A DNA stretch of 64,000 nucleotides from Xenophilus sp. AP218F (lineage in GTDB: Bacteria; Pseudomonadota; Gammaproteobacteria; Burkholderiales; Chromobacteriaceae). The DNA lies in contig NJIE01000009.1 of the NCBI GenBank assembly GCA_002213445.1, positions 1 to 64,000 of the forward strand, given 5' to 3'. The notes beneath the pieces are model-generated. The model had not been told where the DNA came from. It saw only the letters and a list, made by a program, of their open reading frames with translations, and searched no databases. This document shows, piece by piece, positions 1 to 64,000 of this stretch. A program made the translations under genes and the position numbers. Positions within the stretch are counted from its first letter, which is position 1, and every line of letters starts with the position of its first letter.

Positions 1-3
1 TGT

Positions 4-79
4 TCCCTGATAGCTCAGTTGGTAGAGCGACGGACTGTTAATCCGCAGGTCGCAGGTTCGAGCCCTGCTCGGGGAGCCA
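4..79 (+). tRNA. tRNA-Asn (GTT), copy 1
   Basis: A complete 76-nt cloverleaf with encoded CCA. The acceptor arms TCCCTGA and TCGGGGA pair, with one T-G wobble. The anticodon loop is CTGTTAA, giving anticodon GTT, and the T arm reads GGTTCGAGCC. An identical copy follows 35 nt downstream, so the two are probably co-transcribed. The window starts 3 nt upstream, so further copies or the promoter may lie outside. Confidence 0.97.
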
Positions 80-114
80 CACACCGCCTCGCGGCGCACA
101 ATTCAAGATTTTGT

Positions 115-190
115 TCCCTGATAGCTCAGTTGGTAGAGCGACGGACTGTTAATCCGCAGGTCGCAGGTTCGAGCCCTGCTCGGGGAGCCA
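115..190 (+). tRNA. tRNA-Asn (GTT), copy 2
   Basis: Base-for-base identical to the copy at 4-79, including encoded CCA, and preceded by the same few bases (TTGT or TGT before TCCCTGA). This is a tandem duplication. It is followed directly by an intrinsic terminator, so the pair looks like the end of a tRNA-Asn transcript. Confidence 0.97.
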
Positions 191-194
191 AGAT

Positions 195-224
195 AAAAGC
201 CGCAGTCATCGACTGCGGCTTTTT
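195..224 (+). terminator. Rho-independent terminator of the tRNA-Asn transcript
   Basis: AAAGCCGCAGTC-ATC-GACTGCGGCTTT forms a 12-bp stem with a 3-nt loop and ends in a T run, 4 nt after the second tRNA-Asn. Confidence 0.9.
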
Positions 225-272
225 CATTTGACATTTCCACCCTACAATCATTCTCCACACTCTGGAGATGCC

Positions 273-1142
273 ATGCCCACCCGCTCCCTGCTCTTCGCCG
301 GCGGCGCCATCGCCCTCTGGGCGTCGCTGGCCACGCTAGGCGCGCTGACCCGCAACCTGCCGCCCTTTTTCGTAGTGGGCGTCAGCCTTTGCGTCGGCAG
401 CCTGCTTACCGCCTCTCGCCTGCGCACATGGCGCGTTCCGGCCAAAACGCTGGCCATCGGCGCCTACGGCCTGTTCGGCTACCACTTCCTGCTGTTTTTC
501 GCTTTTCGCCTGGCGCCGGCGATGGAAGCCAATTTGCTCAACTATCTGTGGCCGTTGCTGATCGTGCTGCTGTCGCCGGCCCTCATTCCCGGGGCTCGCC
601 TGAACAGCCGCCACATCCTGGGCGCAAGCCTTGGCTTCATCGGCGCGGCGCTGATCGTCAGCGGCGGCGAGCTCACGCTGGCGCGGGAATACCTGCCCGG
701 CTACGCGCTGGCCATCGCCGCCGCGCTGGTCTGGGCGACATTCAGCCTGCTGCTGGGCCGACTGCCAGCCTTTCCCAACAGCGCCATCGGCGGCTTCTGC
801 CTGATCTCCGGCCTGCTGTCGCTGCTGTGCCACGCCGCTTTCGAACCCGCCGCCCAGCCCAGCCCCGCGCAGTGGGGCATGCTGGCGCTCCTGGGACTGG
901 GGCCGATGGGCGGCGCGTTTTTCCTGTGGGAACGCGCCCTGCGCCTGGGCGACCCTCGCCAGATCGGCTCGCTGTCCTATACCACCCCGCTGCTGTCCAC
1001 CCTGTTGCTGGTCGCGAGCGGCCAGGGACAACTCAACCCCATCGCCGCGCTCGCCATCGGCTTGATACTGGGCGGCGCCTTGCTGGGCACGCTAGGCCAG
1101 CGGCCGGACGGCGCTGCGCGAAAAACGCAAAGCGCTGTATAA
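273..1142 (+). CDS. EamA/DMT-family inner-membrane transporter (YddG-like)
   Basis: A 289-residue polytopic membrane protein with about ten hydrophobic segments, made of the two EamA repeats typical of the drug/metabolite transporter superfamily. The stretch NYLWPLLIVLL in the first repeat resembles the aromatic amino acid exporter YddG, but substrate cannot be read from sequence. The reading frame is open from 228, but the ATG at 273 has GGAG 6 nt upstream and gives a normal N-terminus starting in a membrane segment, so I chose it. The stop codon TAA overlaps a TATAAT hexamer (1138-1143) that may be the -10 of mscL. It is likely monocistronic, since the tRNA-Asn terminator lies just upstream. 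Efflux of an amino acid or metabolite is inference. Confidence 0.85.
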   Translation: MPTRSLLFAGGAIALWASLATLGALTRNLPPFFVVGVSLCVGSLLTASRLRTWRVPAKTLAIGAYGLFGYHFLLFFAFRLAPAMEANLLNYLWPLLIVLLSPALIPGARLNSRHILGASLGFIGAALIVSGGELTLAREYLPGYALAIAAALVWATFSLLLGRLPAFPNSAIGGFCLISGLLSLLCHAAFEPAAQPSPAQWGMLALLGLGPMGGAFFLWERALRLGDPRQIGSLSYTTPLLSTLLLVASGQGQLNPIAALAIGLILGGALLGTLGQRPDGAARKTQSAV

Positions 1143-1143
1143 T
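1138..1143 (+). promoter_or_regulatory. Possible -10 box for mscL
   Basis: A consensus TATAAT lies 36 nt before the mscL start and overlaps the stop codon of the preceding gene. The -35 region at the right distance (around 1115) is poor (TGCGCG), so this is only a candidate promoter. Confidence 0.4.
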
Positions 1144-1178
1144 TATTTGATTGAAGTTATTTAAACAAAGGAATAAAA

Positions 1179-1640
1179 ATGTCCATTCTGAAAGAATTCA
1201 AGGAATTCGCCGTCAAGGGCAATGTGATCGACCTGGCGGTGGGCGTCGTCATCGGCGGCGCGTTCGGCTCCATCGTCAAATCGCTGGTGGATGACCTCAT
1301 CATGCCGCCCATCGGTCTGCTGATCGGCAACGTGGACTTTTCCAATCTGTTCATCGTGCTGAAGGAAGGCGTCAAGCAGGCAGGTCCTTACGTATCGGTT
1401 GCCGCCGCCAAGCAGGCCGGCGCGGTCACCTTGAATATCGGCTTGTTCATCAACGCGCTGGTCAGCTTCACCATCGTCGCCTTCGCCATCTTCATGCTGG
1501 TCAAGGCCATCAATCGCCTCAAGCGCGAGGAGGCCGCGCCCGCGCCGGCCGCGCCGGCCACCAAGGAATGCCGCTACTGCCTGTCCAGCATTCCGGAGAA
1601 AGCCAGCCGCTGCCCCTGCTGCACCTCCCAGCTGGATTGA
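1179..1640 (+). CDS. mscL: Large-conductance mechanosensitive channel MscL with C-terminal zinc ribbon
   Basis: A 153-residue MscL, longer than the 136 residues of the E. coli protein. The N-terminal amphipathic helix and TM1 ([23 protein letters not shown], split here as [15 protein letters not shown] then VVIGGAFG) and TM2 (about residues 86-110) are canonical. It opens under membrane tension to release osmolytes during hypo-osmotic shock. After the cytoplasmic helix ([17 protein letters not shown]) it carries an extra tail with Cys131, Cys134, Cys145 and Cys148 in a CxxC-x10-CxxC arrangement, which looks like a small zinc ribbon. The RBS is AAGGA, 6 nt before ATG. It is followed by the promoter and riboswitch of the next gene, so it is probably a single-gene transcript. 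Confidence 0.96.
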
Positions 1641-1650
1641 CCCGCCGCGC

Positions 1651-1679
1651 TTGCCCGCGCGCGGCAATTGCCCTACAAT
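1651..1679 (+). promoter_or_regulatory. Sigma-70 promoter driving the Mn2+ riboswitch and GDT1-family gene
   Basis: TTGCCC (1651-1656) and TACAAT (1674-1679) are separated by exactly 17 bp. The predicted start at about 1686 lies just before the conserved 5' block of the riboswitch, which supports the assignment. Confidence 0.7.
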
Positions 1680-1689
1680 CCGCCTCGTT

Positions 1690-1855
1690 CTGGGGGAGTA
1701 GCCTCGGCGCGCCACAGCGCCGGCGATTGTCAACACACTTGGCGCAAGCCATGGCAATCGCGACGAAATGCTTCCGTTTGGCAAGACCCATGACATGTCT
1801 GAGCACCGCGGGGCCGCGGCTCAGGCTTGTCATGGCGTATGCGCGGCCCCTGGAG
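1690..1855 (+). promoter_or_regulatory. yybP-ykoY manganese riboswitch
   Basis: The leader begins with GGGGGAGTAGCC (1692-1703). Its 3' half contains the blocks GGCAAGACCCATGACATG and GGCTCAGGCTTGTCATGG, and it closes with GCGCGGCCCCTGGAG just before the gene. These are the features I recall for the proteobacterial yybP-ykoY motif, which binds Mn2+ and controls Mn exporters such as MntP and the UPF0016/GDT1 family. The downstream gene is exactly such a family member. The ligand is inferred from the family; a covariance-model search was not run. Confidence 0.85.
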
Positions 1856-1860
1856 TGTTC

Positions 1861-2427
1861 ATGGAAGCCTTTCTGATTTCCACCGGCGTGGTGGCTTTGG
1901 CCGAAATCGGCGACAAGACTCAATTGCTGGCCCTGGTGCTGGCCTCTCGCTATAAAAAACCCCTTCCCATCATCGCCGGCATCTTCGCCGCCACCCTGAT
2001 CAATCATTTTGCCGCCGCGGCGGTTGGCCAATGGCTGATGGGGCAGATCGGCCCGGACATCATGCGCTGGGCGCTGGGCGTCTCTTTCGTCGCCATGGCG
2101 GCCTGGATGCTGATACCGGACAAACTGGACGAAAACGACAGCCTGCGCGAACGCTTCGGCATCTTCGGCACCACCGTCATCGCCTTCTTCCTGGCGGAAA
2201 TGGGCGACAAGACCCAGATCGCCACCGTCGCGCTGGCCGCCCGCTTTCACGAGCTGGGCATGGTCGTGGCCGGCACCACTCTCGGCATGATGCTGGCCAA
2301 CGTGCCGGCAGTCTTGCTGGGCGAAGCGGCCGCCAAGAAGCTGCCGCAAAAAGTCATGCACGGCCTGGCGGCTGCCCTGTTCATTGTTCTGGGCATTCTG
2401 ACCCTGCTCAACCCGCTGCCTTTCTAG
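1861..2427 (+). CDS. GDT1/TMEM165 (UPF0016) family cation exporter, probably Mn2+
   Basis: A 188-residue membrane protein made of two homologous halves, each carrying the family signature E-x-G-D-K-T: AEIGDKTQ at about residue 14 and AEMGDKTQ at about residue 112. These acidic motifs line the cation path in the GDT1/TMEM165 family, whose bacterial members have been linked to Mn2+ export. An upstream in-frame ATG (1768) lies inside the riboswitch, so the ATG at 1861 is the start; the leader sequence supports this. Control by a yybP-ykoY riboswitch makes a manganese-detoxification role likely. It is monocistronic, ending at a strong terminator. Confidence 0.92.
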   Translation: MEAFLISTGVVALAEIGDKTQLLALVLASRYKKPLPIIAGIFAATLINHFAAAAVGQWLMGQIGPDIMRWALGVSFVAMAAWMLIPDKLDENDSLRERFGIFGTTVIAFFLAEMGDKTQIATVALAARFHELGMVVAGTTLGMMLANVPAVLLGEAAAKKLPQKVMHGLAAALFIVLGILTLLNPLPF

Positions 2428-2434
2428 CCAAACG

Positions 2435-2464
2435 AAAAAAGGGAGGCCTGGCCTCCCTTTTTTT
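2435..2464. terminator. Bidirectional terminator between the GDT1-family and chemoreceptor genes
   Basis: AAAAAAGGGAGGCC-TG-GCCTCCC-TTTTTTT: a perfect stem flanked by A and T runs that can stop transcription from both converging genes. Confidence 0.9.
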
Positions 2465-2480
2465 CGATCTCGCCCAACCC

Positions 2481-4280
2481 TCAACCTTCGCGCAACAGCG
2501 CCTTGGGGTCGAAACCGACGCGCAAACCACCCCAATGGCGGCCGTCCAGCGTCAGCGGCATGACCACTTCGGACAGGATCTGCCCGGTATCGCGAATATA
2601 GGTTTGCATCAGGAAAGGCTGGGTATTGCGCGCCGACCGCAAGCCCACCGGGTCGTTGAACAGCCGCTTGTCGCGGCAGTTGACCAGATCCTTCGCCCGC
2701 TCCCCGCTAGGCGGCTGGCTATACCAGCTGTTGTGGGTCGGCGCGTAGCCGTTGCTGTCCACCGCCACGCAAAACGCGCCGCCCGGCACCCGCTTGACCA
2801 GTTCGTCCAGCAAGGGCTGCAGCAAAGGCGCCAAGGCCTGGTCATAAGCGGTACGGTACTGCTGCGGATCGGTGCCGGCGATGGGCTGGTAACGCTGATC
2901 GAACAGCATCGCGCCGCGCTGGCGCGCCTGCTCCAGCACCTGGCAGGCCTGATCGCGAGCGGCGCGCACGTTATTGAGAATGCCGTCAAACGCGCCCTCG
3001 CCGATCACGAACTTCGCCACCAGCTCCTGCACCTGCTCGGCCGCCTCGCCCAGCTCATTGGCTGCTGTTTCGGTTTGCTGCAAGCGTTCGGTCACCTGAT
3101 GGCCCAGCTCATGAATGCTGGCGACGTGCTGGTTGACCTGCTGATTGCTCTCCGAAAACGCCTCCATGGTGCTGGCGATCTGCCCCAGGCTGGCCGCGGT
3201 AGCCTCGAAGTCGCCCATCATCTTGCTGAAATGCTCTGACGCTCGCGAGACCACTTCGCGCGCCTGCTCGGTATCGCGGGTAATCACCGAGGTTTCCACC
3301 TGCGTATCGGAAACCAGGTGCAACATGCCGTCGATATTGCGCGAGATCTCGTCGGTAGCCTGCTTCACCTTTTCCGCCAGCTTGCGGACTTCATCGGCCA
3401 CCACCGCGAAGCCCCGGCCGCTCTCGCCGGCCCGCGCGGCCTCGATGGCGGCGTTCAGCGCCAGCAGATTGGTCTGCTCGGAAATGTCCTTGATCAGATC
3501 GACGATCTCCTTGATGCTGGCAGAGCGCCGGCTGAGGTCATCCACCGTGCTGTTGAAGTGCCCGACCTTGCCGCTGATGCTGTAGATGCTTTCGGTGGCG
3601 GACTGCAATTCCAGATACGACTGCCGCGCCACCTCCAGGTTGCCGGCCGTAGTCGTCGAAATGGCCTGCGTCTGGCTGCTCACCTCCACCGCCCCCTGGG
3701 CCGCCTCGTCGCTGGCCACCCGCACGCGGCTGGCCAGCTCGTCCTGCCGCCTGGCGCCGCCAAGCGACTCGCCGACGTTCTTGCGCGTCACCGCCGAATC
3801 CAGGGCGATGCGCACCGTCATCAGCCGCACATTGCCGATGATCTGGCGCATCTTGAGCAGAAAGCGGTTATAGGACTGGGACAGCTCGCGAATTTCGTCG
3901 TGAGTCATCGCCGGAATTTCCCGAGACAAATCTCCCGCCCCGGCGCCGATCTCATTGAAGATGGAGATGATCATCCGCAGCGGGCGGACAATCAGATAGC
4001 GCAGATACCAGATCATGAAGGCGATGAAAGCGAGGCTCACCAGCCATAGTCCCAGCATCCAGCGCAAAGCGCTGTCTATGCTGGCCTCCACCGCCTGCAA
4101 GGCGGCAGCCGATTGCCCATGGCCGGCGACCGCGCCGCGGATATCGCTCAGCGCGTAATAGAAATAGGCCATCATGGCCAGCTGGAACAGGCTGATAAAG
4201 AAGAAGCTGCACAATTTCTTGGTCAGCGTGTTCCAAAATGTCTTCTCGGAAAACTCGTAAAGGCGCCAGAACCAACTCAT
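2481..4280 (-). CDS. Methyl-accepting chemotaxis protein with C-terminal cytoplasmic sensor domain
   Basis: A 599-residue chemoreceptor. It has TM1 at about residues 21-43, a short periplasmic loop of some 30 residues, TM2 at about 76-98, a HAMP domain to about 150, and a long coiled-coil signalling domain with the invariant hairpin tip ([20 protein letters not shown]). Unlike classical receptors it continues for about 150 residues past the signalling domain into a Cache-like globular domain ([17 protein letters not shown], then [20 protein letters not shown]). The tiny periplasmic loop suggests that sensing is done by this C-terminal domain inside the cell. I chose the start at 4280 (MSWFWRLY) because GGAGGAG lies 9 nt upstream; an ATG at 4289 sits too close to that RBS. 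The frame is open further upstream only over the neighbouring gene. The ligand is unknown. Confidence 0.93.
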
Positions 4281-4407
4281 TCGCCCCATCTCCTCCGGCA
4301 CTGAATGCCTGATATTTTTATAACCGCGGTCATTTTCACGCCAAACGCAAAAAATGACCAGCGCATTGCAACTAATGCCGCCCCACCCCGGCGCGCGTCG
4401 GCAAATC

Positions 4408-4995
4408 CTAGCTTGCCCCCTCCCTGCGACGCCATTGCATCCAGTACTCTTGCCGCTGAAATATAGGCAGACTATCAGCCACATGCCGGCAATCCTGAAG
4501 CTCAAAATCGGCCTGCAGCAAGGCCTCCAGCTCGCCGCGGGCAATGCCGAACGGCGGCCCCTTGGGCTTGTCCGCCAAAAAGAAAAAGCCCGCCAGAAAC
4601 CCGCCCGGCCGGACCAACGCCGCCACCTGGCGCGCATAGTCTCCGCGCATCGCCGGCGGCAAGGCGCACAGAAAGGCGCGCTCCAGCACCACATCCACAG
4701 GCGGCAGCCGCAGGGCGAAAAAATCGGCCTGCATCAGGCAATCCTCAAACGCCGGCCACTGCCGCCGCGCCGCCGCTATCGCCTCGCCGCTGAAATCCAC
4801 CGCCAGCACCTGATGGCCAAGCGCCCGCAACGGCGCCAAATCCGCGGCGCTGCCGCAACCGGGCAGCAACAGGCGGGATGTCGGCAAGCGTTCGAAAAAA
4901 CGCTGCGCCGGCGACGGCCAGCGCGCGCCCTCCCAAGGCGTCACGCCTTCACGATAGCGCTGGTCCCAAAAATCCACCTTGGAGCTATCCTGCAT
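4408..4995 (-). CDS. TPMT-family class I SAM-dependent methyltransferase
   Basis: A 195-residue protein of the thiopurine/thiol S-methyltransferase family. The N-terminal [14 protein letters not shown] block is the family signature, followed by the SAM-binding loop [15 protein letters not shown] and the acidic end of beta-2 (LAVDFS). The [14 protein letters not shown] segment corresponds to motif IV. Family members methylate thiols, halides, or metalloid compounds (Te, Se) in bacteria; the substrate here is unknown. It lies 23 nt downstream of the DUF1289 gene on the same strand and may be co-transcribed with it. Confidence 0.85.
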
Positions 4996-5018
4996 GCCGG
5001 TCTCCTTATCGTTTCGTC

Positions 5019-5396
5019 TCAGTCGGCCTCAAGCGCCTGCAACCACTGCGCCAAGGATTGCGCCGAATCTTGTCCGCACTGCCGCTGGCAGGCGCGATCG
5101 CCGCGTCGCCACAACAGCACGCCCCGCTCGAGACGGAAGCGCCCGCCGCGGGCCAGAACGCCCCACTCCTCGCCTTCCTCCTGCCGCAACTGCAAGGCCT
5201 GCCCGCAAGCCTGGGCCAAGCGCAACAGACGCTGCCGCGCCGGCAAACGCTGCCACACCGTCTCGCGCTCCGCCTCGTCCATGAAGCACCATTGCGCGAT
5301 CTCGTCAAACGTCCGCCCGCAGCCGCGGCAGACGTCGTCGCCTACCGCGGTGCTGCACACCGCGACGCACGGCGAATCCGGTCGTTTCACATTCAT
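5019..5396 (-). CDS. DUF1289 domain protein
   Basis: A 125-residue soluble protein. Residues 6-40 hold the DUF1289 cysteine pattern SPCVAVCSTAVGDDVCRGCG followed by RTFDEIAQW: four cysteines that could bind a metal or cluster. The remainder is rich in Arg, Gln and Glu and is not recognisable. The frame is open to 5471, but the ATG at 5396 (MNVKRPDSPC) starts just before the domain as in other family members. The RBS is weak. It is probably co-transcribed with the methyltransferase downstream. Function is unknown. Confidence 0.75.
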   Translation of the reverse strand: MNVKRPDSPCVAVCSTAVGDDVCRGCGRTFDEIAQWCFMDEAERETVWQRLPARQRLLRLAQACGQALQLRQEEGEEWGVLARGGRFRLERGVLLWRRGDRACQRQCGQDSAQSLAQWLQALEAD

Positions 5397-5587
5397 TTCC
5401 GCTCTCTGCCGAATAGTCCGCCGCCACGGTCCGAAAACAGCGCGGCCGCGCGTCAATCGACAACATTTCAAAACAAGAAGGATAAATCAAAGCCGGTTCA
5501 AATACAGCCCATTCCAGCGCTGCAATAACCATATGAATAAAAAGGAGATATCGACGCGAATCGCCGAGACAAACGGAAGAGAAATCT

Positions 5588-5627
5588 GAAAAAGCAAAAG
5601 CCCGGAATATCCGGGCTTTTGCTTTTA
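5588..5627 (-). terminator. Terminator of tRNA-Pro
   Basis: On the minus strand AAAAGCAAAAGCCCGGATAT is followed by TCCGGGCTTTTGCTTTTT. This is a long perfect hairpin ending in a T run, 14 nt past the 3' end of tRNA-Pro. Confidence 0.88.
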
Positions 5628-5640
5628 AAAATTGGCTTGT

Positions 5641-5717
5641 TGGTCGGGGTGAGAAGATTCGAACTTCCGACCCTCTGCACCCCATGCAGATGCGCTACCA
5701 GGCTGCGCTACACCCCG
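5641..5717 (-). tRNA. tRNA-Pro (GGG)
   Basis: A 77-nt gene with encoded CCA. The acceptor arms CGGGGTG and CACCCCG are fully paired. The anticodon loop ATGGGGT gives anticodon GGG, flanked by the stem TCTGC/GCAGA. The T arm is AGTTCGAATC. A strong terminator follows. Confidence 0.97.
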
Positions 5718-5744
5718 ACTCAAGAGAAGCACATTCTAACCGGT

Positions 5745-6101
5745 TTATTGCGACTTGCCAATACCTGAATCCAACCAGGCGAGGATGGATTCCAATTCCG
5801 CGCGCACTTCCTGCGCGGTAATCGGCCGCGCGGCTTCGCCGTCCACGCCCAAGCGCTGGCGCGCTCCGTGAATGGTGAAACCGTCGTCGTACAGCAAACC
5901 CCGGATACGCCTTACCAATAACACTTCGTGATGCTGGTAATAACGGCGATTGCCGCGACGCTTGACCTGACGCAATTGGGAAAACTCCTGCTCCCAATAA
6001 CGCAGCACGTGCGGTTTGACACCGGTCAAATCGCTGACTTCACTGATGGTGAAATAGCGCTTGGACGGAATTGACGGCAGATCAGCCTTGCTTGTCAGCA
6101 T
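5745..6101 (-). CDS. MerR-family transcriptional regulator linked to ihfA
   Basis: A protein of about 118 residues with a MerR-type winged HTH near the N-terminus ([20 protein letters not shown], then [17 protein letters not shown]). The C-terminal part is short and lacks obvious metal-binding cysteines, so it is not a classical metal sensor. It overlaps the 3' end of ihfA by about 20 nt, an arrangement common in beta- and gammaproteobacteria, so it is translated from the pheST-ihfA transcript. I chose ATG 6101 because homologues start close to the HTH; ATG 6140 in the same frame is possible. Its target is unknown. Confidence 0.85.
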
Positions 6102-6384
6102 GGTATTGCTCAACCATTCCCTTGAGTTTCTGGCTTGCATGAAACGTTACCACACGACGCGCGGTGATGGGAATTTCTTCCCCGGTTTTCGGATTGCGGC
6201 CCGGGCGTTGCGGTTTGTCGCGCAACTGGAAATTGCCGAAGCCGGACAGCTTCACCGAATCGCCGGACTCCAGCGCCATGCGGATTTCTTCAAAAAACGA
6301 CTCAACCATGTCCTTGGCTTCGCGTTTGTTCAGACCTACCTGGTCAAACAACAAATCGGCCAGTTCAGCCTTCGTCAAAGTCAT
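6082..6384 (-). CDS. ihfA: Integration host factor subunit alpha
   Basis: A 100-residue DNA-bending protein of the HU/IHF family. It starts [12 protein letters not shown] and has the beta-arm segment [12 protein letters not shown] with the intercalating proline, and the IHF-alpha-like [13 protein letters not shown]. It pairs with IHF-beta (not in the window) and acts in nucleoid architecture and gene control. The ATG at 6384 has GAGGGGA about 5 nt upstream. An upstream in-frame extension to 6417 has no support. It lies downstream of pheT, the standard position, and overlaps the merR gene. Confidence 0.97.
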
Positions 6385-6463
6385 GACATTCCCCTCGAAC
6401 TTCATCGCACCAAACAAAGAGCGCCTTCGCCGCCCACCGGCAAAAGCACTCCGTCACACATAA

Positions 6464-8821
6464 TCAAGCACGCAGCTCGGCGCCCAGGCCCAGCGCGGCA
6501 TCCAGCAATGCCTTCAACGCCGGCTCGACGTCTTCGTCGGTCAGCGTGCGGCTATTGTCCTGCATCGTCACGCTAAAGGCCAGACTCTTCTTGCCTTCGG
6601 CCACGCCTTTGCCGCGATAAACGTCAAACAGCGCGATGTCCTTGACGATCGCCGCGCGCTTGGCGGCGAAAGCCTGCTGCAGATCGGCCACGCTCAGCGC
6701 CTCGTCCACCACCAGCGCCAGATCGCGGCGCACCGGCTGGAACTTGCTGACCGCTTGCGCCTTGATGCGGCCGCGGGCGGTGGTCGCTCCCAGATCCAGC
6801 TCGAACAGCACCGGCGCGGAAGGCAGATCGTAGGCCTGCACCCACTGCGGATGCAGTTCGCCGATCACGCCCACAGCCTTGCCGTCCACCAGCACCTCGG
6901 CGCAACGGCCGGGATGGAAGGCGGGATGGCTGGCCTTGCGGCAAGTCGCAACCGCCGGATGCAGCAGCGCCTCGACGTCCGCCTTGACGTCGAAGAAGTC
7001 GACGCGCTCGGACTTGACGCCCCACTGCTCGGCCAAGCGCGGCCCCCAGGCGAGACCCGCCACTTTTTCCGGCTGCGCGAAGCCGGCGTCGGTCTTGAAG
7101 AATACGCGCGCCGCCTCGAAGACGCGCACGCGCGGCTGCTTGCGATTGATGTTGCCGGCCAGCACGTCGATCAGGCCGCCGATCAAGGACGAGCGCATCA
7201 CGCTCATCTGGCTGGCGATCGGGTTGATGAGGCGCACCGGATCGGCGTTGCCGGCGAAGTCGCGCTCCCAGCGCTCATCGACGAAAGCGTAGCTGACCAC
7301 TTCCTGATAGTCGCGGCCGGCCAGAAGGTGACGCACCTGGTCCAGCGGGCGCAGCTCTTCCGGTTGCGCCAGCATGCGCATGCCGGACTGGGGCGCGTCG
7401 GCCGGAATGGCGTTGTAGCCGTAGACGCGCGCCACTTCTTCGATCAGGTCTTCTTCGATCTCGATATCGAAGCGGAACGACGGCGCCTGCACGGCGAAAA
7501 CTTCGTCGGCCAGCGTGAACTGCAAGCCCAGGCGCGACAGAATCTCGCCGATCTGCCGCGCGTCGAGCTTGACGCCCAGCACCTTGGCTACGCGCGCCAC
7601 GCGCAGCTTGACCGTCTGGCGCGCCGGCAGCTCGGCCACCTCTTCCACCACCGGACCCGCCTCGCCGCCGCAGATATCCAGCACCAGGCGGGTGGCGCGC
7701 TCGATCGCGTCGCGCTGCAATTCGAAATCGACGCCGCGCTCGAAGCGGAACGAGGAATCGGAACCGAAACCCAGCTCGCGCGCGCGGCCGGCGATGGCCT
7801 TGGGCGCGAAAAAGGCCGACTCGAGGAAGATGTCGCGGCTGTCGACGGTGACGCCGCTCTCCTCGCCGCCCATCACGCCGCCCAAGGCCAGCGCCTTGGC
7901 GTCGTCGGCGATCACCAGATGGTGCGGCTTCAGCTCGACGGTTTTCTCGTTCAGGCACAGCAGGCTTTCGCCCTCGCGCGCCATGCGCACCGTGACGCCG
8001 CCGGCCAGCTTGGCGAGGTCGAAGGCGTGCATCGGCTGGCCCTGCTCCAGCAGGATGTAATTGGTGATGTCGACGATGGCAGAGATCGAACGCAGGCCGG
8101 AACGCTCCAGGCGCTGGCGCATCCAGGCCGGCGTCGCCGCGGCGGCGTTGACGCCCTTGACCACGCGACCCAGATAACGGCCGCACGCCTCGCGAGCCTC
8201 GATCTTCACCGGGCGCGCGTCGTCGATGGACGGCGCCACCGGCTCGATGGCCACCGGCTTGAGCGCCGCGCCGGTCAGCGCCGCCACTTCGCGGGCGATG
8301 CCGCGGATCGACAGGCTATCGGCGCGGTTAGGCGTGATTTTCAGCGTGAACAGCTGATCGTCGAGGCCCAGGTAGTCGCGAATGCTTTGGCCCACCGGCG
8401 CGTCGGCCGGCAGCAGCATCAAGCCGTCCACGTCCTCCGGCACGCCCAGCTCCTTGCCGGAACACAGCATGCCGTTCGACTCCACGCCGCGCATCTTGGT
8501 CGGCTTGATCTTGAAATCGCCAGGCAGCACCGCGCCTGGCAGCGCGCAGGGAATCCGCACGCCGACAGCCACATTGGGCGCGCCGCAAACGATTTGAATC
8601 AGCTCGCCGGTGCCCGCGTCCACTTTGGTGACGCGCAGGCGGTCGGCGTTTTCGTGCTTGACGCACTCTTTGACTTCGGCGATCACCACGCCGGAAAAGG
8701 CCGGCGCGGCCGCAGTCACGTCTTCCACTTCCAGACCCGCCATGGTCAGCAGATCGGACAGTTCAGCGGTAGACAGCGCCGGATTGACCCAGCTTCTCAG
8801 CCATTGTTCGGAAAATTGCAT
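6464..8821 (-). CDS. pheT: Phenylalanine-tRNA ligase beta subunit
   Basis: A 785-residue beta subunit of the alpha2-beta2 PheRS. It carries the N-terminal tRNA-binding OB fold (about 40-150), the B3/B4 editing domain (about 210-380) that clears Tyr-tRNA, the B5 domain, a catalytic-like core without an active site, and the C-terminal anticodon-binding FDX-ACB domain (final 95 residues, KFQPVRRDLALVVDE). Length is normal for the family. The start has GGAG 7 nt upstream. It lies 18 nt after pheS and clearly forms an operon with it. Confidence 0.98.
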   Translation of the reverse strand: MQFSEQWLRSWVNPALSTAELSDLLTMAGLEVEDVTAAAPAFSGVVIAEVKECVKHENADRLRVTKVDAGTGELIQIVCGAPNVAVGVRIPCALPGAVLPGDFKIKPTKMRGVESNGMLCSGKELGVPEDVDGLMLLPADAPVGQSIRDYLGLDDQLFTLKITPNRADSLSIRGIAREVAALTGAALKPVAIEPVAPSIDDARPVKIEAREACGRYLGRVVKGVNAAAATPAWMRQRLERSGLRSISAIVDITNYILLEQGQPMHAFDLAKLAGGVTVRMAREGESLLCLNEKTVELKPHHLVIADDAKALALGGVMGGEESGVTVDSRDIFLESAFFAPKAIAGRARELGFGSDSSFRFERGVDFELQRDAIERATRLVLDICGGEAGPVVEEVAELPARQTVKLRVARVAKVLGVKLDARQIGEILSRLGLQFTLADEVFAVQAPSFRFDIEIEEDLIEEVARVYGYNAIPADAPQSGMRMLAQPEELRPLDQVRHLLAGRDYQEVVSYAFVDERWERDFAGNADPVRLINPIASQMSVMRSSLIGGLIDVLAGNINRKQPRVRVFEAARVFFKTDAGFAQPEKVAGLAWGPRLAEQWGVKSERVDFFDVKADVEALLHPAVATCRKASHPAFHPGRCAEVLVDGKAVGVIGELHPQWVQAYDLPSAPVLFELDLGATTARGRIKAQAVSKFQPVRRDLALVVDEALSVADLQQAFAAKRAAIVKDIALFDVYRGKGVAEGKKSLAFSVTMQDNSRTLTDEDVEPALKALLDAALGLGAELRA

Positions 8822-8839
8822 AGTCGGCTCCGTGCGCGA

Positions 8840-9968
<1,129 letters not shown>

Positions 9969-9985
9969 CAGATCCGTCCAGACGA

Positions 9986-10345
9986 TTAAGCAGCGAGGCT
10001 TGCTTTCGCCTTTTCGACGATCTGCGCAAAAGCCGGCTTGTCGAACACGGCCAGGTCGGCCAGGACCTTGCGGTCGATTTCGATAGCGGCTTTCTTCAGG
10101 CCGTTCATGAACTTGCTGTACGGCAGGCCGTTTTCACGAGCAGCTGCGTTGATACGAGCAATCCACAGTTGACGGAACTGACGCTTCTTCTGACGACGGT
10201 CGCGGTAGGCGTATTGACCCGCCTTCATCACCGCCTGTTTGGCGATGCGATAGACGTTCTTGCGACGGCCGCGATAGCCTTTCGCCAGGGCGAGGATTTT
10301 CTTGTGACGAGCACGAGCGGTTACACCGCGTTTTACGCGTGGCAT
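9986..10345 (-). CDS. rplT: 50S ribosomal protein L20
   Basis: A 119-residue, very basic protein starting [20 protein letters not shown], the canonical L20 start. L20 is an early 23S rRNA-binding assembly protein and, in several bacteria, represses its own operon by binding the rpmI leader. It lies 12 nt after rpmI, with GGAG 8 nt before the ATG. Confidence 0.98.
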
Positions 10346-10357
10346 ATTTCAGTCTCC

Positions 10358-10555
10358 TTAAGCGTAGGGCAGCATTGCGCGAACAGATGCCATGTTGGTG
10401 CTATCCACCATGGTGGTACCACGCAGTTGGCGCTTGTTCTTGGTGGTCTTCTTGGTCAGGATGTGACGCTTGAACGCGTAAGAGCGCTTGACACCACCAT
10501 TACCCAGTACTTTGAGACGCTTTTTCGCGCTCGACTTGGTCTTCATTTTCGGCAT
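10358..10555 (-). CDS. rpmI: 50S ribosomal protein L35
   Basis: A 65-residue basic protein starting [20 protein letters not shown], typical of L35, with the internal [18 protein letters not shown] segment. GGAG lies 8 nt before the ATG. It is the first gene of the rpmI-rplT pair and is separated from infC by a 156-nt leader that contains a stable hairpin. Confidence 0.98.
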
Positions 10556-10666
10556 GGAAATGCTCCTGCAGAATTTTGTTTAGATTAAGACACAGGGTGA
10601 CCCTAAGGTGCTTGAAACCGCTGCGTCACGCTTTTAAGCAGATCGTTGCCGACCTAACAAAATCAA

Positions 10667-10690
10667 CACGGCAGAGCGAACCCTGCCGTG
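10667..10690 (-). terminator. Hairpin after infC (partial terminator or L20 leader element)
   Basis: CACGGCAG-8 nt-CTGCCGTG, a perfect 8-bp stem 21 nt after the infC stop, followed on the minus strand by TTGATTTTG. The T tract is interrupted, so it may be a weak terminator or part of the rpmI leader structure used in L20 autoregulation. Confidence 0.5.
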
Positions 10691-10711
10691 TCGAGTTGAT
10701 GATTATACCGA

Positions 10712-11230
10712 TTATTTCTTCTTCGGCGCAATCATCATGACCATCTGGCGACCTTCCAGCTTCGGGAACTGCTCAACCACCGCGATCTCCGACAAGTCGG
10801 CCTCGACGCGCTTGAGCAGTTCCAGGCCGATGTTCTGGTGAGCCATCTCGCGGCCGCGGAAGCGCAGCGTGATCTTGGCCTTGTCACCTTCAGTCAGGAA
10901 ACGCACCAGGCTACGCAGCTTGACGTTGTAGTCGCCGTCGTCCGTGCCCGGGCGGAATTTGATTTCCTTGATCTGAACCTGCTTCTGCTTCTGCTTGGCC
11001 TCGTGACGCTTCTTGGACATCTCGTACTTGTACTTGCCGTAGTCCATCAGCTTGCACACCGGAGGCTGCGCGGTCGGGGAAATCTCCACCAGGTCCACGT
11101 CATTCTCCTCAGCGAGAGCCATTGCTTCACGCAAACTGACGATGCCAATCTGCTCGCCTTCCTTACCTACCAGACGAATCTCGCGAGCGGTAATCTCGCC
11201 GTTGATCCGTGCTTCGCGTTCCTGAGCTAT
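10712..11230 (-). CDS. infC: Translation initiation factor IF-3, likely AUA start
   Basis: A 172-residue IF-3. The N domain carries [15 protein letters not shown] and [16 protein letters not shown], the linker is Lys-rich, and the C domain carries [15 protein letters not shown] and the FRGREMAHQ loop. IF-3 binds the 30S subunit and rejects non-AUG start codons. There is no ATG in frame near the N-terminus. The RBS AGGAG (11239-11243) is 8 nt before an ATA codon at 11230-11228, which gives (M)[13 protein letters not shown], the usual N-terminus. A TTG at 11236 is only 2 nt from the RBS and is unlikely. Rare start codons on infC are the basis of IF-3 autoregulation. It lies 44 nt after thrS. 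Confidence 0.96.
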
Positions 11231-11274
11231 AGCCAAATCTCCTAATCAATCTAAATGTGTCTGCCGCTGCCGGA

Positions 11275-13176
11275 TCAGGCCTCGGGCATCTCAGCCTTGA
11301 GGCGCGCAATGAACGCATCCAGCGTGAGCTGACCCAGGTCTTCGCCCCGGGCGCGCACGGCAACCAAACCGCCTGCCTTTTCCTTGTCGCCGACAATGAT
11401 TTGATACGGCAACTTTTGCAGACTGTGTTCGCGGATTTTATAGCCGATCTTCTCGTTTCTCAAGTCAAGCTCAACCCGGAAGCCTTGTTTCTTAAGCTCA
11501 TCGGCCATTTCTTGCGCATAATCAGCCTGCGCTTCGGTGATATTCATCACCACCATCTGCACCGGCGCCAGCCACAGCGGGAAAGCGCCGGCGTGGTTTT
11601 CGATCAGAATGCCGAGGAAGCGCTCCAGCGAACCCAGCGCCGCGCGGTGCAGCATCACCGGACGCTTGCGGCTGTTGTCGTCGGCCACGTATTCGGCATC
11701 CAGACTTTCCGGCAGCATGAAGTCCAGCTGCAGCGTGCCGCACTGCCAGGAGCGGCCCAGCGCGTCCTTGACGTGGTATTCGATCTTCGGGCCATAGAAA
11801 GCGCCCTCGCCCGGCAGCTCTTCCCACGCCACGCCGCAGGCGCGCAGCGCTTCGCGCATGCCGTCCTCAGCCTTGTCCCAAGTTTCTTCCGCGCCCAGAC
11901 GCTTGTCCGGACGCAGCGCCAGCTTGATGGCCACCTTGTCGAAACCGAAACGCTCGTATACCTCCATCACCAGGCGATGGAAATCCTTGGCCTCCTGGTT
12001 GATCTGGTCTTCGGTACAGAAGATGTGGCCATCGTCCTGCACGAAGCCGCGCACGCGCATGATGCCGTGCAGCGCGCCGCCCGGCTCGTTGCGGTGGCAG
12101 GAGCCGAATTCGGCGTAGCGCAGCGGCAGATCGCGGTAAGAACGCAGACCGCTATTGAAGATCTGGATGTGGCCCGGGCAGTTCATCGGCTTCACCGCGT
12201 AATCGCGCTTTTCCGATTCGGTGACGAACATATTGTCCTTGTAGTTCTGCCAGTGGCCGGACTTCTGCCACAAGTTCACATCCATCATCATCGGCGTGCG
12301 AACTTCCTGATAGCCCTCATTCACCAGCTTGGCGCGCATGTACTGCTCGACGTTCTGCCACAGCTGCCAGCCTTTGGGATGCCAGAACACCATGCCCGGC
12401 GCTTCGTCCTGCAGGTGGAACAGATCCAGCTGCACGCCCAGCTTGCGATGGTCCCGCTTTTCCGCCTCTTCCAGCATGTACAGGTAGGCTTCCAGGTCTT
12501 CCTTCTTGGCCCAGGCCGTGCCGTAAACGCGCTGCAGCATCTCGTTGTTGCTGTCGCCGCGCCAGTAAGCGCCGGCCACCTTCATCAGCTTGAATACTTT
12601 CAGCTTGCCGGTGGACGGCACGTGCGGACCGCGGCACAGGTCGGTGAATTCGCCTTCGCGGTACAGGGAGAGCACCTCGCCCTGCGGGATCGACTCGATG
12701 ATCTCGGCCTTGTAGGCTTCGCCGATGCTCTTGAAGTAAGCGATGGCCTCGTCGCGCGGCAGCTCGTAGCGCTCCACCGGGATATCCTTCTTGGCCAGCT
12801 CGGCCATCTTCTTCTCGATGGCGACGAGGTCTTCCGGCGTGAACGGGCGCTTGTAGGCGAAGTCGTAGTAAAAACCGTTTTCGATCTCCGGCCCGATGGT
12901 CACCTGCGCCTCCGGGAACAGCTCCTTGACGGCATAGGCCAGCAAGTGGGCGGTGGAGTGGCGGATGATGGACAGGCCGTCGGCATCCTTGTCGGTGACG
13001 ATGGCCAGATCGGCATTGCGGTCGATCAGATAGCTGGTATCCACCAGCTGGCCATCCACGCGACCCGCCAGCGCGGCGCGCGCCAGACCGGTGCCGATGG
13101 ATGCAGCCACCTCATGAACCGTTACCGGTTTGTCGAAAGAACGGACCGAGCCGTCCGGCAAGCGAATGTCTGGCAT
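11275..13176 (-). CDS. thrS: Threonine-tRNA ligase
   Basis: A 633-residue class II synthetase. It has an N-terminal TGS domain (about 1-60), the SAD editing domain with the [16 protein letters not shown] motif (about 70-225), the catalytic core with zinc-binding [10 protein letters not shown], and a C-terminal anticodon-binding domain ending near [16 protein letters not shown]. It charges tRNA-Thr and edits Ser-tRNA. The RBS GGAG is 6 nt before the ATG. It is the first gene of the thrS-infC-rpmI-rplT operon; its promoter should lie within 13177-13228, after the tRNA-Val terminator. Confidence 0.98.
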
Positions 13177-13228
13177 ATCAACTCCAACGAGGGCGAGAGG
13201 TTTTGGTGATCGATTCTAAAACGCGGGA

Positions 13229-13265
13229 TAAAAAAAAAGTGCGGCCTGAGCCGCACTTCTTTTTC
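13229..13265 (-). terminator. Terminator of the tRNA-Val transcript
   Basis: On the minus strand AAGTGCGGCTCAGGCCGCACTT is a hairpin followed by nine T residues. It lies about 93 nt past the end of tRNA-Val and upstream of thrS. Confidence 0.85.
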
Positions 13266-13272
13266 GCATGGT

Positions 13273-13313
13273 ACAACCCGCAAGGCTCAGCTTCCGTGAG
13301 TATGTCGGGTTGT
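13273..13313. other. Nested inverted repeat between tRNA-Val and its terminator
   Basis: ACAACCCG (13273-13280) pairs with CGGGTTGT (13306-13313), and inside the 25-nt loop CTCA and TGAG can pair as well. The element would be transcribed as the long 3' trailer of tRNA-Val. It may be a processing structure or a small RNA; the function is unknown. Confidence 0.4.
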
Positions 13314-13357
13314 GGTAGTTCGCAAGAATTTCACTTGGCAACTCCATGCATGATGTT

Positions 13358-13434
13358 TGGTAGGCACGATTGGACTCGAACCAACGACCCCCACCATGTC
13401 AAGGTGGTGCTCTAACCAGCTGAGCTACGTGCCT
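13358..13434 (-). tRNA. tRNA-Val (GAC)
   Basis: A 77-nt gene with encoded CCA. The acceptor arms AGGCACG and CGTGCCT pair fully. The anticodon loop TTGACAT gives GAC, flanked by the stem CCACC/GGTGG. The T arm is GGTTCGAGTCC. Confidence 0.97.
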
Positions 13435-13534
13435 GTCGTCGAGCTGCGAATACTATACACATCGAAAAACAATTGCAAGCTCTTTTTTCAACAAATCCCG
13501 CCAGGGCGCGCTTAGCTGTATACTAGCCGCCTGA

Positions 13535-14674
<1,140 letters not shown>

Positions 14675-14815
14675 AACCGGGGCGCGGACCGGGAACCGCG
14701 CGACGCGCGCCCGGTCTGAGCCTGCCTGAATCGCCACGGTTGGAAAAGGCATCCAGCATGGCTACAATGCTTGGCTTAGCTCAAAATCAGCCATAACAAT
14801 ACTAGGGAGTTTGAC

Positions 14816-15136
14816 ATGTTTATTTCCCCCGCCTACGCCAGCACCGCCGCCCCCGCAGGTTTCGACATCATGGGCCTGCTGCCCATGGTGGTGATTTTCG
14901 TGCTGTTCTGGTTCCTGATGGTGCGCCCGCAGCAAAAGCGCATGAAGGAACACCAGAAGATGCTGTCGGAAATCCAGAAAGGCGACGAAGTCGTGACCCA
15001 GGGCGGCATCATCGGCCGCGTGGTCAAGGCAGGCGAGCAATACATCACCGTCGAAATCGCCAACAACGTGGAAATCAATGTTCAGCGCGCCGCCATCAGC
15101 GGCAAGCTGGAAAAAGGCACGCTGAAGGCGCAGTAA
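14816..15136 (+). CDS. yajC: Sec translocon accessory protein YajC
   Basis: A 106-residue single-span membrane protein. One hydrophobic segment (about 16-38, GLLPMVVIFVLFWFLMVRPQ) is followed by the conserved cytosolic part QKRMKEHQKMLSEIQKGDEV. It associates with SecDF. It starts 141 nt after tgt and 67 nt before secD, within the conserved tgt-yajC-secDF cluster. Confidence 0.96.
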   Translation: MFISPAYASTAAPAGFDIMGLLPMVVIFVLFWFLMVRPQQKRMKEHQKMLSEIQKGDEVVTQGGIIGRVVKAGEQYITVEIANNVEINVQRAAISGKLEKGTLKAQ

Positions 15137-15203
15137 TTCAGCCGCTGGCCGCCGCGGAGCCCTCCGCCGGCGGCCTGTTCATTTTCCTTGCCAGAACTAA
15201 AAC

Positions 15204-17051
15204 ATGAACCGCTATCCTCTCTGGAAATACCTCGTCATTGCGGTGGCCATGATCATCTCGACGATCTATACGCTGCCCAATTTCTATGGCGAAACGCCCG
15301 CGGTCCAGGTCTCCAGCTCCCGCCAGTCCATCCCGGTGGACACCGCCGTCATGGCCCGCGTGGAAGAGGCTCTGAAAGCGCAGAACATTCCGTCCGACGG
15401 CCTGATGCTGGACAACAACAGCCTGAAGATCCGCTTCAAGGACGCCGACACCCAGATCAAGGCGCGCGACGCCATCCAGCACGCGCTGGGCGACAACTAC
15501 ATCATCGCGCTCAACCTGCTTTCCGCCTCCCCGCAGTGGCTGACCCGCCTGCACGCCAACCCGATGTTCCTCGGCCTCGACCTGCGCGGCGGCGTGCACT
15601 TCCTCCTGGAAGTGGACATGAAGGCCGCCACCGACAAGGCGATGGAACGCTACGCCGGCGACCTGCGCCGCGAGCTGAAGAACAAGCAGGTGCGTTACGG
15701 CAACATCAAGCGCAACGGCAACACGCTGGAAGTGCAGCTGCGCGACGCCGACACGCTCAAGTCGGCGCAGGACGTGGTGTACCGCACCCTGCCGACGCTG
15801 ACCGTGCAAAGCGACGACAGCAACTACAAGCTGCTGCTGACGCTCAAGCCGGAAGAAATCACCAAGATCCAGAACGACGCGGTCAAGCAGAACATCACCA
15901 CGCTGCATAACCGCGTCAACGAGCTGGGCACCACCGAGCCCATCATCCAGCAGAACGGCCCCAACCGCATCGTGGTGCAGCTGCCCGGCATCCAGGACAC
16001 CGCCCGCGCCAAGGACATCATCGGCCGCACCGCCACGCTGGAAGTGCGCATGGTGGAAGACGATCAGGGCAAGCTGGCCGACGCCATGGCCGGCAACGTG
16101 CCGGCCGGTTACGAGCTGCTGGACGAAGTCACCTCGCGCGGCAACAGCAAGATCCTGCTGAAGAACGACGTGGAGCTGACCGGCGACAACATCAACGACG
16201 CCCAGCCGAGCTTCGACCAGTACGGCGCGCCCGCCGTCAGCATCAACCTGGACAGCGCCGGAGCCGCCATCTTCCGCCAGCTGACCGCGGAAAACGTCGG
16301 CAAGCGCATGGCCATGGTGCTGGTGGAGAAGGGCCGCAAGGAAGTGGTCACCGCGCCGGTGATCCGCACCGAAATCGGCGGCGGCCGCGTGGAAATCTCC
16401 GGCAGCATGAACACCGCCGAGGCCAACGACACCGCGCTCTTGCTGCGCGCCGGCTCGCTGGCCGCGCCGATGAACATCGTCGAGGAGCGCACCGTCGGCC
16501 CGAGCCTGGGCCAGGAGAACATCGAGAAGGGCTTCCACTCCACGCTGTGGGGCTTCGCCGCCATCGCCGTGTTCATGATCATTTACTACGGCGTGTTCGG
16601 CGTGTTCTCCGCCCTGTCGCTGGCCATCAACGTGTTCCTGCTGCTGGGCCTGCTGTCCATGCTGCAGGCGACGCTGACCCTGCCCGGCATCGCCGCCATC
16701 GCGCTGGCGCTGGGCATGGCCATCGACGCCAACGTGCTGATCAACGAGCGCATCCGCGAAGAGTTGCGCAACGGCGTGCCGCCGCACTCGGCGATCAGCG
16801 CCGGCTACAGCCACGCCTGGCACACCATTCTGGACTCCAACGTCACCACCCTGATCGCCGGCCTCGCGCTGATGATCTTCGGTTCCGGCCCGGTACGCGG
16901 TTTCGCCATCGTGCACTGCCTGGGCATCCTCACCTCGATGTTCTCGGCGGTGATGGTGTCGCGCGGCCTGGTCAACCTGTGGTACGGCCGTCGCCGCAAA
17001 CTGACCTCGCTGGCCATCGGCCAAGTGTGGAAACCGGAAAACAAGGGCTAA
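15204..17051 (+). CDS. secD: Protein translocase subunit SecD
   Basis: A 615-residue RND-related inner-membrane protein. TM1 is at the N-terminus, and the large periplasmic P1 domain (about 35-440) includes the GLDLRGGVHFLLEVD motif. Five further membrane segments in the C-terminal 170 residues carry the conserved proton-path motif ALGMAIDANVLINERIREEL. With SecF it uses the proton motive force to pull secreted proteins across the membrane. Length equals that of E. coli SecD (615). secF follows after 3 nt. Confidence 0.98.
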   Translation: MNRYPLWKYLVIAVAMIISTIYTLPNFYGETPAVQVSSSRQSIPVDTAVMARVEEALKAQNIPSDGLMLDNNSLKIRFKDADTQIKARDAIQHALGDNYIIALNLLSASPQWLTRLHANPMFLGLDLRGGVHFLLEVDMKAATDKAMERYAGDLRRELKNKQVRYGNIKRNGNTLEVQLRDADTLKSAQDVVYRTLPTLTVQSDDSNYKLLLTLKPEEITKIQNDAVKQNITTLHNRVNELGTTEPIIQQNGPNRIVVQLPGIQDTARAKDIIGRTATLEVRMVEDDQGKLADAMAGNVPAGYELLDEVTSRGNSKILLKNDVELTGDNINDAQPSFDQYGAPAVSINLDSAGAAIFRQLTAENVGKRMAMVLVEKGRKEVVTAPVIRTEIGGGRVEISGSMNTAEANDTALLLRAGSLAAPMNIVEERTVGPSLGQENIEKGFHSTLWGFAAIAVFMIIYYGVFGVFSALSLAINVFLLLGLLSMLQATLTLPGIAAIALALGMAIDANVLINERIREELRNGVPPHSAISAGYSHAWHTILDSNVTTLIAGLALMIFGSGPVRGFAIVHCLGILTSMFSAVMVSRGLVNLWYGRRRKLTSLAIGQVWKPENKG

Positions 17052-17054
17052 ATC

Positions 17055-17990
17055 ATGGAGCTTTTCCGCATCAAACGGGATATCCCGTTCATGAGCTACG
17101 GCAGGCTCACCACCGCGATCTCGCTGGTGACCTTCATCGTGGCCGTCTTCTTCCTCGCCACCCGCGGCCTGAACTACAGCGTCGAGTTCACCGGCGGCAC
17201 GGTGCTGGAGGTGCAGTACCAGCAATCGGCCAATCTGGAAACCATCCGCGAGCAGGTGGACAGCCTCAAGCTGGGCGAAGCCACCGTGCAGAACCTGGGC
17301 AGCAGCCGCGACGTGATGATCCGCCTGCCCAACAAGCCGGGCACCACTTCCGCCCAGCTGTCGGAAAAGGTGATGGGCCTGCTCAAGGCCTCCGACGCCA
17401 GCGTCCAGCTGCGCAAGGTCGACTTCGTCGGCCCGAGCGTGGGCGAAGAACTGGTATCCCACGGCCTGACCGCGGTGATTCTGGTGTGTATCGGCATCAT
17501 GGTTTACCTCGCGGCGCGCTTCGAATGGCGCTTCGCGGTGGCGGCCATCATCGCCAACATGCACGACGTGGTGATCATCCTCGGCTGCTTCGCCTTCTTC
17601 CGCTGGGAATTCTCGCTGACCGTGCTGGCCGGCGTGCTGGCGGTGCTGGGCTACTCGGTCAACGAGTCGGTGGTGGTGTTCGACCGGATCCGCGAAAACT
17701 TCCGCAAGCCGGGCATGCGCGGCCACACCGTGCCGTCCATCATCGACAACGCCATCACCTCGACGATGAGCCGCACCATCATCACCCACTTCTCCACCGA
17801 GATGATGGTGGTGTCGATGCTGGTATTCGGCGGCCCGGCGCTGCACGGTTTCGCCATGGCGCTGACCATCGGCATCCTGTTCGGCATCTACTCGTCGGTG
17901 CTGGTGGCCAGCCCGATCGCCCTGTGGCTGGGCGTGAAGCGCGAACATATGATCAAACCGGTGAAACCTAAGGAAGAAGCCGTAGTCTGA
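17055..17990 (+). CDS. secF: Protein translocase subunit SecF
   Basis: A 311-residue partner of SecD with six membrane segments. The signature GLNYSVEFTGGTVLEVQ precedes the small periplasmic domain, and GYSVNESVVVFDRIREN is the membrane-embedded motif in TM4. It begins 3 nt after the secD stop, so translation is coupled. A terminator follows 15 nt after the stop. Confidence 0.98.
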   Translation: MELFRIKRDIPFMSYGRLTTAISLVTFIVAVFFLATRGLNYSVEFTGGTVLEVQYQQSANLETIREQVDSLKLGEATVQNLGSSRDVMIRLPNKPGTTSAQLSEKVMGLLKASDASVQLRKVDFVGPSVGEELVSHGLTAVILVCIGIMVYLAARFEWRFAVAAIIANMHDVVIILGCFAFFRWEFSLTVLAGVLAVLGYSVNESVVVFDRIRENFRKPGMRGHTVPSIIDNAITSTMSRTIITHFSTEMMVVSMLVFGGPALHGFAMALTIGILFGIYSSVLVASPIALWLGVKREHMIKPVKPKEEAVV

Positions 17991-18004
17991 TCTCGCAGCA
18001 AGAC

Positions 18005-18030
18005 ACTGGCCGGCTTGTCCGGCCAGTTTT
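18005..18030 (+). terminator. Terminator after secF
   Basis: ACTGGCCGG-CTTGT-CCGGCCAGTTTT, a 9-bp perfect stem with a short T run, between secF and the DedA gene. Confidence 0.8.
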
Positions 18031-18068
18031 GCGTTCGCCTTCAACTCATAAACATAAAGACAACCATT

Positions 18069-18716
18069 ATGGAAGCCATCACGTTCCTGATCGACTTCGT
18101 TTTGCACATCGACGCCCACTTGACCCAGCTGGTGGCAGCCTATGGGCCGTGGATCTACGCCATCCTGTTCCTGATCGTATTTTGCGAAACCGGCCTGGTG
18201 GTCACGCCCTTCCTGCCCGGCGATTCCCTGCTGTTCGTCGCCGGCGCGCTGGCGGCCATGGGCCAGATGGACGTGCACCTGCTGGTGGTGTTGCTGATCA
18301 TCGCCGCCATCCTCGGCGACGCCACCAACTACGCCATCGGCCGCAACGTGGGCATGAAGCTGTTCGACAAGTTCCCGCGCGTCCTCAAGCCGCAGTATCT
18401 GGACAAGACCCACGCCTTCTACGAGCGCCACGGCGGCAAGACCATCATCTTCGCCCGCTTCGTGCCCATCGTGCGCACCTTCGCCCCCTTTGTCGCCGGC
18501 GTGGGCAAGATGCATTATCCGCAGTTCCTCAAGTTCAACGTGGTGGGCGCTCTGGCCTGGGTGATCGGCTTCACCTACGCCGGCTACTTCTTCGGCAACC
18601 TGCCCATCGTGCGCAAGAACCTCGAATTCCTGATCTTCGGCATCATCATCGTTTCGATGCTGCCGGGCATCATCGAGGTATGGCGTCACAAGCGCGCCGC
18701 CGCCAAACCGCGGTAA
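18069..18716 (+). CDS. DedA-family membrane protein
   Basis: A 215-residue inner-membrane protein of the DedA/VTT family. Family motifs are [20 protein letters not shown] (the E/D and GDS motifs), [13 protein letters not shown], and [17 protein letters not shown] with the two essential arginines. DedA proteins act in membrane homeostasis; some are flippases for undecaprenyl phosphate or phosphatidylethanolamine. The ATG at 18069 was chosen over an upstream in-frame start at 18015, which would begin within the secF terminator region. A uppP gene for undecaprenyl pyrophosphate recycling lies 9 kb away, but no link is implied. Confidence 0.93.
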
Positions 18717-18735
18717 ACCGTAGTAGAATCTCCCT

Positions 18736-18765
18736 CATGGCCGCGCAAGCGGCCATGATTCTTTT
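18736..18765 (+). terminator. Probable terminator between the DedA gene and mutL
   Basis: ATGGCCGC-GCAA-GCGGCCAT, an 8-bp perfect stem followed by GATTCTTTTC. The T run is imperfect. Confidence 0.55.
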
Positions 18766-18789
18766 CAGTCCACGCACCACGACGCCGCC

Positions 18790-20640
18790 ATGAAACGCAT
18801 CCAACGCCTGCCCGACCACCTCGTCAACCAGATCGCCGCCGGCGAAGTGGTGGAACGTCCCGCCTCCGCCCTCAAGGAGATGCTGGAAAACAGCCTGGAC
18901 GCCGGAGCGAGCAGAATCAGCGTCGATCTGGCCCAGGGCGGCATCAAGCTGATCCGCGTCAGCGACAACGGCGCCGGCATCGCCGCCGAAGACCTGCCGC
19001 TGGCGCTGGATCGCCACGCCACCAGCAAGATCGCCTCGCTGGAAGACCTGGAATCGGTGGCCACGCTGGGCTTTCGCGGCGAGGGTCTGGCCAGCGTGGC
19101 TTCGGTGTCGCGGCTGACGCTGGTGAGCCGCCCGCACGACGCCGAGCACGCGCACCAGATCATCGCCATCGACGGCTCGCTGCATCCGGTGGAGCCGGCG
19201 GCGCACGCGCCCGGCACCAGCGTGGAAGTGGTGGACCTGTATTTCAACACCCCGGCCCGGCGCAAATTCCTGAAAAGCGAGAACACCGAGTATGCGCATT
19301 GCGAAGCCACTTTCGAGCGCATCGCGCTGGCGCATCCGCACGTTGAATTCATCCTGCGCCACAACGGCAAGGCGATCTGGCGGCTGCCGCGGCAAAGCCT
19401 GGCGGAACGGGTGGCGGCGATGCTGGGCAAGGATTTCGTGCAGGCGTCCATCGAGGTGGACAGCGCCGCCGGCCCGTTGTCGCTGGCCGGCTTCGTCGCC
19501 TCGCCCACCTACTCCAAGGCCAGCCGCGACGCGCAGTATTTCTACGTCAACGGCCGCTTCGTGCGCGACAAGACCGCGCAGCACGCGCTGCGCCAGGCCT
19601 ATCGCGACGTGCTGCACCACGAACGCCACCCGGTGTACGCGCTGTTCCTGACCATGGAGCCGGGCGGCGTGGACGTCAACGTCCACCCCACCAAGATCGA
19701 AGTGCGCTTCCGCGAATCGCAAGCCATCCACCAGTTCCTGTTCCACAGCGTGCACAAGGCGCTGGCCGGCACCAGCGCCGGCGCCGCGCCGACGGTGCGG
19801 ATGGACGAAGCCGAGGCCGCCGCGCCCATCGCCCCATCAGCGCAGCAGCCCGCGGCGCAGGCCGCGCGGCCGATGCCGTTCCAGACGCCCAGCTACCAGC
19901 AGCAGTCGATTCCGCTGCACGTGGCGCGCGAGTCCATCGGCGTCTACGACAAGCTGTTCTCCGGCGTGCGCGAAGAAGAACGCGCCCTCTCCCGCCCCGA
20001 GGCTCCGCCCTCCTTCGCGCCCGTCGCCGCGCTGCCGGCCCACGACCCGGACGGCATCCCGCCGCTGGGCTTCGCGCTGGCCCAGCTGCACGGCGTCTAC
20101 ATCCTCAGCCAGTGCCTGGAAGGCCTGATCCTGGTGGACATGCACGCCGCCCACGAGCGCATCGTCTACGAGCGCCTGAAGACCGCGCTGGAGTCCGACA
20201 GCATCCCGCTGCAACCGCTGCTGCTGCCGGTGTCCTTCGCCGCCGACCGCATGGAAGTGGCCACCGCTCACGAACACGGCGAGGCGATGAAAAAGCTGGG
20301 CGTGGAGCTGGCGCCGCTGTCGCCCACCCAGATCGCGGTGCGCGGCGTGCCGGTGTGGCTGAAGGACGGCGACCCGGTGGAGCTGGCGCGCGCGGTGCTC
20401 AAGGACGTGCGCGAACACGGCCTGTCCGCGGTGCTGACCGAACGCCGCAACGAGCTGTTGGCCACCATGGCCTGCCACGGCTCGGTGCGCGCCAACCGCC
20501 AGCTCACCCTGCCGGAAATGAACGCCCTGCTGCGCGACATGGAAGCCACCGAGCGCTCCGGCCAGTGCAACCACGGCCGCCCCACTTGGACGCGACTGAC
20601 GATGCGCGATCTGGACAAGCTGTTCATGCGCGGGCAGTAA
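18790..20640 (+). CDS. mutL: DNA mismatch repair protein MutL (with endonuclease motifs)
   Basis: A 616-residue MutL. The N-terminal GHKL ATPase (about 1-330) has EMLENSLDAGA and DNGAGI boxes and the GFRGEGLASV lid. A Pro/Ala-rich linker (about 335-430) precedes the C-terminal dimerisation domain. That domain carries DMHAAHERIVYE (about residue 450), matching the MutL endonuclease motif DQHA-x2-E-x4-E with Met in place of Gln, plus TMACHGSVRANR and QCNHGRPTW, which match the other zinc/nuclease motifs. It is therefore probably a nicking MutL of the kind found in bacteria without MutH. The next gene begins 4 nt after its stop. Confidence 0.97.
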   Translation: MKRIQRLPDHLVNQIAAGEVVERPASALKEMLENSLDAGASRISVDLAQGGIKLIRVSDNGAGIAAEDLPLALDRHATSKIASLEDLESVATLGFRGEGLASVASVSRLTLVSRPHDAEHAHQIIAIDGSLHPVEPAAHAPGTSVEVVDLYFNTPARRKFLKSENTEYAHCEATFERIALAHPHVEFILRHNGKAIWRLPRQSLAERVAAMLGKDFVQASIEVDSAAGPLSLAGFVASPTYSKASRDAQYFYVNGRFVRDKTAQHALRQAYRDVLHHERHPVYALFLTMEPGGVDVNVHPTKIEVRFRESQAIHQFLFHSVHKALAGTSAGAAPTVRMDEAEAAAPIAPSAQQPAAQAARPMPFQTPSYQQQSIPLHVARESIGVYDKLFSGVREEERALSRPEAPPSFAPVAALPAHDPDGIPPLGFALAQLHGVYILSQCLEGLILVDMHAAHERIVYERLKTALESDSIPLQPLLLPVSFAADRMEVATAHEHGEAMKKLGVELAPLSPTQIAVRGVPVWLKDGDPVELARAVLKDVREHGLSAVLTERRNELLATMACHGSVRANRQLTLPEMNALLRDMEATERSGQCNHGRPTWTRLTMRDLDKLFMRGQ

Positions 20641-20644
20641 GCGC

Positions 20645-21468
20645 ATGCGGGTCAGCGTGCTGGCAGAAAACCACAGCCGCCAGCCGGGTTTGAGCGCGGA
20701 AGCCGGCCTGGCGCTGCTGATCGAAGACGGCGAGCGGCGCATCCTGTTCGACACCGCCCGCAGCGGCCTGCTGCTCGACAACGCGGCGCGGATGGGGCTG
20801 GATCTGTCGCGCCTCAGCCATCTGGCGCTGTCGCACGGGCATTACGACCACAGCGGCGGCCTGGCCGCGCTGCGCGCGCAGCTGGCCCCTCACGCCCGGC
20901 CGCAATTGATCGCCCACCCGCACCGCACGCCTTTCTGGCGCGCGAAGCCCGGCTTGGCCGACGGACGCTGCGCCAACTGGGCATGCCCGAAATCCCGGCG
21001 CGGCTGACGCAGATGTTTGATTTGCGACTGCATAGCCAGCCCTATGCTTTCGCGCGCCGTTACCTGTTCCTGGGCGGCATTCCGCGCAATCGTTACCGCG
21101 AAGGTCGGCGCGCCATGGGCGTTTTGCGCCAGGCTGACGGCAGCGTCGCACCCGACTTGGTCGCCGACGACTCCACGCTGGTCTGCCGCACCGACAGCGG
21201 GTTGACCATCTTCAGCGGCTGCGCCCATTCCGGCATCCGCCACGTCGCCGACTACGCCATGGAAGCGTGCGGCGACAGCCGAGTGCGCGCGGTGATAGGC
21301 GGCTTTCACTTGCGCAGCGCCAGCCCGCTGCAAGTATGGCGCGCGCGACGCTATTTCCAGTCGCAGTCGGCGCCGGCCCTGTACGCCTGCCACGGCTCGG
21401 GCTACGCCCGCCGCTTCCTGCCGCGCCAGCATGCCATCGCCGTCGGCAGCCAGCTGCGTTTCGATTAG
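20645..21468 (+). pseudogene. Frameshifted MBL-fold metallohydrolase (COG1237-like)
   Basis: Two overlapping open frames together encode one metallo-beta-lactamase-fold protein. The first (20645-21007) carries the metal motif LSHGHYDHSGG. The second carries IFSGCAHSGIRH and IGGFHLRSAS and ends at 21468. The second frame can be read back to about 20929 as AFLAREARLGRRTLRQLGMP, which continues naturally from AHPH in the first frame. Codons shift back by one base around 20921-20935, equal to one missing base. No slippery heptamer is present there, so a mutation or sequencing error is more likely than programmed frameshifting. Relatives with both motifs hydrolyse or bind pterin-like or other phosphoesters; the activity here is unknown. 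It starts 4 nt after mutL. Confidence 0.85.
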
Positions 21469-21570
21469 GATTCGACAGAAAAACGCTTGAGGCGGATGCG
21501 ACGGACGCTGCCGACGAGGGTCCAAACCGTGACCGCGTTTCTGCTCGCCGCGACGGCGAACTAGGCGCGG

Positions 21571-22860
21571 CTACAGGTAATCCAGCATCCGGTAGTAGGC
21601 CATGCCCAACACCAGCGCCGGCGTGCGCAGCAGCTTGCCGCCGGGGAAGGGCCGGTGGCGGATTTTCTCGAACAGGTCGAGCCGGGCGGCGGTGCCGGCG
21701 ATGGCTTCGGCCACCACCTTGCCGGCGAGGCCGGTGATGTTGACGCCGTGGCCGGAGAAGCCTTGCAGGTAATAGATATTGCCGCCCAGCCGGCCGAAGT
21801 CCGGCGCGCGGTTGACGGTGATGTCGCAAAAGCCGCCCCAGGCGTAGTCCACCTTGACGTCGGCCAGTTGCGGAAAGACGCGCAGCATGTCCTGGCGCAT
21901 CGCGCCGGCAAGGTCGTGCGGCTCGCGGCCGGAGTAGCTCACCTTGCCGCCGAACAGCAGCCGGTGATCGGCCGACAGGCGGTAATAATCGAGCACGAAA
22001 TTGGTGTCGCACACCGCCATATTGTCGGCGATCAGCGCGCGGGCGCGCGCATCCCCCAAGGGCTCGGTGGCGATCACATAGGTGCCGGCCGGCATGATGC
22101 GCCGCTCCAGCTCCGGCGCCAGCGCGCCGATGTAGGCATTGCAGGCCAGCACCATGTGCCGGCAACGCACGCCGCCCTGCTCGCACGCCGCGCGCGGCGC
22201 GTCGCCGCGCTCCAGCCGCAACACCGGCGTGTTCTCGTATATCCTCACCCCCGCCTCGCGCGCCGCCCGCGCCAGTCCCAGCGCGTAATTCAGCGGGTGC
22301 AGATGGCCGGAGCGCGGATCGAACAGGCCGCCGACGTAACGCGGGCTCGCCACCCGCTCGGCGATCTGGCTCTGATTCCACAGCTGCTGGCCGCCGTAGC
22401 CGTAGCGGCGCTCCGCTTCTTCCTGCCAATCGGCCAGCTCGCGCAGCTGGCGCGGCTTGACCGCCACGCTGACGTAGCCGCGCTGCCAGTCGCACGCGAT
22501 GCCGTGGCGAGTCACCCGCTGCTCGATGATGTCCACCGCCTCCACCGACATGTTCCACAGCAGCTTGGCCGCCTCGTCGCCCACCTGGCGGCGCAGGCTG
22601 TCGATATCGCTGGCGTAGCCGGCGATCACCTGGCCGCCGTTGCGGCCGGACGCGCCAAAACCGATGCGCGAGCCCTCCAGCAACACCACGCTGAAGCCCT
22701 TCTCCGCCAGATTCAGCGCCGCCGACAGGCCGGCCAGCCCGCCGCCCACCACGCACACGTCGCAATCCTCCTCCCCGCGCAAGAGAGGTTGTTCCGGCCA
22801 GGGATGGGCAGTGGCGGCGTAATAGGATGGAGCGTGCGGCTGATGGGCGAAACGCAGCAT
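21571..22860 (-). CDS. FAD-dependent amine oxidoreductase (gamma-glutamylputrescine oxidase, PuuB-like)
   Basis: A 429-residue DAO-fold flavoprotein. The dinucleotide-binding motif CDVCVVGGGLAGLSAALNLA is at about residue 32, and SGRNGGQVIAGY follows, as in PuuB/OrdL proteins. The C-terminal FAD site reads YYLQGFSGHGVNITGLAGK. Family members oxidise gamma-glutamylputrescine or related secondary amines; PuuB of E. coli is 426 residues. The ATG at 22860 has GAGG 6 nt upstream; a longer frame to 22920 lacks an RBS. It lies 78 nt downstream of a polyamine-transporter ATPase on the same strand, which supports a role in putrescine use. No other puu gene is in the window. Confidence 0.85.
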   Translation of the reverse strand: MLRFAHQPHAPSYYAATAHPWPEQPLLRGEEDCDVCVVGGGLAGLSAALNLAEKGFSVVLLEGSRIGFGASGRNGGQVIAGYASDIDSLRRQVGDEAAKLLWNMSVEAVDIIEQRVTRHGIACDWQRGYVSVAVKPRQLRELADWQEEAERRYGYGGQQLWNQSQIAERVASPRYVGGLFDPRSGHLHPLNYALGLARAAREAGVRIYENTPVLRLERGDAPRAACEQGGVRCRHMVLACNAYIGALAPELERRIMPAGTYVIATEPLGDARARALIADNMAVCDTNFVLDYYRLSADHRLLFGGKVSYSGREPHDLAGAMRQDMLRVFPQLADVKVDYAWGGFCDITVNRAPDFGRLGGNIYYLQGFSGHGVNITGLAGKVVAEAIAGTAARLDLFEKIRHRPFPGGKLLRTPALVLGMAYYRMLDYL

Positions 22861-22938
22861 GGGAACCTCGGATTCGGAATCAATGGGCAAAAACATGGCC
22901 GCTCCCGCGGCCATGGGCACGGCAAGACCGCGCCAGCG

Positions 22939-24111
22939 TCACATGGTCAGCACCACCGGCACGTCGCTGCGCCAGCTGACGTAGACCGGATCGCCCCAGC
23001 TGGGCGCGGTTTCGCCGGCGTCGTACCAGCGCGACGAAGGCACTATCGACTTGACCACCTTGCCGCCGGCCAGTTTCACGTGATAGATCGAATAGCTGCC
23101 GAGATAGGCGATGTCCTTGACCTCGCCGGCGGCGACATTGGGGCCGGGCGGCAACGCCTGCTTGTCCAGGCGCACGTCTTCGGGGCGGATGCTGGCCCAG
23201 ACGTGCATGCCCTTGGGGCCGGTGATGCCGTGGTCGATGTGGATGACGCCGCCCAGCTCCTGCGAATTGATCTCCACCTTGTCCGGCTCGTCCACCACCA
23301 CCGCGCCCTCGAACATATTGGTCTCGCCGATGAATTCCGCGGTGAAGCGACAGTTGGGGTATTCGTAGATCTCGGTCGGCGTGCCCACCTGCAGCAGCTT
23401 GCCCTCGCTCATGATGCCGATGCGGCTGGCCATCGTCATCGCTTCTTCCTGGTCGTGGGTCACCATGATGCAGGTCACGCCCACCGCCTCGATGGTGTTG
23501 ACCAGCTCCAGCTGGGTTTCCTGGCGCAGCTTCTTGTCCAGCGCGCCCAGGGGCTCGTCCAGCAACAGCAGCTTGGGCCGCTTGACCAGGCTGCGCGCCA
23601 GCGCCACCCGCTGCTGCTGGCCGCCGGAGAGCTGGTGCGGCTTGCGGCCGGCGTATTTGCGCATCTGCACCAGGTCCAGCATTTTGGCCACGCGTTCGGC
23701 GATTTCGTCCTTGCCCACCTTGTCCTGCTTGAGGCCGAAGCCCACGTTCTGCTCCACCGTCATGTGCGGAAACAGCGCGTAGTTCTGGAACATCATGTTC
23801 ACCGGGCGCTCGTAAGGCTGCAGCCCCTGCATGTCCTGCCCGTCCAGGATGATGCGCCCCGAGGTGGGCGTCTCCATCCCGGCCAGCATGCGCAGCAAGG
23901 TGGACTTGCCGCAGCCGGAGCTTCCCAGCAAGGCGAAGATTTCCTTCTTGCGGATATCCAGGTCGATATGGTCGACCGCCAGATGATCGCCGAACTTCTT
24001 CACCACGGCGCTGATGCGCAGGTACGAGGCCTCCGCCCCGCCCGCCTGCGCGCCGACATGGCTGGATGTGGCGGATGAAATGTTTTTTGCGGCCGCTACG
24101 GCTTCCGACAT
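22939..24111 (-). CDS. potG: Polyamine ABC transporter ATP-binding protein (PotG-like)
   Basis: A 390-residue ATPase. Walker A is GSSGCGKST, the Q loop FQNYALFPHMTVEQNV, the signature LSGGQQQRVALARSL and Walker B LLLLDEPLGALD, followed by the H loop VTHDQEEA. The last 110 residues form the TOBE regulatory domain. Length and the N-terminal extension fit PotG (377), the energising subunit of the putrescine importer PotFGHI. The start at 24111 has GGAGGGAG 7 nt upstream. Its usual partners PotF, PotH and PotI are not adjacent: downstream is the PuuB-like oxidase, upstream a 0.6-kb non-coding gap. It must either pair with permeases encoded elsewhere or be left over. Confidence 0.85.
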   Translation of the reverse strand: MSEAVAAAKNISSATSSHVGAQAGGAEASYLRISAVVKKFGDHLAVDHIDLDIRKKEIFALLGSSGCGKSTLLRMLAGMETPTSGRIILDGQDMQGLQPYERPVNMMFQNYALFPHMTVEQNVGFGLKQDKVGKDEIAERVAKMLDLVQMRKYAGRKPHQLSGGQQQRVALARSLVKRPKLLLLDEPLGALDKKLRQETQLELVNTIEAVGVTCIMVTHDQEEAMTMASRIGIMSEGKLLQVGTPTEIYEYPNCRFTAEFIGETNMFEGAVVVDEPDKVEINSQELGGVIHIDHGITGPKGMHVWASIRPEDVRLDKQALPPGPNVAAGEVKDIAYLGSYSIYHVKLAGGKVVKSIVPSSRWYDAGETAPSWGDPVYVSWRSDVPVVLTM

Positions 24112-24740
24112 GATCTGACTCCCTCCGACAGGAAGCGCCGCCCGCGCCAGCGGGGACGCCGAACAACTGCCCGCCCGCGACGGCAAGCGGTCAACGCTAC
24201 AAGGATAGGCAAGCCTGCCGCTTCCGGGCGCTTCCAGCCCTGCGCGGCGAAACCGGCTGATCTGCATGAAAAGATTAAACAAGCTCCAGGCGGGGGCTAT
24301 CGCCTCTCCACCTGGCCCTGCCTGCGGCCTAAGGGCTGGAAAGCGGCGAAAGGGCTGTCATGATGTCTCCTCTGTTGGTAGTTTCCCGACGCTCGCGCGT
24401 CAGGCGGCCGTCGTGCTTGGCGTCGGCATCTTGCAGGCAAGCCTATGCCACGTTTAATAAAATTGACAAGCGGCAACTGCGCCGCCTTGGCATTTCGCAT
24501 CGCCGCTGTGGCGTTCCCGCCGCATCCCGCAGCGCAGCAAGAAAAGCCCGCGCCATCCTTTCCGCCAACGCGGCGCGCCCCGCATCGGTGGACAAGCCGC
24601 CAGAACGCCCCGCCGCTTTTTCCAGACATGGGCAGAGCCGCGCCGCGGCGCTGGGCAGCGCCATGCCGTCAGTCCTAGAATGGAGAAACCAGCGGCCGCC
24701 GGCAACCGGCCACGGCAAGCTGCTTCCCGTGGAGCGCGTC
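24112..24740. other. 629-bp intergenic region between potG and the hydrolase gene
   Basis: This is the divergent promoter region for potG (minus) and the alpha/beta hydrolase (plus). Short open frames here have no coding character. I see a TTGACA at about 24464-24469 on the plus strand without a matching -10, and a small inverted repeat GACGCTCGCGCGTC at 24388-24401. No convincing gene, RNA or operator was found. Confidence 0.5.
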
Positions 24741-25529
24741 ATGTCTTTCGCCAATATTGCAGGACACCAGGTCTACTACGAGCTGAGCGGGCGCGGCGAG
24801 CGCACGCTGGTGCTGTTCAACGGCATCACCATGTCCACCGTGGCGTGGACGCTGCTGCTGCCGCAGCTGGAGCCGCACTTCCGGCTGCTGCGGCTGGACT
24901 TCCTGGGCCAGGGCCTGAGCGACCACCCTCCGGCCGAACACTACGCGCTGGCTGACCAGGCCGATCTCGCCGCCGGCCTCGTGGAACATCTGCAACTGGG
25001 GCCGGTCTATGTGGCCGGCCTGTCCTACGGCGGCATGGTGGCGCAGCACTTCGCCCATCGCCATCCCGAGCGGGCGGAGCGGCTGCTCTTGGCGGCCACG
25101 CTGGCCTGGGCCGACAGCGTCAACCACCGCATCGGCGACAGCTGGATCGCCGCCCATCACGGCGGCGGCCTTGAGCTGCGCTACGAGATCAGCGTGCCCT
25201 GGCTCTACTCCAGCCGTTTTCTGGCCAGCAACGCCGGCATGGTGGAAGACATGAAGGCGCTGGCCGGGCTCGTCAACTGGGAATCGGCCATCCGGCTGAT
25301 CAACGGCGTCAAGCAGCACGACGCCCGCACCTGGCTGCCGCAGCTGCGCCTGCCGGTGCATATCCTGGTGGGCGACGAGGACCGGCTGACACCCTTGTAC
25401 CAATCGCAACTGTTGCACAAACTGATACCGGACGCCGAGCTGGAAATCCTGCCCGGCGCCGGCCACGTGCTGCACATAGAGGCCGCAGAAGCCTTCGCCC
25501 GCAGCCTGATCCGCTTTAGCCAGAGCTGA
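24741..25529 (+). CDS. Alpha/beta-fold hydrolase (PcaD-like)
   Basis: A 262-residue soluble hydrolase. The nucleophile elbow is GLSYGG (about residue 95), the acid is in VGDEDRLTP, and the base is in GAGHVLHIEA. The oxyanion region LFNGITMS follows strand 3. It resembles 3-oxoadipate enol-lactonase and related C-C or ester hydrolases, but no other ring-cleavage gene is nearby. The ATG at 24741 has GGAG 7 nt upstream; the longer frame from 24360 is not supported. It lies 27 nt before an enoyl-CoA hydratase gene, so the two form an operon and may act on the same acyl or thioester substrate. Confidence 0.82.
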   Translation: MSFANIAGHQVYYELSGRGERTLVLFNGITMSTVAWTLLLPQLEPHFRLLRLDFLGQGLSDHPPAEHYALADQADLAAGLVEHLQLGPVYVAGLSYGGMVAQHFAHRHPERAERLLLAATLAWADSVNHRIGDSWIAAHHGGGLELRYEISVPWLYSSRFLASNAGMVEDMKALAGLVNWESAIRLINGVKQHDARTWLPQLRLPVHILVGDEDRLTPLYQSQLLHKLIPDAELEILPGAGHVLHIEAAEAFARSLIRFSQS

Positions 25530-25556
25530 AGCCGCCACTCCAAAGGGGGACAAGTC

Positions 25557-26345
25557 ATGAGCATGGAAGCCGTACTGCTGAGCGTGGATGCGCGCAATGT
25601 CGCCACCATCACCCTCAACCGCGCCGAACTGCACAACGCGCTGGACGACCAGACGCTGGGCCTGTTGCTGGCCACGCTGGAAACCGTGGCGGAAGACCCG
25701 GACATCCGCGCCGTGGTGCTCACCGGCAACGGCATTTCCTTTTCCGCCGGCCACGATTTGCAATGGCAGCAGCGGCTGTCCGACATGAGCCCGCAAGACG
25801 TGGAGCGCCACGCTCGCCAGACCGCGCGGGTGCTGCAAACGCTGGACACGTTGCCCAAGCCGACGCTGGCGCGAGTGCAAGGCTCGGCCTTTGGCCTGGG
25901 CGTGGCGCTGGTGGCGTGCTGCGACATCGCCATCGGCGTCTCCGAAGCGCTGTTCAGCCTGTCCGAAGTCAAGTTCGGCCAGATTCCGGCGCTCTCCTCG
26001 CCCTACCTGATCCGCGCCATCGGCGAGCGCGCCACCCGCCGCTACTGCATCAGCGCCGAGCGCTTCAACGCCGGCAAGGCCAAACGCCTGGGCCTGCTGC
26101 ATCAGGTGGTGGAAAGCGAAGAGCTGTGCGCCGCCACCAACCAGATGGTGAGCCAGCTGCTGATGAACAGCCCGGCGGCGATGCTGGCCGCCAAGCAACT
26201 GGTCACCGACCTGGCCGCGCGCGGCGTCAACGACGCCGCGGTGGAGGAAAGCATACGCCGCAGCGTGGCGGCGCGGCTCAGCGACGAAGGCCGCGAAGGC
26301 GTGCGCGCGCTGATCGAGATGCGCAAGCCTGGCTGGCTGCGCTGA
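25557..26345 (+). CDS. Enoyl-CoA hydratase/isomerase family protein (methylglutaconyl-CoA hydratase-like)
   Basis: A 262-residue crotonase-fold protein. The oxyanion-hole segments are SFSAGHDLQW and GSAFGLGVALVACCDIAI, followed by SEVKFGQIPALSSPYLIRAI. The latter resembles bacterial 3-methylglutaconyl-CoA hydratases (LiuC-type, leucine catabolism) more than classic enoyl-CoA hydratase, since the first catalytic Glu position is not Glu. The RBS GGGGGA is 6 nt before the ATG. It is the second gene of a two-gene operon with the hydrolase. Substrate is inferred only from family resemblance. Confidence 0.82.
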   Translation: MSMEAVLLSVDARNVATITLNRAELHNALDDQTLGLLLATLETVAEDPDIRAVVLTGNGISFSAGHDLQWQQRLSDMSPQDVERHARQTARVLQTLDTLPKPTLARVQGSAFGLGVALVACCDIAIGVSEALFSLSEVKFGQIPALSSPYLIRAIGERATRRYCISAERFNAGKAKRLGLLHQVVESEELCAATNQMVSQLLMNSPAAMLAAKQLVTDLAARGVNDAAVEESIRRSVAARLSDEGREGVRALIEMRKPGWLR

Positions 26346-26434
26346 GCGCGGGCAGGGCAAGGCCGGCCGCGGCTGGCCTTGCGCCGCCGCGGGTGCGACA
26401 ATGCCGGCATTGTCTGCCCTGATGTTTCCCGCCC

Positions 26435-27847
26435 ATGCAAAGCCACACTTTCTTCTGGCACGACTACGAAACCTTCGGCGCCGTGCCGCGCCGCGACCGC
26501 CCCTCCCAGTTCGCCGGCGTCCGCACCGACGCCGAATTGAACGAAATCGGCGAGCCTGTGATGCTGTACTGCCGCCCCGCTCCCGACTGCCTGCCCACCC
26601 TCCAGGCCTGCCTGCTCACCGGCATCACCCCGCAGCATTGCAGCCGGCACGGCGTGGCCGAGCACGAATTCGCCGCGGTGATCGAACGCGAACTGGCCGA
26701 GGCCGGCACCATAGGCGTGGGCTACAACTCCATCCGCTTCGACGACGAAGTCACCCGCTTCCTGTTCTGGCGCAACCTGATCGACCCCTACGCCCGCGAA
26801 TGGCAGAACCAGTGCGGGCGCTGGGACTTGCTGGACCTGGCCCGCGCCGCCTACGCGCTGCGCCCCGAGGGCATCAACTGGCCCCGGCACGAGGACGGCC
26901 GCGTCAGCTTCAAGCTGGAGCACCTCTCCGCCGCCAATGGCCTGGCGCACGAAGCCGCCCACGACGCCTTGTCCGACGTGCGCGCCACCATCGCGCTGGC
27001 GCGCCTGATCCGCCAGCTGCAGCCCAAGCTGTTCGATTTTTACCTGAGCTTGCGCAAGAAGGACGCGGTCAAGGTGCAACTGGCGCTGCACGACCCCAAG
27101 CCGGTGCTGCACATCTCAGGCATGTACGGCGTGGAGCGCGGCAACATGGCCATCGTCTGGCCGCTGGCTGCGCACCCGACCAACGCCAACGAGATCATCG
27201 TCTGGGACCTGGCCCACGACCCCGCCGAATTGCGCGGCCTGTCGCCCGAGGCCATCCGCGAGCGGATGTTCAGCCGCGCCGAAGACTTGCCCGAGGGCGT
27301 CGCCCGGCTGCCGATCAAGACCGTGCACATCAACAAGTCGCCGTTCGTGGTGGCCAATCTCAAGGTGCTCGGCGCCGAGCGCGCCGCAGACTTCGGCATC
27401 GACTTCGCCCTGATCGAACGCCACGCGCAACGGGCGCGCGCGCTGCCCGAACTCGCCCCGGTATGGCGCGGCGTGTTCCAGCGCGAAACGGGCGAGGCGC
27501 GCGACGTGGACGAAAACCTGTACGGCGGCTTCGTTTCCAACAACGACCGGCGCGCGCTGCAAAAGCTGCGCCGCCTGTCCGGCAAGGCGCTGGCTGGCGA
27601 AATGCCGCTGTTCGAGGACAGCCAGCTCGCCGAGCTGCTGTTCCGCTACCGCGCCCGCAACTTCCCGGACACGCTGTCGGCGACGGAAGCCCAACGCTGG
27701 CAGCAGTGGCGGCGCGCCCGGCTGGAGCAAAGCCTGCCCGCCTACCAGGCCGAACGCGCCGAACTGCTGTCGGGCGAGCTCTCCTCCGCGCAGCAAGCCA
27801 TCCTGCAAAGCGTGGACGATTACGTGGCCGGCCTGCTCCCGGCCTAA
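26435..27847 (+). CDS. sbcB: Exodeoxyribonuclease I
   Basis: A 470-residue 3'-5' single-strand DNA exonuclease. The DEDDh catalytic motifs are FWHDYETFG (Exo I), GYNSIRFDDEV (Exo II) and HDALSDVRATIALA (Exo III, with His and Asp). The SH3-like and C-terminal helical domains follow. Length matches E. coli ExoI (475). It works in recombination and mismatch repair as a partner of RecJ and UvrD; MutL is encoded 6 kb upstream. It appears to be a single-gene unit. Confidence 0.96.
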   Translation: MQSHTFFWHDYETFGAVPRRDRPSQFAGVRTDAELNEIGEPVMLYCRPAPDCLPTLQACLLTGITPQHCSRHGVAEHEFAAVIERELAEAGTIGVGYNSIRFDDEVTRFLFWRNLIDPYAREWQNQCGRWDLLDLARAAYALRPEGINWPRHEDGRVSFKLEHLSAANGLAHEAAHDALSDVRATIALARLIRQLQPKLFDFYLSLRKKDAVKVQLALHDPKPVLHISGMYGVERGNMAIVWPLAAHPTNANEIIVWDLAHDPAELRGLSPEAIRERMFSRAEDLPEGVARLPIKTVHINKSPFVVANLKVLGAERAADFGIDFALIERHAQRARALPELAPVWRGVFQRETGEARDVDENLYGGFVSNNDRRALQKLRRLSGKALAGEMPLFEDSQLAELLFRYRARNFPDTLSATEAQRWQQWRRARLEQSLPAYQAERAELLSGELSSAQQAILQSVDDYVAGLLPA

Positions 27848-27943
27848 GCCCGGGCGACGCGCCGCCCGCATTTTCGCGCGGGCGGCCACAAGCGCGACAA
27901 ACTGGCCTTATAATCGCAGCCTTGATTCCGCGACGAGAAAAAA

Positions 27944-28768
27944 ATGGACCCCATCCTGCTGTTTCATTCCCTGATCATGGGCCTGGTGGAAGGCATTACC
28001 GAGTTCCTGCCCATCTCCTCAACCGGCCACCTGATCCTCACCGGCGACCTGCTGAACTTCCTGGACAAGGAAAAGCGCGACGTCTACGAAATCTTCATCC
28101 AGCTGGGCGCGATGCTGGCCGTGGTGTGGGAATACCGCCGCAAGATCACCTCGACCTTCGCCGGCGCGACCCGCCCCGGCAGCGAACGCAATCTGCTGCT
28201 TGGCATCATCATCGCCTTCATTCCGGCCGCCATTCTCGGCAAGCTGTTTTCGGAAAGCATCAAGGCCGTGCTGTTCAATCCGGTTTGCGTCTCCATCGCC
28301 TTCATCGTCGGCGGCCTGATCATCCTGTGGGCGGAAAAGCGCCAGCATCAGGTCAAGGTGGAAACCGTCGACGACCTGAGCCTGAAGGACGCGCTGAAAG
28401 TGGGCCTGTGCCAGTGCCTGGCGCTGATTCCCGGCACCAGCCGCTCCGGCGCCACCATCATCGGCGGCCTGTTCCTCGGCCTGTCGCGCAAGGCGGCCAC
28501 CGAGTTTTCCTTCTTCCTCGGCATCCCGACGCTGGGCGCGGCTTCGCTCTACAGCCTGCTCAAGCATCGCCACGTGCTGGATGGCAACGATATCGGCATC
28601 TTCGCCGTCGGCTTCGCATCCTCTTTCGTGTTCGCCTTTTTGGCGATCCGCGCCCTGCTGCGCTTCATTTCCAGCCACACCTTCATCGCCTTCGCCTGGT
28701 ATCGCATCGCCTTCGGCCTGATCGTGCTGGGCACCTGGTGGACCGGCCTGGTGCGCTGGAGCGTCTGA
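27944..28768 (+). CDS. uppP: Undecaprenyl-diphosphatase UppP (BacA)
   Basis: A 274-residue inner-membrane phosphatase that recycles undecaprenyl pyrophosphate after peptidoglycan export and gives bacitracin resistance. Catalytic motifs are GITEFLPISSTGHLIL (about residues 18-33, with the essential Glu and Ser) and PGTSRSGATIIGG (about 166-178, with the essential Arg). About eight membrane segments are visible and the length is typical (273). A strong terminator follows. Confidence 0.97.
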   Translation: MDPILLFHSLIMGLVEGITEFLPISSTGHLILTGDLLNFLDKEKRDVYEIFIQLGAMLAVVWEYRRKITSTFAGATRPGSERNLLLGIIIAFIPAAILGKLFSESIKAVLFNPVCVSIAFIVGGLIILWAEKRQHQVKVETVDDLSLKDALKVGLCQCLALIPGTSRSGATIIGGLFLGLSRKAATEFSFFLGIPTLGAASLYSLLKHRHVLDGNDIGIFAVGFASSFVFAFLAIRALLRFISSHTFIAFAWYRIAFGLIVLGTWWTGLVRWSV

Positions 28769-28788
28769 ACCCGCCCGCCGCCAAAGCC

Positions 28789-28816
28789 AAGCCCCGGCAT
28801 GCGCCGGGGCTTTTTT
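28789..28816 (+). terminator. Terminator after uppP
   Basis: AAGCCCCGGC-ATGC-GCCGGGGCTTTTTT: a 9-10 bp stem and six T residues. Confidence 0.92.
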
Positions 28817-28841
28817 CATGTCCGCGGCTGCGCGGCAGCCC

Positions 28842-29675
28842 TCAAACCAGGGCGATGCGCACGTAGATGGGCTGGTAAGGCGCTTCCTGGCTGACCTTGA
28901 CCAGGCCCTCCTTTACCAGCTCCAACACGGCGATGAAGTTGACCACCAGGTGGGCGACGCCCTTCTCGACGTCGAACAACTCTTCGAACGGCACGTACTC
29001 GCGGCCGTCCAGGTAACGCAGAATCCAGCTCATCTGCTCGCGCACCGACAATTCGTCCTTTTCCACCTTGTGATGGCGGTGATGCTTGGCGCGCGACAGG
29101 ATGGACATCCACGCCTGGCGCAGATCGACGGCGCTGACGTCGGGCAGGCGCTGCTCGGCCGACTGCTCCACCAGCACCGCCAGCCAGGCGAAATCGCGGT
29201 CGGCCTGCGGAATCTTGTCCAGCGCCAGCCCGGCGAGCTTCATCTGCTCGTACTCCAGCAGGCGGCGCGCCAATTCGGCGCGCGGGTCTTCCGGCTCGCC
29301 GTCCTCGTCCAGCTGCGGCCTGGGCAGCAACAACCGCGACTTGATTTCTATCAGCAGCGCGGCCATCAGCAAATACTCCGCCGCCAGCTCCAGCCGGCCC
29401 TGCTGCATGGCGTCGATGTAGGACATATACTGGCTTGTGATGGCCGCCATCGGGATGTTCAGCACATCGAGGTTCTGCTTGCGGATCAGGTAGAGCAGCA
29501 GGTCGAGCGGGCCTTCGAAACTTTCCAGAATCACTTGCAGCGCGTCGGGCGGGATGAACAGGTCTTGCGGCACTTCCAGCACCGGCTGGCCGAAGACATG
29601 GGCGATCGGCACGCTGGCCGGCAATTCCGGCGCGGTGAGTTGAAAATCGGAGGCGTGTTCTGCGGAGGGATTCAT
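28842..29675 (-). CDS. scpA: Segregation and condensation protein A
   Basis: A kleisin of about 277 residues. The N-terminal segment FEGPLDLLLYLIRKQNLDVL is the ScpA signature that binds SMC, and the C-terminal winged helix lies near DVEKGVAHLVVNFIAVLELVK. It bridges SMC heads with ScpB in chromosome segregation. scpB is not adjacent. The start is uncertain: ATG 29675 (MNPSAEH) and an in-frame ATG at 29738 both lack a good RBS; the first gives the normal length. Confidence 0.93.
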   Translation of the reverse strand: MNPSAEHASDFQLTAPELPASVPIAHVFGQPVLEVPQDLFIPPDALQVILESFEGPLDLLLYLIRKQNLDVLNIPMAAITSQYMSYIDAMQQGRLELAAEYLLMAALLIEIKSRLLLPRPQLDEDGEPEDPRAELARRLLEYEQMKLAGLALDKIPQADRDFAWLAVLVEQSAEQRLPDVSAVDLRQAWMSILSRAKHHRHHKVEKDELSVREQMSWILRYLDGREYVPFEELFDVEKGVAHLVVNFIAVLELVKEGLVKVSQEAPYQPIYVRIALV

Positions 29676-29765
29676 GGCGGCAAGAATACCAGCACAGTCG
29701 GCGCGAGTGGCTGAACTTTTGCCAACACAAGCTGACATATTACGGTTGATTTAAGAAGAATCGCC

Positions 29766-30200
29766 GTGACATTAACAGTGCATTTACATCGCCTTTGCTT
29801 CGCAGCCGTTCTGCTGCTGTCCGCCTGCAGCCCGGGCAACAGCAGCCAGGCGGTGCAGACGCGGGCGAACGACACGGCCGCGGCCACCCTTGCCACCGGC
29901 TCTTCCACCCTGTTCTGGCGCAAGCTGCAAATCGAAGAAAACAGCTACCAGCTGATTCACGACAAGCTGGGCGCGGAGGGCGCGCTGCATCTGGCCAAGG
30001 TGGAGCCCGCCATGGAAGACGAGCAATACACCCTGTGGTGGCTGGCTCCGCCGGCCCCCGGCCAATCCGCCTCCAAGGCGCGCGCCTTCCGCGTCAAGGG
30101 CGACATCCACAGCGGCAAGGTCCTGAGCATAGAATGCCGCGGCGACGACGGCCGGCTGCACGCCTGTTACGCCCATGGCGCCAACGCCTCACCGCGTTAG
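29766..30200 (+). CDS. Putative lipoprotein, unknown function
   Basis: A 144-residue protein starting with GTG. The N-terminus has a short basic and hydrophobic stretch ending in the lipobox LLLSAC (Cys about 21), so it should be processed by signal peptidase II. The mature part contains WRKLQIEENSYQLIHDKL and a C-terminal pair of cysteines (SIECRGDDGRLHACYAHG). I do not recognise the family. AAGAAG lies 8 nt before the start. It is transcribed divergently from scpA and converges with the PilZ gene, whose stop is 6 nt away. Confidence 0.7.
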   Translation: MTLTVHLHRLCFAAVLLLSACSPGNSSQAVQTRANDTAAATLATGSSTLFWRKLQIEENSYQLIHDKLGAEGALHLAKVEPAMEDEQYTLWWLAPPAPGQSASKARAFRVKGDIHSGKVLSIECRGDDGRLHACYAHGANASPR

Positions 30201-30205
30201 CGCCC

Positions 30206-31696
30206 CTACTCTTTCCCGGATTCCAGCACTTCGTCCACCCGGATTTCCATCAGCTGGCAGCTGGCCGTCTGCTGCAAGAGCCGCACCGCGCGCACCTGGC
30301 GCACCTCTTCCCCCTGCCGCAACAGCAAGGGACGCTGCGCCTGATACCAGCGCCCCGCCGCCGCCAGCACGCCGCCGCGGCAGAAGCGCCGCTCCGGCTG
30401 CACCAGCAGGGCCGGCTCGAACGGCGTGTGCGCGTGGCTGGTCAGCGGCGCCAGTTCCACCGCCTGCGGCCGCTTGCCGATCAGCTCCACGCCGCACTCG
30501 GTTTGCAGCTCCTCGCCCGGCAGGCTCAGCCAGCGCACCAGGCCCAATTGCCAGGCCAGGCCCTTGCGGCGCAGCATCACCAGCTCGCCGGCCCGCAGTT
30601 GCTGCCCCAGCGCCTCGCCTTGCAGCATCAGTCCGGAGGCGCTGAGATTGGCCAGTTGCAGATGCGCCGGGACCGGCGGCTCGCCCTCGCCCGCCGCCAG
30701 ACGCCAGCACTGCGGCAGCTGGCTGAGCAGGGCCACGGTCTCGCTGTGGAAGCGGCGAAAGCGCGCGTGCCGCCGCCGGGGCGGGCTGCGCCATTCCTGA
30801 TCCAGCCGCGCCAGCAGCTGCGATTCGACCCCGCACGGCGCGCCGGCGGCCTGCAGCCGATTCAACTCGGCGCGCAGCTTGTCCAGCGTCCGGCCGGCGT
30901 CGGCCCGCCACCAGCTTCCGCCCTCCTCCGGCGGCTGTTCGGCGACAAAACGCGGCGGCTTGTCGCCGGCTTCGGCAAACAGCCAACCGTCCTGTTGCGG
31001 CAAGCCCGGCGCCAGTTGCTCCAGCTGCAAATAACGCGCTTGCGCGGCGATCCACGGCAACAGCAGCGCCTGCTGCCGGTTGTCCAGCCGGTTGCTGGCC
31101 GTCATGCCCAGCAGCAGCAGACGGCGATACCAGCCTCCCAGGCTGTCGCCGCCGCCGGCAACGGTCTTGCGCTCCCAACCCTGGCTTAGCGCGCAGGCGA
31201 ACAGCCGGTGGCAATCCAGCCAGAAACCGCCGGGCAGCGGCGCGTAGCTGCGCGCATGCAGAGTCTGAACGTCCCAGGCGCTGGCGAAGGCCAGCGCCAG
31301 CGCCTCCTGCCGCAGCCGGCCGCCGGAAAACAGCCCGCCGCCGGCTTCCTCGCAATCGCGCGACAAGAGCTTGCAGTCCTGATGCAGCCGCAACAGCAGC
31401 GCGCGCCCCAGGCTCAAGGCCTGGCGCGCTTCGGCGCTGCCGACCGGGTCGGCCGCCCGGGCCCAGTCCTCCAGCGCGGCCGCCTGCGGCAAGATCGCGT
31501 CGCGCAGCATGCTCAGCGCCTGGCAACGCTCTTGCGGCGGCAGCGCGTAACGGGCCAGCTGGCGCAAGGTCTGCAGCCAGCGTTCGCAGGCCTGCCGCGG
31601 CTGGCGCGGCGGCTCGGCCAGCGTCTGCCGCAAAACGGCGGCCCAATCCGGCGGCGGCGCTTCATCGCCAAAAGCGTGTTCGACAGACAACTTCAA
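30206..31696 (-). CDS. PilZ-domain protein, probable cyclic-di-GMP receptor
   Basis: A 496-residue cytoplasmic protein. The first 300 residues are helical, rich in Leu, Arg and Gln, and unrecognised. From about residue 310 it has RRRHARFRRFHSETVALL (RxxxR) and then LQLANLSASGLMLQGEAL (N/DxSxxG), the two sequence elements of a PilZ domain that bind cyclic-di-GMP. A beta-rich stretch follows to the end (ECGVELIGKRP). The start at 31696 (MLKLSVEHAFGD) is the first Met of the compact protein; longer frames run over htpG. It lies downstream of htpG on the same strand, beyond the htpG terminator. What it controls is unknown. Confidence 0.75.
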   Translation of the reverse strand: MKLSVEHAFGDEAPPPDWAAVLRQTLAEPPRQPRQACERWLQTLRQLARYALPPQERCQALSMLRDAILPQAAALEDWARAADPVGSAEARQALSLGRALLLRLHQDCKLLSRDCEEAGGGLFSGGRLRQEALALAFASAWDVQTLHARSYAPLPGGFWLDCHRLFACALSQGWERKTVAGGGDSLGGWYRRLLLLGMTASNRLDNRQQALLLPWIAAQARYLQLEQLAPGLPQQDGWLFAEAGDKPPRFVAEQPPEEGGSWWRADAGRTLDKLRAELNRLQAAGAPCGVESQLLARLDQEWRSPPRRRHARFRRFHSETVALLSQLPQCWRLAAGEGEPPVPAHLQLANLSASGLMLQGEALGQQLRAGELVMLRRKGLAWQLGLVRWLSLPGEELQTECGVELIGKRPQAVELAPLTSHAHTPFEPALLVQPERRFCRGGVLAAAGRWYQAQRPLLLRQGEEVRQVRAVRLLQQTASCQLMEIRVDEVLESGKE

Positions 31697-31803
31697 CATG
31701 GAAAAACGCGGGTAGTGGAATCCAGCCGGCATCATAGCCGCCGCCGACCGGGGCAAGGACCCCGACGCCGCGGGATTATTACCATTCTCCCGGCCCCTCC
31801 GCG

Positions 31804-31838
31804 CAAAAAAACCGCCCGGCCTGGCGGCGGGGCGGTTC
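31804..31838 (-). terminator. Terminator after htpG
   Basis: On the minus strand AACCGCCC and GGGCGGTT pair around a 12-nt GC-rich loop, followed by TTTTTTT, 20 nt after the htpG stop. Confidence 0.85.
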
Positions 31839-31857
31839 TGGCGAAGCGGGCGGCGGT

Positions 31858-33753
31858 TTAGGCCGACAGCTCCAGCATCAGCTTGTTGATGCGCTTGACG
31901 AAGGAGGCCGGGTCTTCCAGCTTGCCGCCTTCGGCCAGCAGCGCCTGGTCGTACAGCACCTGGGCCAGGTCGGAGGCGCGGCCTTCGTCGGTCTCGTCGG
32001 CGAGCTTTTTCACCAGCACGTGTTCCGGGTTGATTTCCAGCGTCGGCTTGCTGCCTTCCACCTTCTGGCCCGCCGCCTTGAGCATGCGCTCCAGGTGGGC
32101 GCTCATGTCGTGCTCGCCGGCCACGAGGCAAGCCGGGCTTTCGGTCAGACGGGCGGTGGCGCGCACTTCCTTCACCTTCTCGCCCAGCGCCTGCCGCACC
32201 TTTTCCACCACCGGCTTGGCGGCTTCTTCCACCTGCTTCTGGGCTTCCTTGTCGGCTTCGTCTTCCAGCGCGCCCAGGTCCAGAGCGCCCTTGGCGACCG
32301 ATTGCAGCGGCTTGCCGTCGAACTCGAACAGCGAACCCACCACCCACTCGTCGACGCGGTCGACCAGCAACAGCACTTCCACGCCCTTCTTCTTGAACAC
32401 TTCCAAGTGCGGGCTGTTCTTGGCGGCGGCCAGGGTGTCGGCGGTGATGAAGTAGATCTTGTCCTGGCCTTCCTTCATGCGGCCCACGTAGTCGGCCAGC
32501 GATACCGTCGGCTCCTCGCCGTCAGAGGCGGTGGAGACGAAGCGCAGCAGCTTGGCGATGCGCTCCTTGTTGGCGTGGTCTTCGCCGGTGCCTTCCTTCA
32601 GCACCTGGCCGAATTCCTTCCAGAACGCGGCGTACTTCTCCGGCTGGTTGGCGGCCAGGTCTTCCAAGAGGCCCAGCACCTTCTTGACGCAACCGTTGCG
32701 GATGGCGTCGATGTCCTTGGATTCCTGCAGGATTTCGCGCGAGACGTTCAGCGGCAGATCGTTGCTGTCGATCACGCCGCGCACGAAGCGCAGGTAGTGC
32801 GGCATCAGTTTTTCGGTGTCTTCCATGATGAAGACGCGGCGCACGTACAGCTTGACGCCCTGCTTGCGCTCGCGGTCCCACATGTCGAACGGCGCGCGCG
32901 ACGGGATGTACAGCAGCTCGGTGTATTCCTGGCGGCCTTCGACACGGGCGTGGCTCCAGGCCAGCGGCTCGGTGAAGTCGTGGGCGACGTGCTTGTAGAA
33001 TTCGTGGTACTGCTCTTCGGTGATGTCGTTCTTGCTGCGGGTCCACAAGGCGGAGGCGGAGTTCACCGCTTCCATCTCGTCGCTGACGACGACTTCGCCG
33101 TTTTCGCCGTAGCTGTTGCCCTTCTTCATCTCGATCGGGATCGAGATGTGGTCGGAATACTTGCGGACGATGCCCTTGAGCTTCCAGTCGTTGAGCAGCT
33201 CGTCTTCGCCTTCTTTCAGGTGCAGCACGATTTCGGTGCCGCGAGCGGCCTTCTCCACCTGCTCCAGCGTGTACTCGCCGGCTCCGTGCGATTCCCAGCG
33301 GGTGGCGACGGCGTCGCCGGCGCGACGGGTGGTCAGCGTCACCTTGTCGGCGACGATGAAGGCGGAGTAGAAGCCCACGCCGAACTGGCCGATCAGGTTG
33401 GCGTCCTTCTTGGCGTCGCCGGACAGTTGCTCGAAGAAGGCCTTGGTGCCGGACTTGGCGATGGTGCCGATGTTGGCGATCACTTCGTCGCGGCTCATGC
33501 CGATGCCGTTGTCGGCGATGGTGATGGTGCGGGCCTCGCTGTCGAAGCCGATGCGGATTTTCAGATCCGGGTCGTTTTCGAACAGTTCCGGCTTGGCCAG
33601 TCCCTCGAAACGCAGCTTGTCGGCGGCGTCGGAGGCATTGGAGATCAGTTCACGCAGGAAGATTTCCTTGTTGGAATACAAGGAGTGGATCATCAGCTGC
33701 AGCAGCTGTTTCACTTCGGTCTGAAAACCCAGGGTTTCTTTCTGTGCACTCAT
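31858..33753 (-). CDS. htpG: Chaperone protein HtpG (Hsp90)
   Basis: A 631-residue bacterial Hsp90. The N-terminal ATPase (about 1-215) has [31 protein letters not shown] and [13 protein letters not shown]; the middle and C-terminal dimerisation domains follow in normal length (E. coli 624). I chose the ATG at 33753 ([11 protein letters not shown]), with an alternative ATG 6 nt upstream; no clear RBS separates them. Heat-shock control is expected, but I did not find a convincing sigma-32 promoter. Confidence 0.97.
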
Positions 33754-33842
33754 GGTCATCAATGTTCATGGGGTTGGCGATACTGGCCAGATGGTGGCGG
33801 GAAAAACCATTTCAAGACCCCATGGGCAAAGAGGTCGCCATG

Positions 33843-33874
33843 AAAAAAACCCGACGCGGCGGGGCCGGGTCGGG
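33843..33874 (-). terminator. Terminator of the feoA-feoB-bfr transcript
   Basis: On the minus strand CCCGAC and GTCGGG pair around a GC-rich loop, followed by TTTTTTT, 26 nt after the bacterioferritin stop. Confidence 0.8.
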
Positions 33875-33900
33875 CTGGATTGGATGCGCCAGCGTCAGGC

Positions 33901-34383
33901 TCAGACCGAGCTGGCCGACATCTGCGACTGGATGTAGTTTTGCAGGCCGACCATGCCGATCAGCTTGAGCTGCTGCTCCAGCCAGTGGGCGTGGTCGTTT
34001 TCGGTTTCTTCCAGCAGCACCATCAGCGCGTCGCGGGTAACGTAGTCGCGCACGCTTTCGCAGTGGGCGATCACTTCCTTGAGCAGCGCGCCGACGCGGT
34101 ATTCCACCTGCAGGTCGCTCTCCAGCATGGCCTTGACGTCCTGGCCCACCACGATGGGCACGCGCTTGGCCACGTCCGGCTTGCCTTCCAGGAACAGGAT
34201 GCGGGCGATCAGCACCCGGGCGTGTGACAACTCGTCCTCGCGCTCGTGGTCGATGCGCTGGAACAGCTTTTCCAGACCGAAGTCGCTGTACATCTCGGCG
34301 TGCACGAAATACTGGTCGGCGGCGGACAGCTCCTCGGCCAGCAGCTGGTTGAGCAGTTCTATCGTCTTGGGATGGCCTTGCAT
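33901..34383 (-). CDS. Bacterioferritin subunit lacking the heme-ligand methionine
   Basis: A 160-residue ferritin-like four-helix protein that oxidises and stores iron. Ferroxidase ligands Glu18, Glu51 and His54 are present (DHEREDELSHARVLI), as is the later ETENDHAHWLEQQL pair. Residue 52, the Met that ligates heme in bacterioferritin, is Leu. It therefore probably cannot bind heme as a homodimer and may mix with the second bacterioferritin at 48547-49017, which keeps Met52. It lies 95 nt after feoB on the same strand, so import and storage of ferrous iron are probably co-expressed. Confidence 0.92.
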   Translation of the reverse strand: MQGHPKTIELLNQLLAEELSAADQYFVHAEMYSDFGLEKLFQRIDHEREDELSHARVLIARILFLEGKPDVAKRVPIVVGQDVKAMLESDLQVEYRVGALLKEVIAHCESVRDYVTRDALMVLLEETENDHAHWLEQQLKLIGMVGLQNYIQSQMSASSV

Positions 34384-34478
34384 CGCGAATCCTGTTCTTG
34401 TTCTGGGAAATAACCCTGATTGTAGCCCGAATCAGCCGCCAATACCGTCCTGGCGAAAATAATCCGGGCTGGCCAGGA

Positions 34479-36242
34479 TCAGCGCAGCAGCAACACGCCC
34501 TGGTAGAAGGCGAAAGACAGCAGCCAGGCCAGGCCCACCGACCAGACCACCGACAGGCCGGTGAACAGCCGGCTCCGGGACTCGCGATACACCGCGGCCA
34601 CCGTCGACACGCACGGCACGTAGACCAGGGTGAAGATCAGGAAGCTCATCGCCGATGCCCAGTCCAGATGCTGCATCAGCACCGCGCCCAGTCCGGACTC
34701 GGACACGCCGTACACCACGGCCAGGCTGCCCAGCAGGATTTCCTTGGCGATGAAGCCGAACAGCAGCACCACGGCCAGTTCGTGACGGATGCCCACCGGG
34801 TCGAGCAGCGGCGAGAGCGCGCTGCCCAGCGCGTCGGCCAGCGTCTTGTTCTCTCCGGCCGGAATGTGCGTCACCAGCCACACCAGCACCACGCCGGCCA
34901 GAATGAAGGTGGACGCCAGTTGCAGGAAGGCGCGCACCTCGCCCAGCGCCCGCGCCAGAAGATGGCCGAGACCCGGCAGACGGTAAGGCGGCACCTCCAG
35001 CAGGAAGGCCTCGTTGCCCTGGTAATAGCGCTTGAACAGCCAGGCGGTGAAAAAGGCCACGGCGAAGCTGAGCAGATAGAAGGCCATCAGCACCCACGGC
35101 GCTTGCTGCGGGCTGAACAGCACGCCGGCGAAGAACACCACCACTTGCAGGCGCGCCGAGCACATCGAGAACGGAATCACCAGCATGGTCAGCAGGCGCT
35201 GCTTGCGGTCGCGCAGCACGCGGGTGCCCAGCACCGCCGGCACATTGCAGCCAAAGCCCATCAGCTGCATCACCAGCCCGCGGCCGTCCATGCCCAGCCG
35301 CGACATCAGCGCGTCGGTCAGGTAGGCGGCGCGGGCCAGATAGCCGCAATCCTCCACCACCGCCATCAGCACGAAAAAGACGAGCAGGATGGGCACGAAG
35401 GTCAGCACCGTGCTCACCCCCTGCCAGATGCCGTCGATCAGCAGGCTCTCCAGGATGGGCGGCAGCGGCAGGCCGGACAGCCAGCTGTCCTTGATCCAGT
35501 CCAGCCCGGCGCCGGCCAGGTCCTGCAGCGGCGTGCCGATCTGGTAGGTCAGGTTGAACACCAGCGCCATCATCGCCAGGAACAGCGGCAAGCCGAGCCA
35601 GGGGTGCATCATCCAGCGGTCGATTTTTTCCGTGACCTGCGGCGGCAGTTGCGCCGGCAGCGACCAGCTGCCGTCCAGCGTCCGGCGCGCGGCGGCGATG
35701 GCCGCATCGGTTTCCGGCACCGCCGAGAGATCGGCGTGAACCGCCGGCGTCTGGCGATTGGCCAGCTGGTTGAGCTGTTCCATCAGCCTGGGCCAGCCCT
35801 CCATCCGTCGCGCCGACACCAGCGCCACCGGCGCGCCCAGCCGCGCGGCCAATTCGTCCAGATCCAGCTGCACGCCCAGCTGGCGCGCTTCATCGGCCAT
35901 GTTCAGCACCACGAGGCACGGCAAGCCGCTGGCCAGCAGCTGCAGCGCCAGCGGCAGCTGGCGATCCAGCTGGCAGGCGTTGAGCACCAGGATGGCGCCG
36001 TCGAAGGCGGTGGCCAGCAGCACGTCGCGCACCACCGCCTCGTCGTCGCTGTAGCCGGTCAGGTCGTTGACGCCGGGCAGGTCGATCAATTCGACCATGC
36101 TGCCGCCCAGCAGCAGCCGCGAGCTGACCAGTTCCACGGTCAGGCCCGGCCAGTTGCCTACCCGCTGCGACATGCCGGTGAGGCGATTGAACAGGGTGGA
36201 CTTGCCGGTATTGGGCAAGCCGATCAGGGCGAACCGCTTCAT
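34479..36242 (-). CDS. feoB: Ferrous iron transporter FeoB
   Basis: A 587-residue Fe2+ permease. The N-terminal G domain has GLPNTGKST (G1), IDLPGVNDL (G3) and LNMADEA (G4), and a GDI-like helical linker runs to about residue 215. The membrane part has the two Gate motifs, with cysteines in MGFGCNVPAVLGTRV and LVYVPCVSTVAAVYR. It is shorter than E. coli FeoB (773) but complete. It overlaps feoA by 4 nt (ATGA), so translation is coupled. No feoC is present. Confidence 0.96.
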   Translation of the reverse strand: MKRFALIGLPNTGKSTLFNRLTGMSQRVGNWPGLTVELVSSRLLLGGSMVELIDLPGVNDLTGYSDDEAVVRDVLLATAFDGAILVLNACQLDRQLPLALQLLASGLPCLVVLNMADEARQLGVQLDLDELAARLGAPVALVSARRMEGWPRLMEQLNQLANRQTPAVHADLSAVPETDAAIAAARRTLDGSWSLPAQLPPQVTEKIDRWMMHPWLGLPLFLAMMALVFNLTYQIGTPLQDLAGAGLDWIKDSWLSGLPLPPILESLLIDGIWQGVSTVLTFVPILLVFFVLMAVVEDCGYLARAAYLTDALMSRLGMDGRGLVMQLMGFGCNVPAVLGTRVLRDRKQRLLTMLVIPFSMCSARLQVVVFFAGVLFSPQQAPWVLMAFYLLSFAVAFFTAWLFKRYYQGNEAFLLEVPPYRLPGLGHLLARALGEVRAFLQLASTFILAGVVLVWLVTHIPAGENKTLADALGSALSPLLDPVGIRHELAVVLLFGFIAKEILLGSLAVVYGVSESGLGAVLMQHLDWASAMSFLIFTLVYVPCVSTVAAVYRESRSRLFTGLSVVWSVGLAWLLSFAFYQGVLLLR

Positions 36243-36469
36243 GCTTCCGACCTCACCTGGATGGCGCAGGCCAGGCTGCGGCGCAGCAAAAAGCGGGTGG
36301 CGCCCACTTCCAGCAACAAAGGCCCGCCAAAAGGCGCGATCTGCCGCAGCCGGAAGCGGCTGCCCGGCACCAGGCCAAAGGCGGCGACGCGACGCATGGC
36401 GTCAGGCCCCAGGTCCAGCGAGGCGACCACGCCGCGCTGCCCCGCCGGAAATGCATCCAGAGAGAACAT
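36239..36469 (-). CDS. feoA: Ferrous iron transport protein FeoA
   Basis: A 76-residue SH3-like protein required with FeoB for Fe2+ uptake, with the typical LGPDAMRRVAAFGLVPGSRF and LRQIAPFGGPLLLEVG segments. Its stop overlaps the feoB start by 4 nt. The 219-bp upstream region should hold the promoter; I saw only a poor Fur-box match there, so iron control is plausible but not shown. Confidence 0.92.
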   Translation of the reverse strand: MFSLDAFPAGQRGVVASLDLGPDAMRRVAAFGLVPGSRFRLRQIAPFGGPLLLEVGATRFLLRRSLACAIQVRSEA

Positions 36470-36688
36470 CAGAATCCCCTAATCAATAACGCGAACAATT
36501 TTCATTAGTATATCGAATGCCATCGCGGCCGCCTGCGGCAGATTGTCGCAATCTGTTGATCGCTTGACCTCCATCAAGGCCATGCGGCCGGCTTATGACG
36601 CGGCAATCCTCGCATTTTCAATAGCCTGCGCGCGCGCTAAACGGGTAAAATCGAGGCATTGCACTATAAACCATCCGGGTCAAAGACT

Positions 36689-37258
36689 ATGAGCATCAAA
36701 TCGGACAAGTGGATCCGCCGCATGGCGGCCGACCACGGCATGATCGAACCGTTCGAATCCAACCAGGTCAAGGTGCTGGACGGCCAGAAGGTGATTTCCT
36801 ACGGCACCTCCAGCTATGGCTACGATATCCGCTGCGCCGATGAATTCAAGGTATTCACCAATATCAACAGCACCATCGTCGATCCGAAAAACTTCGACCC
36901 CAATTCCTTCGTCGAGGTCTCCGGCAAGGGCTATTGCATCATTCCGCCCAACAGCTTCGCCCTGGCGCGCACCGTGGAGTACTTCCGCATCCCGCGCAGC
37001 GTGCTGACCGTCTGCCTCGGCAAATCCACTTACGCCCGTTGCGGCATCATCGTCAACGTCACCCCCTTCGAGCCGGAATGGGAAGGCTACGTGACGCTGG
37101 AGTTCTCCAACACCACTCCGCTGCCGGCCAAGATCTACGCCAACGAGGGCGTGGCGCAAGTGCTGTTCTTCGAATCCGACGAAGTCTGCGACGTGTCCTA
37201 CGCCGACCGCGCCGGCAAGTACCAGGGCCAGGTGGGCGTCACCCTGCCGCGCCCGTAA
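36689..37258 (+). CDS. dcd: dCTP deaminase
   Basis: A 189-residue trimeric enzyme of the dUTPase superfamily converting dCTP to dUTP and ammonia. Motifs are [19 protein letters not shown] (phosphate-binding Ser/Arg) and [16 protein letters not shown] with the catalytic Glu. Length is close to E. coli Dcd (193). The ATG at 36689 (MSIKSDKW) fits the family; the frame extends 30 nt upstream without support. A GC-rich hairpin follows the stop. Confidence 0.97.
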
Positions 37259-37264
37259 GGCCAT

Positions 37265-37293
37265 CCGCCCCGCCGGCGGCGGGGCGCGTCTTT
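37265..37293 (+). terminator. Possible weak terminator after dcd
   Basis: CGCCCCGCCGGCGGCGGGGCG folds into a strong hairpin, followed by CGTCTTTCC. The T run is short, so termination may be partial and the next gene may be read through. Confidence 0.4.
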
Positions 37294-37313
37294 CCCACTC
37301 ATCTGGTTTCCCC

Positions 37314-37886
37314 ATGCAGCCCAGCCGGCTTCTGCAACTGGAACAACATCTGGCCATGGCCGGACAGCGCTTCGAAATCGTGCTGGTGCCCGGCCTCTAC
37401 GACAGCGACGTCGACCACTGGCAATCGCACTGGCAGCGCCGCTTTCCCTTCTGGCGGCGGGTGACGCTGCGCAACTGGAGCGAACCCGACATCCTGCGCT
37501 GGAGCGACGCCATCCGCCGTTGCCTGGCCGATTGCCGGCAGCCCGCCGTCCTGGTCGGCCACAGCATGGGCGCGCTGGCCAGCGCCCGCTTCGCGGCGGA
37601 GCAGCCGGAGCAGGTGGCCGGGCTGATGCTGGTGGCGCCGGCCGAACCGGCGCGCTTCGAACTGGAGGAGATGGTGCCCGCCGCCGCGCTGCCCGCGCCC
37701 AGCGTGCTGGCGGCCAGCCACGACGACCCGCTGCTGCGCTTCTCCAGCGCCCGCGATTGGGCCGCGCGCTGGGGCAGCCGGCTGGAAGATCTGGGCGAGG
37801 CAGGACACGTCAACAGCGAAGCCGGCTTCGGCCCGTGGCCGCACGGGCTGGACATCCTGGCGCGGCTGATCGATTCCCTGCCCTGA
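37314..37886 (+). CDS. RBBP9/YdeN-family alpha/beta hydrolase
   Basis: A 190-residue serine-hydrolase-fold protein. The oxyanion strand is IVLVPGLYDSDVDHWQSHW (an RBBP9/YdeN signature), the nucleophile elbow is VGHSMGALAS (Ser about 82), and the catalytic Asp and His are likely in SHDDPLL and GEAGHVNSEAGFG. Physiological substrate is unknown for the family in bacteria. It starts 55 nt after dcd and ends before a clear terminator. Confidence 0.88.
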   Translation: MQPSRLLQLEQHLAMAGQRFEIVLVPGLYDSDVDHWQSHWQRRFPFWRRVTLRNWSEPDILRWSDAIRRCLADCRQPAVLVGHSMGALASARFAAEQPEQVAGLMLVAPAEPARFELEEMVPAAALPAPSVLAASHDDPLLRFSSARDWAARWGSRLEDLGEAGHVNSEAGFGPWPHGLDILARLIDSLP

Positions 37887-37892
37887 CACGCG

Positions 37893-37918
37893 AAAGGCCG
37901 GTCATCCAGACCGGCCTT
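37893..37918 (+). terminator. Terminator after the RBBP9-like gene
   Basis: AAGGCCGGTC-ATCCA-GACCGGCCTT followed by GTTCTT: a 10-bp stem located between two converging units. Confidence 0.8.
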
Positions 37919-37954
37919 GTTCTTGCCCCTCGTTCCCGGGCGGCGTCCTTCTCC

Positions 37955-38848
37955 TTAGCGTTCCGGAAAACGCGCCAGAAACCAGCACACCGCCAGCAAA
38001 TCGGCGCTGCCGCCGGGGCTCAGATGGCGAGCGATCAGATCGTCGTCCAGCGCCCGCAACCAGGCCCTGCCCGCCTCGCCGCGCGCGCCGCCGGCCGCCA
38101 GCCGCGCCCTGGCCGCATCCTGCACGTAGCGCAAACCTGCCAGCCCGCCGCGCGCCACCAGATTGCTGTCCCGGTTATGCGCCAGCAACAACAGCAGGGA
38201 CTGCAGCAGAGCCTCCTCGTCGCTCGCGCCCAGCCTGGTCAGGGCCTGATACGCCGGCAGCGCGTGCGTCCTGACCGTGGCGAAGCCGGACTCGGCCTCG
38301 CCGCGCGCGCCGGTCAGCCCGTACTGGCGGAACTGGCGTTCGCCGGCGCTCCGCGCTTCGCCGCCGCCGGCCAGTTCGCGGGCGGCGAGGCCCGCGCACA
38401 TCGCCGCCGTCTCGGCGCACAAGCCCTGCTGGCTCAGCCGCAGGCCGCGGCCGTGCAGCCGGCCGGCGGCCACGCACAACAGGCCGAAGGCGAAAATGCC
38501 GCCCTTGTGGGTGTTGACGCCGCCGGTGGCGGCCAACATGGCGCGCTCGCACGCCAGCCCCAGCGGCCGCGCGGCCGCCAGCGCCGCCCCGGCGCTCCGC
38601 CGCGCCAGGCGCTCGCCCAGCGCGACGAAGCGCGGCAGAAAGGGCCCGATGGCGGCGATGCTGGCTCGGAAAGTGGAGGAATCCATATCGCGGTGCGCGC
38701 CGCTGTTGCGCCCGTCCACCAGACCGGGCTTGGGCGTCAGCGCCACCTCCCGCTCCAGCGCCTGCGCGGCCAGCGCGCCCACCGCGTCGGCCAGGCTCAG
38801 GCCCAGCGCGGCGGCCTCAGGCCAGCTGCGGGTTTCGCTGGAATGCAT
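37955..38848 (-). CDS. citG: Triphosphoribosyl-dephospho-CoA synthase
   Basis: A 297-residue enzyme that makes the prosthetic-group precursor of citrate lyase from ATP and dephospho-CoA. Family motifs are EVALTPKPGLVDGRNSGAH (about residue 34), MDSSTFRAS, GGVNTHKGGIFAFGLL and the late LLAHNRDSNLVARGG. It is the last gene of the cit operon and overlaps citX by 32 nt. A malonate-decarboxylase MdcB is a close relative, but the surrounding citCDEFX genes decide the assignment. Confidence 0.95.
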   Translation of the reverse strand: MHSSETRSWPEAAALGLSLADAVGALAAQALEREVALTPKPGLVDGRNSGAHRDMDSSTFRASIAAIGPFLPRFVALGERLARRSAGAALAAARPLGLACERAMLAATGGVNTHKGGIFAFGLLCVAAGRLHGRGLRLSQQGLCAETAAMCAGLAARELAGGGEARSAGERQFRQYGLTGARGEAESGFATVRTHALPAYQALTRLGASDEEALLQSLLLLLAHNRDSNLVARGGLAGLRYVQDAARARLAAGGARGEAGRAWLRALDDDLIARHLSPGGSADLLAVCWFLARFPER

Positions 38849-39350
38849 CCACCTTCTCCTCTATCGCGCGCAACAGCTCCGGCAACGGATGGCGTCGGCT
38901 GCGGCTGCAGGCGTGCGCCGCTTCGCCGCACAGCAGGCAGCGGCGCGGCGGCAGACCCAGTTCGCCGCGCGACAGCGCGCCCGCCCCGGCCAGCACGTCC
39001 AGGTCCCACAACCGGCCCAGCGGGTGCTCGTCCTCCAGCCGCGCCAGCCGGCGCTTGAGCGCCTCCGGCTGGGCATTGACGGCGAACAGCGCCTCCGGCC
39101 CGGTGGGCAGCCACAGCGTCTCCCGCTCCACCGCCGGCCACACCTCCTCGCTCAGGACATGCTCCAGCGCGGCCAGCGCCGCCAGCATCACCCGCCGCGC
39201 GCGCAGGCCGGCCTTGCGCGGGCCGGGGCTGACCAGGGTCAGCGACACCAGCGGCAGCTCGCGGCGGCGCAACAGCGCCCGCTGCCGCGCCGCCCGGGCG
39301 TCCCGCGCCGCCAGCACCTCGTCCAGCCCCACCTCCCGCGGGGCGCTCAT
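38817..39350 (-). CDS. citX: Apo-citrate lyase phosphoribosyl-dephospho-CoA transferase
   Basis: A 177-residue protein that attaches the prosthetic group to the acyl carrier protein CitD. The RRELPLVSLTLVSPGPRK block and the LGRLWDLDVL and RRCLLCGEAAHAC segments, with conserved cysteines, are typical of CitX. The ATG at 39350 overlaps the citF stop by 4 nt (ATGA), and its own 3' end overlaps citG by 32 nt, so the three are translationally coupled. Confidence 0.94.
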   Translation of the reverse strand: MSAPREVGLDEVLAARDARAARQRALLRRRELPLVSLTLVSPGPRKAGLRARRVMLAALAALEHVLSEEVWPAVERETLWLPTGPEALFAVNAQPEALKRRLARLEDEHPLGRLWDLDVLAGAGALSRGELGLPPRRCLLCGEAAHACSRSRRHPLPELLRAIEEKVDAFQRNPQLA

Positions 39351-40864
39351 GACTTCACCTGCCGCACCACGTCGATCACGCTGCCGTCTCGGTAACGGAT
39401 GACGCCGACCACGCGCTCGGTGAATTCGATGGCCTGCGGCTCGCCGGTCAGCGTCACCGCCCGCTCGCGCAGCTGTTCCACGCTCATCAGCGGCAGGCCG
39501 GCCGCGCGCAGGCGTTCGGCCACTTCCGGCCGCGCCGGATTGACCGCGATGCCGTGATCGGTGACCAGCACGTCGATGGACTCGCCCGGCGTCACCACCG
39601 TCGTCACCCGCTTCACCACGGTGGGAATGCGGCTGCGGATCAGCGGCGCCACCACGATGGTGAGGTTGGCCGCGGCGGCCACGTCGCAGTGGCCGCCGGA
39701 CGCGCCGCGCATCACGCCGTCCGAGCCGGTGATCACGTTGACGTTGAAGTCGGTGTCGATCTCCAGCGCGCTGAGGATCACCACGTCCAGCAAATCGCAA
39801 TAGGCGCCCTTGGACGAGGGGTTGGCGTACTCGTTAGTGGACACTTCCAGATGCTGGGGCGATTCGGCCAGCGACTGCGCCGCCTCGGCGTCAAAGCTCT
39901 GGGTATCGATCAGCGTCTTGATCAACCCCTTCTTGTGCAGGTCGACGATGCTGCCGGTGATGCCGCCCAGCGCATAGCTGGCGGCGATTCCCCGGCGCTG
40001 CATCCGCTCTTCCAGAAAGCGCGTCGCCGCGGTGGACGCCGCGCCGGAGCCGGTTTGCAGCGAGAAGCCGTCGCGGAAATAGCCGGAATGCTCGATCACG
40101 TCGGCGGCCAGCCGGGCGATCATCAGCTCGCGCGGATTGCTGGTGACGCGCGCCGCGCCGACGCTGATGCGCGACGGGTCGCCCACCTCGTCCACCTTGA
40201 CGATGTAATCGACGCGGTCCTGCGAAATGCTGACCGGAACGTTGGGGAAGGCGACGATCTCGTCGGTGAGCAGCACCACCTGGCGCGCGAACTGCGCGTC
40301 CACCTTGGCGTAGCCCAGCGAGCCGCAACGCGACTTGCCGCGCGAGCCGTTGGCGTTGCCGAAGGCGTCGCAGCACGGCACGCCGAGGAAGGCGACGTCG
40401 ATGTTCAATTCGCCGCTTTGCAGCAGGTGCACGCGGCCGCCGTGGGAATGGATCTGCACCGGTTTTTCCATCAAGCCGTGCGAGATGGCGTCCGCCAGCT
40501 TGCCGCGCATGCCCGAGGTGTAGATCTGGCTGATCACGCCGTTCCTGATGTGTTCGATCAGCGGCGCGTTGACGTTGAGCAGCGAGCTGGACGCCAGCGT
40601 CAGGTTCTTCAGCCCCAGCCGCGCCAGTTCGTCCACCACCAGATTGATCACCTTGTCGCCTTCGCGGAAGGCGTGGTGGAAGGAGACGGTCATGCCGTCG
40701 CGCAAACCGGCGCGGCGGATGGCTTCTTCCAGCGAGGCGCACAGCTTGCGCTCGCGCTTCAGTCGCGGGTCGGCGAGATGAGGCGCGGCGGCGTTGGCGC
40801 CGGCGAAGGGGCGCAGTTCGCCCAGTTGCGGAAACTGGGCCGACAGTTGTTGGATGGTATGCAT
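39347..40864 (-). CDS. citF: Citrate lyase alpha subunit (citrate CoA-transferase)
   Basis: A 505-residue subunit that transfers acyl groups so that citrate replaces acetate on the acyl carrier protein. Conserved regions are GMTVSFHHAFREGDKV, SHGGRVHLLQSGELNIDVAF and the C-terminal TDHGIAVNPARPEVAERL. Length matches CitF (about 510). It lies 16 nt after citE and overlaps citX by 4 nt. Confidence 0.97.
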   Translation of the reverse strand: MHTIQQLSAQFPQLGELRPFAGANAAAPHLADPRLKRERKLCASLEEAIRRAGLRDGMTVSFHHAFREGDKVINLVVDELARLGLKNLTLASSSLLNVNAPLIEHIRNGVISQIYTSGMRGKLADAISHGLMEKPVQIHSHGGRVHLLQSGELNIDVAFLGVPCCDAFGNANGSRGKSRCGSLGYAKVDAQFARQVVLLTDEIVAFPNVPVSISQDRVDYIVKVDEVGDPSRISVGAARVTSNPRELMIARLAADVIEHSGYFRDGFSLQTGSGAASTAATRFLEERMQRRGIAASYALGGITGSIVDLHKKGLIKTLIDTQSFDAEAAQSLAESPQHLEVSTNEYANPSSKGAYCDLLDVVILSALEIDTDFNVNVITGSDGVMRGASGGHCDVAAAANLTIVVAPLIRSRIPTVVKRVTTVVTPGESIDVLVTDHGIAVNPARPEVAERLRAAGLPLMSVEQLRERAVTLTGEPQAIEFTERVVGVIRYRDGSVIDVVRQVKS

Positions 40865-40880
40865 GTGGCTACCCGTTCGG

Positions 40881-41753
40881 TTAGCGGCGCGCGCCGCAGG
40901 CCTCGGCGCGCTGCAGCGTGCGCCGGGCGTGGTTGACGATGGGGGCGTCTATCATCTTGCCATTGAGGGCGATCGCGCCCAGGCCGTCGCGTTCGGCGGC
41001 CTCGGCCGCGGCGATCACCCGGCGGGCGTAATCGACGTCCTCCTCGCTTGGCGCGTAGGCCTGGTGCAGCAGTTCGATCTGGCGCGGATTGATCAGCGAC
41101 TTGCCGTTGAAGCCCAGCTTGCGGATCAGCGCCACCTCGCGCAGGAAGCCGGCTTCGTCGTTGACGTCGGAATACACCACGTCGAAGGCGTCGATGCCGG
41201 CGGCGCGGGCGGCGTGCAGCACCGCGCAGCGGGCGTAGAACAGCTCGGTGCCGTCGCCGCGCTCGGTCTGCATGTCCATCACGTAGTCGAAGCCGGCCAG
41301 CGCGATGCCGATCAGCCGCGGCGAGGCCATGGCGATGGAGACGGCGTTGACCACGCCTGAGGCCGATTCGATCGCCGCCATCAGCCGGGTGCTGCCGACT
41401 TCGCGCCCGCAGTCGCGCTCGATGCGCTCGACGTGGCGCTCCAGCTCGTGCACGTCGGCCGCGCTGTCGGTCTTGGGCAGACGCACCACGTCCACGCCGC
41501 CGCGCACCGCGGCTTCCAGATCTTTCAGGCCGAACGGCGTGTTGAGCGGGTTGATGCGCACCACGGTTTCGATGTCGCGATAGGCCGGGTTCTGCAGGGC
41601 GTGGAACACCAAGAGCCGCGCCGAATCCTTCTCGCGCAGCGACACCGCGTCCTCCAGGTCGAACATGATGGAATCGGGGCGATAGACGAAAGCGGTGGAC
41701 AACATCGCGGCGTTGGAGCCGGGCAGGAACAACATGCTGCGGCGCAGTTTCAT
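40881..41753 (-). CDS. citE: Citrate lyase beta subunit (citryl-ACP lyase)
   Basis: A 290-residue TIM-barrel lyase that cleaves citryl-ACP to oxaloacetate and acetyl-ACP. Motifs are [32 protein letters not shown] (Mg2+ and CoA site), [15 protein letters not shown], and [12 protein letters not shown] with the catalytic Glu. The ATG at 41753 overlaps the citD stop by 4 nt. A longer frame to 41768 is within citD and not needed. Confidence 0.97.
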
Positions 41754-42046
41754 GACAGTTTCTCCCAATCCAGGCGCTCGCAGCCTGCGCCGCGCAGCAC
41801 GGCGGCCTGCAGCCGGGCGCGGATGGCGCAGTCGAGCGCGCCCTTGTCTTCGATGACGATCAGGCCGGACTCCACGCCCAGCCGGGCCAGCGTTTCGTCC
41901 ACCACCTGGCGGATCTGCCGGCCGAACTGCTTGATCACTTCGCTTTGCAGCGCCACCTCCAGCCCGCCGTCGGGGTTGGGCGACACCTTGACCTGCAAAT
42001 CGCTGGATTCCAGCGTGCCGGCGATGGCCGGCTTGACGATGTTCAT
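41750..42046 (-). CDS. citD: Citrate lyase acyl carrier protein (gamma subunit)
   Basis: A 98-residue acyl carrier protein starting [20 protein letters not shown]. Ser14 in GTLESSD is the site that carries the phosphoribosyl-dephospho-CoA arm made by CitG and attached by CitX. The C-terminal part ([20 protein letters not shown] and the [19 protein letters not shown] helix) is standard. The coding frame lies inside a longer uninterrupted frame, which hides it; the ATG at 42046 is set by homology. It lies 44 nt after citC and overlaps citE by 4 nt. Confidence 0.96.
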
Positions 42047-42090
42047 GATGCGTTTCCTGTGCAAAGAAGAATGAAGGCCCGCGCCGCGGC

Positions 42091-43161
42091 TCAGCCGTAG
42101 CGCTCGGGATCGGGATGCGGGTCCTCGGCGTAAGCCGTGAGCAGGTGCCTGAGCGTGGAGGCCGGCACCAAGGGTTCGATGGCGAGAAAATCGCGGCGCG
42201 CCAGCAGCCGCCGCACTTCGGAGGCCGATACCGCGCGGCCGCCCTGCCGGGCGCGCGGCATCTCCACCACCGCCACCGGCGGCGCCTCGGACGCGGCCTG
42301 TTGCAGCCAGTGGCGCATGTCCTTGTTGTACTTGTTGGTGACCGGGCAGAACGGCTCGGTGCCGACGTAGCGATGGCTGATGCCCAGCGCCGGAGCGATG
42401 CGCTCGCGGAACAGCAGCAGGTCGATGGCGGTGTGGCAGTGCGCCGCCAGGCCCTTTTCCTTGAGGAAGTAGCAGGGAAAGGTGGCGCGCGAAATCATGT
42501 ATTCCGAGCCGTGGTGCAGCGTGAGATTGGGAATGCCGGCCAGCCCCTGGCGCACCAGCTCGAAACGCTCGGCGTAGGGGAAGGCCGACACGTCCTCGCG
42601 CACCACGAACACGTGCAGCCAGTCGCAATCGGCCGCCGCCTGTTCGGCCAGGTAACGGTGGCCGCGGGTGAAGGGATTGGCGTTCATCACCACGCAGCCG
42701 GTGCGATTGCTCGGCTGGCGCAGCATGCGCAGCCGGCTGCAATAGCGGCTGATCGCCACCGGGCTGTTTTCCATCAGCACCGCCAGCCCGGGCGCTTCCG
42801 CCAGCGGATAAAAGCCGCAGCCGGCGAAAAAGGCGGCGCTCTCCGGCCGGGTGTAGAGAAACAGCTGGAAATGGCCGCGCTCGGCCGCCAGTTGCACCGC
42901 CTCGTTGACCAGGGTCAGGCTCAGCGCCTCGCCGCGCAGCGCCGGGGCGATGGCCACGCACTTGATGACGCTGCCGGCCAGCCCGGCGCAGGCCGCCAGT
43001 TGGCCGTCCAGCCAGGCGGCGACGAAAACCTCGACGTCGTCGTCCGGCGCCAGCTGGCAATCGGCCAGCAAGCCGCGCGCCGCCTGGAGGCCGGCGTGGT
43101 CCGCGCGCGGATCGATGATCTGGAATTCGACTTCGGACATGGCCGCCGCCCGCCTGGCCAT
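42091..43161 (-). CDS. citC: [Citrate (pro-3S)-lyase] ligase
   Basis: A 356-residue enzyme that acetylates, and so activates, citrate lyase with acetate and ATP. The N-terminal half is a GNAT-like domain ([31 protein letters not shown]). The C-terminal half is a nucleotidyltransferase with [20 protein letters not shown] (HxGH-like) and [19 protein letters not shown]. The start is uncertain: ATG 43161 lies 6 nt after the upstream stop, and ATG 43140 (MSEVEFQ) is possible. It is the second gene of the operon after the FAH-family gene. Confidence 0.95.
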
Positions 43162-43167
43162 CGCCGC

Positions 43168-44013
43168 TCAGGCCGCCTCGGCCACCACGCGGTTGCGCAG
43201 CCGGCCGATGCGTTCGATTTCCACCTCCACCACGTCGCCGTGCTGGAGAAACAGCGGCGGCGTCCGCTTCTTGCCCACCCCGCCGGGCGAACCGGTGAGG
43301 ATGACGTCGCCGGCGGCCAGTTCGGTGAAGGCGCTGATGTAGGCGATCAGCCTGGGCACGCTGTGCACCATATTGCCGGTATGGTCGTCTTGCACCATCC
43401 GCCCGTTGAGGTAGGTGCGTATCGTCAGCGCCTGCGGATCGGCGATTTCGTCGCAGGTCACCATCCATGGGCCGAAGGCGCCGGTCTGCCGCCAGTTCTT
43501 GCCGGCGGTGAACCAGGTGTGCTGCCAGTCGCGCGCCGAACCGTCCATATAGCAGCTGTAGCCGGCGACGTGCGCCAATGCCTCCGCTTCCGGAATGCGA
43601 AAACCGCCCTTGCCTATCACCACCGCCAGCTCGCCTTCGTAATCGAATTCATTGCTGAGGCTGGGCTTGATCACCGGGCAGAAGTGGCCGGTCTGGGAGT
43701 CGGCGAAGCGCACGAACAGCGTCGGCGCGCTATTGGTTTCGTTGAACTCCTGGCGCTTGGCGGCGTAATTCATGCCGGCGCACAGAATCTTGCCCGGCTG
43801 CTCGATCACCGGCAGGAAGGCGATGTCGCCCAGCGCGTGATCGGCCGGCTCGGCGAGAAAGGCGCGCGCCTCGTCCAGCGCGCCGGCCGCCAGCAGCGAC
43901 TTCAGATCGGGGTAGCGCCCGCCCAGGCGGCGGCCCAGGTCCACCATGCCGTCATCGCGGCAAAAACCATAACTGCGAACCTGGTCGCGAACGATAAAAC
44001 TGCTCAATTTCAT
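43168..44013 (-). CDS. Fumarylacetoacetate hydrolase (FAH) family protein heading the citrate lyase operon
   Basis: A 281-residue FAH-fold protein. The metal ligands are visible as EGELAVVIGKG (two Glu) and YMDGSARDWQ (Asp), and the C-terminal catalytic strand is GDVILTGSPGGVG. FAH relatives include the oxaloacetate decarboxylase FAHD1 and oxaloacetate tautomerases. Since citrate lyase releases oxaloacetate, such an activity would fit. In the lid segment NYAAKRQEF the His of FAHD1 (NYADHVREM, recalled from memory) is Lys, so the chemistry may differ. GGAGG lies 5-6 nt before the ATG. It is the first gene of the operon, 6 nt before citC. Function is inference from context. Confidence 0.88.
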   Translation of the reverse strand: MKLSSFIVRDQVRSYGFCRDDGMVDLGRRLGGRYPDLKSLLAAGALDEARAFLAEPADHALGDIAFLPVIEQPGKILCAGMNYAAKRQEFNETNSAPTLFVRFADSQTGHFCPVIKPSLSNEFDYEGELAVVIGKGGFRIPEAEALAHVAGYSCYMDGSARDWQHTWFTAGKNWRQTGAFGPWMVTCDEIADPQALTIRTYLNGRMVQDDHTGNMVHSVPRLIAYISAFTELAAGDVILTGSPGGVGKKRTPPLFLQHGDVVEVEIERIGRLRNRVVAEAA

Positions 44014-44172
44014 AACAGCCTCCGGCCGGGCGTTTTCAACCCGCTGCGTGTTTCCAATGAAGGGCTTGGCCTTGATGCAGGCGGCGGCGCGACGCGCGGC
44101 GGCCTGTGGTCCGCTGCCGAATCTACTGCCGCGCCCCGCGGAAAAACGTGACCGAAATCAAACCGGAAACGA

Positions 44173-44190
44173 GGTTTTTATGAATTAAAA
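44173..44190 (+). repeat. Direct repeat 1, candidate CitB operator
   Basis: GGTTTTTATGAATTAAAA; it matches repeat 2 (44212-44229) at 15 of 18 positions, offset by 39 bp. Its position between the cit operon and the malic enzyme gene, and its AT-richness, make it a candidate binding site for the CitB-type regulator encoded nearby. Confidence 0.5.
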
Positions 44191-44211
44191 CCACTCAAGA
44201 AATTTAATCGC

Positions 44212-44229
44212 GGTTTTTATGTTTTAAAT
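44212..44229 (+). repeat. Direct repeat 2, candidate CitB operator
   Basis: GGTTTTTATGTTTTAAAT; second member of the direct-repeat pair, 39 bp from the first. Confidence 0.5.
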
Positions 44230-44360
44230 GCTCTTTATTCACCCAAGCCTTTGATAAGGCTGAAATATGGCAGATATTCGCGCTTAAAATCCCGCGCTTC
44301 GCCAAACGCCGGCGGCGCGGTCAAAGCAATATCGAACCGCTTGCCAGAAGGAAACCCGCC

Positions 44361-46079
44361 ATGCTCGCCCGCTCCCCCGCCGACCACGCCCACGCCGTCT
44401 CGACCCACTTGCAGGAATTCGACGTATTGAGCGACCCGCTGCTCAACAAGGGCACCGCCTTCAGCGAGGAGGAGCGGGACGCGCTGCGCCTGCACGGCCT
44501 GCTGCCGCCCTCGGTGCAAACGCTGGAGGAGCAAGTGGCCAGGCGGCTGGCCGCGCTGCGCGCCCTGCCCGGCGACCTGGAACGCTACGTGATGCTGCGC
44601 GAGTTGCAGGACAGCAACGAAACGCTGTTCTACGCCATCCTCACCGACCATATCGAAGAGCTGCTGCCGCTGATCTACACCCCCACCGTCGGCCAGGGCT
44701 GTCAGCAGTTCAGCCACCTGTATCGCCGGCCGCGCGGCCTGTTTCTCAGCTATCCGCACAAGGATCTGATCCCCTCCATCCTGTCCCACCCGCGCTTCGA
44801 CGCGGTGGAGGCCATCGTGGTCACCGACGGCGAACGCATTCTGGGCCTGGGCGATCAGGGCGCCGGCGGCATGGGCATTCCGATCGGCAAGCTGGCGCTC
44901 TACGTCGGCTGCGGCGGCCTGCATCCGGCCGCCACGTTGCCGATCACGCTGGACGTGGGCACCGACAACCAGGCCAATCTGGACGACCCGCTCTACATCG
45001 GCTGGCGGCACCAGCGCGTGCGCGGCCAGGAATACGACGACTTCATCGCCGCCTTCGTCGCCGCGGTGAAGGCGCGCTGGCCGCACGTGCTGCTGCAATG
45101 GGAGGACTTCGCCAAGCACAACGCCACCCGGCTGCTGGAGCGCTATCGCGACGAGCTGTGCACCTTCAACGACGACGTGCAAGGCACCGCCGCCATCGCC
45201 ACCGGCACGCTGCTGGCGGCGGTCCAGGTCACCGGCGCGCCGCTCACCGAACAGCGCATCGTGGTGTTCGGCGCCGGCTCCGCCGGCTGCGGCATCTCGG
45301 CGCTGCTGCGCCAGGCCTTGCAGGACGCCGGCCTTGACGCCGCAGAGGCCGCGCGCCGCTTCTACCTGGTGGACCGCGACGGCCTGCTGGCCGAAGGGCT
45401 GACCGATCTCGACAACCTGCAACCGTTCCAGCGCGGCTTCGCGCAGCCGGCAGAAGCCGTGGCGGGCTGGCCGCGCGGCCAGGGCGGCGGCATCGGCCTG
45501 CTGGAAACGATCCGCCAGGCGCGGCCGACGGCGCTGATCGGCGTCTCCGGCCAGCCCGGCGCGTTCGATGAGGAAGCGGTCCGCGAAATGGCACGCCACT
45601 GCCGGCGGCCCATCATCTTCCCGCTATCCAACCCCACCTCCCGCGCCGAAGCCGCGCCGGCCGACCTGATGCGTTGGAGCGACGGCCGCGCGGTGATCGG
45701 CACCGGCAGCCCCTTCCCGGCCTTCGAGCGCGACGGAGAAGCCTTCAAGGCCGATCAGACCAACAATTCCTACATCTTCCCCGGCCTTGGCCTTGCCGCC
45801 ATCGCGCTGCGCATCCCGCGCATCACCGACAGCCTGTTCATGGCCGCGGCGCGAGCGGTGGCGGCCATGTCGCCAGCCCGCCACAATCCGCGCGCCAACC
45901 TGCTGCCGCCGGTGGGCGAACTGCGGCGGGTGTCCTATCACGTGGCGCTGGCGGTGGGGCTGCAGGCCTTCCGCGAAGGCCTGCTCGCCGCCGACATCAC
46001 CCAGGACGAAATCGAGCATCGCATCCGCGCCAAGGTCTGGACGCCGCGCTACGCGCCGCTGCATCGCGCGGCGTCCTGA
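44361..46079 (+). CDS. maeA: NAD-dependent malic enzyme
   Basis: A 572-residue oxidative decarboxylase (malate to pyruvate, CO2 and NADH) of the large MaeA/SfcA type (E. coli 565). Visible are LLPLIYTPTVGQGCQQFS (catalytic Tyr), VTDGERILGLGDQGAGGMGI, the metal-ligand segment FNDDVQGTAA, the NAD-binding VVFGAGSAGCGI, and PIIFPLSNPTSRAE. The RBS GAAGGAA lies about 8 nt before the ATG. It is divergent from the cit operon and lies 111 nt upstream of the CitAB system on the same strand, so it is probably part of the citrate/C4-acid regulon. Confidence 0.96.
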   Translation: MLARSPADHAHAVSTHLQEFDVLSDPLLNKGTAFSEEERDALRLHGLLPPSVQTLEEQVARRLAALRALPGDLERYVMLRELQDSNETLFYAILTDHIEELLPLIYTPTVGQGCQQFSHLYRRPRGLFLSYPHKDLIPSILSHPRFDAVEAIVVTDGERILGLGDQGAGGMGIPIGKLALYVGCGGLHPAATLPITLDVGTDNQANLDDPLYIGWRHQRVRGQEYDDFIAAFVAAVKARWPHVLLQWEDFAKHNATRLLERYRDELCTFNDDVQGTAAIATGTLLAAVQVTGAPLTEQRIVVFGAGSAGCGISALLRQALQDAGLDAAEAARRFYLVDRDGLLAEGLTDLDNLQPFQRGFAQPAEAVAGWPRGQGGGIGLLETIRQARPTALIGVSGQPGAFDEEAVREMARHCRRPIIFPLSNPTSRAEAAPADLMRWSDGRAVIGTGSPFPAFERDGEAFKADQTNNSYIFPGLGLAAIALRIPRITDSLFMAAARAVAAMSPARHNPRANLLPPVGELRRVSYHVALAVGLQAFREGLLAADITQDEIEHRIRAKVWTPRYAPLHRAAS

Positions 46080-46190
46080 AAAAAACGGGATGCTTCTGAT
46101 CAGGATCAGTTTGCGGCGCGGCGCAGAGCGGCGTTTTGGCTTTACCATACGCAGACGAGCTTCGCCGCCCCCACCAGGAACACCACAGGC

Positions 46191-47816
46191 ATGAACCGAC
46201 TTCTGACCCGCGCCCGGCGGGCCTCCTTCCAGACCAAGACCTTCTTGCTGCTGCTGTGCGTGTCCTTCGTCCTGTCGCTGGTGGTCGGCCAGTACGTCTA
46301 CAGCTGGATGAACGACAATCTGCACAAGCAGATCGCCATCCGCGCCCAGGTGCAGGCGCAGCAGATCGCCAACATCCAGGACGTGGTGGCGGCGGTGGAG
46401 CGGCGCGACTCGGCGACGCTCAACCGCCTGATCGCGCCCCTGAAGGCGGTATCCGACGCCAACTTCATCGTCATCGGCGACAAGGACGGCCGCCACCTGA
46501 TGCACACTGATCCCAACGTGCCGGTGGGCAGCCCGATGCTGGGAGGCGACAACTACCCGGTGCTGCACGACGGCAAGGTGCTGACTACGCTGCGAAACGG
46601 CTCGCTGGGGCTGTCCTGGCGAGGCAAGGCGCCGATCCGGGACGCGCGCGGCGACATCGTCGGCGTGGTGTCGGTGGGCTATCTGCAATCGCATATCGAA
46701 AACCGCATCCGCGACCAGTTCACCCCCTTCGTCGTCATGCTCTGCGCGGCGCTGCTGGTGCTGTTCGCCTGCGCCTGGCTGTTCGCCACCGGCATCAAGC
46801 GCCAGATGTTCAATCTGGAGCCGATGGAGATCGCCCGGCTGGTGCGCCAGCAGGACGCGATGTTCGAGTCGATTTACGAGGGCGTGATTTCCATGGACGT
46901 GGAGCGTCGCCTGATAGCCATCAACCGCGCCGCGCGCGAAATGCTGGAGCTGGACCGCTCGCCGCAGGAAATGACGGGCCTGAAGCTGGACCTGCTGCTG
47001 CCGGACAGCCCCTTCCTGCTCGCCGGGCCCGAGGACAAGGACGTCATCGACGAAATCTGCCTGTTCGGCGACCTGCAGGTCATCGCCAGCCGGGTGGGCA
47101 TCCACATCGACGGCAAGCTGCATGGTTGGGTGATCAGCTTCCGCCGCAAGGACGACATCAGCTCGCTGAGCCTGCAGCTCAGCCAGGTCAAGCGCTACGC
47201 CGACAATCTGCGCGTGATCCGCCACGAACACCTGAACTGGATCTCCACCCTGTCCGGGCTGCTGCACATCAAGGCCTACGACGAAGCGATGAAGCTGGTG
47301 CAGTCGCACTCGGAAATCCACCAGCAGGTGCTGGACTACATCTCGCGCGCCTTCGGCAATTACCAGCTGTGCGGACTGCTGATCGGCAAATACTACCGGG
47401 CGAGGGAAATGGGGCTGGAGCTGGAGTTCGATCCGGGTTGCCGGCTGGAGGCCCTGCCGGCGACGCTGACCGACGTGGAGTGGATGTCCATCATCGGCAA
47501 TCTGCTGCACAACGCCTTCGAGGCCACGCTGGATAGCGGCCTGCCTGAACGCAAGATCGTGCTCTACATCTCCGACGAGGGCGAAGACCTGATCATAGAG
47601 GTGGCCGACAAAGGCCCGGGGGTGGACCCGGCGCTGCGCGACCGCATCTTCGAGCGCGGCGTCAGCCGTCACGGCGGCGCCGACCGCGGCATCGGCCTTT
47701 ACCTGATCAACAACTACATCAAGCAGGCCGGCGGCACCATCATCGTGGAAGACAACATCCCGCACGGCGCGATCTTCACCGTGTTCGCGCCGAAGAGGAA
47801 ACCGCAACATGCATAA
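46191..47816 (+). CDS. citA: CitA-type sensor histidine kinase
   Basis: A 541-residue membrane kinase. TM1 is about 20-42 and a periplasmic PDC/Cache domain spans about 43-178. The latter carries VIGDKDGRHLMHTDP and RNGSLGLSWRGKAPI, close to the citrate-binding CitA domain and unlike DcuS. TM2 is about 181-203 and a cytosolic PAS follows (about 220-320). The kinase core has the phospho-acceptor His in RHEHLNWIS, N box LLHNAFEATLD, and G boxes DKGPGVD and RGIGLYLI. A citrate (or related tricarboxylate) ligand is inferred from the sensor-domain match. The 3' end overlaps the regulator gene by 8 nt. Confidence 0.92.
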   Translation: MNRLLTRARRASFQTKTFLLLLCVSFVLSLVVGQYVYSWMNDNLHKQIAIRAQVQAQQIANIQDVVAAVERRDSATLNRLIAPLKAVSDANFIVIGDKDGRHLMHTDPNVPVGSPMLGGDNYPVLHDGKVLTTLRNGSLGLSWRGKAPIRDARGDIVGVVSVGYLQSHIENRIRDQFTPFVVMLCAALLVLFACAWLFATGIKRQMFNLEPMEIARLVRQQDAMFESIYEGVISMDVERRLIAINRAAREMLELDRSPQEMTGLKLDLLLPDSPFLLAGPEDKDVIDEICLFGDLQVIASRVGIHIDGKLHGWVISFRRKDDISSLSLQLSQVKRYADNLRVIRHEHLNWISTLSGLLHIKAYDEAMKLVQSHSEIHQQVLDYISRAFGNYQLCGLLIGKYYRAREMGLELEFDPGCRLEALPATLTDVEWMSIIGNLLHNAFEATLDSGLPERKIVLYISDEGEDLIIEVADKGPGVDPALRDRIFERGVSRHGGADRGIGLYLINNYIKQAGGTIIVEDNIPHGAIFTVFAPKRKPQHA

Positions 47817-48498
47817 CATCGACGTACTGATCGTGGAAGACGAAACCCGGCTGGCGGAAATCCACGCCGAACTGATCCGCAAGAACCCGCGCTTTCGCGC
47901 CGTCAATTGCGCCGGCAATCTGGCCGACGCGCGCAAGCTCATCCAGGTGCTCAAGCCGCACCTGCTGCTGCTGGACAATTACCTGCCCGACGGCCGCGGC
48001 ATCGAGCTGCTGGAAGACATCGTCGCCGGCGACGTGGTCACCAGCGCCATCTTCATCACCGCCGCCAACGATATGGAAACCTGCAGCAAGGCGATACGCT
48101 TCGGCGCGTTCGATTACATCATCAAGCCGGTGTCCTACGAGCGCTTGCAGATGTCGCTGGAGCGTTTCATCCGCTTTTTCGACTCGCAACACGCCAACGC
48201 CCAGGTCAACCAGCACCACATCGACGAGCTGTTCAATCTGCAATCCAAGGACTTTCGCAGCGAAAAGCCCACCAAGGGCATAGAGGAGCTGACGCTGCAA
48301 AGAATCAAGGATGCCTTTGTCCAGGCCGCCGAGGTGCACACCACCGAGAGCGTGGCGCGCAGCATAGGCATCAGCAAGACCACCGCGCGCCGCTATCTGG
48401 AATACTGCGTGGAGAACCGTTTTCTGAAGGCGGAGATCTCCTACGGCCGCATCGGCCGCCCGGAACGCGTCTACCGCCGCAACGACGCCGGCGAATGA
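47809..48498 (+). CDS. citB: CitB-type response regulator
   Basis: A 229-residue regulator. The receiver (about 1-125) has IVEDE, phospho-acceptor Asp in LLLLDNYLPDGRG, and the Lys of DYIIKPVSYERL. The C-terminal HTH (TESVARSIGISKTTARRYLEY then YGRIGRPERVYRRN) is of the CitB/DcuR type. It is the partner of the overlapping kinase gene. By analogy with Klebsiella and E. coli CitAB it should activate the citrate lyase operon, here transcribed from 44.0 kb, and possibly the malic enzyme gene. Confidence 0.93.
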   Translation: MHNIDVLIVEDETRLAEIHAELIRKNPRFRAVNCAGNLADARKLIQVLKPHLLLLDNYLPDGRGIELLEDIVAGDVVTSAIFITAANDMETCSKAIRFGAFDYIIKPVSYERLQMSLERFIRFFDSQHANAQVNQHHIDELFNLQSKDFRSEKPTKGIEELTLQRIKDAFVQAAEVHTTESVARSIGISKTTARRYLEYCVENRFLKAEISYGRIGRPERVYRRNDAGE

Positions 48499-48509
48499 GC
48501 AAAAGAAAA

Positions 48510-48527
48510 GCCCCGCAATCGCGGGGC
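48510..48527 (+). terminator. Hairpin after citB
   Basis: GCCCCGC-AATC-GCGGGGC, a 7-bp stem 12 nt after the citB stop, followed by GGTTTCG. The short T run makes it a weak terminator. Confidence 0.45.
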
Positions 48528-48546
48528 GGTTTCGAAGCAGGCGGTG

Positions 48547-49017
48547 TTACTCGTCCATCTGGCTTTGCAGGTAATTCTGCAGGCCGACCTTCTCGATCAG
48601 CCCCAGCTGGGTTTCCAGCCAGTCCACGTGCTCCTCTTCGCTCTCCAGAATGTCTTCCAGCAAATCGCGGGTGACGTAGTCCTTGGCGGTTTCACAGTAG
48701 GCGATGGCTTCGCGCAGGATGGGCAGCGCGTCCAGCTCCAGTTTCAGGTCGCACTCCAGCATTTCCTTGGGCGTCTCGCCGATGTGCAATTTGCCCAGAT
48801 CCTGCAGATTGGGCAGGCCTTCCAGAAACAGCACCCGCTCGATCAGCTTGTCGGCGTGCTTCATCTCGTCGATGGACTCGTGGTATTCGTGCTCGTTGAG
48901 CTTCTTCAGGCCCCAGTTCTTGTACATGCGCGCATGCAGGAAATACTGGTTGATGGCGGTAAGCTCGTTCTTGAGTATCTGGTTCAGGTACTTGATGACC
49001 TTCTTGTCGCCTTGCAT
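48547..49017 (-). CDS. bfr: Heme-type bacterioferritin
   Basis: A 156-residue bacterioferritin. Ferroxidase ligands Glu18, Glu51 and His54 and the heme-ligand Met52 are all present ([20 protein letters not shown]), as are the later [14 protein letters not shown] residues. The fold stores ferric iron in a 24-mer with heme at dimer interfaces. It is the second gene after bfd on the same strand, the usual partner of Bfr, and is likely iron-controlled through the Fur box upstream of bfd. It pairs conceptually with the Leu52 subunit at 33901-34383. Confidence 0.95.
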
Positions 49018-49148
49018 GCTGTTCTCCCGAAAAATCGTCCTGCCATTATGGCACAGCGCATCTCAAGCTCAAGACAATAACCGGGGCGACAATTGACAAG
49101 ACGGCTGGCGCCGTCCGAAAGGGAAGTGCGAAAATGCGGGCGCGATGC

Positions 49149-49349
49149 TCAGGCGACGTCCCGCGCCGCGGAGGCCGGGCCAAGTTCCATCAGCGCGTCC
49201 TTGCGCAGCTGATTGGCGCAACAGGCGCATTTGCCGCACTCGGAGGCCACGCCCAGTTCGCGGCGCAAGTCGCACATGCGGGTCGCGCCATCGTGCACGG
49301 CCTGGCGAATTTGCTTGTCGGTGACGGCGTGACACAGGCAAACGTACAT
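49149..49349 (-). CDS. bfd: Bacterioferritin-associated ferredoxin
   Basis: A 66-residue [2Fe-2S] protein that reduces Bfr to release iron. The four cysteines are in [14 protein letters not shown] and [14 protein letters not shown], the Bfd arrangement. The ATG at 49349 has AGGA 7 nt upstream; an apparent N-terminal extension to 49406 crosses the Fur box and is rejected. It lies upstream of bfr (131-nt gap) on the same strand. A near-consensus Fur site just upstream predicts induction under iron starvation, which suits an iron-mobilising role. Confidence 0.95.
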
Positions 49350-49373
49350 GGGAATATCCTGCGCGTCGTGGTT

Positions 49374-49392
49374 GATAATAGTTATCATCATC
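49374..49392. promoter_or_regulatory. Fur box upstream of bfd
   Basis: On the minus strand GATGATGATAACTATTATC matches the 19-bp Fur consensus GATAATGATAATCATTATC at 16 of 19 positions. It lies 25 nt before the bfd start and 42 nt before the nudJ start on the opposite strand, so it may affect both. Confidence 0.8.
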
Positions 49393-49433
49393 ATAGATTC
49401 AAACAAGAATGATTGTCAATACGAGGTAGAATC

Positions 49434-49886
49434 ATGTCGCAATGGAAGCCCAACGCCACGGTAGCCGCCATCATCGAACGTGACGGGCGTTTCCTGATGG
49501 TGGAGGAACAAACCAGCAAGGGGCTGCGCTTCAACCAGCCGGCCGGCCACCTGGAGCACGGCGAAACGCTGGAGGAGGCCGCGGTGCGGGAGACGGCGGA
49601 AGAAACCGGCTGGCGCTTCACCCCGGAGCAGCTGGTGGGCATTTATATGGTGGATCGGGACAAGACCAGCGATATCACCTACCTGCGCTTCGCCTACTGC
49701 GGCCCGGCCGAGCCGCCGCAAGGCATGCCCAGGCTTGACGATGGCATTGTCGCCGCGCATTGGCTGACATACGATGAGATCGCCGCCCTGCAACCCCGCC
49801 TGCGCAGCCCGGTCATCCTGCAATGCCTGCAGGACTATCTGGCCGGCCAGCGCTTTCCCCTTTCCCTGGTGCGCCATCAGCGTTGA
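49434..49886 (+). CDS. nudJ: NUDIX hydrolase, NudJ-like phosphatase
   Basis: A 150-residue NUDIX protein. The NUDIX box GHLEHGETLEEAAVRETAEE plus the following TGW matches the GX5EX7REUXEEXGU pattern. The KGLRFNQPAGH start is typical of NudJ, a nucleoside di/triphosphate and HMP-pyrophosphate hydrolase, and the gene precedes mnmA as it does in E. coli, with one extra gene in between. The ATG at 49434 has GAGG 8 nt upstream. Confidence 0.9.
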   Translation: MSQWKPNATVAAIIERDGRFLMVEEQTSKGLRFNQPAGHLEHGETLEEAAVRETAEETGWRFTPEQLVGIYMVDRDKTSDITYLRFAYCGPAEPPQGMPRLDDGIVAAHWLTYDEIAALQPRLRSPVILQCLQDYLAGQRFPLSLVRHQR

Positions 49887-49915
49887 CCGGCACGGGCGGC
49901 CAGAACAGGAGTTCC

Positions 49916-50506
49916 ATGCCGCTTGCCGCCTTGCTGCTACTGCTGCTCGCCCTCCCCTGCTGGGCCGACACGCTAAACATCTGTTATCATTACCGTTGTT
50001 CCAGACACGCCAATGTCGAGATTCCGGACGAGGCCGAGCAGTGGCTGGCCCGGCGCATGGCGCAGGCTGACGACGCCGCCGGCGAGCGCGCCGCGGTCAG
50101 CGACGCGGTGACCGCTCTGTACAGCGTCGCCGCCCGCGACACCCCCATCTGGCAAGATCGCGGCGGCAATTTCCGCGACGGCCCGGCCGAAGGGCGCATG
50201 GATTGCGTCGATCACAGCAGCAACGTCACCGCGTTTCTTCGCTATCTGCAGGCCCACGGCTGGTTGCGTTTCCATGGCGTGAAGGAAGCGGCCTGGCGCG
50301 CGCCGCGGATACTCGATCTGCACTTCACCGCCGTGCTGCACGACAACGCCGCCGGCCAGGACTGGGCGGTGGACAGCTGGTTCAAGGATTTCGGGGAACC
50401 GCCCGTGGTGGTTCCCCTTTCGATTTGGATGACGGGATACGAGCCGCCGGCCGCATCCCCGCCTGCAGAGCAGGCAAGCAAAAGCAAGGAAGGAAGCTCC
50501 CCGTGA
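49916..50506 (+). CDS. Exported transglutaminase-like protein of unknown function
   Basis: A 196-residue protein with a clear Sec signal peptide ([19 protein letters not shown], cleavage after the Ala-containing PCWA). The mature part has [26 protein letters not shown] and DWAVDSWF. Cys, His and Asp thus appear in the order and context of a transglutaminase-like or BTLCP-type cysteine peptidase triad. This is pattern recognition, not a confirmed family. AGGAG lies 4 nt before the ATG. Its stop overlaps the mnmA GTG start (GTGA), so the two are translationally coupled. Periplasmic location is predicted. Confidence 0.75.
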
Positions 50507-51579
50507 CGGGTAAGAAACGCATCGTCGTCGGCATGTCCGGCGGCGTGGATTCGTCGGTGACCGCCTGGTTGTTGAAGCAACAGGGCCATGAGGTGATCGG
50601 CGTGTTCATGCAAAACTGGGAAGACGACAACGACAGCGAATACTGCTCGATCAAGCAGGACGCGCTGGACGCGATGAGCGTGGCCGACATCGTCGGCATC
50701 GACATGGAAATCGTCAACTTCGCCAAGGAATACAAGGACCGCGTGTTCTCGTACTTCCTCAAGGAATACTCCGCCGGCCGCACCCCCAATCCGGACGTGC
50801 TGTGCAACGCCGAGATCAAGTTCAAGGCCTTCCTCGACTACGCGATGGAACTGGGCGCGGACTGCATCGCCACCGGCCACTACGCGCGCAAGATGGAGAA
50901 GGACGGCACCCACTATCTGATGAAGGCGGTGGACCATACCAAGGACCAGAGCTACTTCCTGTACCGGCTGCAACAGCACCAGTTGTCCAAGGCCATCTTC
51001 CCGCTGGGCGACATCAGGAAGACCGAAGTGCGCAAGCTGGCCGAGGAGGCCGGCCTGCCCACCGCCGCCAAGAAGGACTCCACCGGCATCTGCTTCATCG
51101 GCGAGCGCCCGTTCCGCGAATTCCTGCAGCGCTATCTGCCCACCTCCCCCGGCCAGATGGTGACGCCGGAGGGCAAGGCAGTGGGCGAGCACATCGGTCT
51201 GATGTATTACACGCTGGGCCAGCGCAAGGGGCTGACCATAGGCGGTTCGCGCGACGGCAACGGCGAGCCGTGGTTCGTCGCCGGCAAGGACATTCCAGGC
51301 AACAAGCTGATCGTGGTGCAAGGCCACGACCACCCGCTGCTGCTCAAGCCGACGCTGGCGATGGCCGACCTGAGCTGGACGCTGCCCGACGCGCCGCGCC
51401 CCGGCGAATATACGGCCAAGAACCGCTACCGGATGGCCGACGCCGACTGCTCGCTGTCGCTGATCGTAGACGGCCAGGCCAGCCTCGCCTTCCGCGAGAA
51501 GCAATGGGCGGTGACGCCGGGCCAGTCGGCCGTGCTCTACGACGGCGACGTCTGCCTCGGCGGCGGCATCATCCAGTAA
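50503..51579 (+). CDS. mnmA: tRNA-specific 2-thiouridylase MnmA
   Basis: A 358-residue enzyme that thiolates U34 of Lys, Glu and Gln tRNAs. The PP-loop is [16 protein letters not shown] (about residue 8), the catalytic cysteines lie in [12 protein letters not shown] and [12 protein letters not shown], and the C-terminal beta-barrel runs from about 285. The start is GTG 50503 ([11 protein letters not shown]), overlapping the upstream stop by 4 nt, with AAGGAAG 6 nt before it. Length matches E. coli MnmA (368). A terminator follows. Confidence 0.97.
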
Positions 51580-51613
51580 GCGCCAACGCGCCGCCTCCTG
51601 GCGGCGCGGCGAC

Positions 51614-51643
51614 AAAAACGGGAGCCATCGGCTCCCGTTTTCG
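51614..51643. terminator. Bidirectional terminator between mnmA and pflA
   Basis: AAAACGGGAGCC-ATC-GGCTCCCGTTTT: a long perfect stem flanked by A and T runs, serving the converging mnmA and pflA transcripts. Confidence 0.88.
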
Positions 51644-51678
51644 CATGCGGCGGATCCGGTCTGTTACGCCGCCTTCTC

Positions 51679-52458
51679 TTACGTCACCTTCAGACCGCGG
51701 CTGGCGAACAGCGCGCGGGCGTGGGCGGCTTGTTCCGGCGTCGGAATCGGGGTGTCGGTCAGCTCGTACTTCATGCCGAGCTTTTCCCACTTGTCGATGC
51801 CCAACTGATGGAAGGGCAGCACTTCGACGCGCTCCACCACTTCGCCCAGGCCAGCGACGAAGTCGGCCAGCCTTTCGATATCGGCGTCGCCGTCGGTGAG
51901 GCCCGGCACCAGCACGTAGCGTATCCACATCTTCTTGCCCAGGCGCTTGAGGCGCAGGGCGAAGTCCAGCGTCGGCTGCAGCGGCTGGCCGGTCAGAGCC
52001 TGGTATTTTTCCGGGTCGGAATGCTTGATGTCCAGCATCACCAGGTCCACCGGTTCGAACCACTCGTCGGGCACGCGATCGTGCAGGAAGCCCTGGGTGT
52101 CCAGCGCGGTATGCAGGCCGAAGCGGCTCTTGATCTCGCGGAACATCAGGCCGACGAATTCGTCCTGCATCAGCGGCTCGCCGCCGGAAATGGTGACGCC
52201 GCCGGCGAACTTGAGAAAGCGCGCGTAAGGCGCCACTTCGGACAAGGCCTGCTCCACCGTCACCTGGCGGCCGTTGTGCAGCTTCCAGGTATCCGGGTTG
52301 TGGCAGTACAGGCAGCGGAATTGACAGCCCGAAGTGAAAAAGACGAAGCGCATGCCGGGTCCGTCGACACCGGCGCCGCTCTCTGTCGAGTGCAGATAGC
52401 CTATGGTGTCGGTGCTGATAGCCTGAGCGGTGTAGTCGGCGGCGATAGGTGGGGTCAT
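51679..52458 (-). CDS. pflA: Pyruvate formate-lyase-activating enzyme
   Basis: A 259-residue radical-SAM enzyme that installs the glycyl radical on PflB. The cluster motif CQFRCLYCHNPDTW (CX3CX2C) follows GPGMRFVFFTSG. GGVTISGGEPLMQ is the SAM-binding GGE motif, and DLVMLDIKHSDPEKY is typical of PflA. GGAG lies 10 nt before the ATG at 52458. It follows pflB by 110 nt; a hairpin in that gap may reduce its expression relative to pflB. Confidence 0.96.
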   Translation of the reverse strand: MTPPIAADYTAQAISTDTIGYLHSTESGAGVDGPGMRFVFFTSGCQFRCLYCHNPDTWKLHNGRQVTVEQALSEVAPYARFLKFAGGVTISGGEPLMQDEFVGLMFREIKSRFGLHTALDTQGFLHDRVPDEWFEPVDLVMLDIKHSDPEKYQALTGQPLQPTLDFALRLKRLGKKMWIRYVLVPGLTDGDADIERLADFVAGLGEVVERVEVLPFHQLGIDKWEKLGMKYELTDTPIPTPEQAAHARALFASRGLKVT

Positions 52459-52482
52459 GCCTTGCGTCTCCTGATATTCAAA

Positions 52483-52515
52483 TAAAGCGGGGCGTCCCGT
52501 CTGGGAAGCCCCGCT
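52483..52515 (-). terminator. Intercistronic hairpin between pflB and pflA
   Basis: On the minus strand AGCGGGGCTTCCC and GGGACGCCCCGCT pair, followed by TTATTTG. It looks like a leaky terminator that would allow high PflB and low PflA levels from one promoter. Confidence 0.6.
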
Positions 52516-52568
52516 GTTGCAACATTGCTGCTGATTCCGGCCCGCCGGGGCCGGCCGGAACCCGGCGA

Positions 52569-54896
52569 TTACATCTTGCCGTGGAAGGTGCGGTTGATCA
52601 CGTCCAGCTGCTGTTCGCGAGTCAGCTTGACGAAGTTCACGGCGTAGCCCGACACGCGGATGGTCAGCTGCGGGTACAGTTCCGGGTGCTCCATCGCGTC
52701 CAGCAGGGTTTCGCGCTTGAACACGTTCACGTTCACGTGGAAGCCGCCGCCAGCGATGTTGCGCTCGCCGTCGCAATCGAACGGGGTGCAGTTGGCGCTG
52801 CTGAACTCGGTCGGGTGAGCCGAAGCGAAGCCGTCCAGGCAGTTGGCCAGGTTGGCGATGCGCTCTTCCGCGGTGTGGCCCAGCGCGTCCGGCGTAGCCG
52901 AAGCGGTCCAGCTGATGCCGTCCAGAGCGGAATCATACGGCAGCTTGGCAACCGAAGCACCTGCGGCCACAAAGCCCTTCACGTCGCGGCCGTTCATCGG
53001 GTTGGCGCCCGGGGAGAACGGTTCGCCGGCGCGGCGGCCGTCCGGGGTGTTGCCGGTCTTCTTGCCGTACACCACGTTGGAGGTGATGGTCAGCACCGAC
53101 TGGGTCGGCTTGGAGTCGCGGTAGAAGTACGGCTGGGCCTTGATCTTGTCCATGAAGGACTGGGTCAGCCACACGGCGATGTCGTCGACGCGGTCGTCGT
53201 TGTTGCCGAACGCCGGGTAGTCGCCTTCGATCTTGTAGTCAACCGCCAGGCCTTCTTCGTTGCGGATGATGTGCACCTTGGCGAACTTGACGGCGGACAG
53301 CGAGTCGGCGGCCACAGACAGGCCGGCGATGCCGCAAGCCATGGTGCGGACGATGTCGCGGTCGTGCAGCGCCATTTCGATGCGTTCGTAGGCGTACTTG
53401 TCGTGCATGTAGTGGATGCAGTTCAGCGCCTTGACGTAGGTGGCGGCCAGCCAATCCATCATCTTCTCGAACTTCGGCATCAGCTCTTCGTAGGTCAGCA
53501 CGTCGCCGGTGATCGGCTCGAAGCCCTTGGCCACCAGCGCGCCGGATTTCTCGTCGCGGCCGCCGTTGATCGCGTACAGCATGGCCTTGGCCAGGTTGGC
53601 GCGAGCGCCGAAGAACTGCATCTGCTTGCCGATCTTCATCGCGGACACGCAGCAGGCGATACCGTAGTCGTCGCCCCAGTACGGCAGCATCAGGTCGTCG
53701 TTTTCGTACTGGATGGCGCTGGTGTCGATGGATACCTTGGCGCAGAAGTTCTTGAAGCCTTGCGGGAAGCGGGTAGACCACAGCACGGTCAGGTTCGGTT
53801 CCGGCGCCGGGCCCAGGTTGTACAGGGTGTTCAGGAAGCGGAAGCTGTTCTTGGTCACCAGGGTGCGGCCGTCTTCGCCCATGCCGCCGATGGATTCGGT
53901 CACCCAGGTCGGGTCGCCGGAGAACAGTTGATCGTATTCCGGAGTGCGCAGGAAGCGGACGATGCGCAGCTTGATCACCAAGTCGTCGATCATTTCCTGA
54001 GCTTGTTCTTCGGTCAGCACGCCAGCGGCCAGATCACGCTCGATGTATACGTCGAGGAAGGTGGACACGCGGCCGAAGGACATGGCGGCGCCGTTCTGTT
54101 CCTTAACAGCGGCCAGGTAGGCGAAGTAAACCCACTGGATGGCTTCGCGAGCGTTGGCGGCCGGGCGGCTGATGTCGTAGCCGTACTTGGCGGCCATCTG
54201 ACGCAGTTCGTCCAGGGCGCGGAATTGCTCGGACAGCTCTTCGCGCTGACGCATCACGTCGTCGGTGAAGGTCACGTCGTTCAGTTCGGCGAACAGCTGC
54301 TGACGTTCCTTGCGCAGGAAGTCGGTGCCGTACAGGGCTACGCGGCGGTAGTCGCCGATGATGCGGCCGCGGCCGTAAGCATCCGGCAGGCCGGTGATCA
54401 CGCCGGATTTGCGGCAAGCCATGATTTCCGGGGTGTAAACGTCGAACACGCCCTGGTTGTGGCTCTTGCGATACTTTTCCCAGATTTCCTTGATGACCGG
54501 ATCGAGCTTGAAGCCGAAGGCTTCCAGGCCGTTTTCAACCATGCGCAAGCCGCCATTCGGCATGATGGCGCGCTTGAGCGGAGCGTCGGTTTGCAGGCCG
54601 ACGATCACTTCGTTGGCCTGGTCGATGTAGCCGGCGTCGTGAGCGGTGATGGAGGAAGCGCGGTCGGCGGATACGTCCAGCACGCCCTTGGCGCGTTCTT
54701 CCTTGAGCAGCACGCCCAGGGTATCCCACAGCTTTTTGGTACGTTCGGTAGCGCCAGCCAGGAAGCTATCGTCGCCTTCGTACGGCTTGTAGTTCAGTTG
54801 AATAAAGTTGCGGACGTCAACTTTAGTCTGCCATTCGCCGGCAGCGAAATCGCGCCACGGGTTGGCTTGAGCAGCATCGTGAGTCAGGGCATCCAT
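52569..54896 (-). CDS. pflB: Pyruvate formate-lyase (formate C-acetyltransferase)
   Basis: A 775-residue glycyl-radical enzyme that converts pyruvate and CoA to acetyl-CoA and formate without oxygen. The two active-site cysteines are in [14 protein letters not shown] (about 410), and the radical glycine is in [11 protein letters not shown] near the C-terminus (about 750). Length (E. coli 760) is normal. RBS AAGGAGG lies 6 nt before the ATG. The promoter has a perfect FNR box at class II spacing and operator-like palindromes over the core promoter. The codon-biased, clean sequence suggests high expression. pflA is downstream; focA is upstream on the same strand but separated by a terminator. 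Confidence 0.98.
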
Positions 54897-54926
54897 CTTT
54901 GCCTCCTTAACTTGGCTAGTCCAAAA

Positions 54927-54944
54927 GTGTTAGATATCGAACAT
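54927..54944. promoter_or_regulatory. DeoR/GlpR-like palindrome A (pflB promoter)
   Basis: GTGTTAGATATCGAACAT matches the palindrome ATGTTCGATATCGAACAT at 16 of 18 positions. It lies just downstream of the predicted -10 of pflB, where a bound repressor would block initiation. Confidence 0.6.
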
Positions 54945-54986
54945 ATAATACATTCGAAAGTGAACATAAAGCTTGATATTTATCAA
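54945..54986 (-). promoter_or_regulatory. FNR/Anr-dependent class II promoter of pflB
   Basis: A perfect FNR box TTGATAAATATCAA (54986-54973, minus strand) is followed after exactly 22 nt by the -10 hexamer TATTAT (54950-54945). This places the box at -41.5, the class II activating position. Anaerobic induction of pflB is strongly suggested. Confidence 0.85.
54950..54967. promoter_or_regulatory. DeoR/GlpR-like palindrome B (pflB promoter)
   Basis: ACATTCGAAAGTGAACAT matches the palindrome at 13 of 18 positions. It lies between the FNR box and the -10 of pflB. Confidence 0.45.
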
Positions 54987-55109
54987 GTAGCGCCTAGTGC
55001 GGCGACCATCCGTCAACAGTATAGCCGATCCCGCGCAAATCCTTGTTTTTCCTTTAAATTCAACCATCTTCGCCTGTTGCGGCGCAGCATTGCCTGTACC
55101 GGGCGCACT

Positions 55110-55127
55110 ACATTCGAAATCGAACAT
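55110..55127. promoter_or_regulatory. DeoR/GlpR-like palindrome C (upstream of pflB)
   Basis: ACATTCGAAATCGAACAT matches at 15 of 18 positions. It lies about 165-183 bp upstream of palindromes A and B, a distance at which two bound repressor oligomers could loop DNA. Confidence 0.55.
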
Positions 55128-55133
55128 GAAAAA

Positions 55134-55176
55134 TTAAAAAAACCGCACCAGTTAGTCATGCCTGGTGCGGTTTTGT
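55134..55176 (-). terminator. Terminator after focA
   Basis: On the minus strand AAAACCGCACCAG and CTGGTGCGGTTTT pair around a 10-nt loop and lead into TTTTTAATTTTT. It lies 10 nt past the focA stop and separates focA from the pflB promoter. Confidence 0.88.
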
Positions 55177-55186
55177 TCAACAGGAA

Positions 55187-56023
55187 TCAGGCTTTGCCGC
55201 CGATCCCGGCCGGCGCGGCCGTGGCCGAAGCCGGCTCCGCCGCCGCTTGCGGCAAGGTATGCCGCTCCAGCAGGTAAACCACCAGGCCCACGCCCAGCGC
55301 CCCGCCGACGATATTGCCAAGCGTAGCCGGGATCATGTTGTGAATGATATCAGCGGCATTCAGGCCCGGCATATTGTGCAGCTCGGCCAGCGCGAAGAAC
55401 GCCATGTTGGCGATGCTGTGCTCGTAGCCGGAAAAGAAGAACACGAACACCAGCAGCATCACCATCATCACCTTGGCCGCCTCGTTGGCCAGGCGCATCG
55501 GCACCCACACCGCCAGACAGATGATCCAGTTGCACAGCACGCCCTTCCAGAAGATCTCCAGCGAGGTGGCGTGCACCTTGTGCTCCACCACGTTGAACAG
55601 CAGATGATTCGCCGGCAAGGCGCCGAAGCCGCCGGCGCCGGCGAAGATGGCGGTGAAAGCCAGCACGCCGATCAGGTTGCCTATATATACGGTCGGCCAG
55701 CTGCACAGCAAGGCGCGCGGCGTCGCGCGTCCGGTCAGCGCGCCGACGGTGAAATACATGATGTTGCTGGTGAACAGCTCCACCTTGCACACGATGATGC
55801 TGACCAGCGCCACGCCGAAAAAGCCGGAGACCGCGACGTAGTAGCCCGGCGAGCCCGCGGCGAAGAACACCTGCCCCAGCTTCAGGCTCACCGCCAGCAC
55901 CACGGCGATCAGCGCGCCGGCCATCGCCGAGCTCAGCAGATAGCGTCCCGGCTCCTTATATAGTACCGCCTGCTTGGAAGCAGCCTCGCCAGCGACGTAG
56001 GCAAGTGTGGAAGGATGACTCAT
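55187..56023 (-). CDS. focA: Formate/nitrite transporter family protein, probable formate channel FocA
   Basis: A 278-residue FNT-family pentameric channel with six membrane segments. The TM2 break is in VALVSIIVCKVELFTSNIMY, and the pore-gating His of TM5 is in FFSGYEHSIANMAFF. A short charged and Ala/Pro-rich tail ends the protein. Its position next to pflB identifies it as FocA rather than the nitrite channel NirC. In E. coli focA and pflB share one transcript; here a terminator and a separate promoter split them. Its own promoter region has a perfect FNR box. Confidence 0.92.
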   Translation of the reverse strand: MSHPSTLAYVAGEAASKQAVLYKEPGRYLLSSAMAGALIAVVLAVSLKLGQVFFAAGSPGYYVAVSGFFGVALVSIIVCKVELFTSNIMYFTVGALTGRATPRALLCSWPTVYIGNLIGVLAFTAIFAGAGGFGALPANHLLFNVVEHKVHATSLEIFWKGVLCNWIICLAVWVPMRLANEAAKVMMVMLLVFVFFFSGYEHSIANMAFFALAELHNMPGLNAADIIHNMIPATLGNIVGGALGVGLVVYLLERHTLPQAAAEPASATAAPAGIGGKA

Positions 56024-56129
56024 GTTCGTTTCTTTTCAGATGATTGCGATAGTAGGAAGCGCCGACTGGAGCCAAGGCCTTGAAATTTCAGCCGCGCGCC
56101 AGCCCTGCTAATTGGTTCGGAAAAATTTT

Positions 56130-56147
56130 ATGTTCGTTTAGGCACAT
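56130..56147. promoter_or_regulatory. DeoR/GlpR-like palindrome D (focA promoter)
   Basis: ATGTTCGTTTAGGCACAT matches at 13 of 18 positions, with a perfect left half. It sits over the predicted core promoter of focA, next to the FNR box. Confidence 0.45.
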
Positions 56148-56153
56148 TTGTGT

Positions 56154-56167
56154 TTGATAACAATCAA
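56154..56167. promoter_or_regulatory. FNR/Anr box upstream of focA
   Basis: TTGATAACAATCAA, a perfect TTGATNNNNATCAA. On the minus strand a TAAAAT hexamer (56130-56125) follows after 23 nt, close to class II spacing, so focA should be induced without oxygen. Confidence 0.8.
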
Positions 56168-56367
56168 CAGACTCCGGGCTTTTCTGCCCCCAGGCCGCTT
56201 TGCCGCCCAAAAAAACCACGCAAGCGCTGACTTCCGCTTCGTCGCGCCCCGCCCCCTCTCGCCTGCCGCACCTGCCGCCAATCCGGCTTGGCCTATTGTT
56301 TGAAGCCCATTCCCCCTCATTTTTCAAGAATTAATTCGAACATTAAATTTTTCATTCATGATCATTT

Positions 56368-56385
56368 GTTTTCGATTTCGAACAT
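56368..56385. promoter_or_regulatory. DeoR/GlpR-like palindrome E (focA-sdaC region)
   Basis: GTTTTCGATTTCGAACAT matches at 15 of 18 positions. A further perfect right half-site, TTCGAACAT, lies 42 bp to the left (56335-56343). Confidence 0.55.
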
Positions 56386-56863
56386 TTTTAGCAGGCAAAA
56401 GCACCCTCCCGAATCGGCCCGTGAGAATTTTTTCATCAATTTCCCACGGCAAACCGCCTGCGAACACCCTACCCTCGCCCCCAGCTCGGCGCGCCTGCCA
56501 AAACGCCGCAACAACGGAAAAAATGCCTATTTATCAGTGCTTTAATTTAAAAATGGCGCCGATTATATGACAAAAAATTAACAATGTCTGCATTTTTGAC
56601 CTTCTTCGCCGCTCGGCCCCTGGAAGTCGCCGACGATGCTCTGCAGGCGTTTAAGAGAATTTCAATCAACCGAGCAAGCACTCGGACCGTCTTGGCCGCC
56701 ACAGCTGCGCCGGTCGAATTCTGAAATTTCACAAACTGGATATAAATTGCCTTATTTTAAATATTTTTGGCGTTTTTTTAATTAAAAAAGCATATTTTAT
56801 TTATAAAATTTCAATAATTGCATGTTTTTTTTAGAGCACATTTGCAAAAACCCTGCTTCCGGC

Positions 56864-56881
56864 ATGTTCGTTTGTTCATTT
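56864..56881. promoter_or_regulatory. DeoR/GlpR-like half-site upstream of sdaC
   Basis: ATGTTCGTTTGTTCATTT has a perfect left half (ATGTTCG) and a TTCG/TTCA direct-repeat character seen in some GlpR operators. It lies 15 bp before the sdaC-side FNR box. Confidence 0.35.
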
Positions 56882-56896
56882 GGCTACAAAATTATC

Positions 56897-56910
56897 TTGA
56901 TTAGAATCAA
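56897..56910. promoter_or_regulatory. FNR/Anr box upstream of sdaC
   Basis: TTGATTAGAATCAA, a perfect TTGATNNNNATCAA, 243 bp before sdaC. I found no -10 at class II distance on either strand, so it could act from another position or repress. Confidence 0.7.
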
Positions 56911-57016
56911 CTGATGTTCTTAAATGTGTACCTGGTCGGCTACAAAGCCCATTACGATGTGCAGCAACAAACCGAGAGACTTCTCGCCGGATAGCCAGAT
57001 GGACACTTCCTCTAGG

Positions 57017-57034
57017 ACATTCGGAATCGAAAGT
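57017..57034. promoter_or_regulatory. DeoR/GlpR-like palindrome H (sdaC leader)
   Basis: ACATTCGGAATCGAAAGT matches at 12 of 18 positions; the central TTCGNNATCGAA core is clear. It lies 118 bp before sdaC. Confidence 0.4.
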
Positions 57035-57152
57035 TGACGGCGGCAGGGCCAGCCCTGATGCAAGGTTTACAGAAGCGGGCTGGCGCAAGGCGAAAACCAG
57101 GCCGCCACGCTTCAAATACAAAATTGTTTTCACGATCTGAAGGCGTTTAATC

Positions 57153-58451
57153 ATGTCTCAAGCTATTGCAAGCTCCTCGTCCCAGGCCGGCACCTCCGGC
57201 TGGACCAAGCACGACACCGTCTGGATGCTCGGCCTTTACGGCACCGCCATCGGCGCGGGCGTACTGTTCCTGCCGATCAACGCCGGCATCGGCGGCCTGT
57301 GGCCCCTGATGCTGATGGCCATCCTGGCCCTGCCGCTGACCTTCTTCGCGCACCGCGGCCTGACCCGCTTCGTGCTGTCCGGCAGCAAGGAAGGCGCCGA
57401 CATCACTGAAGTGGTGGAAGAACACTTCGGCGTGGGCGCAGGCAAGATCATCACCCTGCTCTACTTCTTCGCCATCTACCCGATCCTGCTGATGTACAGC
57501 GTGGCCATCACCAACACCGTGCTGTCCTTCCTCAACCACCAGTTGCACATCTCGGTGGGCGATGGCATCGCCACCCGCGCCATCTTCTCGCTGGCGCTGA
57601 TCCTGGGCCTGATGTCCATCGTGCGTCTGGGCGGCCAGGTCATCGTCAAGGCGATGAGCATCCTGGTGTACCCGTTCGTTATCGTGCTGATGATGCTGGC
57701 CCTGTACCTGATCCCGCAATGGAGCTCCGCCGCCATCGACCACGCCGGCAGCCTGTCCGACGCCCTGTCCAACGGCGCGTTCTACAAGACCCTGTGGCTG
57801 GCCATTCCGGTCATGGTGTTCTCGTTCAACCACTCCCCGATCATCTCGTCCTTCGCCGTTGACCAGCGCAAGCTGCATGGCGACGACGCCGAGCAAGCTT
57901 CCAGCCGCGTGCTGATCCGCGCTCACATGATGATGGTTCTGACCGTGATGTTCTTCGTGTTCAGCTGCGTATTCAGCCTGAGCCCGGCTGACCTGGCTGC
58001 CGCCAAGGCCCAGAACATCTCCATCCTGTCCTACCTGGCCAACCACTTCCAGAACCCGATCATGGCCTGGGTGGCTCCGATCATCGCCATGGTCGCCATC
58101 AGCAAGTCCTTCCTGGGCCACTACCTGGGCGCCAAGGAAGGCTTCAACGGCCTGGTGATCAAGCAACTGCGCCAGAGCGGCAAGACCATCGAATCCGCCA
58201 AGCTGGACCGTTTCACCGCGATCTTCATGATCGTGACCTGCTGGATCATCGCCACCGTCAACCCGTCCATCCTGGGCATGATTGAAACCCTGGGCGGCCC
58301 GGTCATCGCCATGCTGCTGTTCCTGATGCCGATGTACGCCATCAACAAGGTTCCGGCAATGAAGAAGTACTCCGGCGCCGCCAGCAACATCTTCGTGGTA
58401 CTGATCGGCCTGATCGCCATCTCCGCCATCTTCTACGATCTGATCGCCTGA
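57153..58451 (+). CDS. sdaC: Serine transporter, HAAAP family (SdaC-like)
   Basis: A 432-residue amino acid permease with about eleven membrane segments. WMLGLYGTAIGAGVLFLP is the substrate-binding TM1 of the hydroxy/aromatic amino acid permease family, and MVFSFNHSPIISSFA is typical of SdaC/TdcC. It most likely imports L-serine with protons. It starts 70 nt upstream of the serine dehydratase gene. The N-terminus (MSQAIASSSSQAGTSGW) is Ser-rich. Threonine as substrate is possible, but the sdaA neighbour favours serine. Confidence 0.93.
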   Translation: MSQAIASSSSQAGTSGWTKHDTVWMLGLYGTAIGAGVLFLPINAGIGGLWPLMLMAILALPLTFFAHRGLTRFVLSGSKEGADITEVVEEHFGVGAGKIITLLYFFAIYPILLMYSVAITNTVLSFLNHQLHISVGDGIATRAIFSLALILGLMSIVRLGGQVIVKAMSILVYPFVIVLMMLALYLIPQWSSAAIDHAGSLSDALSNGAFYKTLWLAIPVMVFSFNHSPIISSFAVDQRKLHGDDAEQASSRVLIRAHMMMVLTVMFFVFSCVFSLSPADLAAAKAQNISILSYLANHFQNPIMAWVAPIIAMVAISKSFLGHYLGAKEGFNGLVIKQLRQSGKTIESAKLDRFTAIFMIVTCWIIATVNPSILGMIETLGGPVIAMLLFLMPMYAINKVPAMKKYSGAASNIFVVLIGLIAISAIFYDLIA

Positions 58452-58460
58452 TCGTGACCG

Positions 58461-58483
58461 GCCCGGCCGCCCAGCGGCCGGGC
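58461..58483 (+). terminator. Intercistronic hairpin between sdaC and sdaA
   Basis: GCCCGGCCGC-CCA-GCGGCCGGGC, a 10-bp GC-rich stem with no T run. More likely an mRNA-stability or processing element than a full terminator. Confidence 0.4.
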
Positions 58484-58520
58484 TTGCCCCTCCTGAATTC
58501 CATTCTGAAAGGTACACATC

Positions 58521-59930
58521 ATGTTCAGCATGGTTGATATCTACAAAATCGGCGTAGGCCCCTCCAGCTCCCATACCGTAGGCCCGATGAAAGCCGGCCA
58601 CCAGTTCCTCGGCTCGCTGAAGGAAACCGGCAAGTTCAACGCCGTCACCCGCGTGCACGTGGACTGCTACGGCTCGCTGGCCCTGACCGGCAAAGGCCAC
58701 TGCACCGACCACGCCATCATCCTCGGCCTGTGCGGCAACCAGCCCGACACCGTGGACCCGGAACACAGCCTGACCATCATCGGCGACGTGGAAAAAACCA
58801 AGCAACTGACCCTGGGCCGCACGCATCAGCGCGTCGCCTTCGGCATGGACTTCCACACCGCCAACCTGCCGCTGCACGAAAACGGCATGCAGATCCACGC
58901 TTTCGTCGGCGACGAATGCGTGCTGACCAAGACCTATTACTCGATCGGCGGCGGCTTCATCGTCGACGAAGAACACTTCAACCAGTCCAGCTGCAGCGAC
59001 GTGCCGGTGCCCTACCACTTCCTGTCGGCCCAGCAGCTGATGGACATGTGCGAAGAAACCGGCCTCTCCATCGCCGCGCTGGTGATGGAAAACGAAAAGG
59101 CCTTCCACGACGTCGCCGACATCCAGTCGCACTTCGGCCGCGTCTGGGACGTGATGAAGAGCAGCATGGAGCGCGGCATGCGCACCGAAGGCAACCTGCC
59201 CGGCCCGATGCGCATCCCGCGCCGCGCCCCGGCGCTGCACCGCATGCTGACCAGCTCGCTGCAAGTGGCCAACGACCCGCTGAACGTGATGGACTGGGTC
59301 AATATGTACGCGATGGCGATGTCGGAAGAAAACGCGGCAGGCGGCCGCGTGGTGACCGCGCCGACCAACGGCGCCTGTGGCGTGGTGCCGGCGGTTCTGG
59401 CCTACTACAACCACTTCATCCAGCCGCTGGACGACGACAGCTGCATGCGCTTCTACCTGTCCTCCGGCGCCATCGGCTGCCTGTTCAAGCTCAACGCCTC
59501 GATCTCCGGCGCGGAAGTGGGCTGCCAGGGCGAAATCGGCGTGGCCTGCTCCATGGCCGCCGCCGGTCTGACCGAACTGATGGGCGGCAGCCCGTCCCAG
59601 GTGTGCATGGCCGCTGAAATCGCCATGGAACACAATCTGGGCCTGACCTGCGACCCGGTGGGCGGCCAGGTGCAGATCCCCTGCATCGAGCGCAACGCCA
59701 TCGCCGCCGTCAAGGCCATCAACGCCGCGCGCATGGCCATGCACCGCGCCAGCAGCCCGAAGGTGTCGCTGGACAAGGTGATCGCCGCCATGTACGAAAC
59801 CGGCAAGGACATGGACGCCAAGTATCGCGAAACTTCCTGCGGCGGCCTGGCCCTGCAGATCGTCGCCGAAACCAAGGAAGTGCCCACCCAGGCCATCCGC
59901 TGGATTGACGACGCCAAGGTTCCGGCCTGA
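58521..59930 (+). CDS. sdaA: L-serine ammonia-lyase (L-serine dehydratase), single-chain type
   Basis: A 469-residue oxygen-sensitive [4Fe-4S] enzyme that converts L-serine to pyruvate and ammonia. The N-terminal beta domain begins MFSMVDIYKIGVGPSSSHTV. The cluster cysteines lie in TNGACGVVPA, GVACSMAAAG, LTCDPVGGQVQIPC. Length is near E. coli SdaA (454). AAGG precedes the ATG. With the upstream transporter it feeds pyruvate from imported serine, which PFL encoded 4 kb away could cleave under anaerobic conditions. Confidence 0.96.
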   Translation: MFSMVDIYKIGVGPSSSHTVGPMKAGHQFLGSLKETGKFNAVTRVHVDCYGSLALTGKGHCTDHAIILGLCGNQPDTVDPEHSLTIIGDVEKTKQLTLGRTHQRVAFGMDFHTANLPLHENGMQIHAFVGDECVLTKTYYSIGGGFIVDEEHFNQSSCSDVPVPYHFLSAQQLMDMCEETGLSIAALVMENEKAFHDVADIQSHFGRVWDVMKSSMERGMRTEGNLPGPMRIPRRAPALHRMLTSSLQVANDPLNVMDWVNMYAMAMSEENAAGGRVVTAPTNGACGVVPAVLAYYNHFIQPLDDDSCMRFYLSSGAIGCLFKLNASISGAEVGCQGEIGVACSMAAAGLTELMGGSPSQVCMAAEIAMEHNLGLTCDPVGGQVQIPCIERNAIAAVKAINAARMAMHRASSPKVSLDKVIAAMYETGKDMDAKYRETSCGGLALQIVAETKEVPTQAIRWIDDAKVPA

Positions 59931-59952
59931 GCGCCCACGCTTGACGCGCGAC

Positions 59953-59980
59953 AACGCCACCCGAACGGGTGGCGTTTTTT
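59953..59980 (+). terminator. Terminator after sdaA
   Basis: AACGCCACCC-GAAC-GGGTGGCGTT followed by TTTT: a 9-10 bp perfect stem. Confidence 0.92.
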
Positions 59981-60062
59981 CATGGCGCGCCGGCTTGCCG
60001 CCCGGGCTGCGGGAGGCATACCATGGCGCGAGCCTGAAAACCGAAGACTACCGAGGATGGAA

Positions 60063-60734
60063 ATGAAATCCGCCCAATTCGCCCTGCTGTTCGACCTGGA
60101 CGGCACGCTGGCCGACAGCGACCCGCTGCATTACCGCGCCTTTGCCCGCCTGCTGGAAGAAAACGGCAAGACGCTGACGCCGGAGCTCTACCAGCGCCAC
60201 GTCGTCGGCGGCTTCAACGCCGGCATCATGCGCGCGCTGTTCCCCGAGCTGTCCGCGGAGCGCCGCCAGCAAATGGCCGATCACAAGGAAGCGCTGTTCC
60301 GCGCCTCGGTCGGCGAGATGGAACCGATCGCCGGCGCGCGCCGGCTGTTCGACTGGGCCGCCGCGCAGGGCGCGGCCATCGCCGTGGTCACCAACGCCCC
60401 GCGCGCCAATGCCGAGCTGATGCTGGACAAGCTGGCGCTGCGCTCGCGGGTGGATGCGCTGATCGTCGGCGACGAGCTGGAGCACGCCAAGCCCCATCCG
60501 CTGCCGTACCTGACCGCGCTTAAGCGGCTGGGCGCAAGCGCTGGACGGGCCTGCGCCTTCGAGGACTCGCCTTCCGGCATCCGCGCCGCCCGCGCCGCCG
60601 GGGTGCATACGTTCGGCATCGCCAGCGACCTTGATCCCGCCTGCCTGGAGGAAGCCGGCACGGCCGCCGTCCTGGCCGACTTTCACGCGCCGGCGCTGTG
60701 GGAGTGGCTGGAGCGGCAAACCGCCTCGGTCTGA
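60063..60734 (+). CDS. HAD-superfamily hydrolase (phosphoglycolate phosphatase/beta-phosphoglucomutase-like)
   Basis: A 223-residue HAD phosphatase with an alpha-helical cap of the C1 type. Motif I is FDLDGTLADSD, motif II VVTNAPRAN, the motif III Lys lies in HAKPHPLPY, and motif IV is FEDSPSGIRAARAAG. The cap pattern fits sugar-phosphate or phosphoglycolate phosphatases; no substrate can be assigned. I chose ATG 60063 (MKSAQFALLF) because GAGG lies 6 nt upstream; ATG 60057 abuts the RBS. Confidence 0.88.
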   Translation: MKSAQFALLFDLDGTLADSDPLHYRAFARLLEENGKTLTPELYQRHVVGGFNAGIMRALFPELSAERRQQMADHKEALFRASVGEMEPIAGARRLFDWAAAQGAAIAVVTNAPRANAELMLDKLALRSRVDALIVGDELEHAKPHPLPYLTALKRLGASAGRACAFEDSPSGIRAARAAGVHTFGIASDLDPACLEEAGTAAVLADFHAPALWEWLERQTASV

Positions 60735-60741
60735 AGCCGCC

Positions 60742-60763
60742 CCTCCCCGCCGGCGCGGGGAGG
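60742..60763. terminator. Hairpin between the converging HAD and GH5 genes
   Basis: CCTCCCCGC-CGGC-GCGGGGAGG: a 9-bp perfect stem without a T run on either side. It probably limits read-through between converging genes. Confidence 0.4.
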
Positions 60764-60765
60764 CT

Positions 60766-61956
60766 TCATAGCCGCTTGCGTATCGGCTCGAATTCCGGCG
60801 CGGCCTCGCGCTTCACCGGGTCGGGCAGCCCCCGCTCCACCGCTTCCCAGTACTTCGGGGACACTTTGCCCTTGCCCAGCTCGTAGTCCATCGCATCCCA
60901 GGTATCTTCCCGGAAACTGTAGAAGGCCCAGTGCAGACGGTCGCCATCCAGCGCCGTCAGCACGTCGTCCAGATAGGCGCGACAATCGTTGATGGTGCGC
61001 ACGCAGCCGAACTCTCCGGCTACCAGCCGGTTGGCCGGAATGCCGACCGACTTGGCCCACACCACAGGCTGCCGCAGATAGGCGGCCACCCGCTTGGCGT
61101 CCCAGCGCTCCATTTTGCCGGCGAACGGCGCGGTTCCCGGGTAAACGTAGGGCGGCTTGCGCTTGACGTTGGGCTGGCTGGTCACTTCGTAAGGCTCGTA
61201 CATGTGGAAGCTGTACAGCGTGCGCTCATCCTCCAGCTTGGCCGGCCAGTAGCTGAAGCCATCCGCCGCCGCGTACCAGCCGCCGTCCACCATCAGCGGG
61301 GTCTTGGCGTCCACCTGGCGAATGGCGGCGATCAGCTGGCGATAGAACGCCGGCAGATCTCGCGCGCCGCCTTGCTGTTGCCGATACCAGGCCGCCATCG
61401 TTTCCGGCGCAGCGTGTTCGGCCAGGCCGCCCATTTTCTCCGGCGCGGGTTCGTTGACCAGGTTGTAGGCCGCCACCGCCGGATGGTCTTTCAGCTCAGC
61501 CGCCAGGTCGCGCCAGAAGCTGGCGGCGGCGTCCCAATGGGCCCGGTCCTGCCACAGCCTGTCGTCAAAACGGTTGCCGTTGTTCTGGGCCCAGCGCTTG
61601 TAGGGCAAGGACAAGGGCGTGATCACCACCTTCAGGCCGGCCTGCTGGGCGCGGTCCAGAGCCTGTTTCAGCACGGCCAGATCGCGCGGCTCCAGGCCGC
61701 GGTAGTCGTCGGCGTCGCCGATCAGGAAATCGCGCCGCGCCGGACGCCATTTGTCGTAGGTCAACCGCACCCAGCTTGCGCCGTAGCCCTTGAGCGCGTC
61801 GAAGTAGGCCTGATCCGGCGGCAGACGGTTGAAGCTGTTGCCGCCGTGGCGCGGCTGGTCCCAAAACGCGATCAGATCCGCGGCCGGCGCGGCAGCCGCC
61901 CAGGCCAGCAGGCACAGTCCCGCCGCCAGCCAGCGTTTTGCTTGCTTGGTTTTCAT
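60766..61956 (-). CDS. Secreted glycoside hydrolase family 5 (cellulase-like) protein
   Basis: A 396-residue protein with a Sec signal peptide (MKTKQAKRWLAAGLCLLAWA followed by AAAPAADL). The mature TIM barrel shows the GH5 pattern. GASWVRLTYDKW comes early; the acid/base Glu is in YNLVNEPAPEK (about residue 165), a substrate-contact Tyr/His in YSFHMYEPYE, and the likely nucleophile Glu in LVAGEFGCVR (about 305). GH5 enzymes cleave beta-linked polysaccharides such as cellulose, mannan or glucans; specificity is not visible. Start ATG 61956; another ATG lies 9 nt upstream. The small membrane-protein gene lies 40 nt upstream on the same strand. Confidence 0.87.
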   Translation of the reverse strand: MKTKQAKRWLAAGLCLLAWAAAAPAADLIAFWDQPRHGGNSFNRLPPDQAYFDALKGYGASWVRLTYDKWRPARRDFLIGDADDYRGLEPRDLAVLKQALDRAQQAGLKVVITPLSLPYKRWAQNNGNRFDDRLWQDRAHWDAAASFWRDLAAELKDHPAVAAYNLVNEPAPEKMGGLAEHAAPETMAAWYRQQQGGARDLPAFYRQLIAAIRQVDAKTPLMVDGGWYAAADGFSYWPAKLEDERTLYSFHMYEPYEVTSQPNVKRKPPYVYPGTAPFAGKMERWDAKRVAAYLRQPVVWAKSVGIPANRLVAGEFGCVRTINDCRAYLDDVLTALDGDRLHWAFYSFREDTWDAMDYELGKGKVSPKYWEAVERGLPDPVKREAAPEFEPIRKRL

Positions 61957-61996
61957 GATTTCCATCCAGATTCGATGCGGCGCGACGCGCCGCCTT

Positions 61997-62437
61997 TTAG
62001 AGAGAAGCGCGCCGTGCGATCAGGCGTTCGTAGCCGGCGGCCAGCGTCAGGCCCATCGCCAGCCACACCAGCCAGGGCCGGCCTGCGGCGAGCAGGGTTT
62101 CCGCATGCCAGCCGCCCACCGCCAGGTTCATGACCAGGCTGCGCAGCAAGCGCCCCTGGGTCGCCAACCCCAGCGCGGCGACGAGCAGCCCGCGCCGCCA
62201 GACACCGCCCGCCGGCAGCTTGTCGTACAGCAGGCGATAGACGCAGACCAGCGCCACGCCGCTTTCCAGCGAGGTGGCGGCGGCGAGCAGGGTTATGCTC
62301 CAGCTGTAACTCATGGCGGCGGCTTCGCCCGCCAGCCAGCGGCTGAACACATCCACATCCAGCACGTGCAAGAGAAAGCCAGACAGGCTGGTCGCGGCAG
62401 CTACCCCGGCGTAACATCCCAAACGTTTGATTCGCAT
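61997..62437 (-). CDS. Small integral membrane protein, unknown function
   Basis: A 146-residue protein with about four hydrophobic segments: near the N-terminus, SWSITLLAAATSLESGVALV, WRRGLLVAALGLATQG and PWLVWLAMGLTLAAGYERLI. No family recognised. The ATG at 62437 (MRIKRLGCYAG) has AAGGA about 6 nt upstream; the longer open frame to 62503 has no support. It lies 40 nt upstream of the GH5 gene on the same strand and may be co-transcribed with it. Confidence 0.65.
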   Translation of the reverse strand: MRIKRLGCYAGVAAATSLSGFLLHVLDVDVFSRWLAGEAAAMSYSWSITLLAAATSLESGVALVCVYRLLYDKLPAGGVWRRGLLVAALGLATQGRLLRSLVMNLAVGGWHAETLLAAGRPWLVWLAMGLTLAAGYERLIARRASL

Positions 62438-62540
62438 TTCATTCCTTCGCCCAAAATCGGTCATTTCGGCAGCCGCCGCGGCTTGGCAGGCAAGCCTGGG
62501 CATTGAAACGCAAAAAACGCCGCCAATTGTCAGGCGAATG

Positions 62541-63356
62541 TCAGAACCGCTCGAACGGTCCGGCTACGCGCTGGACGCGCTGGACGCTGACCGCGCCGCG
62601 AAAGCTCGCCTGCGTGAGCGAAACGCTGGCCCAGAGCCCGCTGTCTCGCAGGCGGGCGGGCCAGGGCTGCAAGCGGGCCGCCTCGCCGCGGGATGACCAT
62701 ACCGCGTCGAAAGCCGGCCGGCGCAACAGCCTCTGCTCCAGCCACGGCGCCGGGCAGGCGCGGCCGCGCGGCGGCGGCCGCAGCGCCAGGCCGCCGCCCT
62801 CGCGGCGCAGCCAGTCCAGGGCGGCCGTCGCCGGCAAGGGCAAGGCCTGCCGCCACTGCTCGCCGCCGCTGCGCACCGTCAGCCAGTAGACGCCCAGCGG
62901 AAACGCCGCGCCGGCTTCCTTGCTCTCCACCCGGAAAACATTGCCGGCGCCGTAAGCGGCGGCGGCGTTCAGCAACAGGTCGCGGCCGTCGGGCAGCCGC
63001 AGCGATACCGAGAGATCGCGGCGCGGACTGATGCCGCGCAATTCGGCCTGATACACCCGGCTGAGCGGGATGTCGCGCTGCCGGAGTTCCAGCTCCAGCT
63101 CGGACAACCACTGCGGCGGCGTTTGCGGCATGTCGCGGCCGCACTGCGCCGCCAGCAGGCTGTCCTGCAGATCGGCCCAGGCCCGGCGCTGGGTGGCGCT
63201 GGACAGGCTGTGCCACAGCTTGGCCAGTTGCCGCCAGGCGTCGGCGCGATCGCCCCCCAGCAAGGCGTGATAGGCCGGCTCCAGCGGCGTGGCCGGCAAC
63301 AGCGGCTGCGCCGCCGCGCCGCCGCAGCAGGCCAGCCAAACCAGCCAGCGCTTCAT
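62541..63356 (-). CDS. Exported DUF2861-like protein paired with a response regulator
   Basis: A 271-residue protein with a short signal peptide (MKRWLVWLACCGGAAAQPLL). The mature part is rich in Trp, Leu and Arg, with LELELRQRDIPLSRVYQAE and the C-terminal FRGAVSVQRVQRVAGPFERF. It resembles DUF2861 proteins such as VxrC, encoded next to the VxrAB two-component system of Vibrio; this match is from memory and moderate. Its ATG overlaps the stop of the response-regulator gene by 4 nt (ATGA), so the two are made together. A periplasmic signalling or sensory accessory role is inference. Confidence 0.65.
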   Translation of the reverse strand: MKRWLVWLACCGGAAAQPLLPATPLEPAYHALLGGDRADAWRQLAKLWHSLSSATQRRAWADLQDSLLAAQCGRDMPQTPPQWLSELELELRQRDIPLSRVYQAELRGISPRRDLSVSLRLPDGRDLLLNAAAAYGAGNVFRVESKEAGAAFPLGVYWLTVRSGGEQWRQALPLPATAALDWLRREGGGLALRPPPRGRACPAPWLEQRLLRRPAFDAVWSSRGEAARLQPWPARLRDSGLWASVSLTQASFRGAVSVQRVQRVAGPFERF

Positions 63357-64000
63357 GCCGCCGGCTCCCGCAGGCGATAGCCGACGCCGCGCACCGTCTC
63401 GATGGGCAGCTCGGCCAGCTTTTGCCGCAATTGCAGCACATGGGTGTCCACGGTGCGGGTGGAGGGGAAACGCTGGTAGCCCCACACCTGATTGAGCAAC
63501 TCGTCGCGGGTGAATACCCGGTCCGGCATCCGCGCCAGCATCGCCAGCAGCTCGAACTCGGTGCGGGTCAGCGCCACCTCCGCGCCGCGCCACGCCGCCG
63601 CCAGCCGCGCCGGAAACAGCTGCAGCGCGCCGCAAGCCAGTTGCCCTTCGCCCAGCGGCCGCAGCTGGGCGCGAATGCGGGCCAGCAGTTCGACGTGGGC
63701 GAAAGGCTTGGTCAGGTAATCGCGCGCGCCGGCTTCCAGCCCGGCTACCCGGTCCTCCAGCTCCACCCTGGCGGTGAGCACGATCACCGGCAGCGCCTTG
63801 AGCGCCAGCCATTGCGGCAAGAGACGCAGCGAATCGCCGTCCGGCAACTGCCGGTCGAGGATGGCCAGCTCGGCCTGCCGCCAGCGCTCGGCCACCTCGG
63901 CGCTGTCCCGCAGCCAAACGCAGGCGTAGCCCTGCTGCTGCAGGAACCGGCGCAACCCCGCGCCCAGCTCGGCGTCGTCTTCAATCAGCAATATCGTCAC
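63353..64000 (-). CDS. OmpR-family response regulator
   Basis: A regulator of about 215 residues. The receiver has LLIEDDAELG, phospho-acceptor Asp in LAILDRQLPDGDS, and the conserved Lys in DYLTKPFAHVELL. The C-terminal winged helix carries LTRTEFELLAMLARMPDRVF and TVDTHVLQLRQKL, ending VRGVGYRLREP. The frame reaches the window edge, where GTG (64000-63998) gives a normal N-terminus, (M)TILLIEDD, so the gene is probably complete, but its RBS is outside. No histidine kinase is in the window. The overlapping downstream gene is DUF2861-like, an arrangement like vxrB-vxrC. Confidence 0.93.
   Translation of the reverse strand: MTILLIEDDAELGAGLRRFLQQQGYACVWLRDSAEVAERWRQAELAILDRQLPDGDSLRLLPQWLALKALPVIVLTARVELEDRVAGLEAGARDYLTKPFAHVELLARIRAQLRPLGEGQLACGALQLFPARLAAAWRGAEVALTRTEFELLAMLARMPDRVFTRDELLNQVWGYQRFPSTRTVDTHVLQLRQKLAELPIETVRGVGYRLREPAA

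Follow-up and report, generated by a model that had tools for sequence, protein, structure and literature searches.

The window, by which we mean the whole 64,000-nucleotide stretch of DNA analysed here, carries a 2.1-kb cluster of palindromes beside pflB, focA and sdaC. We read these palindromes as predicted operators of a GlpR-type repressor of the DeoR family, encoded outside the window on the minus strand of the same genome (G000:C16:326360-327124) and acting together with FNR/ANR gating, and from the comparative evidence we put the probability of this reading at roughly 0.77. What we see looks like a GlpR-type regulator whose operator has moved with it from the glycerol-3-phosphate genes to the pyruvate node, pflB and focA being under FNR as well.

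The cluster itself is real and far above chance. With at most three mismatches to ATGTTCGATATCGAACAT, three places matched in the window (0.00 expected from 100 shuffles), and a scan of the whole 3,978,285-base genome (3.98 Mb), which the sequence-only reading had proposed as a check, returned the same three places, all in the 2.1-kb cluster, and none for the reversed pattern. All six copies listed in that reading were found where it had placed them. Its statement that copies occur only in the three non-coding gaps holds for the strong ones; at 12 or more of 18 letters the window contains 23 places, 16 of them outside the cluster, so that matches of 12–13/18 represent background. The features discussed below are as follows, with matches counted against ATGTTCGATATCGAACAT and scores taken from a matrix trained only on pfl-locus sites (the window and five Chromobacterium species).

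52569..54896, minus strand: pflB, pyruvate formate-lyase (NCBIfam TIGR01255, 1186.9 bits)
54927..54944, minus strand: putative operator O1 of pflB, 16/18, spanning roughly -6 to +12 relative to the inferred start
54945..54950, minus strand: inferred pflB -10, TATTAT, read by eye and not listed by the promoter scanner, its centre 32 bp away from that of the FNR box
54950..54967, minus strand: putative operator O2 of pflB, 13/18, spanning roughly -12 to -29, with the -10 on one side and the FNR box on the other
54973..54986, minus strand: FNR/ANR box TTGATATTTATCAA of pflB, exact match, centre 54979.5
55110..55127, minus strand: putative distal operator, located after the end of focA and before the pflB promoter, 15/18
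55187..56023, minus strand: focA, formate channel (NCBIfam TIGR04060, 237.1 bits, below the cut-off of 290.1)
56130..56147, minus strand: putative operator of focA, 13/18, between the FNR box and an inferred AT-rich -10
56154..56167, minus strand: FNR/ANR box TTGATAACAATCAA of focA, exact match, conserved in relatives
56368..56385, minus strand: putative distal operator in the focA–sdaC gap, 15/18
56864..56881, plus strand: weak half-site (ATGTTCG, matrix score 8.4) preceding the sdaC FNR box, conserved as a half-site
56897..56910, plus strand: FNR/ANR box TTGATTAGAATCAA upstream of sdaC, exact match, its spacer spelling TAGAAT
57017..57034, plus strand: palindrome copy upstream of sdaC, 12/18, of doubtful function
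57153..58451, plus strand: sdaC, serine transporter (label of the sequence-only reading; an open frame, with gene order kept in relatives)

The idea that chance or AT-rich composition makes such palindromes can draw on the 12–13/18 matches found throughout the window, on a loose pattern that hits 24 places against 12 in the reversed control, and on one high scorer that lies inside a coding region (L038, 19.6). It has to face the shuffle expectation given above, an average of just 0.13–0.30 hits per gene set in shuffled upstream regions, and site positions that are maintained across genera. For the cluster as a whole this explanation is already refuted, and we give it practically no weight; it could still account for the 57017 copy. 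Several search patterns were tried along the way. The loose TTCGA-N2-TCGAA proved too common for use (263 places versus 88 in the control). ATNTTCG-N4-CGAANAT had no match in our own genome (G000), whose sites it therefore misses, and pointed to sites in genomes G004, G028, G038, G039 and G044; the hit in G003, like a similar own-genome hit (C3:35126), fell inside a coding region and was dropped. An 18-position model (R1) gave weak E-values (0.1–10) and was used for candidate finding only. An Rfam search of 54000–58600 yielded no match up to E = 1, and hence no known RNA element.

At pflB, the exact FNR/ANR box, O2, the inferred -10 and O1 follow one another towards the gene, and the distance from FNR box to -10 fits the spacing of class II FNR promoters. 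The focA upstream region repeats this plan, with an FNR box, a palindrome and an AT-rich -10 read by eye. For both genes TTGAT-N4-ATCAA lies approximately 32–33 bp from the inferred -10, although neither -10 was listed by the promoter scanner. The claim that several copies overlap core promoters is thus borne out for 54927 and 54950 at pflB and 56130 at focA, provided that the -10 elements read by eye are right. Exact TTGAT-N4-ATCAA boxes occur in the window at 54973, 56154 and 56897 and nowhere else, one each upstream of pflB, focA and sdaC. These three boxes, and with them possible co-control by FNR, had been overlooked in the sequence-only reading.

Loci from five named Chromobacterium species and from a metagenome-assembled genome (MAG) labelled Pseudogulbenkiania were compared with the focA region, and share the order sdaA-sdaC-focA-pflB-pflA (in the MAG the locus ends within pflA). 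Together with the kinship tables, these loci would place the window in Chromobacterium or a near relative. Counterparts of the copies at 54927, 54950, 55110, 56130 and 56368, a few of them weak, occupy the corresponding positions in the five Chromobacterium species, and in the aligned gaps the symmetry of the palindrome is often preserved by changed letters amid diverging surroundings, as at 56368, which is kept with changed letters in all five species. The focA operator is kept beside CATAAAAT, and the counterpart of O1 in most pflB upstream regions of the genus is GTGTTCAATATCTAACAC. A site scoring at least 15 occupies the place of O2 in 18/18 Chromobacterium-genus loci and in all nine genomes of genus g2. 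In the MAG, the 54927 and 55110 copies are eroded. The FNR boxes are kept in relatives as well, the pflB box being inexact in one species (L007); in relaxed form, a box precedes pflB in 36 of 38 loci. The distance between the distal 55110 copy and O2 is 158–161 bp in each of the 18 Chromobacterium-genus loci, which is compatible with looping or simply with few insertions and deletions.

The sdaC gap presents a different picture. The TAGAAT spacer of its FNR box is conserved in six of seven aligned sequences, and the half-sites at 56335 and 56864 that had been noted earlier are kept in relatives, as half-sites only. The 57017 copy has no counterpart in the aligned relatives, which leaves the suggestion that sdaC is controlled through it unsupported. 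Since the gap contains an FNR box with mere half-sites around it, control of sdaC by the proposed regulator is doubtful.

To what protein might these sites belong? The genome has five DeoR-family genes, and the matrix found one strong site in their neighbourhoods, ATTTTCGATTCCGAATAG, which ends two bases before the start codon of the candidate. This protein is 86–100% identical in 61/61 family genomes searched, and in 60 of the 61 a pattern search found TTCG-N4-CGAA within 16 nt before the regulator start codon. The arms of this auto-site are fixed while the spacer takes 12 different forms, as expected of an operator. The exception, G023, lacks the auto-site although it encodes the regulator, and does have a site at aceE. 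In a control set of 62 loci (two misparsed, and one genome counted twice), 56 scored at least 12; mononucleotide shuffles averaged 0.43 and gave at most 2, whereas 300 permuted matrices averaged 1.0, one reaching 52 and none the observed median. Outside the family, ten of 12 regulator relatives had no site of at least 15 within 300 bp upstream; the other two, both from family f32, had one that was not near the start codon. The candidate has an N-terminal HTH_DeoR domain (Pfam PF08220, 69.2 bits) and a C-terminal DeoRC sensor domain (PF00455, 160.9 bits), both above cut-off. Its AlphaFold2 model (mean pLDDT 88.5) is closest to E. coli DeoR (7l6l) and then mainly to ribose-5-phosphate isomerases; the model speaks to family and fold only, and the likeness to the isomerases suits a phosphorylated effector while naming none. 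The same matrix assigns 28.3 to ATGTTCGATAACGAACAT, a palindrome that precedes glpD in E. coli K-12 and that we take to be a GlpR operator. On this comparative footing, a GlpR-like gene with an auto-site and a high score for glpD, the earlier suggestion of a GlpR-like operator read by a distant DeoR-family regulator is supported.

The distribution of targets was analysed across the family by counting sites with a matrix score of at least 15 upstream of tblastn-anchored start codons, covering 38/38, 51/61 and 30/35 of the genomes with a match for pflB, aceE and adhE, respectively. A site was present in 32 of 38 pflB upstream regions and missing, at that threshold, in the other six. All 18 loci of the genus Chromobacterium had one, a count that is not independent of the training sites; outside the genus the figure was 14/20 (g2 9/9, g7 4/6, g3 1/4, g5 0/1). 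For aceE, 38 of 51 upstream regions had a site (48 at a score of at least 12), mostly approximately 136–155 bp before the start codon. All ten genera were represented among the genomes with a site; the own-genome site scored 14.6, below the threshold. The adhE sites (17/30) were confined to Chromobacterium, where 17 of 18 loci had one, 16 of them at -78 to -83, with none at the 12 loci examined elsewhere. None of the examined aceE or adhE loci showed an FNR box. With 200 permuted matrices the averages for pflB, aceE and adhE were 0.56, 0.56 and 0.34 and the maxima 11, 11 and 5, and no matrix reached the observed counts, although these come from kin genomes, are not independent and therefore overstate the number of events. 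Given the conserved sites at aceE and adhE, the earlier notion of a regulator of fermentation is better widened to the pyruvate node. Weaker target candidates were a DctA/GltP-type symporter (own genome, G028 and G021), gcvT (G017, G021, G002 and G005) and the malic enzyme–hydE gap in G039; the products AdhE, AceE, PflB, GcvT, malic enzyme and HydE all pass NCBIfam models. The ackA-pta genes, a natural fermentation target, had no site (best 10.0).

Reading of the sites by another DeoR-family member is unlikely. A second GlpR-like protein (L021, G000:C16:428226-428963) is of the same family and 48% identical to the favoured regulator, and half-site overlap is common between paralogues. Its gene, however, has no site upstream (best -1.9), and its helix reads RQTIRRD-I-A where the candidate and E. 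coli GlpR have PQTIRRD-(I/L)-N in the recognition helix; the other three DeoR-family proteins are 21–26% identical, and their fetched neighbourhoods score 10.0 at best. We would give similarly long odds to an unrelated transcription factor that reads the palindrome, with the DeoR-family gene merely among its targets. A site in front of a gene does mark a target rather than a binder, and the auto-site search covered DeoR-family genes only, but the glpD score and the GlpR helix stretch of the candidate tie the palindrome to this type of protein. Slightly less probable again is that the regulator binds the sites and activates some or all of its targets: the aceE position, mostly approximately 136–155 bp before the start codon, would allow activation, whereas the pflB and focA sites overlap the inferred core promoter, and PMC7567609 describes GlpR of E. 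coli as a repressor.

We thus favour repression by the candidate, and envisage the following mechanism. As a dimer or larger oligomer, the regulator would recognise ATGTTCG-N4-CGAACAT. Its position at pflB and focA, flanked by the FNR/ANR box and the -10, would let it block RNA polymerase, while the distal copies at 55110 and 56368 may stabilise repression, perhaps via looping. Without oxygen, FNR/ANR would switch both promoters on, and an accumulating phosphorylated metabolite would release the repressor, so that activation and release together would form an AND gate at pflB and focA. Across the family, the core targets would be the regulator's own gene and aceE, with pflB/focA, adhE and others added in some genera.

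A broader proposal is one that we hold tentatively and would not bet on: that in Chromobacteriaceae a GlpR-type repressor has kept the GlpR site, and perhaps the sensing of glycerol 3-phosphate, has exchanged its target genes, and serves as a substitute for PdhR in controlling pyruvate dehydrogenase, PFL, the formate channel and AdhE. The effector might be glycerol 3-phosphate, as a report on DHAP plus NADH: because the cell forms it from these two, its level would signal overflow of both glycolysis and redox and, in concert with FNR/ANR, control entry into mixed-acid fermentation. The Reg-Seq authors argue that E. coli GlpR senses glucose indirectly, glucose leading to low glycerol 3-phosphate and repression (PMC7567609). 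If that logic is valid here, glucose would repress the target genes instead of releasing them, which argues against the overflow reading.

These results offer a probable role and target set for a highly conserved DeoR-family protein. A literature search, with subscription papers and RegPrecise outside its scope, gave, among the matches listed, no report from Chromobacterium or other betaproteobacteria in which a DeoR-family protein regulates these genes. If our reading is true, annotation by GlpR similarity misleads in Chromobacteriaceae, and the family would offer a clear-cut example of a regulator with a retained operator but exchanged targets, with a regulon resembling that of the unrelated PdhR.

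The candidate shares its domain make-up, 50% identity and the recognition-helix stretch with E. coli GlpR, and differs in its predicted targets (aceE, pflB, focA, adhE and its own gene). It falls short of the curated NCBIfam GlpR equivalog cut-off (NF008154, 302.6 versus 331 bits), and by matrix score no such site was seen upstream of glpFK (11.0) or glpD (2.8) in its own genome. In E. coli, the upstream regions of focA-pflB (best 9.4), adhE, pdhR, aceE and sdaC all score below 10; glpT/glpA (10.2) and glpF (4.1) are also low, which speaks against a simple GlpR-operator reading. A site scoring 16.7 lies directly upstream of E. coli glpR (L265:5625). The GlpR sites in RegulonDB are described as weakly conserved (PMC7567609), and PMC3135505 lists two genes of C. 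violaceum, CV0112 and CV0136, as glycerol-3-phosphate repressors.

The candidate would resemble the pyruvate-responsive PdhR in its control of aceE, the DeoR-type site being present in 38/51 aceE upstream regions. PdhR belongs to the GntR family, has another operator and is unrelated to the DeoR family; the domain search of the candidate gave no GntR match, and DeoR-type domains instead. HexR, of the RpiR family, likewise has an operator different from the DeoR type. PMC5343134 reports that PdhR control has expanded to pflBA and focA in Shewanellaceae, and that HexR regulons of Vibrionales take in genes for fermentation as well as the glycine cleavage system. TTGAT-N4-ATCAA stands upstream of pflB and focA here, and focA-pflB of E. 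coli is FNR-dependent. The E. coli genes have no GlpR-type site, whereas at pflB and focA of our window such a palindrome separates the FNR box from the inferred -10.

Exact FNR/ANR boxes lie upstream of each of the three genes whose non-coding gaps carry the palindrome:

54973-54986, exact FNR/ANR box upstream of pflB
56154-56167, exact FNR/ANR box upstream of focA
56897-56910, exact FNR/ANR box with the spacer TAGAAT, upstream of sdaC

The TAGAAT spacer within the sdaC box is conserved and could itself form a −10 element, in which case FNR would be a repressor at sdaC.

The GlpR-type regulator, encoded outside the window, has an operator-like palindrome that, in the window's genome, ends only 2 bases before its start codon (locus L053), so that a ribosome-binding site cannot fit in between; the mRNA of this gene and its orthologues may be leaderless. 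The sole genome without this auto-site, G023 (loci L101 and L150), has a strong site before aceE, and matches at pflB and adhE are absent from it. In G044, the start of aceE (C3:1591341-1591637) is broken by an in-frame stop, which may reflect a sequencing error or a broken gene; the assembly is 80% complete.

Sites were also found at other genes in the family. The gap upstream of gcvT carries them in L136, L140, L143 and L151 (genomes G017, G021, G005 and G002, respectively), which span two genera and suggest a link to glycine cleavage. A DctA/GltP-type symporter gene is preceded by sites in three genomes of the window's genus (L042:5316, L138:4259 and L139:4226). In a genome of a different genus (G039), the gap between the genes for malic enzyme and the [FeFe]-hydrogenase maturase HydE holds the palindrome in perfect form, ATGTTCGTTAGCGAACAT (L049:5570-5587).

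Upstream of the organism's own glpFK and glpD (L084:9126-9635 and 5135-5310), TTCGTTTT-like stretches take the place of the palindrome and may be where the other GlpR-like protein (L021) binds. The glpR gene of E. coli K-12 has a site with a score of 16.7 (L265:5625-5642) approximately 20 bases upstream of it, inside the end of glpG.
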